Positions 1 through 34,974 of a stretch of 34,974 nucleotides of DNA are shown here, in pieces. Positions within the stretch are counted from its first letter, which is position 1; the number at the start of each line of letters is the position of its first letter. The stretch comes from an uncultured Bacilli bacterium. GTDB lineage: Bacteria > Bacillota_I > Bacilli_A > RFN20 > CAG-449. The notes beneath the pieces are model-generated. The model was not told the origin of the DNA. It saw nothing but the letters and a program-made list of their open reading frames with translations, and did not search any database. A program made the translations under genes and the position numbers. The DNA is taken from the NCBI GenBank assembly GCA_944332225.1, contig CALVJO010000015.1, positions 1-34,974 on the forward strand, in the 5' to 3' direction.

Positions 1-39
1 AAGACCTTCAATTCGCAAAGTTATTATACTCAAAACTAT

Positions 40-68
40 TTGTTTTCTCACCAACTATTTTGTAAATA
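40..68 (+). promoter_or_regulatory. possible promoter of the secreted-protein gene
   Basis: A TTGTTT hexamer at 40-45 is followed after 17 bases by TAAATA at 63-68. Both are partial matches to a sigma-A promoter. They lie at a sensible distance from the start codon at 111. The AT-rich context makes chance matches likely. Confidence 0.3.
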
Positions 69-110
69 CTTCGATTAAAAAATGCTTTTTACATGGAGGG
101 TATGAATAAA

Positions 111-2075
111 ATGAAAAAATTAAAAATATTGCCAATCTTATTATTAGCCCCAACTCTTTTAGCGGCGACTTCTGTTACTGCTGATGATTCTTCAAGAACA
201 TCGTTAAAAGATCAAGGCTACACAGTTATTGGATTAGCATCTGGAAAAACCGGCAACTTATCAGGAAAGTTTAATGATGATACTTTACCTGGCGGTTTGC
301 AAGATACTGAAGTCACTTTAGCTAAAGAACAAACCTTAGAAGAACATCCTGATTTAGGTACTAGAGTAACTGTAAATAAAACTCTTTACGATGGAACATT
401 ATTAAGATTCGATACTCCTAGATCAGCAGAAGATGCTACCGTTGAAGGTGTATTTGAATTTAAATACGTGGTAACTAACTATTCTGAAGATGAGGTTTTA
501 AAATTAGATACTTATCAAATCAGCGCTTCTTCAGAATATAAAGAAGGTTATAACGGTTTTGGATATGAGGATAGATATAGAATTGATATGGACCTTCAAC
601 CTGGTGAGACCAAAGAGTTTGTAGGACAATATGATGTTGGTAAGAATGGAAACTGGCTAACAATCATGGTTGTTGATGAAGATTCGACTAAAGTAGATTT
701 TGGAGTATCGATGGGCTATAAGAAAATTGACGTCATCGATGAAGCTTATACAGGACAAGCAAAAGAAACTGAAGCTGAGGCAACTATATCTTATAAATTA
801 CCAGCTGGCATAACTCTCAGTGGAGATTATGCTAAGACTCAAACAGATGGTAGATTAATTGTTGCTCCAACAGCCGAGCAAATAACTAATAACACTCCAC
901 TTGATATCGTATCTTGGTATGATGTTGATACTGGTGCAGAAATCGGAAAAGCTATAGCTCATAATGATGTGACACTTGCACCTATATTTGATAAATCTGA
1001 TAGAATTTCAACTTTTGGAAGCGCAAGAGGTGGACTACCAGATTATACTGGCTCGGTAACTGATGGAAAATTCACTTCCTTTTCGAAAGATGATGAAGCA
1101 GCATTTAAAGAAAAGTTATCAACCTCAAGCACTCTTGTAAGCGGAGAATTTGCTAATGAGATTAGATATGATGGGGTTATCGAGGCTGATACTGCTCTTC
1201 GTTATCTAACTGGTGTTAGCAAAGTTAACTCTGATGATACTAAAGGGGTAATGCCAGGAAGCTATCGCGTTGATTTTACTTTAACTAATCTTGGAGAAGA
1301 TGTATTGTCATTAAGACTTTATCAAATTCTTTCTACAACCACACTTACTGGAGCTGGAACTGATAGTCAAGATGTAGTCATTGAGCCTAACACAACTAAA
1401 AACGTTTCTTTATACATCACTTTAACTTCTGGAAATGATAATATTATGACTTTTATCCATTTCTTAAATGATGTTACTAATCTTGATTTAGCGGTCAGTC
1501 TTGGTATAACTTCTATCGCAAGTGTACCTACTTCTGCTTTTGCTGCTGAAGCTACTAAAACAAGCATGATTGTTGATTATAACTATAACGATGGAGATAT
1601 CCAAATTAACTCAGCAAAGCTTAGATTTGGAGCTATCTTAGATAAAGAATTATTTGCAGAAGCTACTGAATATGATGTTGGAGTAATCATGGCTCCAAGC
1701 TATGGTATGATAAATACAACATTTAATGCTTACTTAGATCTTGCTGAAAACAAAACAGTTGATGGAGTTAAGTCTTTAATTCCTAACGCATGTAGTTATT
1801 CTTTAAAAGCAAATATGGCAACTGTTAACTATGATGAGGCAAGTGGAACCACAGTCGCTGCAGAAGATGGAGCCTATTATCAATTTGCCGCGGTGGTAAA
1901 TGGATTTGAAAATCATCTTGATCAAAGTATTACTTCAGCTGTCTATGTCGTTATCGATGGAACATTATCAATCTTAGATGAAGCAACTTACTCTATATCT
2001 TCTCTTGCTGCAAGATATCTAGCTGAAGGATTCGCAGGTCATCAAGAATTATTAGAATTCTTAAAAAATGCATAA
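111..2075 (+). CDS. secreted modular surface protein, function unknown
   Basis: A 654-residue exported protein. The ATG at 111 is preferred because GGAGGG at 95-100 lies 10 bases upstream; the in-frame ATGs at 93 and 102 have no usable ribosome site. Residues 1-24 form a signal peptide with a V-T-A cleavage site before D25. Two beta-rich modules of about 60 residues follow, near 130-190 and 385-470. They carry the pattern Y-Q-I...P-G-E/N-T-x-x...(L/M)-T-(I/F). Near residue 228 is an L-P-A-G-I-T segment leading to a W-Y motif, reminiscent of InlB B-repeat or Flg_new folds. All of these recur in the lipoprotein at 2390. The last 150 residues begin with a R-F-G-A-I-L segment and are not in the lipoprotein. 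There is no sortase motif or C-terminal membrane segment. A surface or glycan-binding role is inferred from modular build and the GH3 neighbour; I recognise no named family. Confidence 0.85.
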   Translation: MKKLKILPILLLAPTLLAATSVTADDSSRTSLKDQGYTVIGLASGKTGNLSGKFNDDTLPGGLQDTEVTLAKEQTLEEHPDLGTRVTVNKTLYDGTLLRFDTPRSAEDATVEGVFEFKYVVTNYSEDEVLKLDTYQISASSEYKEGYNGFGYEDRYRIDMDLQPGETKEFVGQYDVGKNGNWLTIMVVDEDSTKVDFGVSMGYKKIDVIDEAYTGQAKETEAEATISYKLPAGITLSGDYAKTQTDGRLIVAPTAEQITNNTPLDIVSWYDVDTGAEIGKAIAHNDVTLAPIFDKSDRISTFGSARGGLPDYTGSVTDGKFTSFSKDDEAAFKEKLSTSSTLVSGEFANEIRYDGVIEADTALRYLTGVSKVNSDDTKGVMPGSYRVDFTLTNLGEDVLSLRLYQILSTTTLTGAGTDSQDVVIEPNTTKNVSLYITLTSGNDNIMTFIHFLNDVTNLDLAVSLGITSIASVPTSAFAAEATKTSMIVDYNYNDGDIQINSAKLRFGAILDKELFAEATEYDVGVIMAPSYGMINTTFNAYLDLAENKTVDGVKSLIPNACSYSLKANMATVNYDEASGTTVAAEDGAYYQFAAVVNGFENHLDQSITSAVYVVIDGTLSILDEATYSISSLAARYLAEGFAGHQELLEFLKNA

Positions 2076-2088
2076 GGAGGAAACAATA

Positions 2089-2226
2089 ATGAAAAAAGAA
2101 TACATTAAACCTAACTTTGAAATAGAAGAAATTACTTTAGATGATGTTATCACTTCTTCAACATTAGGTGAAGAACAAGCAGGTGACACTGTCATCGATA
2201 ACCCTTGGGCAGGTCTTTGGGGTTAA
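2089..2226 (+). CDS. small 45-residue peptide, RiPP-like or orphan peptide
   Basis: A 45-codon ORF with a strong ribosome site (AAGGAGG at 2073-2079) and a good distance to ATG 2089. It starts 13 bases after the upstream gene, so the two are probably co-transcribed. The peptide begins M-K-K-E-Y-I-K-P-N-F-E, continues with an acidic stretch ending D-D-V-I-T-S-S, and ends in D-N-P-W-A-G-L-W-G. The N-terminal Y-x-x-P-x-(F/M)-E and the D-V-I-T-(T/S)-S block recall the many uncharacterised short peptides encoded in gut Firmicutes. That resemblance is from memory, not a search. The serine-rich boundary followed by a short Gly/Trp tail looks like a leader plus core layout, but no modifying enzyme or peptide transporter lies next to it. 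Function unknown. Confidence 0.75.
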   Translation: MKKEYIKPNFEIEEITLDDVITSSTLGEEQAGDTVIDNPWAGLWG

Positions 2227-2234
2227 TATAAAAT

Positions 2235-2256
2235 GGAGCTGTTAAGGCTCTTTTTT
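2235..2256 (+). terminator. weak intrinsic terminator after the small peptide
   Basis: GAGC at 2236-2239 pairs with GCTC at 2247-2250, extendable by G-T pairs, and is followed by six T. It is short, so some read-through into the lipoprotein operon is possible. Confidence 0.55.
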
Positions 2257-2299
2257 AAAAAGTAAAATAATAAAAAATGCAATATATTCAAAAAAACAA

Positions 2300-2335
2300 T
2301 TGCTATTCAATCAAATGAAAGCGCTATACTATAAT
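2300..2335 (+). promoter_or_regulatory. promoter of the lipoprotein-GH3 operon
   Basis: A perfect TATAAT at 2330-2335 lies 18 bases after TTCAAT at 2306-2311. An overlapping alternative is TTGCTA at 2300 with TATACT at 2325, 19 bases apart. Transcription would begin near 2342, about 48 bases before the lipoprotein start. Confidence 0.55.
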
Positions 2336-2389
2336 TTATAGGCAAATAAGTCACTTTTTTGTTTTGTTTAATTAAGAATGGAGCTAAAT

Positions 2390-5104
2390 ATGAAAGACAA
2401 AAAGAAACTTCTGCTTGCATTAGCTATAATTCCTCTTGTTGCCGTAGGTGTAACAGCATGTGGAAATATAACTTCATCAAGCTCTGGAGGATCATCTGAT
2501 TCCTCCTCAAGCGGCTCTAATTCCCAAGAATCGGCTACTTCTGATTCCTCAACATCAGAAGATAGTCAAGAAGAATTAGAAGACGCGACAATTTATGACG
2601 CTTACGAAGATACGCGTCCAAATTATGAAGATATCTTTGATTATGACTCTGACTATGAACCAGAACCATTACCAGATCAAGACGCTGAATTTGTTCTCTC
2701 ATTTAGAGAAGATTCACCAGTTAGATTCGCTGATGGTAGCTTACAAAAGAGCATTAAGGTCAATAGCTCAGTAACTTTAGAGGACTTTGATTTATCTCAA
2801 GTTGCTGAAGGTAAGACTTTAGGTGGTTTTGCTGTTGTTGGAGCTGATGGCTCGATTGGTCAACCAATTGATATTGAATCTTTTGCAATGCCAAGAGAAA
2901 ATACCACGATCGTTCCTTACTTTGTGATGGAAGGTTATACTCACTTAACTTATTCTTCCGGCAGCGCAAACCATGCATTTAACAGCGATGGCGTTCCAGG
3001 AGATTTCACTTCTTCAGGTGCATCTATTGAACATGGATTATTAGTTGAAGGTGAAGGTGGTTACTATTATGATGGTTCAGTTATCACTAAGACTAATAGA
3101 GTAGATGAGGCAGTTGCCTTTAGAACTGACACTAATGCCGCTGATATTATTTCTCAAGGTGGAATTTATGAAGTCTATGTAACTTACTCTAATCTTGGAG
3201 ATACTGCAATTCACCTTAATGCATATCAAATCAATGCTTCTTCAGAGTATAAGAACGGAAATTATGCTTATGAAGATAGATATAGAGTTGATATTGATCT
3301 TGAACCAGGTGAATCTATGGAAGTAGCAGTCCAATATAACTTTGCAAATAGCAATAATAACATCCTTAACTACTTTGTTGCTGATCAAACAATGGGAAAT
3401 GGATTTGTGATGGGTACTTCTATTTCTCTAAGAGCTAGAACTGATTTAACTGAGGTTGAAACAGTTTCCAATCCTGAAGAGAGACCAACTACACCTATCT
3501 ATCCTTCAGTCATTACAATGAGAGAAGATTCTCCATTAAAATTTGTTGATGGACAAACTACGATTGAAAAAGACTCGGGTTCTAAATTCACCTTAGAAGA
3601 TTTTGAAAACAATGGTGTCTACAATGATAGAACAGTTGGAGGAATCGGATTTGTCAATCCTAATGGCACTCTTAGCTACTCTCATAGCTTAGATGAATAT
3701 ACCGTTGGAAGTGATGATATAACCATTGTTCCTTATTTCACCGCGCCAAGTGAATATACTGATGTTGCTTTAAATTCTGGTCGTTCAAATAGAGATCAGG
3801 TTAATTTATCTAACTGTACAGGAACCTGGGCAAATAAAGAATCAGGACCAATATTAACTACTAATGAGATGGTTTATGATGGAGCTTTATATACTTCAGG
3901 TATTACTTTAAGAGATAGTGATTCAATCCTTAGAGGATCTGACTTTAGAATCGATTCTGCTTATGATGTTGAAGACAATAAAGTTTATGAATTCTACTAC
4001 TCATTTGAAAATAGAAACGATTATCCAGTTAGCTTTGATGTTTATCAAGTAACTGGTGGCTCTCAACAAGCTAATGATGCCTATGAAGATTCTCAATATA
4101 GAATCGATGTTGATTTGCAACCTGGTGAAGCAAAAACATATGTTGGACAATATAAATTAACTGATAATGGCAATGTATTAACTTTGATGGTTGCTGATAT
4201 TGCGATGCCTAACGGAATTAACTTAGGAATGCAAATGGCGGTGAAGGCTACTGATTTAACTGATGTTGAAGAAGAATATCTACCAACAAAAGAAGAAGAA
4301 GCAACTGCATCTATATCTCTTGATTTACCTGCTGGCATTACAGTAAGTGAAGACTTTGTTAAAGAATACGAAGTTGGTGATGCCTTAGTTGCTCCTACTA
4401 GCGAACAAGTTACTAACACCTCTGGAAAAGAAATTCTTGGATGGTATGTTAAAGGAACATTAGGTGATCCAATCGCCTATGTTGAAGATTCAGTCATGGA
4501 AGAAAACGGAGTTACTATCGCTCCAATTCTTGATGCTGAAGAAGGTAAACAATTGCTTCTTACTTCAGTAAGAGATCAAGCTGGAACTAGCTATCACCCA
4601 GACTGGTGGTTCAATCTCGATGAAGATGGAAATCAAAATCACTATGTTGACGAGGATGCTGGTGAAGAAATTGCTGATCACTTCAATGGATACTTATACA
4701 TTGATGAAAATAATTACCAAGCATTAAGACTTCAAAGTGATGATCCTTTCCATGCTAATGATTTCTTTAGATTAGTTTCTAAGTGCGGAACTTCTGGAGC
4801 TAGCGATGGAATCATCGGAGGACATACTTATAAATTTGACTTCAATTTACATAACTTTGGAACTCAAGAAATGAAACTTAAATTAGGGCTTGTCCAAGGT
4901 AGTAACTTAATTTCTACTGATGATGGAGCTGTTTACTCTAATGAAGTAACCATCAAACCTGGAGAGACGGTATCTACTTCAGTAACTATCACTTTAGAAA
5001 ACAACAATGCAAATAACATGGTCTTCGTTCAAATGTTGAATGAGATTGATTCCTTAGATTTAGGTATCACTCAATTTAAGACCAATGTAGTTACAGGAGA
5101 ATAA
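2390..5104 (+). CDS. modular surface lipoprotein, function unknown
   Basis: A 904-residue predicted lipoprotein. The start is ATG 2390, not the in-frame ATG 2378, because GGAG at 2380-2383 lies six bases before it and the resulting N-terminus is a proper lipoprotein signal. Residues 7-23 are hydrophobic and V-T-A-C forms the lipobox, with Cys24 the lipidated residue. A Ser/Gly/Asp/Glu-rich linker follows to about residue 95. The body has two tandem modules of about 270 residues (about 100-370 and 373-640). Each begins R-E-D-S-P-(V/L)-(R/K)-F, has a T-(T/I)-(I/T)-V-P-Y-F segment, then a Y-Q-(I/V) beta module with P-G-E. A third part from about 641 repeats the L-P-A-G-I-T and G-W-Y segments and ends in another beta module. 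These modules are paralogous to those in the 111-2075 protein. It is first in an operon with the membrane protein and GH3 enzyme, so a surface role linked to saccharide capture is plausible but unproven. Confidence 0.87.
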   Translation: MKDKKKLLLALAIIPLVAVGVTACGNITSSSSGGSSDSSSSGSNSQESATSDSSTSEDSQEELEDATIYDAYEDTRPNYEDIFDYDSDYEPEPLPDQDAEFVLSFREDSPVRFADGSLQKSIKVNSSVTLEDFDLSQVAEGKTLGGFAVVGADGSIGQPIDIESFAMPRENTTIVPYFVMEGYTHLTYSSGSANHAFNSDGVPGDFTSSGASIEHGLLVEGEGGYYYDGSVITKTNRVDEAVAFRTDTNAADIISQGGIYEVYVTYSNLGDTAIHLNAYQINASSEYKNGNYAYEDRYRVDIDLEPGESMEVAVQYNFANSNNNILNYFVADQTMGNGFVMGTSISLRARTDLTEVETVSNPEERPTTPIYPSVITMREDSPLKFVDGQTTIEKDSGSKFTLEDFENNGVYNDRTVGGIGFVNPNGTLSYSHSLDEYTVGSDDITIVPYFTAPSEYTDVALNSGRSNRDQVNLSNCTGTWANKESGPILTTNEMVYDGALYTSGITLRDSDSILRGSDFRIDSAYDVEDNKVYEFYYSFENRNDYPVSFDVYQVTGGSQQANDAYEDSQYRIDVDLQPGEAKTYVGQYKLTDNGNVLTLMVADIAMPNGINLGMQMAVKATDLTDVEEEYLPTKEEEATASISLDLPAGITVSEDFVKEYEVGDALVAPTSEQVTNTSGKEILGWYVKGTLGDPIAYVEDSVMEENGVTIAPILDAEEGKQLLLTSVRDQAGTSYHPDWWFNLDEDGNQNHYVDEDAGEEIADHFNGYLYIDENNYQALRLQSDDPFHANDFFRLVSKCGTSGASDGIIGGHTYKFDFNLHNFGTQEMKLKLGLVQGSNLISTDDGAVYSNEVTIKPGETVSTSVTITLENNNANNMVFVQMLNEIDSLDLGITQFKTNVVTGE

Positions 5105-5106
5105 TT

Positions 5107-5574
5107 ATGAAAAAGTATTTCAAAAATCTCTTTGATTCGATGTTAGGAACTTATTGGGTGGGATTAGCATTAGCGATTATTTCAATTATAATTGGTATAG
5201 TTTATGTTACCGGCTTTGATGAGTCACTCGAAGCTTATTATTCCTCATTAGTTTTATGGCTCCCAATTGGGGGAGGGCTAGCATTCATTCTCTTAACATT
5301 CTTTAAAGAATTTAGAGCAGGGATGGTAGTTATGACAACGTTAAACTTGTTTGGCTTAGTGATGTTTATTAATACAATTTATGAATATTTCTTAGCTCAA
5401 GTTATGACGATTGGTAGTGTTGCTGACATCGTAAATATTCCTCATTTTGGTTGGGTTGCAGCTTTAGCGGTTTTATTTATTCTTGCACTTATAGTTGGAA
5501 ACGTATTCTGCTATATTCCAATGAAGAAAAAAAACAAAGTAATTGAAGATGCTAATTACGAAGGTGTTAAATAA
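5107..5574 (+). CDS. small four-helix membrane protein
   Basis: A 155-residue integral membrane protein with four hydrophobic segments (about 15-35, 45-65, 73-95 and 113-137) and a positively charged K-K-K-N-K tail. The ribosome site AGGAG overlaps the end of the lipoprotein gene, whose stop lies two bases upstream. The GH3 gene follows 11 bases later, so all three are probably one transcript. I recognise no family. It may be a membrane partner of the neighbouring lipoprotein or glycosidase; this rests on gene order only. Confidence 0.8.
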   Translation: MKKYFKNLFDSMLGTYWVGLALAIISIIIGIVYVTGFDESLEAYYSSLVLWLPIGGGLAFILLTFFKEFRAGMVVMTTLNLFGLVMFINTIYEYFLAQVMTIGSVADIVNIPHFGWVAALAVLFILALIVGNVFCYIPMKKKNKVIEDANYEGVK

Positions 5575-5585
5575 AAGGAGAATGT

Positions 5586-8500
5586 ATGAAGAAAGTATTA
5601 AGTTTTGTAACCGGCGCGTTATTTAACATCAGCGTTATCGCTTTCGCCGGAACTCTCTTATTCCAAACATTATCTCAAAACGGAATGATTCAACAAAATG
5701 TTTTATACCCGCTTTTGGGAGCACCTACTACTGAAACCATCAATACTGGAAAACAACCGATTAGATTTAAAACTTGGTATACTTCAGTAAATGATGTAAT
5801 AAATGGTAACGGTGATGTTGCTAAAGCAGCTCAAGCTGAAGGAACTGTATTATTAAAGAATGATAATAACGCTCTTCCTTTAAATACCTCAACTGATTCA
5901 GTTTCCTTATTTGGAGTTAATGCTTATGATCCAATGTATTCCTTAGATGGTGCTGGTGAAGTTAAAATCAATCGTGAACGTCAACAATATTTCTATTCTG
6001 AATTTGAAAAAGCTGGCTTGACCATGAATGAAAGCTTAGCTACTTGGTATAATTCAAATCAAGATTACTGGAGAGATGACGTTATCGATATTTATGGTGG
6101 CGGGGGATCAAATAATACAAACGCTGCCTTAAATGGAGCTAATTGGTCAGATTTACCAGATGCTAAAAACGATTCTAATTTCAATACTGCAATTTTCGTT
6201 ACAGCGAGAATGACTAATGAAGGTATTGATATCATGCCAAATAATGTTAGCGGCATGGGAGCTTATAACAATGATTACCTTCAATTTACTGAAAACGAAA
6301 TCAGCGTTCTTGAAGGCTTAAAAGCAAGAAAAGATAATGGTGACTTAGATAAAATCATCGTAATATTCAACCAAGCGAATCCAGTCATGGAAGATTTACC
6401 TGAAGAGTTAGATAAATATGGAGTAGATGCAGCTTTATGGATTGGCACTCCTGGTAGCGATGGAATCGCTGCTGTTGCTGATATCTTAGTTGGAACTACT
6501 TCTCCTTCCGGAGGATTATCAGATACTTGGTTTACCGCGCGTGATAATCATCCTTCTACAGCATCATATGGACAATCTATTAATGTCATAATTCAAGAAG
6601 ATGTATATCTTGGATATAAGTATTCTGAATCTAGATATTATGATTATGTAACTGGTCAAGGAAATGCTGGAAATTGGATCTATGGAGACAATATCTCTTA
6701 TCCATTCGGCTACGGATTATCTTATGCTGACTTCTCTTATGAGTTAGTCTCAGTTGAAGCTAATCCAGATCCAAGCAAGAACTATGATAAAGTTGGCAAC
6801 TTAAAACCAGCTGAAGATAGACGTTATGTTGGAGAAGATTACGCGGATGATTTATTAGTAACTGTTAATGTCACTAATAATTCTCAAACAGTTTCCGGAA
6901 AAGAAATTGTCCAACTTTACGTTAATAAACCATATACCGAAACTGATAAAGAGCACGGAGTTGAATCTCCTTCTGTTGAATTAGTTGGCTATGGTAAAAC
7001 AAGAAAACTCGCTCCTGGTGAGACTGATACAGTTACAATTGAAGTAGACGCTAATAAGTTATTTGCTTCATATGATAAAACTGTAAAGACTTATACTTTA
7101 GAAGCTGGTAATTATTATTTAGCAGTTGCTAGAAACGCTCATGAAGCAATGAATTCTATCCTCTTACAACAAGCTTCTGAAGGAAATGGAGTAACTGTTG
7201 ATAGAAATAAGATGGATAGTGAATACGGTGAAGGTGATGCTGATTTAGTTGATACCATCGTAGTTAACAGCACCGATTCATCTAATTATGAATATGATAC
7301 TTGGGGAGGAGCAAAGGTAACTAACTTATTCGATGCTTCCGATCCTAATATCGCTTCTGGAAATCCTAACAAAGTTAAATTCATGTCCCGCGAAAACTGG
7401 GTTGATACTGCTGATAATGGTAAGGATCAAATCGCCTCTGCTCAAAATAATGAATGGGCTAATGAAGGCGATATGAACGTTAATAACATATTTAACGGAA
7501 ACAGCGGATTCACTACAGAAAACGGAAGACAAAATGTTGAAACTTATCTTCCTGAAGTTCTTGAAAGATATCCTGATGAATATCCAAATTATGGATTACA
7601 TAGAAATGGTAACGTCGCGGAAGTTCAACTTTCTGAGATGATCGGTGTTCAATATGATCCTGAACACGGAGCCACTGAAGAAGATATTGAAAAATGGGAT
7701 TACTTCCTTGATCAATTAACTTGGGAAGAATCAATCACTTTAGTAGGAAATGGTTTAAGAAGAACTATCAATATTGATAGCATCGGTAAACCATATACTA
7801 ACGATGTTAACGCATCTAACGCTATATCATGGAAATTTGATATGTCTAATGATGGTTCAGGAACATCTAACGTTGGATTTGCTTATCATTTCGATGCTGG
7901 AAATAGAAATCACTATCCAACAGGCTACCCTTGCGAAGGAATCATCGCATCTTCCTTCAATAATGAAATTGCTTATGCTATTGGACAAGCTATCGGTGAA
8001 GATGGCCTCTGGACTGGAGCTTCTGGATTATATGGATTTGGTTTAGGCTTACATCGTAACCCATATCACGGAAGAGCTGGTGAATATTATTCTGAAGATC
8101 CATTCTTAACCGGAATGATTGGAGGTTACTCATCTAAAGGTGCTCAATCTAAAGGATTATACGTTTATAACAAGCACTTTGTCTTAAACGATCAAGAAAC
8201 TAATAGAACTGGTTATAAGACTTGGTTAACCGAACAATGCATGAGAGAAACTTACTTAAGACCATTTGAAATCGCTATTGAAATTGGAGATGCGATGAAC
8301 GTCATGAACTCATTCAATAAGATTGGTTCAGCTTGGTCAGGTGGTATTTATAACTTAATGACCGCTTGCTTAAGAGATGAATTCGGAATGAGAGGATTCG
8401 CAGTCACTGACTATTGGCAATCCGGAGGAATGAATATTCGTTTCGGTATGTTAGCTGGTACTGATTTACCTGATGGAACCGGCGCGCAAAGTCAAATTAG

Positions 8501-8783
8501 AGATTTTGGCCCAGATAATGGTAGCTTTGGATTCTATGCTCAAGCGGTACGTCAAGCTTGCCAAAGAATTCTTTACACCGTTGCTAATTCTAACGCGATG
8601 AACTTCATCGGTGAAGGAACTCAAATTATCACTCATAACCCAGCTTGGATGGGTATGGTTGATCAAATTTGTTCAGGTGTCTCAATTACATTCTACGTAA
8701 TTACAGGAATCTATGTTGCTTGCTATGCAGCACTCAAGATTGTTGATGATATGCAAAAGCATAAATTAGAGATTGAGGAATAA
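5586..8783 (+). CDS. membrane-anchored GH3 glycoside hydrolase with permuted domains
   Basis: A 1065-residue GH3-family enzyme, probably a beta-glucosidase or related exo-glycosidase acting outside the membrane. A hydrophobic N-terminal segment (about 8-28) and another near the C-terminus (about 1033-1052) would anchor it. The GH3 C-terminal alpha/beta domain comes first, starting near residue 80 with A-E-G-T-V-L-L-K-N and ending in F-G-Y-G-L-S-Y near 373. A fibronectin-III-like domain follows (about 425-535). The TIM-barrel domain is last (about 690-1000). Barrel signatures are L-H-R-N-P...E-Y-Y-S-E-D-P, K863-H864-F with N-D-Q-E-T-N-R, and F-A-V-T-D-Y-W, in which D942 is the expected nucleophile. 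This order is the reverse of the usual barrel-first layout; inverted GH3 enzymes are known from some rumen and gut Firmicutes. The ribosome site AAGGAG precedes the ATG. It ends the operon before a strong terminator. Confidence 0.9.
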   Translation: MKKVLSFVTGALFNISVIAFAGTLLFQTLSQNGMIQQNVLYPLLGAPTTETINTGKQPIRFKTWYTSVNDVINGNGDVAKAAQAEGTVLLKNDNNALPLNTSTDSVSLFGVNAYDPMYSLDGAGEVKINRERQQYFYSEFEKAGLTMNESLATWYNSNQDYWRDDVIDIYGGGGSNNTNAALNGANWSDLPDAKNDSNFNTAIFVTARMTNEGIDIMPNNVSGMGAYNNDYLQFTENEISVLEGLKARKDNGDLDKIIVIFNQANPVMEDLPEELDKYGVDAALWIGTPGSDGIAAVADILVGTTSPSGGLSDTWFTARDNHPSTASYGQSINVIIQEDVYLGYKYSESRYYDYVTGQGNAGNWIYGDNISYPFGYGLSYADFSYELVSVEANPDPSKNYDKVGNLKPAEDRRYVGEDYADDLLVTVNVTNNSQTVSGKEIVQLYVNKPYTETDKEHGVESPSVELVGYGKTRKLAPGETDTVTIEVDANKLFASYDKTVKTYTLEAGNYYLAVARNAHEAMNSILLQQASEGNGVTVDRNKMDSEYGEGDADLVDTIVVNSTDSSNYEYDTWGGAKVTNLFDASDPNIASGNPNKVKFMSRENWVDTADNGKDQIASAQNNEWANEGDMNVNNIFNGNSGFTTENGRQNVETYLPEVLERYPDEYPNYGLHRNGNVAEVQLSEMIGVQYDPEHGATEEDIEKWDYFLDQLTWEESITLVGNGLRRTINIDSIGKPYTNDVNASNAISWKFDMSNDGSGTSNVGFAYHFDAGNRNHYPTGYPCEGIIASSFNNEIAYAIGQAIGEDGLWTGASGLYGFGLGLHRNPYHGRAGEYYSEDPFLTGMIGGYSSKGAQSKGLYVYNKHFVLNDQETNRTGYKTWLTEQCMRETYLRPFEIAIEIGDAMNVMNSFNKIGSAWSGGIYNLMTACLRDEFGMRGFAVTDYWQSGGMNIRFGMLAGTDLPDGTGAQSQIRDFGPDNGSFGFYAQAVRQACQRILYTVANSNAMNFIGEGTQIITHNPAWMGMVDQICSGVSITFYVITGIYVACYAALKIVDDMQKHKLEIEE

Positions 8784-8796
8784 TTGATTAAATAAT

Positions 8797-8820
8797 AAAA
8801 GGAGCTTCGGCTCCTTTTTT
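8797..8820 (+). terminator. strong terminator, GH3 operon
   Basis: AAAAGGAGC and GCTCCTTTT form a perfect stem around a TTCG tetraloop, followed by T. On the - strand the same stem precedes a shorter T-rich stretch and may also end the convergent two-component operon. Confidence 0.9.
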
Positions 8821-8853
8821 GATTGTTAATTATATTATTTTTAATGAATTAAT

Positions 8854-9903
8854 TTAACTGTCTAACGAAGGTAAAGTAATGATAAATGTGCTTCCTTCAT
8901 TCAGAGTTGAATCAACTTCAATATTACCTTCAAGAAGAGAAATAATTCTTTTAACGATAGATAATCCTAATCCATAACCTTCTTTAGAATGAGATGTATC
9001 GCCTTGATAGTAATTATCAAATATTTTCTTTTTGGTCTCTTCGCTCATGCCGATTCCATTATCTTTGATCATAATCTTTGCATTATCATCTTCTTTATAG
9101 GTGTTGATTACGATTTCACCATCTTTTTCGGTAAATTTAATCGCGTTAGATATTAAATTAATCAATATTTGTTTTAAGTAATCATGATTCGTTTTAATGT
9201 TTACTGATTGTAAATCAGTTATTAAAACTATGTTTTTATCTTCAAGGTTTTTAGCTAGAAGGATGATAGCTTCTCTAACTGCCTCATCGACTTTTACTGT
9301 TTGAAGCGAGCTAACTTTAGTCTCGGTATTAAGTTTTGATAAAAGTAATGTGTTGTTAGCTAAAGAAGAAATTCTTTCTATTTCAGTTGAGATGATAGTT
9401 AGATATTTCTTTTCTTCATCTTTAGTGATATTTCCTTTATTTATTAAATTAACGAAGCCTTTAATCGATGAAAGAGGAGTTTTAAATTCATGAGAAAAAT
9501 TAGAGATAAAGTCATTTTTTAACATTTCTATTGATGAAAGATCATCTAGCATTTGATTAAAGGTATTACCTAAATATTTTAATTCTGATGGGCCTTGTAT
9601 ATTGACTTTACAAGAGAAATCACCTTGAGAAGCTTTTTCCATCGCCTCACCTAAAACCTTGATTCCTGAGAGAAGGTTTTTAACGATAAATCCTAAGACG
9701 ATCGAGGTAGTTAAAACCGAAAGGGATAATAAGATTATAGAAACGATTAAAAAGCTTAAAAATGCATAGATTTCTGTATAAGTTAACGCCCAAATTACTA
9801 AACCTACTATGCAAGAAACTATCGCGTTTGTGAAAAACACTAAAAGAGTTACTTTTATATCTAGATAATAAGTATATCTTTTTTTAGATTTCTTCTTCTC
9901 CAT
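8854..9903 (-). CDS. sensor histidine kinase, OmpR-partner type
   Basis: A 349-residue membrane histidine kinase that autophosphorylates and passes the phosphate to the regulator encoded just upstream. Two hydrophobic segments (about 17-40 and 46-70) are separated by only a few residues, so the extracellular loop is almost absent; it may sense within the membrane or through a partner. A HAMP domain follows (about 72-123). The H-box F-S-H-E-F-K-T-P has H138 as phospho-acceptor. The N-box contains N253 in I-S-N-A-I-K-F. D-N-G-I-G-M and G-L-G-L-S-I-V form the ATP lid. The ATG overlaps the regulator's end by 20 bases, indicating translational coupling. The near-loopless sensor resembles intramembrane-sensing kinases, but those usually lack HAMP. 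Stimulus unknown. Confidence 0.92.
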   Translation of the reverse strand: MEKKKSKKRYTYYLDIKVTLLVFFTNAIVSCIVGLVIWALTYTEIYAFLSFLIVSIILLSLSVLTTSIVLGFIVKNLLSGIKVLGEAMEKASQGDFSCKVNIQGPSELKYLGNTFNQMLDDLSSIEMLKNDFISNFSHEFKTPLSSIKGFVNLINKGNITKDEEKKYLTIISTEIERISSLANNTLLLSKLNTETKVSSLQTVKVDEAVREAIILLAKNLEDKNIVLITDLQSVNIKTNHDYLKQILINLISNAIKFTEKDGEIVINTYKEDDNAKIMIKDNGIGMSEETKKKIFDNYYQGDTSHSKEGYGLGLSIVKRIISLLEGNIEVDSTLNEGSTFIITLPSLDS

Positions 9904-10573
9904 CTTTTCTAATTGCCTTGTATCCTATTCCGTATATTGTTTGAATTTCAAAATCTTCATTATCTTTTAATTTAGTTCTAAGTCGATTGATATGAACTGA
10001 AATAGTTGCTTCATCTGTTTCATTTTCATATCCCCATAATTCATCTAAAAGCTGATATTTAGTGAATATAATATTTAGATTTGATAATAGCTTATATAAA
10101 AGCATAAATTCTTTTCTAGGGAGCTTTATAGATTTATGGTTTGTGATAATTGATAATGAATTATAATCGATCACGGTATGCTTAAAGACGATTTTTTGCT
10201 CAGATTCGATTTTAGCCCGACGAAGAATAGCCTTAATTCTTAAAAGCATCTCTTCTTCATCGATAGGCTTAGTTAGATAATCATCGGTTCCAAGCTTGAA
10301 GGCTTTCTTTTTATCATCTGGTAAATCTTTTGCAGAGATAATTAAGACAGGAATATCTACATTACTATTTCTGATTTCCTCTAAGAAAGAATAACCATCC
10401 ATCTCAGGCATCATTAAATCAAGGATGATTAAAGATATTTTTTGCTCATCAAGGATCTTTAAACCTACTTTACCATTACAAGCTTGGTAAGTTTTGTAAC
10501 CTTCATGAGTTAGAATAGCTTTTAAAAATTCTCTATAGGAATTATCGTCTTCGATGATTAATATTTTAAACAT
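9884..10573 (-). CDS. OmpR/PhoB-family response regulator
   Basis: A 229-residue DNA-binding response regulator. The receiver domain occupies about 1-115, with the acidic pair E8/D9, phospho-acceptor D52 in L-D-L-M-M-P-E-M-D-G, and the conserved lysine in T-K-P-I-D. A winged-helix trans_reg_C domain follows (about 130-225), containing the typical E-L-W-G-Y and I-Y-G-I-G-Y-K motifs. It is the first gene of the operon with the kinase. Its ATG has no convincing ribosome site, and a promoter at 10580-10608 would start transcription at or next to this ATG, so it may be leaderless. A pair of 11-bp-spaced repeats lies upstream and could be its own binding site. Target genes are not shown by sequence, but the divergent gene at 10653 is the first candidate. 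Confidence 0.92.
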   Translation of the reverse strand: MFKILIIEDDNSYREFLKAILTHEGYKTYQACNGKVGLKILDEQKISLIILDLMMPEMDGYSFLEEIRNSNVDIPVLIISAKDLPDDKKKAFKLGTDDYLTKPIDEEEMLLRIKAILRRAKIESEQKIVFKHTVIDYNSLSIITNHKSIKLPRKEFMLLYKLLSNLNIIFTKYQLLDELWGYENETDEATISVHINRLRTKLKDNEDFEIQTIYGIGYKAIRKDGEEEI

Positions 10574-10579
10574 ATCTTA

Positions 10580-10608
10580 ATGTTAAAAAAAATGAGTAAA
10601 ACATGCAA
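10580..10608 (-). promoter_or_regulatory. promoter of the two-component operon
   Basis: On the - strand, TTGCAT (10603-10608) and TAACAT (10580-10585) are separated by exactly 17 bases. The expected start site falls at about 10573, the A of the regulator's ATG. Confidence 0.5.
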
Positions 10609-10630
10609 TTTGTTTAAAATTTGTTTAGAA
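10607..10630. promoter_or_regulatory. tandem direct repeat, candidate response-regulator site
   Basis: AATTTGTTTAAAA at 10607-10619 and AATTTGTTTAGAA at 10618-10630 are direct repeats whose starts are 11 bases apart, one helical turn. OmpR/PhoB-family regulators bind tandem half-sites spaced this way. The repeat lies between the two divergent promoters, so one bound dimer could control both. Assignment to the adjacent regulator is inference. Confidence 0.55.
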
Positions 10631-10639
10631 TTTTATGAT
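10610..10639 (+). promoter_or_regulatory. promoter of the CmpB-like gene
   Basis: TTGTTT at 10610-10615 and TATGAT at 10634-10639 are separated by 18 bases. The predicted start near 10646 leaves only about seven bases before ATG 10653. Confidence 0.45.
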
Positions 10640-10652
10640 TAAATCATCGTGT

Positions 10653-11369
10653 ATGGAAGAACACGAGTTATTAAGTCAAGATAAGATTTCTGAGATGATT
10701 CATCCGACTCAAGAAATCAAAACTGTAAAAAGTGAAAAGAAGCATCTAATGGTTCACGATTACACATTTGCTCACATGGGCATAATGATGATAATCGCCG
10801 CGTTTTTAGGCTTCGTTGGTGAAAATATTTTTAGATTGATAGTTGATGGACAAATCGATAATAGATTTATGATTTTACCATTTATCGCTCCATACGGGTT
10901 AGCGATATTCGCTATTTATTATGTCTTAGGGACTCCAGATAAGCTTAGATTCTTCAATAAAGAAGTATTAAGAGGAGATACCATTAAAGATAAGGTTTTA
11001 TCCTATCTAATATATGGAATTACCGTGATGCTCGCGGTCATGCTTGGAGAGATTGCTGTTGGTTCAATCTATGAAGCTATCTCTGGATTAACGATTTGGA
11101 ATTATGAAAATATTCCTCTGCATATCACAAAGTTCACTTCTATTCCAACTTCATTAGCTATTACCGTAATCGCTATTATATTAATGAGATTTATCTTTGT
11201 TCCTTGCATGGACTTTATCAGCAATAAAATTCCTTATAAAGTTGCTTTCTGGATAACATTAATTCTTGGAGGATTAATTGTTATTGATTGTATCTATATG
11301 ATGATAGAGCTCTTAGTTTTCCAAGATAAGAACTACTACTGGGTTATCAAGTTTTTTATGAAAGGATAG
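10653..11369 (+). CDS. CmpB-like (putative ABC transporter type IV) membrane protein
   Basis: A polytopic membrane protein of about 238 residues. After a charged cytoplasmic N-terminus there are about five to six hydrophobic segments. The block F-V-G-E-N-I-F-R...R-F-M-I-L-P-F-I-A-P-Y-G resembles the ABC_trans_CmpB family, whose transport role is itself poorly established. The longest ORF starts at 10635, but that ATG overlaps the likely -10 box; ATG 10653 is chosen, giving a nearly leaderless mRNA. Neither start has a Shine-Dalgarno sequence, and ATG 10749 remains possible. It is divergent from the response regulator and shares its control region, so it may be a target. The stop codon lies inside the terminator stem. 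Confidence 0.7.
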   Translation: MEEHELLSQDKISEMIHPTQEIKTVKSEKKHLMVHDYTFAHMGIMMIIAAFLGFVGENIFRLIVDGQIDNRFMILPFIAPYGLAIFAIYYVLGTPDKLRFFNKEVLRGDTIKDKVLSYLIYGITVMLAVMLGEIAVGSIYEAISGLTIWNYENIPLHITKFTSIPTSLAITVIAIILMRFIFVPCMDFISNKIPYKVAFWITLILGGLIVIDCIYMMIELLVFQDKNYYWVIKFFMKG

Positions 11370-11386
11370 ATTTATATCCTTTTTCT
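11361..11386 (+). terminator. terminator of the CmpB-like gene
   Basis: AAAGGATA (11361-11368) pairs perfectly with TATCCTTT (11375-11382) around a six-base loop, followed by more T. The TAG stop codon at 11367-11369 is within the hairpin. Confidence 0.8.
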
Positions 11387-11433
11387 TTTATTTTGTCTTG
11401 TAAGGGGTTACAATAATTCTAGAGGTGATAATC

Positions 11434-11886
11434 ATGTACGAAATTGGAAAAAAAGTTTCTCATGCTACAAAGGGATTAGTTCGTTTCATGGGAATGGATG
11501 GAGATGTTGTTCACTTAAGAAAAAGCGGAGTTTATTTTGATGATTATATTCAAAATATCCGTGAGATTACTTCTAAAGATGAAGTTAATTATCTATTAAC
11601 TAATTTAGAAAAAATTGAAAACGAGAGAAGTAAAAATCTTAATCCAGATACGATGTATTATTTTAATCTTTCTCGTTATGGAACTTTAAATGATTTATTC
11701 TTAATCATGAAAAGATTTTACATGATTAAAGCTAAAGAATGCCCTTCTCCTTTAACTCCTGAAGAAGCTTCAATCTACGCTTTTGCTAAAGATAAAGCTC
11801 TCCATGAAGTTTCCTATGTATTAGAGCAACCAATTGAAATTTTTGAAAATCTTATTAAGAATCAGCTTCATTACGTAAAAGGTTAA
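11434..11886 (+). CDS. CarD/CdnL-like transcription regulator
   Basis: A 150-residue cytoplasmic protein resembling the CarD/CdnL family, which binds RNA polymerase beta and stabilises open promoter complexes. The N-terminal part begins Y-E-I-G-K-K-V-S-H-A-T-K-G-L, like the start of the CarD/TRCF Tudor-like domain. The C-terminal part is all-helical, with the family pattern Y-G-T-L-N-D-L-F-L-I-M-K-R-F-Y, then L-T-P-E-E-A, then a final A-x-x-x-x-x-H-E-V-S-Y-V-L-E helix. ATG 11434 is chosen over GTG 11425 because AGAGGTGA lies just upstream. The gene has its own terminator on each side, so it appears monocistronic. The Tudor part is divergent, so the assignment rests mainly on the order and pattern of the helical domain. 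Confidence 0.72.
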   Translation: MYEIGKKVSHATKGLVRFMGMDGDVVHLRKSGVYFDDYIQNIREITSKDEVNYLLTNLEKIENERSKNLNPDTMYYFNLSRYGTLNDLFLIMKRFYMIKAKECPSPLTPEEASIYAFAKDKALHEVSYVLEQPIEIFENLIKNQLHYVKG

Positions 11887-11913
11887 TTTCTCCCTTTTAT
11901 GATTTGATATTTT

Positions 11914-11945
11914 AAAAAAACACCCCTAGCCAAGGTGTTTTTTAA
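11914..11945 (+). terminator. terminator of the CarD-like gene
   Basis: AAAAACACC and GGTGTTTTT form a long stem around a short loop, ending in T. The A-rich left side means it may work on the - strand too. Confidence 0.85.
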
Positions 11946-12017
11946 TTTACAAAAATAAGTAAAAAAATTACAATGTTCCTGCGTGGCATAGAATTCTAGC
12001 TACAGCAAGGAGAAATT

Positions 12018-12794
12018 ATGATATTAACATTAGATTTAGGTAACACCAATCTCTACGTTGGGGTATACCAAGACAAGAATCTAATCGGTGAATATCGAAC
12101 CGATTCAGATCTATCAAGGTCCGATGATATGTATAGGATCTTGATTAAGGAATTTTTATTTCATTCCTCAATCGATATTAACTTAATTGAAGGAGCTATT
12201 CTCTCTTCAGTTATCCCATCTCTTACCTTAGTAATTAAAAGCGCGGTTGAAAAGCTAATCAACAAGCCATGTCTTGTGGTCTCTTCAGCCTTAAAATCAG
12301 GTCTATCTATTCATATTGATAATCCTAAAGAGCTTGGAAATGATTTAGTGTGCGACTGTGTGGGAGCGATTAACAACTATTCTTATCCTTGTTTAATCGT
12401 CGACTGCGGGACGGCAAATAAGTTTTTAGTAATTGATAAAAATAAAAACTTTATCGGAGGAGTCTTTACACCTGGAATCAGAGTTGGAATGAAGGCATTA
12501 ATTAACAAAGCGGCTCAGCTCAGCGATGTCTCATTTGTAACTCCAAAAAAGATAATTGGAAAAAACACTTTAGATTCCTTAAATTCAGGAGCAACATACG
12601 GAAACATCGCGATGATCAAAGAACTAAAAAAATCTATGGAGAAAGAATTAGGCTATTATCTCGATGGAATTTTAACTGGGGGTAATTCTTTTTTAATCAA
12701 AGATTATTTAACTGATTTTATCTTTGACCCTTATTTAGTTTTCAAAGGCTTATTAGCGATTTATGAAAGGAATATGAATAATGACAAGCAATAG
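12018..12794 (+). CDS. coaX: type III pantothenate kinase
   Basis: A 258-residue cytoplasmic enzyme that phosphorylates pantothenate, the first step of coenzyme A synthesis. The N-terminal D-L-G-N-T-N phosphate-binding motif, S-S-V-I-P-S, G-N-D-L-V-C-D, D-C-G-T-A-N-K-F and the P-G-I-R-x-G-M segment match the ASKHA-fold CoaX family in order and spacing. Length is usual for the family. AAGGAG lies six bases before ATG 12018. It overlaps the next gene by 14 bases; that gene looks like a pantothenate uptake component, so vitamin import and phosphorylation are coupled. Confidence 0.95.
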   Translation: MILTLDLGNTNLYVGVYQDKNLIGEYRTDSDLSRSDDMYRILIKEFLFHSSIDINLIEGAILSSVIPSLTLVIKSAVEKLINKPCLVVSSALKSGLSIHIDNPKELGNDLVCDCVGAINNYSYPCLIVDCGTANKFLVIDKNKNFIGGVFTPGIRVGMKALINKAAQLSDVSFVTPKKIIGKNTLDSLNSGATYGNIAMIKELKKSMEKELGYYLDGILTGGNSFLIKDYLTDFIFDPYLVFKGLLAIYERNMNNDKQ

Positions 12795-13563
12795 AAAAAA
12801 ACATTCAACAATATTTTTTATATCATACACAGCTTTATTTATAGCAATTATAGTAATCATGACGTTCACTCCTATTGGATATATTAAGCTTCCAGGCTTA
12901 GAATTAACTTTAATGTGCATTCCAGTAGCTGTCGGAGCAATTTTATTAGGACCTATAGAAGGATTAATTCTCGGCCTTAGTTTTGGTCTTTCTTCATTTA
13001 TTCAATGTTTTACCGGATCTGCTTTTGGAGCAGCTTTATTATCAATTAATCCATTCCTCTGCGCGGTTACTTGCATTCTTCCTCGAACCATCATGGGCTT
13101 ATTAACTGGACTAATTTTTAAAGGCTTAAAGAAGTTAACTAGTTTTATCATAGTTGATGATGGAAGAAACATTCATGTCAAAAGAACCTTTCATGTATTA
13201 ATTCACGCAGTAGCTAATATTTCAGCTGCTTTATTAAATACTTTATTATTCATGGGAACCTTATGTCTTTGCTTCTATAATACTGATTATATTCAAGAGA
13301 TGGTCTCAAGTTTAGGAGTAAACAATGTATTTATGTTCTGCGTCTTATTCGTAGGAATCCAAGGTTTAATTGAAGCCTGCATTAATCTATCTGTTGGTAC
13401 AATAATTACTTCATCTTTAGAAAGATTGGTTCATAAAACTTTAACGGTGACAAGCTTCAGCAAGAAAAAAATAGCTCACGCTTCTCCTATAAAAGAAAAA
13501 GAAGAAGACCTTAAAAGTCAAAAAAATCCTAAAATCTTATTAAATAATACTGAGAATAATTAA
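12781..13563 (+). CDS. ECF transporter S component, probably pantothenate-specific
   Basis: A 260-residue membrane protein with about six hydrophobic segments, resembling energy-coupling-factor S components. Such proteins bind a vitamin and work with a shared EcfA/EcfT module, not encoded in this window. The pattern I-P-V-A-V-G-A-I-L-L-G-P-x-E-G-L-x-L-G-L followed by F-G and S-S is typical of the fold. An overlap of 14 bases with coaX points to pantothenate as substrate, as for PanT; this is inference from context. The final 45 residues are a charged, Lys/Glu/Asn-rich cytoplasmic tail not needed for the fold. AAAGGA before ATG 12781 is inside coaX. Confidence 0.85.
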   Translation: MTSNRKKHSTIFFISYTALFIAIIVIMTFTPIGYIKLPGLELTLMCIPVAVGAILLGPIEGLILGLSFGLSSFIQCFTGSAFGAALLSINPFLCAVTCILPRTIMGLLTGLIFKGLKKLTSFIIVDDGRNIHVKRTFHVLIHAVANISAALLNTLLFMGTLCLCFYNTDYIQEMVSSLGVNNVFMFCVLFVGIQGLIEACINLSVGTIITSSLERLVHKTLTVTSFSKKKIAHASPIKEKEEDLKSQKNPKILLNNTENN

Positions 13564-13566
13564 GCG

Positions 13567-13596
13567 TAAAAAAAGGAAGCATCGAGCTTCCTTTTA
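13567..13596. terminator. bidirectional terminator between panT-like gene and tkt
   Basis: AAAGGAAGC and GCTTCCTTT form a nine-base-pair stem around ATCGA, flanked by A on the left and T on the right. It can end both convergent transcripts; the - strand T-run is longer. Confidence 0.85.
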
Positions 13597-13615
13597 ACAT
13601 GGTTATAAATTTGAT

Positions 13616-15577
13616 TTAGAGTATTTCTTTAATTCTTCTAACTAATTCATCAGAATTAAAGTTAAATTTCTTAAGACAATCTTCAAATGGCGCGGAGGCA
13701 CCGAAAGTGTCGATGCTCATGACATGAGGAGCAAATTTATGCCAACCGAATGATGAAAGCATCTCAACTGTGATTCTCTTAGAATAATCATTTCCTAAAG
13801 TTTCTTTAATATATGAAGGATCTTGCTTTAAGAATCTTTCCATTGATAGCATAGAGACTACTCTTGAATCGATGCCTTGCTTGAGTAATTTTTCTTGAGC
13901 TTCGATAGCTAAGGATACTTCAGAACCAGAAGCGATTATAGTAATATCTGCGTGTTTAACTTCGTATGAGACGACGTAGCCACCTTTTTCTCTATCTTTA
14001 GTTAAAGTTCCGTTTAAGGTTGGAAGAGCTTGTCTAGTTAGAATGATGCAAACTGGATGATCCTCTTGAGCAAACATAAGTCTATAGGCTGTTGCAACTT
14101 CATTCGCGTCACATGGTCTAAATACTTCAACATTAGGTATAGAACGTAGCATCGCTAATTGTTCGACAGGTTGATGAGTTGGTCCATCTTCTCCAACGGC
14201 AATTGAATCGTGAGAGAAGATATATACAGCAGGAATTCTCTCTAAAGCGGCCATTCTAATTGCAGGCTTTAAATAATCAGCGAAGACTAAGAAGCAGCCA
14301 ACGTAAGTTCTAAGTCCTCCGTGAAGCAACATACCGTTTTGAATTGAGGCCATAGCAAACTCTCTAATTCCAAAGTTGATAGTTCTTCCTTCACGATGTT
14401 CAGGAGAGAAGAAAGGCTCATTTGGAATCTTAGTGTAAACTGATCCTGCGACATCCGCGGATCCTCCGATTAAGTTATGGATGTTAGCATGGAGGAATTG
14501 AAGGATGGTTTTAGATGTTTGTCTAGTAGCTTCTTTAACTCCTACATCAAATCTAGGATCATCTGAGTATAATTCGGTTAAAACTGAATTATTCTGCGCG
14601 GAGATAATCTTTTTAGCTTCTTGAGGATAATTCTTTTGATATTCATTAAATAAGTTTTCCCAAGCTTGGTATTTTTCTTGTCCTCTTTTAATAAAGGTAT
14701 TTTTAAAGTCTTGATATACTTCGTCTAAGACTGTAAATGGAGGATAATTATATTTATATAATTCTTTAGCTCTTCTTCCATCTTCTTCTCCTAGAGGGGC
14801 TCCGTGAACCTTAGATGTTCCTTGATTGATGGAACCATAGCCAATTACTGTGTGTACGATAATCAAGCTTGGCTTAGGAGAAATTTTAGCTTTAGTGATC
14901 GCTTTATCGATCTCTTCGACATCATTTCCATCTTTAACTTCTAAAACTTCCCATTCGCAAGCTTCAAATCTTTTTTTGACATCTTCTGAGAAAGAAAGAT
15001 CTAATGAGCCATCTAAAGTAACATTATTATTATCGTAGAAAAGAATTAACTTATTTAATTTTTGATGACCAGCGAAGGAGATAGATTCTTGAGATAGACC
15101 TTCTTGAAGACAACCATCTCCGCAGAGACAGTAGGTATAATGATCAAAAATATTCTTTCCATTAGGATATAAATTCTTTAAAGATTGCTCGGCGAGGGCA
15201 AATCCAACCGCTTGAGCGATACCTTGTCCTAGAGGGCCAGATGAGCAATCAACCCCTGGAGTAACATCGATTTCAGGATGTCCTGGAGTTCTAGAATCAA
15301 GCTGTCTAAATTGTTTTAAATCATCGATTGATAAATCATATCCTGCAACATGGAGGATAGCGTAGAGTAATGCTGAAGCATGTCCTGCTGAGAGAATGAA
15401 ACGATCGCGATTCATCCATTTAGGATGCGTTGGATCAGCTTTCAAATGTCTAGTAAATAAAGTGTACAAGATTGGAGCGGATCCGATAGCCATTCCTGGA
15501 TGGCCAGATTTAGACTTGTTGATCTGATCAATTACTAAAGATCTAATGCAAGCGATAGATAGAGAAGAAGTGTTCAT
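13616..15577 (-). CDS. tkt: transketolase
   Basis: A 653-residue thiamine-diphosphate enzyme of the non-oxidative pentose phosphate pathway, exchanging two-carbon units between sugar phosphates. Family hallmarks appear in order: G-H-P-G near the N-terminus, G-H-A-S-A-L, P-L-G-Q-G near 115, the ThDP/Mg motif G-D-G at 153-155 with the downstream N-N-N, and the pyrimidine-domain stretch I-R-E-F-A-M. The S-H-D-S-I-x-V-G-E-D-G-P-T-H-Q-P substrate motif is complete. Length is normal. AAAGGA on the - strand lies about six bases before the ATG. A structured RNA of about 170 nt ends directly before this ribosome site, so tkt is either regulated by it or read through from it. Confidence 0.96.
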   Translation of the reverse strand: MNTSSLSIACIRSLVIDQINKSKSGHPGMAIGSAPILYTLFTRHLKADPTHPKWMNRDRFILSAGHASALLYAILHVAGYDLSIDDLKQFRQLDSRTPGHPEIDVTPGVDCSSGPLGQGIAQAVGFALAEQSLKNLYPNGKNIFDHYTYCLCGDGCLQEGLSQESISFAGHQKLNKLILFYDNNNVTLDGSLDLSFSEDVKKRFEACEWEVLEVKDGNDVEEIDKAITKAKISPKPSLIIVHTVIGYGSINQGTSKVHGAPLGEEDGRRAKELYKYNYPPFTVLDEVYQDFKNTFIKRGQEKYQAWENLFNEYQKNYPQEAKKIISAQNNSVLTELYSDDPRFDVGVKEATRQTSKTILQFLHANIHNLIGGSADVAGSVYTKIPNEPFFSPEHREGRTINFGIREFAMASIQNGMLLHGGLRTYVGCFLVFADYLKPAIRMAALERIPAVYIFSHDSIAVGEDGPTHQPVEQLAMLRSIPNVEVFRPCDANEVATAYRLMFAQEDHPVCIILTRQALPTLNGTLTKDREKGGYVVSYEVKHADITIIASGSEVSLAIEAQEKLLKQGIDSRVVSMLSMERFLKQDPSYIKETLGNDYSKRITVEMLSSFGWHKFAPHVMSIDTFGASAPFEDCLKKFNFNSDELVRRIKEIL

Positions 15578-15589
15578 AAAATTCCTTTC

Positions 15590-15762
15590 AAAAATAAAAG
15601 TCTAATAGATTTAAGGCTGAATCCCGAAGATCCAGAGTGGAAGACTTTTCCCTACTTTAGGATTCCGAACTGAAATATCCATAAGGATGAACGGCCTTCG
15701 ACACGATAGGGATGAAAAAGTTTTCCTAAGTTAAAATGTGGAATCGCATATATCTATTAGAC
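15590..15762 (-). ncRNA. structured RNA upstream of tkt, 6S-like rod or cis leader
   Basis: On the - strand the first 11 bases of a predicted transcript (15752-15762, GTCTAATAGAT) pair perfectly with 15600-15610, which is followed at once by TTTTATTTTT. Inside, CTTTT plus CCCTA at 15645-15654 (+ coordinates) pair with TAGGG plus AAAAG at 15707-15720 across a three-base bulge. An apical hairpin has AUCC/GGAU arms near 15677-15688. An extended -10 box places the start at 15762, the first base of the closing stem. Terminal pairing, length of about 170 and a U-tract fit a free-standing rod RNA such as 6S RNA. The tkt ribosome site starts a few bases later, so a cis-regulatory leader is equally possible. 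Family not recognised. Confidence 0.6.
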
Positions 15763-15768
15763 AATTAA

Positions 15769-15777
15769 ATATTACCA
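15769..15777 (-). promoter_or_regulatory. extended -10 promoter of the tkt-upstream RNA
   Basis: TGG followed by TAATAT on the - strand forms an extended -10 element. Six bases separate it from G at 15762, the first base of the RNA's closing helix. The -35 candidate (TTTCTA, 17 bases upstream) is weak. Confidence 0.45.
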
Positions 15778-15879
15778 TGTTTGTTTGTTAATAGAAAGAG
15801 GGAAATTTTAGCAATGACAAAAAATAGAAATTTTGATTTAAGAAAATATTTGTTGAATTACCTGATTTTATAGTGTAAC

Positions 15880-15896
15880 TTATTTACGGTAAATAA
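15880..15896. promoter_or_regulatory. perfect palindrome near the infC transcript start
   Basis: TTATTTAC-G-GTAAATAA is a perfect inverted repeat with eight-base arms. It follows a weak promoter-like stretch (TTGAAT at 15854, TATAGT at 15869). It could be a repressor operator or a 5' RNA hairpin of the infC leader. Its bound factor is unknown. Confidence 0.4.
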
Positions 15897-15899
15897 ATC

Positions 15900-16010
15900 G
15901 TGGAAAGAAGAAGCGCCCGCTTCTCACCAGATTCGACATTCGAATTGGTAAAGAGCTACATCTAGTTTGTATTTTACGGGCGCACGATTCTGCGTCCGTT
16001 TTATTTTACT
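15900..16010 (+). promoter_or_regulatory. L20 leader with pseudoknot and attenuator
   Basis: This leader precedes infC-rpmI-rplT, where Firmicutes carry the ribosomal protein L20 autoregulatory leader. A first hairpin is GAAGC/GCTTC around 15910-15923. Its GCGCCCG (15913-15919) is complementary to CGGGCGC at 15977-15983, which fits the long-range pseudoknot of this class. A second hairpin, ACCA-ATTCG with CGAAT-TGGT (15926-15949), has a bulged G. The 3' partner of the pseudoknot is also the left arm of a terminator: CGGGCGCA (15977-15984) pairs with TGCGTCCG (15991-15998), then TTTTATTTT. The two are mutually exclusive. L20 binding would therefore favour termination, as known in Bacillus; here that is inferred. 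Confidence 0.85.
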
Positions 16011-16022
16011 AGGAGGTTTATC

Positions 16023-16574
16023 ATTACACAGAATAGAACTTTACCACCACAAAAAAATAAATATGGTAACGATTTGGTGGACAATTTAATCAGATTTCCA
16101 AAAGTCTTAGTCATTGATAATGACGGAACATCTCTTGGTGAGATGTCATCTCGCGATGCTATGATGAAAGCAAGAGAAAAGAATCTTAATCTTCTTTGCG
16201 TCGCACCTAATGCCAAAGTCCCTGTTTGCAAGATTGTCGATTATGGCAAATATCGCTATGAAAGACAAAAGAAAGAGAAAGAAGCTAAAAAGAATCAAAC
16301 TATCATTAAAGTTAAAGAATTAGAACTTTCTCCTTCCATTCAAGATCATGATCTAGAAGTTAAGAAAAAAGCAGCAGAAAAATGGCTAGATGAGGGAAAT
16401 AAAGTAAAGATTAAAATGAAATTTAAGGGTAGACAACTTACCCATCCAGAGGAAGGTCAAAAGATTATTGACAAACTTATGGCTATGCTAGGCGACAAAG
16501 CCTTCATGGAAAAAAGTCCTGTTCTCGATAAGAAAACCTTAATCGTCATTTTAGCGTCGAAAGTAAAAAAATAG
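16023..16574 (+). CDS. infC: translation initiation factor IF-3 with ATT start codon
   Basis: A 183-residue IF-3, which keeps 30S subunits free and proofreads start-codon selection. The N-terminal domain contains V-L-V-I-D-N-D-G, L-G-E-M-S and V-A-P-N-A-K-V-P-V-C-K-I-V-D-Y-G-K; the C-terminal domain has the family's K-W-L-(D)-x-G-x-K-V-K segment. The first in-frame ATG is far downstream and a TTG at 16074 would remove part of the N-domain. ATT at 16023 sits six bases after a strong AGGAGG (16011-16016) and restores normal length. AUU starts for infC are established in E. coli and Bacillus, where IF-3 represses its own unusual start. First gene of the IF-3/L35/L20 operon. Confidence 0.93.
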   Translation: MTQNRTLPPQKNKYGNDLVDNLIRFPKVLVIDNDGTSLGEMSSRDAMMKAREKNLNLLCVAPNAKVPVCKIVDYGKYRYERQKKEKEAKKNQTIIKVKELELSPSIQDHDLEVKKKAAEKWLDEGNKVKIKMKFKGRQLTHPEEGQKIIDKLMAMLGDKAFMEKSPVLDKKTLIVILASKVKK

Positions 16575-16586
16575 GAGGTCAAAATC

Positions 16587-16781
16587 ATGCCAAAAATGAA
16601 GTCCAAAAAGGCTTTAACTAAAAGAGTTAAAGTTACTGGAAGTGGAAAATTAGTTCGCCATTCGGCTTACATTTCTCACTTATCCCACAATAAGAGCCAC
16701 AAACAAATTCGCCAATTAAGAAAAGCGAGCATCGTAAGCAAGTCTGACTACAAGAGAGTCAAGTACTTGATTCAACAATAA
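16587..16781 (+). CDS. rpmI: 50S ribosomal protein L35
   Basis: A 64-residue basic protein of the large ribosomal subunit. It begins P-K-M-K-S-K-K-A, contains the family's K-R-(V/F)-K-x-T-G-S-G-K segment and H-x-x-x-x-K-S-x-K-Q-x-R-x-L-R, and has normal length. AGGAGG lies ten bases before the ATG, 12 bases after infC, and rplT follows 10 bases downstream. Expression is expected to follow the L20 leader. Confidence 0.97.
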
Positions 16782-16791
16782 GGAGGTAGTT

Positions 16792-17148
16792 ATGAGAGTA
16801 AAAGGTGGAACTACAACAAGAGCAAGAAGAAAAAAAGTTTTAAAGAGAGCTAAAGGTTACTTTGGTTCAAAGCATTTACTTTATAAAACCGCTCATGAGC
16901 AAGTGATGCATTCACTTCACTATGCCTATGTTTCTAGACGTACGATTAAGAGAGATTATCGTAAATTATGGATTGTTAGAATCAATGCAGCTTGCCGTCA
17001 TTACGATATTAACTACTCAACATTAATGCATGGCTTAAAATTAGCTAACGTAAACATTAATAGAAAGATGTTATCAGAAATCGCAATCGCTGATGATGAA
17101 ACATTCGCTAAGTTAGTTGAAACTGCTAAAAAATCTTTAGCTAAGTAA
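16792..17148 (+). CDS. rplT: 50S ribosomal protein L20
   Basis: A 118-residue 23S rRNA-binding protein needed early in large-subunit assembly and the presumed effector of the leader at 15900. The N-terminus is a basic extension ([14 protein letters not shown]) followed by the conserved A-K-G-Y-(F/R)-G-S-K and R-D-Y-R-K-L-W-I-x-R-I-N-A-A segments. AAGGAGG precedes ATG 16792. A terminator follows directly. Confidence 0.97.
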
Positions 17149-17165
17149 CAATAATCAAACTTCTT

Positions 17166-17199
17166 AAAGCGTCATTTCCCAAAAAAAATGACGTTTTTT
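17166..17199 (+). terminator. terminator of the infC-rpmI-rplT operon
   Basis: CGTCATTT pairs with AAATGACG across an A-rich loop, then six T. It isolates the ribosomal operon from the ABC transporter pair. Confidence 0.9.
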
Positions 17200-17252
17200 A
17201 ATTTTAAATTCAATTTGCATGGTTTAGAATACCTAATAAATTAGGAGTCATT

Positions 17253-17954
17253 ATGGCATTTATAAAATTAGAAAATGTTTCAAAAATTTATCAGGACGGA
17301 GATAAAGTCATCAAAGCTTTAGATGATATTTCTTTTGAGATTGAAAAAGGAGAAATCGTTATTATTCTCGGTCCTTCCGGCGCGGGTAAATCAACCTTAT
17401 TGAATATCTTAGGCGGAATGGATTCACTAAGCGATGGTAAATACTTTTTAGATGATATCGATGTATCAAATATGAAAGAACGAGAATTAGAAGATTTTAG
17501 AAGAAATAATATCGGTTTCGTCTTTCAATTTTATAACTTGATGAATAATTTAAATGCCTTAGAAAACGTATCTTTAGCCGCGAGTTTAGTTAAAAATCCC
17601 CTCTCTAGCGAAGAGATGATTAAAAGAGTCGGCTTAGAAGAGAGAAAAAATAATTTTCCATCTAAGCTATCTGGAGGAGAACAGCAAAGAGTCGCTATCG
17701 CGCGAGCTTTAGTTAAAAACCCAAAATTATTATTATGCGATGAACCTACCGGAGCCTTAGATTCTAAAACCGGAATTCAAATTATTAAACTTTTATATGA
17801 AATTGCCACTAAAGAAAACATGACAGTTATAATCGTTACTCATAACTCTTCTTTAGTCGAAGTAGGAAGCCATGTAATAACGATTAATGATGGGAAAATA
17901 GTTGATAATTACACTCAAAAGAAGAAGGAAAACCTTGATGAACTCAAATGGTAA
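17253..17954 (+). CDS. ABC transporter ATP-binding protein, MacB/LolD type
   Basis: A 233-residue ATPase that powers the FtsX-type permease encoded next. The Walker A motif G-P-S-G-A-G-K-S-T is at 40-48, the Q-loop V-F-Q-F near 90-93, the signature L-S-G-G-E-Q-Q at 139-145, Walker B L-L-L-C-D-E-P at 159-165 and the H-loop V-T-H-N near 196. The V-F-Q-F-Y-N-L-M sequence is typical of the MacB/LolD/FtsE branch, which drives conformational work on extracellular substrates rather than classic import. AGGAG precedes ATG 17253. Its 3' end overlaps the permease gene by 17 bases. Substrate not visible. Confidence 0.94.
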
Positions 17955-20418
17955 TACTCAGCTTTACTTATTAAAGAAGTTATTTAGATCACTTAAAGAA
18001 GATTATAAACAATATTTATCAATCTTGTTTATCTCTTTTTTAGCAGTTTGTCTTTTCTCTGGATTAAACGCAAACGCGGATTTGATTTCTCGAAGAGTTG
18101 ATAATATTTATTCTCTAGGAAATATCGGTGATGTATTTATTACTTATAGCCCTGATTCTACCTATATTGATGATCTGACTTATTTAAAAAATAATGATGA
18201 TAATATTGAAGAAATATTCTCTAGAGGAAATATCACTGCCGCCAATCCTAATGCTGATCTCATTACTAATAAAAACGGCAGTAATATTAATTTATTAATT
18301 AATGATGACGATAATACGATATCTGTTCCTTATCTAATTGAAGGAAGCGACGATTTTGCTATTACTAAATCTTATGCAGAAGCTAATAATTATAAAATTG
18401 GAGATACTATAACTTTAGAAATTACAAACCCATTCTATCAAAATGAAACCTTGCTACAGTATCAATCAATAATAGAATCTATGGTTTTAAATCAGGGACA
18501 AGACAATTTTATTTATGATCAATATTTTTATTTAGAATATGAGATAACAGGAATTATGTACCACGCGGAAGGAATTGCTTCTAGTCAATTCTCGGATACC
18601 TATGTCTATTGTAATACTTCATATATTTATCCCTATCTTGAAAATAAAATAACCACATCCTATAACATCGACGCTTTAAATTCTTTACTTAGTCTAATTC
18701 AAATGGATCCGATTGTATTATCACAAGATTTAATCAAATCATATCTATACAATCAAATCGTGATTAAGACTAAAGATATCGATAAAACAAAAGAAGTAAT
18801 CAATTCTTATTTTTCTAATAAAGAAACTAATAATTTAATCTTATTAAGCGATGTTGATAGCTTGCAATCTTCTCAACAAGTTAATCTTGAACGAGATCAA
18901 GCTAAGAAGCTAACTTATGTTTTTCCTACCATCTTCTATTTAGTTTCCGTGCTTATTATCTCAACAACAATCGGACAATTAATATTAAAAGAAAGATTGC
19001 AGATAGGTTCTCTTAAAGCGATGGGTGTTAAGAAAAGCTCTATCTATCTTCATTATCTTTCCTATGGGGCAACTATATCCTTTATAGGAGGATTAATAGG
19101 ATTTATCGTTGGACCTTTACTTATCCCTAATGTCATGGGAATAAAGTATTCTCTATTATGGGACATGCCTTCTTTAGGAGCAAAATTCTTCTTACCGATG
19201 TCAATTTTATCTTTATTAGTTATGGTGTTTTTAGCCTTTTTAGTTGGTTTTACCGTCTTATATAAGACTTTAAAAGAAAAGGTAGTATCTCTATTAAGAA
19301 ATACGACTCCATCAATTAAAGGTGGGAATTTAAATATTAAACATCTTTCTTTATCATCAAAGATGTGTCTTAGAAATATTCTTTCTTCTAAAGCTAAATC
19401 AGTGATGATTATTTTAGGAACGATGGGATGCACTGCGTTACTTGTCTGCGGATTCGGTATCATGGATACTTTGAATTACGGGGTGAATCTAGACATGTAT
19501 ACAAACACATCGATCCCGTTGACTGTGAATGCCACGCCTAATGATGAATCTATCTATGCAACTCTAAATCAAGTAGAAGGTATATCTAATATTGAACAAG
19601 CTATTAATTATCCTATCGATGTTTATTTTAATGGAAGCGAAATCACCACGACTGTAACTTTAATGGAAAAAGCAGAATCAGATTATCTTAATTTTTCTTA
19701 TGATGAAGGAGTCACTTTATCATACACCTTAGCGGATACTTTAAACATTAAAGAAGGAGATATTATAACCCTTAATTACAATCAAAAGATTTATCAAAAG
19801 GAAGTTAAGACCATAGTTAAAAGTTCGATTTTAAATGGCTTATATGGAATGATAGACGATTATGATAATTTAATTAGCCCTAATTTGTTTTATATGAATT
19901 ATGATAGAAATTTAAATAAAGATGAGTTAAGACAAACTTTATTATCTCTTCCTAATGTTAATTCTGTCAGCTTCTTAGAAGATACTATAGATGAGGCTAA
20001 TAATCTCCTTGGATCGATACAAACCATGACTAATGTTATTAAGATATTCGCGATTTTGCTATCAATCGTAGTTATATATAATTTGATTGCTTTAAATATT
20101 CAATCAAGAAGAAGAGATATAGCCACGATGAAAGTTTTAGGATTCCATTTTAAAGAGATTCAATTAACTCTATTTAAAGAGCTAGTCCTTCTTACCTTCA
20201 TCGGCTCATCAATCGGATTATTGTTAGGTTATCCTTTGACTGTTCTAACTCTTTCAATCAATAAAACTAATTTAATTTCTTTCTTATATCACGTTAATGT
20301 ACTCACTTATTTCATCGCATTTTTAATATCTATCGTAACTGCGATTGTTTTAGATTTACTCTTAACCCTAAAAATAAAAAAGATTTCAATGATTGAATCA
20401 TTAAAATCTGTTGAATAA
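17938..20418 (+). CDS. FtsX-family ABC permease
   Basis: An 826-residue membrane protein with two FtsX domains, partner of the preceding ATPase. The start is ATG 17938, with AAGGAAA eight bases upstream; the longer frame from 17902 lies wholly inside the ATPase gene and lacks a ribosome site. The first membrane helix is at about 25-45, followed by a large Asn/Asp-rich extracellular domain. Helices near 330-450 include L-Q-I-G-S-L-K-A-M-G, the FtsX hallmark. Another helix near 490 leads into a second extracellular domain, and a second FtsX domain ends the protein with R-D-I-A-T-M-K-V-L-G. The build matches exporters for peptides, lipids or lipoproteins. No adjacent two-component system suggests a drug-sensing module, so the substrate is open. 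Confidence 0.92.
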   Translation: MNSNGNTQLYLLKKLFRSLKEDYKQYLSILFISFLAVCLFSGLNANADLISRRVDNIYSLGNIGDVFITYSPDSTYIDDLTYLKNNDDNIEEIFSRGNITAANPNADLITNKNGSNINLLINDDDNTISVPYLIEGSDDFAITKSYAEANNYKIGDTITLEITNPFYQNETLLQYQSIIESMVLNQGQDNFIYDQYFYLEYEITGIMYHAEGIASSQFSDTYVYCNTSYIYPYLENKITTSYNIDALNSLLSLIQMDPIVLSQDLIKSYLYNQIVIKTKDIDKTKEVINSYFSNKETNNLILLSDVDSLQSSQQVNLERDQAKKLTYVFPTIFYLVSVLIISTTIGQLILKERLQIGSLKAMGVKKSSIYLHYLSYGATISFIGGLIGFIVGPLLIPNVMGIKYSLLWDMPSLGAKFFLPMSILSLLVMVFLAFLVGFTVLYKTLKEKVVSLLRNTTPSIKGGNLNIKHLSLSSKMCLRNILSSKAKSVMIILGTMGCTALLVCGFGIMDTLNYGVNLDMYTNTSIPLTVNATPNDESIYATLNQVEGISNIEQAINYPIDVYFNGSEITTTVTLMEKAESDYLNFSYDEGVTLSYTLADTLNIKEGDIITLNYNQKIYQKEVKTIVKSSILNGLYGMIDDYDNLISPNLFYMNYDRNLNKDELRQTLLSLPNVNSVSFLEDTIDEANNLLGSIQTMTNVIKIFAILLSIVVIYNLIALNIQSRRRDIATMKVLGFHFKEIQLTLFKELVLLTFIGSSIGLLLGYPLTVLTLSINKTNLISFLYHVNVLTYFIAFLISIVTAIVLDLLLTLKIKKISMIESLKSVE

Positions 20419-20421
20419 GAT

Positions 20422-21603
20422 TTAAAGAAGTTCGTCTTCAGCCTCTTCATCACTTATTTTAATTATTTCAGCGTTTTGGATGCATTCATCAATTAAGGAT
20501 TGATAATCAAATTTACTTTCATATTCTTCTACCTTAGCTAAGCTAGGCTGCGTGGTAGGATCTTTAACTTCGAATATCGTGCAGCAATCTTCAAATGGTC
20601 GAATGGAAATATCGTAGGTGTTTATTTGCCTTGCAATCTTAATGATATCAATTTTATCCATAACCGCGAGGGGTCTAATAACTGGGTAGGTAGTTACTCT
20701 TTCAATAACATTAACTGACATTGGAGTTTGAGAGGCAACCTGACCTAAAGATTCTCCATTAGCTAAGAGGAGGCAAGATCTTCTGCTAGCTATAATTGTG
20801 GCTATTCTATACATCATTCTTCTCATTATAGTAATCGCATAAGATACATTAACATTTTTATAAATCTCTTCTTGAAGCTTGGTGAATGGAACGATATGAA
20901 TAGTGATATTAGGTTGATAAGAAGTTAAGACCTTAGCTAAATCCTTAATTTTGCTAATAACTCCTTCATTGGTGTAAGGAGGGGAAGCAAAATGCACACA
21001 TTCAATTTTAATGCCCCGACGAATCATTAAATAGCTAGCAACTGGAGAATCAATACCTCCAGAAAGCATCATCATAGCTTTTCCTCCAGTTGAAAGAGGA
21101 TAGCCACCTATACCTAAAATCTCGGAAAAGAATAAATAACAATAATCTTCTCTAATAGTTATTTGAATGAGTAATTCAGGATTATGGACATCGACTTTAT
21201 ATGATGTTTGAGATAAGATTTTGCTTGCTATATAACGATTAATCTCATCGGAACTATATTGAAATGATTTATCCGCGCGTTTAGCTTTGATTTTAAAAGT
21301 CTTCTTATTTTGTTCCTTAGCTATCTCTAAACTTCTTGAAGCGATTATATCGATATCTAAAGGAAGTCTTTCCACGATAGAAAAAGAATAGATTCCCGAG
21401 ACATCTTTCAATCTAGAGCACACTTTTTCAATAGGATTATCTTTAGGATCGATATAAATATGGTCATGCTTAATTTCCACCTTACATAAAGGAAATTGTT
21501 TCAAAGCATGAATAATATTATTGCCTAAAGTTTGAATAAAGTTTCTTTTATTTTTGCCTTTTGTAGATAATTCTCCGTATCTAACCATGATTAATTGATT
21601 CAT
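20422..21603 (-). CDS. thiI: tRNA 4-thiouridine sulfurtransferase ThiI
   Basis: A 393-residue enzyme that adenylates and thiolates U8 of tRNA, in many bacteria also supplying sulfur for thiamine. An N-terminal ferredoxin-like and THUMP region (about 1-165) precedes the PP-loop motif S-G-G-I-D-S-P-V-A-S near 182-191. Downstream are A-N-G-E-S-L-G-Q-V-A-S-Q-T and P-F-E-D-C-C-T-I-F with its Cys pair. There is no rhodanese extension, as in Bacillus ThiI. AGGAG precedes the ATG, eight bases after the cysteine desulfurase gene. It converges with the ABC permease, with only three bases between the two stop codons and no room for a conventional terminator. Confidence 0.95.
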   Translation of the reverse strand: MNQLIMVRYGELSTKGKNKRNFIQTLGNNIIHALKQFPLCKVEIKHDHIYIDPKDNPIEKVCSRLKDVSGIYSFSIVERLPLDIDIIASRSLEIAKEQNKKTFKIKAKRADKSFQYSSDEINRYIASKILSQTSYKVDVHNPELLIQITIREDYCYLFFSEILGIGGYPLSTGGKAMMMLSGGIDSPVASYLMIRRGIKIECVHFASPPYTNEGVISKIKDLAKVLTSYQPNITIHIVPFTKLQEEIYKNVNVSYAITIMRRMMYRIATIIASRRSCLLLANGESLGQVASQTPMSVNVIERVTTYPVIRPLAVMDKIDIIKIARQINTYDISIRPFEDCCTIFEVKDPTTQPSLAKVEEYESKFDYQSLIDECIQNAEIIKISDEEAEDELL

Positions 21604-21611
21604 AATATCTC

Positions 21612-22730
21612 CTATTTAATAGTCTTTAAAATTGTTTGTAATTCACTTATAAAAGTATCGATTTCTTCAATTGTGTTTTGATATGAAAATGAGACTCTTA
21701 AGGAATTTTCAGTAATTTTCTTATCTAAGTTATAAGCTTCTAGAACATAAGATGAAGCTTCTTTCTTAGAAGAACAAGCAGATTTAGTCGATAGATAGAT
21801 TCCTTTTTTTGAAAGGGCCTCAACCACGACTGAAGCCTTTTTATTAATTCCAAAAGACACGATATAAGGAGAATCCTCATCATTAGAATTAATAATTATT
21901 GAATCCATCGATTTTAATTTTTCAATTAGATGCTTTTTAAGAGTTTTGACATAAGCATAATGAGATTCAACATTTTCTTTAGCTAATCTAGTCGCTTTAC
22001 TTAAAGCAATTTCTCTAGGAACATCCTGAGTTCCGGAACGGAGATTATTTTGCTGTCCTCCTCCAAGAATGAGAGGAACTAAATCGATGTTTTGTTTCTT
22101 TAATAAGGCTCCGGATTGTTTGAATCCATTAATTTTATGACCTGAATAGGATATCAAATCTAAAAATGAATAGTCAAAAGGAATTTTACCAAATCCTTGA
22201 GTGACATCGGAATGAAAGATGATTTTAGGATACTTCCTAACTATAGAATTAATTTTAGATAGATCTTGAATCGTTCCAGTTTCATTATTAACAAACATTA
22301 TGGAGACTAAAATAGTTTGATCATCGATAACTTTTTGTAATTGTTCTAAGTTAACGTGTCCTTTATTATCAACATCTAAATAAGTAACCTCAAATCCTTC
22401 TTTTTCAAGCTGTCTAAAGACATTGAGAACTGATGGATGCTCAATTTTCGTGGTGATTAAATGATTGCCGTTACGTCTATAACGATAGCAAACACCTTTG
22501 ATGGCTAGATTATTGCTTTCAGTAGCCCCTGAAGTAAAAATCACCTCAAAAGAAGGATCATTAAAGCAATTAGCTATCTGTTTTTTAGCTTTTGATTCCA
22601 TCTCTAAAGTGGCTATTCCATCTTTATATAATGACGAAGGATTAAAATAATAGATTTCTAAAGCCTTAGTAAAAGAATCTAAGACTTCTTTAGAAACCTT
22701 AGTCGTAGCCGCGTTATCAAAATAAATCAT
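21612..22730 (-). CDS. NifS/IscS-type cysteine desulfurase (NifZ-like partner of ThiI)
   Basis: A 372-residue PLP enzyme that removes sulfur from cysteine as a persulfide. The N-terminus D-N-A-A-T-T, the T-S-G-A-T-E-S-N-N segment, I-E-H-P-S with the ring-stacking His, and the S-G-H-K-I-N-G motif with PLP lysine K199 are all present. The persulfide cysteine is C319 in S-A-C-S, on a short loop. It lies directly upstream of thiI and overlaps ezrA by four bases (ATGA). The same ezrA-nifZ-thiI order is known in Bacillus subtilis, where the desulfurase donates sulfur to ThiI for tRNA thiolation. I therefore favour this role over general Fe-S assembly. Confidence 0.93.
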   Translation of the reverse strand: MIYFDNAATTKVSKEVLDSFTKALEIYYFNPSSLYKDGIATLEMESKAKKQIANCFNDPSFEVIFTSGATESNNLAIKGVCYRYRRNGNHLITTKIEHPSVLNVFRQLEKEGFEVTYLDVDNKGHVNLEQLQKVIDDQTILVSIMFVNNETGTIQDLSKINSIVRKYPKIIFHSDVTQGFGKIPFDYSFLDLISYSGHKINGFKQSGALLKKQNIDLVPLILGGGQQNNLRSGTQDVPREIALSKATRLAKENVESHYAYVKTLKKHLIEKLKSMDSIIINSNDEDSPYIVSFGINKKASVVVEALSKKGIYLSTKSACSSKKEASSYVLEAYNLDKKITENSLRVSFSYQNTIEEIDTFISELQTILKTIK

Positions 22731-24442
22731 CGTTTTGCCTCAGGATTTATTTTCTTGAATATTGATATTGTAACATCGCTAGTTCTAGAGAAATCTCCTT
22801 CGAAGAAAGCTTTTTCCGCGGTGAGAAGAGAATTTCTAACATCATAGAATTTTATTCGATATTGATTAGCTAAAACTAAAGATTGCTCCGCGTTTTGTTG
22901 AAGCGATTCAATATCCTCTAATTTTAAAGACAAAGCATTTTTAGCTTCTTTTAATTCTTGAATTTGCTCGTTAATTAAGCTTACATCTAGAGGAGGATTT
23001 TGTAATAAACTACCAATAGAATCGATCAAGTCATAAATCTTTTTAAAAGCAGGCTTATTAAAATTAATTAATGTTTTAATATTAATTTTACGGAGAAGAT
23101 ATTCTTGATCCTTAGTTTCTAAGAAAGCATCTGAGATATATTTATAAGCTTCTTCGGAATCAGTTTTTAATGATTGTAAATAAACTTGAATAAGATTTAA
23201 GGAATTATCTATTTCTAAAGCAATATCTTTTAAATCTAATAATTTCGAATTCAATAAAGTATATGGTTGAGGATTGGTAGAATGAACATATATATCAAGA
23301 TTACGTTTAATAGAATCTAATTCATTGATCTTTCTTTGAGCGTCTTCAATTTTATTAACATAATCGTTTTCAATGATGTAAGTTGATTTATATTCAGGAA
23401 CAACTCTTCTAAGCTTGATGAAACGATTTTCTAATTTATAAGTTGAATTATAGATAGAATCAAATGATTTAGTAAAATCTTCTTTAGCCCGAATTTCATC
23501 ATCCATCTCATCATTTAAAGAGAAGATACCATCTCTGATTTGATTTAAATCATATTCAACATTCTTAGTTTGGAAATCTTTTAATTTTTGCTGAATATTG
23601 TCTAAAGATTGATTGAATTCATCGATATGCTTATTAAAGAAAATATGATGTAAAGGATAGTTATCATTAATTAAAGAATCGTAACGTTCCTGTAGTTCGT
23701 TCAAAGAGGAAGGTAAAGTTACAAAGGCTAAAGTAACCAACTTAGGTAAGCAAGATAAAGCTTTATCTAAGGCATCGACAATCTTAGCCACCTCCGGGAT
23801 TTTTTCCTTAGCTTCTTGATATTTTGCATAGGAAAATAAATTGTTAATCTCAATAAAATATTCTTCTAGCTTGTTAAAGACTGCTTCAATTGAAGAGGAA
23901 ACATATTTTAATTCAAAGCGATGATTCTCCTCAAGCTGTCTTAAATCTCTGAATCTTTTTTGATAAGTTAATAATTGACGACGATATTCATCATCAACAG
24001 AAAGAATTTGATTTAATGAAGCTTTTAAATTTTCAAATCGATCTCTTAAATGTTCAATCGCATCTTTGGCTTGAGGTATGTTTTCTTTAACTAAAGAAAA
24101 TTTCTTTTCATCTAGCAGCAACTTTAAGCTATCTATAGCTTGAGAAGCCTTGCTATCTTCATTTTTTAAAATGCTCTCATGGAGATTATCATTATGAGAA
24201 AAGACATCTAAATATTCATCGTTTAGCTGAGCGATTGAATAAATTCTTTTAAGCTCCTCTTTTGATTCATTTAAAAGTAAATCGTGATAATAACGATACT
24301 GTTTATCTAATTCTCCAACCTGCTTTTTCAATTTGTTTTTAGAAATAACGAATATGTATATAACAGCTAGAGCCGCTAAAACTAACAATATGGATACAAC
24401 TACTATAGTAACAGTGATTTCAGTAGATAATAGATAAATCAT
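22727..24442 (-). CDS. ezrA: septation ring regulator EzrA
   Basis: A 571-residue protein with one N-terminal membrane helix (about 8-30) and a long cytoplasmic coiled-coil region rich in Leu, Glu, Lys and Gln, the build and length of EzrA. EzrA binds FtsZ and prevents extra Z-rings away from mid-cell. The upstream ATG at 24454 is rejected because GGAGG (24448-24452, - strand) lies directly before ATG 24442. An extended -10 promoter starts about 14 bases upstream. It ends in TGA within ATGA of the desulfurase gene, which shows that UGA is a stop codon here. Identification rests on architecture and conserved gene order rather than short motifs. Confidence 0.9.
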   Translation of the reverse strand: MIYLLSTEITVTIVVVSILLVLAALAVIYIFVISKNKLKKQVGELDKQYRYYHDLLLNESKEELKRIYSIAQLNDEYLDVFSHNDNLHESILKNEDSKASQAIDSLKLLLDEKKFSLVKENIPQAKDAIEHLRDRFENLKASLNQILSVDDEYRRQLLTYQKRFRDLRQLEENHRFELKYVSSSIEAVFNKLEEYFIEINNLFSYAKYQEAKEKIPEVAKIVDALDKALSCLPKLVTLAFVTLPSSLNELQERYDSLINDNYPLHHIFFNKHIDEFNQSLDNIQQKLKDFQTKNVEYDLNQIRDGIFSLNDEMDDEIRAKEDFTKSFDSIYNSTYKLENRFIKLRRVVPEYKSTYIIENDYVNKIEDAQRKINELDSIKRNLDIYVHSTNPQPYTLLNSKLLDLKDIALEIDNSLNLIQVYLQSLKTDSEEAYKYISDAFLETKDQEYLLRKINIKTLINFNKPAFKKIYDLIDSIGSLLQNPPLDVSLINEQIQELKEAKNALSLKLEDIESLQQNAEQSLVLANQYRIKFYDVRNSLLTAEKAFFEGDFSRTSDVTISIFKKINPEAKR

Positions 24443-24462
24443 AAATACCTCCAAGTAAAAAA

Positions 24463-24471
24463 ATTATATCA
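24463..24471 (-). promoter_or_regulatory. extended -10 promoter of ezrA-nifS-thiI
   Basis: TGA followed by a perfect TATAAT on the - strand forms an extended -10 element. No good -35 is seen. The expected start near 24456 gives a leader just long enough for the ribosome site. Confidence 0.65.
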
Positions 24472-24521
24472 CGGGAATAAAAATTTTATCTATTTAATGT
24501 TACTTTGTTTAAATTATTTAT

Positions 24522-24546
24522 AAAAAAACCTCGTCTATGACGAGGT
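24522..24546 (-). terminator. terminator of groES-groEL
   Basis: On the - strand ACCTCGTC and GACGAGGT form a perfect eight-base-pair stem with a three-base loop, followed by seven T. It lies 18 bases after the groEL stop. Confidence 0.92.
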
Positions 24547-24564
24547 AAGAAATTTATCTTATTT

Positions 24565-26187
<1,623 letters not shown>

Positions 26188-26192
26188 CTAAA

Positions 26193-26456
26193 TTAACGAA
26201 TGATAGCTAAAACATCCTCGTCTTTAATTAATAAATATTCTTCATCTTGTACCTTAATATTCGTAGAAGAATATTGACGATAGATAACTTTGGTTCCTTT
26301 AGTTAAAAGAGAATTAGTTATCTTGTCTCCTAAAGCAACTATAGTAGCTATATTACCATCGTCTTTGTTAGTTCCTGGAATGATAATTGAACCAATTGTT
26401 TTTTCTTTGGTTTGTTCCTTTTTTAAAAGTATGAAATTATTTAATGGTGTAATCAT
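26193..26456 (-). CDS. groES: co-chaperonin GroES
   Basis: An 87-residue GroES, forming the lid of the GroEL chamber. It opens M-I-T-P-L-N-N-F-I-L-L-K-K, matching the family's R-P-L-x-D-R-V. The mobile-loop motif is G-S-I-I-I instead of the usual G-G-I-V-L, and the end D-E-D-V-L-A-I-I is typical. It is several residues shorter than the common 94-97, mostly in the region before the final strands. TAGGAGG precedes the ATG. First gene of the chaperonin operon, directly behind CIRCE. Confidence 0.95.
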   Translation of the reverse strand: MITPLNNFILLKKEQTKEKTIGSIIIPGTNKDDGNIATIVALGDKITNSLLTKGTKVIYRQYSSTNIKVQDEEYLLIKDEDVLAIIR

Positions 26457-26477
26457 AATTACCTCCTAACAAAAAAT

Positions 26478-26505
26478 ATTGTAGTAGCATTTTTAGCAAT
26501 GTCAA
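26478..26505 (-). promoter_or_regulatory. sigma-A promoter of groES-groEL
   Basis: On the - strand a perfect TTGACA (26500-26505) and TACAAT (26478-26483) are 16 bases apart. The -35 box lies inside the CIRCE operator. Confidence 0.85.
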
Positions 26506-26519
26506 GCCTTGAGTGCTAA
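26493..26519. promoter_or_regulatory. CIRCE operator (HrcA site)
   Basis: TTAGCAATG, nine bases, then GAGTGCTAA. The right arm matches the CIRCE consensus TTAGCACTC-N9-GAGTGCTAA perfectly; the left arm differs at two positions. It overlaps the groES -35 box, so HrcA would block polymerase. hrcA itself is not in the window. Confidence 0.9.
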
Positions 26520-26822
26520 AAATATTTTAATCAATTTTTTGCTTTTCAGCTATGTTATTATTTGCGTCATAGTTTTTTTAGATAAAACTTCCTTATGTCC
26601 TTTATGTGAAGAAATTAAATAAAAAGGAATTGAAAGTGAAATGCTCCTTCTAAAGTAGACAAAGAAAATAAATTAATAAATATTTTCTTATCAGTTCCTA
26701 AGATCATAATAATAACTATTAGTTAATAGCAATCTTAAAATTGTGCACTAGTCAAGTAAAATAAATTTATCTTGAAGTGATACGGTGATATACTTAAAGA
26801 AGTAAGAAGAAAGGGGTATATT
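26520..26822 (+). other. 300-base intergenic stretch with a promoter at its end
   Basis: No gene, tRNA or clear hairpin is seen in most of this AT-rich stretch. TGA plus TATACT at 26786-26794 is an extended -10 element that would start transcription near 26801, just before AAGGGG and ATG 26823. An inverted-looking run of ATAAT/ATTAT near 26706-26730 is too AT-rich to interpret. Confidence 0.4.
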
Positions 26823-27350
26823 ATGAATAAACAAAGAATCTTACATTTTATTGAAAAAGCACTTATTATTGTCGGCGCGTTAGTTGTCATTCTCGGCTTT
26901 GTGCTTTCTCCAATGCTTGATGAAGGAGCAGGCTATCAAGGATTCTTAACCTTATCGGTTATAGCCTCTGTAATCGGAGGTTTCTGGATTTTAATTATAT
27001 TAGGATTAGGAACTGCAGCATATTTAAGCAAAAAATGTTCTAATGTTGGTTTATGGTTAACTTTAGCTACGCATGCTACAGTTTTAACAGTTTGCCTTGC
27101 ATCATTTAACAATGAAAGTACTTCCTTATCATGCATAATTGCTTTAATAGGAACCATAATTTATTTTGTTGGCTTAATATTTAAAGGTATTAATTGCCTA
27201 TTAATTAAATCAAGTTCTCCTGATGATGATCCTCTCATTCAATCTATCATTAAATGGAAAGAATTACAGGAAAGAGGAATTATCACTCAAGAAGAATTTG
27301 AAGAAAAAAGATGCTCAATACTCAATATTAAAAAAGAAACAAAGAAATAG
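26823..27350 (+). CDS. four-helix membrane protein with C-terminal SHOCT domain
   Basis: A 175-residue membrane protein. Hydrophobic segments lie at about 9-30, 38-68, 76-98 and 101-121. The cytoplasmic tail (about 137-169) matches the SHOCT motif: I-K-W-K-E-L-Q-E-R-G-I-I-T-Q-E-E-F-E-E-K-(R)-x-x-I-L (consensus L-x-x-L-x-x-G-x-I-T-x-E-E-F-x-x-K-K). SHOCT domains are short helical hairpins found at the end of many membrane proteins, probably for oligomerisation. GGGG-type ribosome site before the ATG. It stands alone between its own promoter and terminator. Function unknown. Confidence 0.85.
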   Translation: MNKQRILHFIEKALIIVGALVVILGFVLSPMLDEGAGYQGFLTLSVIASVIGGFWILIILGLGTAAYLSKKCSNVGLWLTLATHATVLTVCLASFNNESTSLSCIIALIGTIIYFVGLIFKGINCLLIKSSSPDDDPLIQSIIKWKELQERGIITQEEFEEKRCSILNIKKETKK

Positions 27351-27365
27351 TTTATTAAATGAATT

Positions 27366-27396
27366 AAGGGTCAATGTGATTTTGACCCTTTTATTT
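27366..27396 (+). terminator. terminator of the SHOCT gene
   Basis: AAGGGTCAA (27366-27374) pairs perfectly with TTGACCCTT (27382-27390), followed by TTTATTT. Confidence 0.88.
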
Positions 27397-27546
27397 AACT
27401 CAATAATAATGCTAGTTTTGGATTAATCATCTTTTACATTTCAAAATATAATTAAGGTGTAATTATTTAAGCCGAAATCACTATTATTATTTCTTATTGG
27501 AAGTATACTAAATTTTAATTTAAGAAAGATAACTATAATTTCAATT

Positions 27547-28023
27547 CTATCTATAAAGTACAACAATTTTAGGATCTGACAAATCTTGTTCTCTAACAAA
27601 GCATTCTGCGTAATCTCCAACTTGATATGAAGTAAAATATTTAGAGAATATTCTAGATACAAATCTAATTCTAACTTTTTTATTTAAATTATCTGTTTCG
27701 ATTTTTCCATACATTACACTACCTATGGATCTTTCTAGGATTTTAACATGAATCAATTTTCCTTTTGAATTAATAAATGGCAAAAATCTATATAGATATA
27801 TAATCAAAGAAGCAATAAAGCAAATAGCAAACAATACATCTATCAATATTAAAACACTAAATATTTCATTAACTGCTTCTTGATTAGCATTTGTGGAATC
27901 AAAAGACTTTAAATAAAATATCAAGCATAAAAAGCAAATAAATGTTATTAGTTGAATTGCTAAGGAAATAATCATCCAATAAAAACCGTACATTCTTTTA
28001 ATGTTGAATTTTTCCATATTCAT
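27547..28023 (-). CDS. small membrane protein with two helices and beta-rich tail
   Basis: A 158-residue protein. Two membrane helices (about 13-39 and 54-77) are followed by an 80-residue soluble part with alternating charged and hydrophobic residues, ending I-V-V-L-Y-R. The layout recalls DUF3592-type proteins, in which membrane helices flank a small beta domain, but I cannot confirm the family. AGGAGG lies eight bases before ATG 28023. It has a near-consensus promoter and an inverted repeat at the start site, so it is probably a regulated single gene. It opens the accessory region. Confidence 0.72.
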   Translation of the reverse strand: MNMEKFNIKRMYGFYWMIISLAIQLITFICFLCLIFYLKSFDSTNANQEAVNEIFSVLILIDVLFAICFIASLIIYLYRFLPFINSKGKLIHVKILERSIGSVMYGKIETDNLNKKVRIRFVSRIFSKYFTSYQVGDYAECFVREQDLSDPKIVVLYR

Positions 28024-28044
28024 TCAAAAAACCTCCTATGTCTT

Positions 28045-28062
28045 GGTTAGTCGCGGCTAACT
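28045..28062. promoter_or_regulatory. inverted repeat over the start site, candidate operator
   Basis: GGTTAG-TCGCGG-CTAACT contains perfect GTTAG/CTAAC arms around a GC-rich centre, in an otherwise AT-rich region. It lies just downstream of the -10 box of the 28023 gene, where a repressor would block transcription. No regulator gene is adjacent. Confidence 0.5.
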
Positions 28063-28064
28063 AA

Positions 28065-28092
28065 AATATACTACTTCCTTTTTATATGTCAA
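28065..28092 (-). promoter_or_regulatory. strong promoter of the 28023 gene
   Basis: On the - strand, perfect TTGACA (28087-28092) and TATATT (28065-28070) are separated by 16 bases. Confidence 0.8.
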
Positions 28093-28097
28093 TAATT

Positions 28098-28165
28098 TTA
28101 ATCAAGCGATTTCTTAAGTGTATTTATGCTTGCTTCAATCTGTGTCGTAGCTACATTGTCGGTGC
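28098..28165 (-). pseudogene. C-terminal remnant of an LLH-type phage holin
   Basis: On the - strand the frame ending at TAA 28098-28100 reads T-T-Q-I-E-A-S-I-N-T-L-K-K-S-L-D, the end of an LLH-family holin. Only about 22 codons remain; an in-frame stop lies upstream. The same segment closes the two longer remnants at 28933 and 34340. This is a third copy reduced to its tail. Confidence 0.65.
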
Positions 28166-28210
28166 CTCATAAGACTATAGTGACGAGGATATTGAAAAAT
28201 AAACTATTTT

Positions 28211-28876
28211 TTACTTTTCGTGGTAACCTCCTTTTATTAATGTTTCTATTCCTCTTGAAATAAATTCTTTACTAAATGGGTAAGGATTAACATCTTTATT
28301 CAATTTTAATATCTCATCATAGCTTTTTAGAAGCTTTACATTTGTTTCTTTTTCTACAAACATCGAATTTGAGTATTCATAAATAGAATCAGTATAAGAA
28401 AATAAATCGCAAGAAATTCTTTGATATAAATCATCTGCTCTTTTTTTGATATAGTCCACATAAATCCCTGACTGAGATATTTTCATTTGTCCATTATCTG
28501 ATATATGAAATATACAAGATAATTCATAAAAAGATGTTAGTTGAAAAACAAAATCGTTTCGAATATAAAATAAAAGACTAACATCATTATTGACATGTTT
28601 AACAAGAACCAATTTATTTTTTGAAAATATATATTCGATATAAACTGTAGATTTTGGTTTCTTAGTAGAAAGGCAACTTGAAGGAACAAAAATATTTGTG
28701 CAGAAGTCAATTAAATAGTTAAAGTGCCCAAGACCATAATAATCTTTCTTGTTCGAAGTCTTAGTAAATAAAGATAATGAAAATTTTTGTTTGTTTATTT
28801 CATCACCAAAATCAATAGAAGAAAACTTCCTCCAAATAGAAATTCCTTCCATTTGCAATTTTAAATATTCATCCAT
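28211..28876 (-). CDS. hypothetical protein, 221 residues
   Basis: A soluble-looking protein without signal peptide or membrane helix. It is rich in Phe, Tyr, Ser and Lys. The sequence alternates beta-like stretches (for example V-Y-I-E-Y-I-F and L-V-L-V-K-H-V) and ends in a helical part near 140-215. I recognise no motif. GGTGAG lies a few bases before the ATG, a modest ribosome site. It lies between two holin remnants in the accessory region, so a phage or island origin is likely. Function unknown. Confidence 0.6.
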   Translation of the reverse strand: MDEYLKLQMEGISIWRKFSSIDFGDEINKQKFSLSLFTKTSNKKDYYGLGHFNYLIDFCTNIFVPSSCLSTKKPKSTVYIEYIFSKNKLVLVKHVNNDVSLLFYIRNDFVFQLTSFYELSCIFHISDNGQMKISQSGIYVDYIKKRADDLYQRISCDLFSYTDSIYEYSNSMFVEKETNVKLLKSYDEILKLNKDVNPYPFSKEFISRGIETLIKGGYHEK

Positions 28877-28932
28877 TTAACTCACCAATGTAATTATATG
28901 GCATTACCTCATTCAATACAAAGCCTTTCAAT

Positions 28933-29386
28933 TTATGCCTTGTTTGATGTGTTTTTAAGTGTATTTATACTTGCCTCAATCTGAGTGGTAATCCAAGTAT
29001 CAACGTCACCAAAGTTGGTTTTAATGTAGTTCTTGATATCTTCGCTTAATTGAGAAATAACGATATATTTAGCTTTATTAAGAGCGATTAATTGACTTCT
29101 TTTTCAATGTTTCCTTCTTTCTTTAAGGCTTCAACATAGGTTTAAAAGACACATTTAACTGCATCAAAAACAATTGTGGTTGCTTCAGTTAAGTATTTTT
29201 CCGTTTTCTCATTATCAATCTTGCCAGAAATCCATTTGATAAGTTTAGATCCTAGTAATGTGATAAGTGAAATTACTATTGCTGCTACTGCTAATCAGAT
29301 ATTTTCTTTTTATTTCAGTTGGAAGAACATATTTAATAGAGCGCTCTTTAACAATTTCTAATTTTTCTTTTAAAGTTTTTTTTCAT
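28933..29386 (-). pseudogene. decayed LLH-family phage holin, copy 1
   Basis: Read on the - strand, the body encodes an LLH-type holin. It has a hydrophobic segment starting L-A-V-A-A-I-V-I-S-L-I, then L-T-E-A-T-T-I-V, T-Y-V-E-A-L-K-K-E-G-N-I-E, and W-I-T-T-Q-I-E-A-S-I-N-T-L-K before TAA at 28933. The frame is broken: TAA replaces a codon just before T-Y-V-E, one base is missing after E-K-E, and the first 30 codons after ATG 29386 are in another frame from the hydrophobic segment. Family members form phage membrane pores. No other phage gene is adjacent. Confidence 0.8.
28954..29386 (-). repeat. long direct repeat, copy 1 (partner 34394-34825)
   Basis: About 430 bases nearly identical to 34394-34825 in the same orientation, with scattered substitutions and a few one-base indels. 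The two copies enclose about 5 kb of accessory genes and could recombine to delete them. Confidence 0.88.
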
Positions 29387-29437
29387 AAAAAAATCCCCAC
29401 TATAATTTTACCAATTTCAGGGAAAAATTTCGTGGGA
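29387..29437 (-). terminator. weak terminator after the AlbA_2 fragment
   Basis: On the - strand CCCAC and GTGGG are followed by GATTTTTTT. The stem has five pairs and the loop is long (31 bases), so it may not be efficient. Confidence 0.35.
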
Positions 29438-29468
29438 ATATCATCTCATATGTCTTTGTGCTATCACT

Positions 29469-29651
29469 TTAATACAAAACGATACCCCAAACGAAATAAG
29501 CAAATTCTTTTCCTACCAACACTGCAGCATTTGAAAGCGCAGAAACATATTCACCAAGTGCAATTGGTTCAAACCAATTTTCTTTAAATTCAAACCATTC
29601 TCTTTCTTTTGAAAATTGTAATAATTCAGACAATAACTCTTTAATATTCAT
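29469..29651 (-). pseudogene. truncated AlbA_2/Schlafen-type DNA-binding domain
   Basis: About 60 residues from ATG 29651 match the beginning of the AlbA_2 domain: S-K-E-R-E-W-F-E-F-K-E-N, then G-E-Y-V-S-A-L-S-N-A-A, then G-K-E-F-A-Y-F-V-W-G-I. Intact proteins of this type continue for 300 or more residues, often with an AAA_4 or winged-helix part. Here the reading frame ends right after W-G-I. The longer frame begins with TTG at 29663, but that part lies in an inverted repeat. A remnant of a regulatory or defence-type protein, or a captured domain. Confidence 0.7.
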
Positions 29652-29706
29652 ATTTATTACCAACTTTTATTACCAATGTAATTTTATTAAATAGTTGGTA
29701 ATAAAT
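29652..29706. repeat. 14-bp inverted repeat plus direct repeat upstream of the AlbA_2 fragment
   Basis: ATTTATTACCAACT (29652-29665) and AGTTGGTAATAAAT (29693-29706) are perfect inverted repeats with a 27-base spacer. A further TTATTACCAA at 29667-29676 repeats the left arm directly. It sits exactly over the expected leader and ribosome site, so it may be an operator bound by the truncated protein's ancestor. Confidence 0.6.
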
Positions 29707-29827
29707 CAAATTGAACTTGTACAAACATTATTTTTCATAACGCAGGTATCATTTTTCTAGTAGAACTAAAATCCTAAAAATCATAAGTTCGAGCCAATTT
29801 TTCTCTACTAGCAAAACGCCAAAAATT

Positions 29828-29850
29828 AAAAAATGCCCGATTTCTCGAGC
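29828..29850 (-). terminator. terminator of the HEPN-motif gene transcript
   Basis: On the - strand GCTCGA-GAAA-TCGGGC forms a six-pair stem (one G-T pair) with a stable GAAA loop, followed by A and six T. It lies downstream of the gene at 30007. Confidence 0.75.
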
Positions 29851-29877
29851 AAATATCTTTCATTTTGAGACCATTGC

Positions 29878-29931
29878 TTTGTATCAAAATGGTTATTTCT
29901 TGCCTTTTTATAACTAACATTTTGATACAAA
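29878..29931. repeat. long near-perfect inverted repeat
   Basis: TTTGTATCAAAATGGTTA (29878-29895) and TAACATTTTGATACAAA (29915-29931) are inverted copies differing by one base, with a spacer of about 19. It has no good T-run, so it is not a standard terminator. It could be a small non-autonomous element end pair, an operator or an mRNA-stabilising 3' hairpin of the 30007 gene. Confidence 0.6.
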
Positions 29932-30006
29932 ATGAATACTCCCCTGCAAAATTTGAATACTCTATCTAAAGCAATTGAAGAAATCAAATTTTCTGTAGAA
30001 TATATT

Positions 30007-30603
30007 TTATTTCATTATACATTCTGCTATGTCTACTAATGTTTTTATTTTAATAGTTCCTCTTCCTCTAATAACCAAACTTTCGCAATCCTCTAGAATC
30101 AAATAGTAAAACTTACCAATTTTACGGATTTCAAAATTTCCGTGACATAAACAATTTCTAACAAAATCAAAGAGTGCTGGAATTCTTGATCCGTTTCCAT
30201 ATGATTTTTTTATGCAAATGCGCTCTAATGTAATTTCTTCATTTGATGGAAACTTCCTATTTTTAAACCAGATAGACATCTTGTTTTCATTATCTTTTGG
30301 TTCTAAAAAACAGAACCTCCCACAGTCATCAAAATTATAAATTTGATTAATTTCTTTTTTTAATCCTGGATTAGTAAAATCAATTTGTCTTTTCTCTTTA
30401 ATTAGATAAGATTTCCTTGTTTTCAAAGGAAGATTTACTGGAGTAATTACATAATATAAATAAAGTTTTCCTATAATTTCCTGTGAGATGTTTATTTTCT
30501 CATTTTCAACTAGAATTGAATTAGAAATGTCTCCATCCATCAGAGGTATATCATTATATTTATCTGAACCATTATTTTTTTTATTTTCCTTCTTTTTTGC
30601 CAT
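30007..30603 (-). CDS. HEPN-motif protein 1
   Basis: A 198-residue soluble protein. The N-terminal 20 residues are a Lys/Asn-rich, disordered-looking stretch. The middle is beta-rich. Near residue 140-160 is F-V-R-N-C-L-C-H-G-N-F, in which R149 and H154 fit the R-x4-H active-site motif of HEPN ribonucleases, with the frequently seen R-N...H-G form. The C-terminus has G-K-F-Y-Y-L-I-L-E-D and R-G-R-G-T. HEPN proteins are often RNase toxins or defence effectors, but many have lost activity. A motif match alone does not prove this. GGAGG precedes the ATG. It is the last gene of a - strand run that includes a second HEPN-motif protein. Confidence 0.6.
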   Translation of the reverse strand: MAKKKENKKNNGSDKYNDIPLMDGDISNSILVENEKINISQEIIGKLYLYYVITPVNLPLKTRKSYLIKEKRQIDFTNPGLKKEINQIYNFDDCGRFCFLEPKDNENKMSIWFKNRKFPSNEEITLERICIKKSYGNGSRIPALFDFVRNCLCHGNFEIRKIGKFYYLILEDCESLVIRGRGTIKIKTLVDIAECIMK

Positions 30604-30763
30604 AATAAAACCTCCAAAAACCTCTTTTTATTCATGTGAAAAAATTATATCCGTTTAATCGCCTTGAATCAATTGTCATACATAGGTATTTAAATACAAA
30701 ACACATGATAATTGTATTGTTTTGGAACATATGTATCTATTTTTGCTAGCCTATCCATATTAA
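30604..30763 (-). other. intergenic stretch between HEPN 1 and the UDG-like pseudogene
   Basis: About 160 AT-rich bases. Apart from the HEPN 1 ribosome site at its low end I see no distinct promoter or terminator. Confidence 0.4.
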
Positions 30764-31326
30764 TTAGTCTTTAGACTTCAATTGTGATATAAGATCATCT
30801 GCAATTCTTTTAATTTTTTCTTTTTTGTCATCACTAGAAATAGTGTTTAGGCCTTTAGTTCAGAGATGACACATTGCTTTTAAATGTGAAATATTAGCTG
30901 TTTTAAGCGCCAATTCGACGTCAGCTCCAAATGCAATAACATAGCTTTTGCCATTAAGTTCTTTTTCAACCTATTTATATTTTTATCGGATTTTATATCT
31001 ACAACATAAGGTGTTGTTCTTTTATCAGATAATCCCTTATATCCTTTATAATAAACATGATTACTTGAATTATTAATGTGATAGTCTTCTTTTTTATCAG
31101 ATAAAAATATATCAGATCTACATTTTTTTAATTCTTTTAATAAAAAGTTCAAGTTTTTTCCTGTGATCCCGGATACTAAAGTGTTGTTTTTTAACTCCAC
31201 CTGACCAGGGCAAGAAAAGACAAGCCCAATGTTAATTTTACTATTAATTTCAGCATTTACACATTTTCTTGTGTTTATATCTTTGAGAATTTCATTTTTA
31301 TTTCTTCGTTTTTTCTTATTAAGCAT
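30764..31326 (-). pseudogene. frameshifted uracil-DNA-glycosylase-superfamily gene
   Basis: The first frame reads G-L-V-F-S-C-P-G-Q-V-E and G-I-T-G-K-N-L-N-F-L-L-K-E-L, the N-terminal signature of uracil-DNA-glycosylase-like proteins. After R-L the sequence slips: the next frame continues K-E-L-N-G-K-S-Y-V-I-A-F-G-A-D-V-E and later H-L, stop, T-K-G-L-N, where family members usually have H-x-S-x-x-G-L-N. One lost base near 30968 and a TCA-to-TGA change would explain both. The original protein of about 185 residues ended at TAA 30764-30766. Without repair the first frame gives 148 residues with a scrambled tail. It begins eight bases after the HEPN 2 gene, so it was part of that operon. Confidence 0.75.
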
Positions 31327-31334
31327 ATATATTT

Positions 31335-31805
31335 CTAGTGAATTAGCTTTACTTCCTTTTTCATCATACTAAATATCTTGCAAAGAACGTTATTTACTTC
31401 ATTCATTCTATATACCAACTCTTGCAAACGAGGAATATATTGCTTTGGATTATTTTGAAATTCTTTACTGAATAAATCATCTTTAAAAATATGATGAATG
31501 AAGTAGTTTCTTTCTTCTCGTACATGGTCTATTTCATTAATAAAATCTTTCGTAAAGATATTTTTTTCTTCAATAAAACCTTGAAGTTTCCCTAATTCTT
31601 TCTTAGTTAATTTTTCATACCATTCATTTGTTTTTTTCATCAAATCGTTATAATCAATAAGATTCATTGAATCTATCTCATCAAATGTAGATAAAATCTC
31701 ATTTAAACCAAGAATATTTGCAAGATTATATTCAATCATTTGTGAAAGATTAACTATAAATCCAATACTCCCCCACACCTTTTTATAATAATGTTTTTTT
31801 AACAT
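31335..31805 (-). CDS. HEPN-motif protein 2
   Basis: A 156-residue, mainly helical soluble protein. It has helix-forming stretches throughout and the motif R-E-E-R99-N-Y-F-I-H104-H, which fits the R-x4-H signature of HEPN domains and their all-helical fold. The overall layout (helix pair, long charged loop, R-N-x-x-x-H helix, final amphipathic helix) resembles small HEPN proteins found in defence islands. Activity is not shown. GAGGG precedes the ATG. It follows the transglutaminase-like gene by 11 bases and precedes the UDG-like gene by eight, so the three look co-transcribed. Confidence 0.6.
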   Translation of the reverse strand: MLKKHYYKKVWGSIGFIVNLSQMIEYNLANILGLNEILSTFDEIDSMNLIDYNDLMKKTNEWYEKLTKKELGKLQGFIEEKNIFTKDFINEIDHVREERNYFIHHIFKDDLFSKEFQNNPKQYIPRLQELVYRMNEVNNVLCKIFSMMKKEVKLIH

Positions 31806-31816
31806 AAAATACCCTC

Positions 31817-32332
31817 TTATTTTGCAATTAAAACAAATCTTTCATTCGATAAATTTTGTTCTAACCACTTTCTGCTCAAATACACCTTACAATTCTTAGC
31901 GAGATCAATTGTTAAGTTAATCAAATTTATCTCTGGACTACCTTTCAAGTAATCATATAAATTATTTTCATATGCAAACTCTGCTTGTGCGTCTAACCCT
32001 AAAAATTTAATACCATATGACATCTCCACTTCTAACCCTGTACTAATATCGATAGACCCATAAACAGGGCCCTTTGCCATACTATGTATAAATGGCATAG
32101 ATATTGCAATATCATAAATTTTTCCATCAATTAATAGCCAAGAATGGTCAAAAGGTTCATATTGTTTTTGTTTGCATTCACCAATACATGGAGTTGAATT
32201 AATACCAACTTTTTTTGCAAAAGCAAACATTATCGCAGTTGTTGCATGACATGCGCCATACCAATTTTTTTTCTTCATAAACTTATATAGCTCATCACAA
32301 AAGCTTTGAAATAATTTAATTTTTTCACTCAT
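31817..32332 (-). CDS. transglutaminase/papain-like candidate cysteine enzyme
   Basis: A 171-residue soluble protein. W-Y-G-A-C28-H begins a helix, F-D-H63-S-W-L-L-I-D-G opens a strand, and K-I-Y-D74-I-A follows. A cysteine at a helix start, then His and Asp on neighbouring strands with the H-x-W...D-G-x-x-x-D pattern is typical of transglutaminase-like cysteine proteases. The family could also include amidases or inactive binders. No signal peptide, so the target would be cytoplasmic. The sequence C-H-A-T-T-A-I-M-F-A is compatible with the catalytic helix. A modest GGAG-like site precedes the ATG. It lies between the RNase III gene (47 bases upstream) and HEPN 2 (11 bases downstream). Confidence 0.55.
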   Translation of the reverse strand: MSEKIKLFQSFCDELYKFMKKKNWYGACHATTAIMFAFAKKVGINSTPCIGECKQKQYEPFDHSWLLIDGKIYDIAISMPFIHSMAKGPVYGSIDISTGLEVEMSYGIKFLGLDAQAEFAYENNLYDYLKGSPEINLINLTIDLAKNCKVYLSRKWLEQNLSNERFVLIAK

Positions 32333-32379
32333 CAGTACTCCCCTTTTTTAAAATTTTTTTAAGCAATATGAATTAACTT

Positions 32380-33219
32380 CTATTCATTATCTTTAGAAAA
32401 TTCATCGTTTAGACCAAAATAATCACATAAAACTAAGTATGCAGCATATCTTTTTGCCTCTTTTTTTGATGTAGCATAAGCCGTTTGTTGGATACCCCAG
32501 TTTCTAATATAACAAGTACATTCCCACATATAGCTTCCATCATTCATTTCAACTTGACCATCAGATGTATAGTATTCAGGAATAGAACATCTTCCGTGTT
32601 CAGCCATTTCCTTTAATGTGGTGATTGCATTCTCTTCTTGAAACTTTGCAGGTCTTTCTTCTTCAGTGTCAACATCTTCGAGAAAATCATCAATTTTAAG
32701 CATGAACTCTACTGAGTTTTGAAGGTCATCTTGATTCCAATCGCAATCAATTGCAATGGCACCTAATATAGCCTCAAATAGATCAGCCTTAACCTTTTCT
32801 TGATTTACAACATTATTATCTAAGTCGCTATCTCCTAGATACATATATTTTGCAAATCCAAACTTATCAATTCTTTTTGCGAGTGTTTTGTTATTAACAA
32901 TTTCTTTTCTTAATTCAGTGAAGTCACCTTCATTTTTATGGGCGATAATGCAATATTCATTGTTATCTTCATCTTCATCGTAATATTCTGATTGAGATTT
33001 CATAAATCCAAATCTATCAGCAATGACTTTTGTTACATACATATCAAGTACTTTATCGCCTAAAAATTCCAAGACTTCATTGTTTTCACCACCATACTGA
33101 GCTGAATAAGAACTTCTTGTAAAGGCTTGAAGAAGTAAATCAATATTATTAAACCAATAACTTATTTTTCTTTGTACTTCTTCCAAATTTGAATCTTCGT
33201 TTAAATTTACCATTTTCAT
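32380..33219 (-). CDS. accessory RNase III with divergent dsRNA-binding tail
   Basis: A 279-residue double-strand-specific ribonuclease. The signature N-E-V-L-E-F-L-G-D-K-V-L supplies E48, E51 and D55, and K-A-D-L-F-E-A-I-L-G-A supplies D146 and E149, so all metal-binding residues of the family are present. Between them is an insert rich in Asp, Glu and Tyr (about 75-105) not typical of housekeeping RNase III. The C-terminal 75 residues fit a dsRNA-binding domain, ending T-S-K-K-E-A-K-R-Y-A-A-Y-L-V-L. AGGAGG lies before ATG 33219. The gene is not next to the usual smc/ftsY or acpP neighbours and sits in an island behind a structured leader, so I regard it as an accessory paralogue. It could process its own leader, as RNase III does in E. 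coli. Confidence 0.88.
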   Translation of the reverse strand: MKMVNLNEDSNLEEVQRKISYWFNNIDLLLQAFTRSSYSAQYGGENNEVLEFLGDKVLDMYVTKVIADRFGFMKSQSEYYDEDEDNNEYCIIAHKNEGDFTELRKEIVNNKTLAKRIDKFGFAKYMYLGDSDLDNNVVNQEKVKADLFEAILGAIAIDCDWNQDDLQNSVEFMLKIDDFLEDVDTEEERPAKFQEENAITTLKEMAEHGRCSIPEYYTSDGQVEMNDGSYMWECTCYIRNWGIQQTAYATSKKEAKRYAAYLVLCDYFGLNDEFSKDNE

Positions 33220-33237
33220 TATTATTTCCTCCTAACT

Positions 33238-33446
33238 TTGTCCTAAGGAAATAAAAAAGACTTATTACCGATAAGAATACACTCCACCCATAGCGTAGAT
33301 AGAGTATCCCGTAGTTTTAAGTCTTAATTTAATCAAAATAATTTTTGTAAGTTTACCTATCTAAATCATCCCACTCGCATAAGATGATTTAAATAAATCC
33401 CGTTACTCAAGTACTTTGAGGAAACTAATCCTTCCCTATCGGACAA
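33238..33446 (-). ncRNA. structured leader RNA of the RNase III gene
   Basis: On the - strand, TTGTCC at the transcript start (33441-33446) pairs with GGACAA (33238-33243), and AAGGA (33429-33433) pairs with TCCTT (33245-33249), closing the whole leader. Inside are stems CTCAA/TTGAG (33406-33420), TAAATCATC/GATGATTTA (33362-33391, nine perfect pairs) and AAGACTTA/TAAGTCTT (33257-33325). The last is followed by TTTTTT, so it is a terminator-like attenuator; a smaller stem CTTAT/ATAAG (33261-33275) competes with it. ACGGGAT occurs twice in loops. No known riboswitch class is recognised. It could sense a ligand, be cleaved by the encoded RNase III, or be released as a free RNA. Confidence 0.65.
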
Positions 33447-33450
33447 TAAG

Positions 33451-33479
33451 ATTATATCATCCATTATATGGTTTGTCTA
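33451..33479 (-). promoter_or_regulatory. promoter of the RNase III leader
   Basis: On the - strand TAGACA (33474-33479) and a perfect TATAAT (33451-33456) are 17 bases apart. The expected start near 33444 falls at the first paired bases of the leader. Confidence 0.8.
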
Positions 33480-33485
33480 CACTCT

Positions 33486-33517
33486 AAAAAAACCAGCCAA
33501 TAAAAGCTGGAATTTTT
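33486..33517 (-). terminator. terminator on the - strand upstream of the RNase III promoter
   Basis: On the - strand CCAGC and GCTGG form a five-pair stem followed by seven T. No annotated - strand gene lies directly upstream, so it may end a short transcript starting within 33520-33700. Confidence 0.6.
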
Positions 33518-33944
33518 GATAAATGACAAAGTAAATTCAGTTTATATAACTTAAAAGCGAAATTAATTTGACAATATATAATAGAAATGTGTTTCTTGTC
33601 GTTTAAGTAATAAGAAAATAAAGGCTGTCAAAACAATTGGTTCAATCTGTGGCAACAGCCTTTTATTATCTAATAAACACTTCATCTATTCATCATATTA
33701 CTTTTCAATTGTCTATAATTTGACTCATATTTCTAAAGTTTACTAACGTCATTATCATTAATATTGGACTTATCAAAACTAATGATGTTTTCCTTTTTAA
33801 ACCATATTTATTGCCATATAATATTTTTGTGTTATATTTGATTTTTCATTGTTTATATATCTTTGGCTCTTTGGGTAGCATTTTAATCCCGTCTGGACGA
33901 CCATTTTTGACATTAAAAACTCTGATTTACTGTTCAAGACATAC
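33518..33944. other. gene-free stretch of about 430 bases
   Basis: No coding region is supported. It contains the hairpin at 33620-33667 and, on the - strand, a TTGACA at 33626-33631 without a clear -10 partner. A further TTGACA at 33907-33912 (+) may serve the next gene. Otherwise AT-rich and featureless. Confidence 0.5.
33620..33667 (+). terminator. long-loop hairpin with T-rich tail
   Basis: AAAGGCTGT (33620-33628) pairs perfectly with ACAGCCTTT (33655-33663) around a 26-base loop, followed by T and ATT. It could end a short + strand RNA or be the core of a small RNA itself. Confidence 0.5.
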
Positions 33945-34328
33945 ATGATTAAGCCAAACAGTTGGATTCATTTTCTTTTCTTAAAAAAGAATCGTTACAA
34001 AAACTTTCTTCACATAAAGCAAAACGCTGTTATTATATTGAGCTTTTGGATTTATTTCATCTTTAATTCAGTAATTTGCTCGCTTATCGTCTATTTCGAT
34101 ATTATTGAACTATCCTGCATAAGTTTGAAAATAATAGTTGGCATTCTAATGGTAATATATCTATTTATAGTTATTATTGTTAATTGTATTCTTTCAAAGC
34201 AGAGCAATATATTATTTAAAAAAGAAATGGAAATGAGTCAAAAAGAATACGATGACTTAATAAAGGAAATTGAACGTTTAGTTCCTCATTTCTATGATTC
34301 ACTACCTAATTTCTTAAATAAAAACTAG
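33945..34328 (+). CDS. small two-helix membrane protein
   Basis: A 127-residue protein with hydrophobic segments at about 27-48 and 56-83, a basic N-terminus and a charged cytoplasmic tail (E-M-S-Q-K-E-Y-D-D-L-I-K-E-I). It is the only + strand gene in the island. A TTGACA at 33907 may be its -35 box. No good ribosome site precedes ATG 33945, so the start is uncertain. No family recognised; small membrane proteins of this kind are common in islands. Confidence 0.5.
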   Translation: MIKPNSWIHFLFLKKNRYKNFLHIKQNAVIILSFWIYFIFNSVICSLIVYFDIIELSCISLKIIVGILMVIYLFIVIIVNCILSKQSNILFKKEMEMSQKEYDDLIKEIERLVPHFYDSLPNFLNKN

Positions 34329-34339
34329 ACCGCCTGAAC

Positions 34340-34825
34340 CTATTTTTTTAATAGAATTAAGCTGTCTTTTATTATTGCTTTATTGTTTGTAGCTTTAAGT
34401 GTATTTATGCTTGCCTCAATCTGAGTGGTAATCCAGGTATCAACGTCACCAAAGTTGGTTTTAATGTAGTTCTTGATATCTTCGCTTAATTGAGAAATAA
34501 CGATATATTTAGCTTTATTAAGAGCGATTAATTGAGCTTCTTTTTCAATGTTTCATTCTTTCTTTAAGGCTTCAACATAGGTTTAAAAGACACATATAAC
34601 TGCATCTAAAACAATTGTGGTTGCTTCAGTTAAGTATTTTTCCGCTTTCTCATTATCAATCTTGCCAGAAATCCATTTGATAAGTTTAGATTCTAGTAAT
34701 GTGATAAGTGAAATTACTATTGCTGCTACTGCCAATCAGATATTTTCTTTTTATTTCAGTTGAAAGAACATATTTAATAAAGCGTTCTTTAACAATTTCT
34801 AATTTTTCTTTTAAAATTTTTTCAT
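34340..34825 (-). pseudogene. decayed LLH-family phage holin, copy 2
   Basis: The - strand sequence parallels copy 1 at 28933. It retains L-A-V-A-A-I-V-I-S-L-I, L-T-E-A-T-T-I-V, T-Y-V-E-A-L-K-K-E and G-D-V-D-T-W-I-T-T-Q-I-E-A-S, with C-terminus near 34340. The TAA before T-Y-V-E is shared with copy 1, so it arose before duplication. Copy 2 instead has TGA where copy 1 has the Gly codon GGA, and keeps the base lost in copy 1. ATG 34825 is followed by a stop in frame. It directly follows the tRNA-Trp terminator. Confidence 0.8.
34394..34825 (-). repeat. long direct repeat, copy 2 (partner 28954-29386)
   Basis: About 430 bases nearly identical to 28954-29386 and in the same orientation. Sequence similarity stops abruptly at TTTAAGTG on the low side and soon after the ATG on the high side. 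Confidence 0.88.
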
Positions 34826-34849
34826 AAAAAAGATCCGATTTCTCGGACC
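34826..34849 (-). terminator. terminator of tRNA-Trp
   Basis: On the - strand GGTCCGA-GAAA-TCGGATC forms a seven-pair stem with one G-T pair and a GAAA loop, followed by six T. The loop and part of the stem resemble the terminator at 29828. Confidence 0.8.
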
Positions 34850-34898
34850 TATATAATTAATTTTGATTCGTAATAATAAGATCAAAAATTGAAACTAA

Positions 34899-34972
34899 TG
34901 GCAGGGGTAGCAGGAATCGAACCCGCAATAACGGTTTTGGAGACCGTTGCTATACCATTTAACTATACCCCT
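34899..34972 (-). tRNA. trnW: tRNA-Trp (CCA anticodon)
   Basis: On the - strand an AGGGGTA/TACCCCT acceptor stem is followed by discriminator G and an encoded CCA. The anticodon stem ACGGT/ACCGT encloses the loop CTCCAAA, giving anticodon CCA, which reads UGG. The T-arm is GCGGG-TTCGATT-CCTGC. Length 74. A CCA anticodon with no UCA form seen agrees with UGA being a stop codon. Confidence 0.97.
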
Positions 34973-34974
34973 AG

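What the first reader, a model, noticed from the sequence alone, without database searches (positions are those of the whole stretch)
33220..33479. 209-nt closed leader RNA in front of the accessory RNase III
A perfect promoter, end-to-end pairing (TTGTCC/GGACAA and AAGGA/TCCTT), a nine-pair hairpin, and two competing stems before a U-run point to a folded, switch-like RNA. The gene product cuts double-stranded RNA, so autoregulation by cleavage is a simple model. A ligand-sensing or phage-sensing role is also possible. ACGGGAT occurs twice in unpaired segments.
Basis: partly seen in the sequence, partly recalled or inferred. Interest (0 to 1): 0.68.

Follow-up and report, generated by a model that had tools for sequence, protein, structure and literature searches.

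The report
Conserved RNA switch before accessory RNase III
The stretch of RNA in front of an extra, probably mobile gene for a double-stranded-RNA-cutting enzyme folds into a shape kept by evolution in dozens of Firmicutes and mollicutes, and it looks like a built-in switch that hides or exposes the gene's ribosome-binding site, probably so that the enzyme can limit its own production.

Summary
The leader is real and much more than chance. A covariance model built only from 27 clostridial relatives finds the window leader (33332-33422, minus strand, E = 3.9e-5). Across 61 distinct leaders, 93.7% of predicted pair cells pair and 25 of 28 pairs show compensatory changes on both sides (268 cells; shuffles at most 92). 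No Rfam family matches. The RNA marks a deep clade of accessory RNase IIIs (77/77 keep the four catalytic acidic residues), separate from the housekeeping enzyme that the 12 genomes checked also carry. Found copies lie directly upstream of such a gene: a cis-acting leader.

In 51 of 58 loci the nucleotides that close the RNA are the ones that would otherwise pair with the ribosome-binding site. I infer a translational switch: closed RNA = ON; 5' end removed = OFF. Cleavage of the conserved 18-20 bp hairpin by the encoded RNase III would give negative feedback, like E. coli rncO but with a different RNA. Cleavage, direction of control and ligands are untested; an RNA partner of a mobile defence nuclease is not excluded.

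The parts
33451..33479 (-). promoter of the leader: -35 TAGACA (33479-33474), 17-nt spacer, extended -10 TATAAT (33456-33451)
   Evidence: Sequence; a -10/-35 pair at the equivalent place in most of 59 loci
33238..33446 (-). structured leader RNA, 209 nt from the 5' to the 3' strand of closing stem P1
   Evidence: Fold z = -5.3; covariation
33429..33446 (-). P1 5' strand (UUGUCC...AAGGA), at or within a few bases of the predicted mRNA 5' end; it resembles the SD and would hold the anti-SD
   Evidence: P1 duplex better than the mean of shuffles in 56 of 59 loci
33412..33419 (-). P2 5' strand UCAAAGUA
   Evidence: pairs with 33340-33333
33403..33406 (-). P3 5' strand GUAA
   Evidence: GUAA/UUAC here, UUGU/ACAA and AUAAA/UUUAU in other groups
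33379..33398 (-). P4 5' strand, 20 bp
33375..33378 (-). GCGA (GNRA) tetraloop closed by U.G; GCAA or GAAA in most relatives
   Evidence: alignment; almost invariant U[GNRA]G
33355..33374 (-). P4 3' strand
33347..33350 (-). P3 3' strand UUAC
33333..33340 (-). P2 3' strand UAUUUUGA
33257..33325 (-). P5: outer stem AAGACUUA (33325-33318)/UAAGUCUU (33264-33257) enclosing a hairpin
   Evidence: compensatory change to AGACCUUU/AAAGGUCU in L033
33253..33258 (-). U-run after P5; possible attenuator, close group only
   Evidence: absent after P5 in the clostridial leaders
33238..33249 (-). P1 3' strand (UCCUU + GGACAA), which contains the anti-SD
33222..33254 (-). P6: SD-sequestering hairpin, UUAUUUCCUU (33254-33245)/GAGGAAAUAA (33231-33222), incompatible with P1
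33228..33233 (-). Shine-Dalgarno AGGAGG
   Evidence: sequence
32380..33219 (-). accessory RNase III, 279 aa, catalytic E51, D55, D146, E149, one weak C-terminal dsRBD
   Evidence: Pfam, alignments, tree

Best explanation
It is the 5' leader of the accessory RNase III mRNA and acts in cis as a translational switch. Transcription starts at or next to P1. The mRNA 5' end pairs with an anti-SD just before the gene (P1), with a long rod (P2-P3-P4, 18-20 bp tip, GNRA loop) and a second hairpin (P5) between the two strands. While P1 holds the anti-SD, the SD is exposed and RNase III is made. When the 5' strand is lost, the anti-SD captures the SD (P6) and translation stops. The most likely trigger is RNase III itself cutting the rod, so that enzyme activity lowers its own synthesis; a surge of other double-stranded RNA would keep the leader intact and raise synthesis. 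Shown: structure, covariation, cis linkage, overlap of P1 and P6. Inferred: direction of the switch, cleavage, feedback. (Rough breakdown: conserved cis leader 0.97; SD toggle 0.75; self-cleavage as trigger 0.5.)
For: A model built only from clostridial leaders finds the window leader and those of Acholeplasma and others; 25/28 pairs covary, 93.7% of cells paired against 38-47% with slid partners. Whole-genome scans of 48 genomes: copies found lie before an RNase III, and two genomes with two RNA copies have two such genes. RNA and protein divergence correlate (Mantel rho 0.66, 0 of 500 permutations). The SD is paired with probability 0.91 in the 3' segment alone, against 0.68 in shuffles and 0.73 in the full leader; in 51/58 loci its partners are P1 nucleotides. 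Promoter placed just before P1. All four catalytic residues kept in 77/77. Precedents: rnc, rne and pnp autoregulation, reviewed in PMC3997798.
Against: No transcript, cleavage or reporter data. A cut in P4 alone would leave P1-P3 paired, so release of the 5' strand needs further cuts or exonuclease (as in pnp). In the window itself predicted SD pairing is the same (0.63) with or without the 5' part, because a rival stem (CCGAUAGGGA with UUCUUAUCGG) competes for the 5' strand. The housekeeping RNase III could be the cutter. Conserved loop sequence goes beyond what a simple cleavage site needs.
Confidence: 0.5

Rival explanations
1. The RNA is a partner of the enzyme: a processed, stable RNA bound by the accessory RNase III as guide, cofactor or inhibitor, the pair forming a mobile anti-phage or toxin-antitoxin-like module.
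For: Strong conservation of loop sequence (U[GNRA]G) and strict one-to-one linkage; neighbours include PglZ and BrxL (BREX) and AbiEi/AbiEii in L033 and an AbiLi-type AAA ATPase with an AbiLii-like partner in L035, tandem serine recombinases in L032 and L035 and a recombinase next to the leader in L046 and L057; patchy distribution: relatives above 30% identity over most of the protein in only 4 of 18 genomes of the family.
Against: The leader's 3' strand doubles as anti-SD, which a stand-alone RNA would not need; no PADLOC model matches the enzyme; no copy seen away from the gene; neighbours vary from locus to locus.
Confidence: 0.2
2. A ligand-binding riboswitch (metabolite, ion, or a phage or host RNA) that sets P1 versus P6.
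For: Same anatomy as translational riboswitches: conserved domain, closing stem, anti-SD exchange; conserved internal loops.
Against: Always before the same nuclease gene in the loci seen, no metabolic context; most of the conserved RNA is helix rather than a large conserved pocket.
Confidence: 0.12
3. Transcription attenuator: P5 plus U-run ends most transcripts, and pairing further upstream relieves it.
For: P5 stem directly followed by about six U in the window and most of the close group, with compensatory changes.
Against: Clostridial leaders have no U-run after P5; the stem is AU-rich and encloses about 50 nt; the anti-SD feature is far more widely conserved.
Confidence: 0.1
4. A leader cut by the housekeeping RNase III, so that the mobile enzyme is controlled by its host.
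For: All 12 host genomes checked also carry the ordinary rnc.
Against: The RNA co-varies with the accessory protein, which favours a partnership with that protein.
Confidence: 0.08

Closest known systems
rncO, the RNase III operator in the 5' leader of the E. coli rnc operon (Bardwell 1989; Matsunaga 1996, cited in PMC3997798)
   Same: Structured 5' leader of an RNase III gene; plausible negative feedback by cleavage of its own mRNA.
   Different: No Rfam match; another enzyme clade; end-to-end closed RNA whose 3' strand is an anti-SD, so control is predicted at translation initiation, whereas rncO cleavage speeds mRNA decay (from memory).
pnp leader autoregulation (PNPase with RNase III; EMBO J 2001, cited in PMC3997798)
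   Same: A double-stranded leader is cut, and removal of the short 5' strand represses translation (detail from memory), close to the step proposed here.
   Different: Different gene and RNA; here the nuclease gene itself would supply the cut.
RNase E 5' UTR (rne) feedback element
   Same: Conserved leader stem-loop that senses the enzyme's own activity.
   Different: Unrelated RNA and single-strand-specific enzyme.
Translational riboswitches with anti-SD exchange
   Same: Three-strand toggle: closing strand, anti-SD, SD.
   Different: No ligand or binding pocket identified; linked only to an RNase III gene.
6S RNA and other closed ncRNAs
   Same: Closed rod of about 200 nt.
   Different: No Rfam match, always in cis before a gene.

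Membership tests
rncO | Lies in the 5' leader of an RNase III gene | tested here: met
rncO | Sequence and structure match to a described family | tested here: not met
   No Rfam 15 match at gathering score for the window or 18 other loci; at E up to 10 only weak, unrelated matches
rncO | RNase III cuts the leader and expression falls | not testable with these tools
   needs biochemistry or a reporter
structured cis-regulatory RNA class | Compensatory base changes across divergent homologues | tested here: met
   25 of 28 pairs, 268 cells, against at most 92 in shuffles
structured cis-regulatory RNA class | Consistent position before one gene family | tested here: met
   genomes were chosen through the protein, so only the reverse whole-genome scan is independent
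translational switch | Alternative helices share a strand with the SD helix | tested here: met
   51 of 58 loci; SD sequestration above shuffles
translational switch | Expression changes with the state of the helices | not testable with these tools
   needs a reporter
intrinsic-terminator attenuator | Stem followed by a U-run, conserved across the family | tested here: not met
   present in window and close group, absent after P5 in clostridial leaders
type III toxin-antitoxin RNA | Tandem RNA repeats before an endoribonuclease | tested here: not met
   single structured unit in all aligned leaders
active RNase III | Four catalytic acidic residues | tested here: met
   77/77
housekeeping RNase III (rnc) | Groups with rnc in a tree | tested here: not met
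   Clean split of 77 accessory from 18 housekeeping proteins, support 1.0

The most novel reading that the evidence does not exclude
The leader is both switch and cognate RNA of a mobile dsRNA-sensing nuclease module: cutting of the leader reports on free RNase III activity, and foreign dsRNA (for example from phage) titrates the enzyme, keeps the leader intact and boosts synthesis, or releases the enzyme from an inhibitory RNA.
Probability: 0.2. Interest if true: 0.85.

Novelty: new variant of a known kind. Interest (0 to 1): 0.62.

Why it matters
It defines an apparently undescribed class of structured leader RNA (at least 61 distinct examples) tied to a neglected, patchily distributed clade of catalytically intact RNase IIIs that sit beside the ordinary enzyme, at some loci in defence islands or next to serine recombinases. 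The three-strand arrangement makes a clear prediction: the state of the mRNA 5' end decides whether the ribosome-binding site is free. If the enzyme cuts the rod, the mRNA is a direct gauge of dsRNA-cleaving activity. Cultured species carry it (Acholeplasma granularum, A. equifetale, Lachnospira multipara, Agathobacter ruminis, Pseudobutyrivibrio, Butyrivibrio), so it can be tested.

Tried and rejected
Rfam: no match. DNA search within the genus found no second copy: the leader is too diverged for blastn. R1 scan of the window's own genome missed even the known copy, because the first-look filter scored only 150 of 1493 candidates; an empty result there means nothing. A small peptide starting at AUGCRAGUG in the P4 tip: rejected, the AUG is lost in several relatives and no SD precedes it. 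ACGGGAT repeat: rejected, not conserved. Terminator/attenuator as the family-wide mechanism: rejected. Clostridial-type leaders in viral contigs: none for two patterns. A literature search in the open-access library found no paper describing this RNA, and four genome-wide motif papers checked do not mention an RNase III leader; their supplements could not be read. First attempt at the tree picked up one housekeeping protein only and was redone.

Full report
WHAT IS THERE. On the minus strand a strong promoter (TAGACA-17-TATAAT, extended -10) is followed by a leader of about 210-225 nt and the gene for a 279-aa RNase III-like protein, 33219-32380. Pfam gives RNase III (E down to 2.6e-18) and a weak C-terminal dsRBD. 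The ordinary rnc lies elsewhere in the same genome. The leader folds far better than shuffles (z = -5.3). Neither Rfam at gathering score nor a permissive scan gives a credible family.

HOMOLOGUES. Close relatives of the protein exist in one family member (75%, L033), a viral contig (80%, L032) and, further off, L035 and L036. Upstream DNA of the two close ones is strongly conserved with compensatory changes, for example AAGACUUA/UAAGUCUU against AGACCUUU/AAAGGUCU. One scan of the genome collection brought 80 loci from Acholeplasma, Izemoplasma-type bacteria, Lachnospiraceae, Oscillospiraceae and other Clostridia. Most carry a comparable leader. Rfam does not match the leaders of 18 of these loci either.

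STRUCTURE. A covariance model of the inner domain was built from 27 clostridial leaders only. It found the window leader (33332-33422, E = 3.9e-5 in 703 kb) and the leaders of Acholeplasma and others, in nearly every case just upstream of the RNase III gene (opposite-strand shadows of the same palindromic sites are ignored). On 61 distinct forward matches, 93.7% of pair cells form standard pairs and 25 of 28 pairs have double-sided changes in 268 cells; shuffles give a mean of 71 and a maximum of 92 cells, and partners slid by 1-3 columns pair in only 38-47% of cells. This alignment was fitted to the model, so it leans towards the structure; the MAFFT alignment of 29 clostridial leaders independently shows 18 of 38 predicted pairs with compensatory changes. 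Anatomy: closing stem P1; P2; P3 (GUAA/UUAC here, UUGU/ACAA in Clostridia, AUAAA/UUUAU in a third group); P4 of 18-20 bp with near-constant length, capped by U[GNRA]G (GCAA, GAAA, GCGA); P5; then the SD region.

CIS LINKAGE. Scanning 48 host genomes with the model found the RNA in 41, normally once, with a weaker shadow on the other strand. The extra copies in two genomes precede second RNase III genes (L153, L154), and a third is a contig-end overlap. Only the best 89 candidates per genome were scored, so distant extra copies could be missed. Distances among the RNAs track distances among the proteins (Mantel rho 0.66, 0/500). In a tree the 77 accessory enzymes separate from 18 housekeeping ones with support 1.0; loci with no model match form mainly one lineage, but folds of several of those leaders show a similar closed design and an SD-complementary segment. 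The catalytic residues E51, D55, D146 and E149 are invariant in 77/77. Twelve host genomes checked all have the ordinary rnc as well.

THE SWITCH. P1 is supported: duplex energy between 5' end and pre-gene segment averages -18.8 kcal/mol, against -14.9 with partners swapped between loci and -12.6 with shuffled partners, better than shuffles in 56 of 59. The new point is that the 3' strand of P1 is an anti-SD. In the 3' segment alone the SD is paired with mean probability 0.91, against 0.68 when the upstream part is shuffled (Wilcoxon p = 5e-10; related sequences, so not independent) and 0.73 in the full leader. In 51 of 58 loci the SD pairs with nucleotides that also form P1. Examples are CCUUUUAGUAAA-UUUACUGAAAGG (L066) and CCUUCUUAUAG-CUAUAAGGAGG (L063). 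In the window, UUAUUUCCUU/GAGGAAAUAA competes with AAGGA/UCCUU of P1. Caveat: in the window the 5' strand is also claimed by a rival stem (CCGAUAGGGA/UUCUUAUCGG) and predicted SD pairing does not differ between full and truncated RNA. A promoter sits just before P1 in most loci (mean -10 mismatches 0.61), so P1's 5' strand is at or near the mRNA 5' end.

MECHANISM. Shown: conserved structure, position in cis, mutually exclusive P1 and P6. Inferred: closed RNA leaves the SD free; loss of the 5' strand lets the anti-SD take the SD; the accessory RNase III cuts the rod and so represses itself. A cut in P4 alone would not free the 5' strand, so trimming or further cuts are needed, as in the pnp leader. 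Nuclease autoregulation is well known (rnc, rne, pnp; PMC3997798); this RNA, its enzyme clade and the SD toggle at the mRNA end are what is new.

CONTEXT. Neighbours vary. Some loci lie in defence or mobile settings: PglZ, BrxL and AbiEi/AbiEii near L033; an AbiLi-type AAA ATPase with an AbiLii-like partner in L035; serine recombinases directly upstream in L032, L046 and L057 and nearby in L035. Among 89 sampled neighbours no single family dominates. No control set of neighbours was scanned, so enrichment is not shown. The accessory enzyme itself matches no PADLOC model.

VERDICT. A real, conserved, apparently undescribed leader RNA class. Best reading: translational autoregulatory switch (0.5), with an RNA-partner or defence role as the main rival (0.2).

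Noticed in passing
L045:1034-1142 and L047:about 5890-5944: In two loci the first half of the leader is replaced at the same point (just before AUUUUGAUUUAAUAAGACC), by a tRNA gene in L045 and by what looks like a mobile-element end in L047; possibly an insertion hotspot or assembly joins.
   Followed up: no
window 33485-33510 and L032 about 4240-4270: A terminator-like hairpin (CCAGC...GCTGGTTTTTT) directly upstream of the leader promoter in both; in L032 it follows tandem serine recombinases, hinting at a shared ancestral module.
   Followed up: partly
window 32380-33219; L032, L033, L040, L041: RNase IIIs of the close group are about 275-280 aa and lack the first of two C-terminal dsRBD-like segments found in the 345-380 aa relatives.
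   Followed up: partly
L047, L052, L056, L084: Some RNase III copies are truncated or interrupted, as expected of a dispensable mobile gene.
   Followed up: no
window 26823-33219: Between groES and the RNase III lies a run of small genes with no Pfam family (30007-32332), two with weak PHROG matches; a variable region close to a tRNA-Trp (34899-34972).
   Followed up: no
window 33605-33682: A long AAAGGCTGT...ACAGCCTTT inverted repeat upstream of the leader; not examined.
   Followed up: no
window 31335-31805: 156-aa protein with a match to phrog_12893 (E = 4e-4), unknown phage family, downstream of the RNase III.
   Followed up: no
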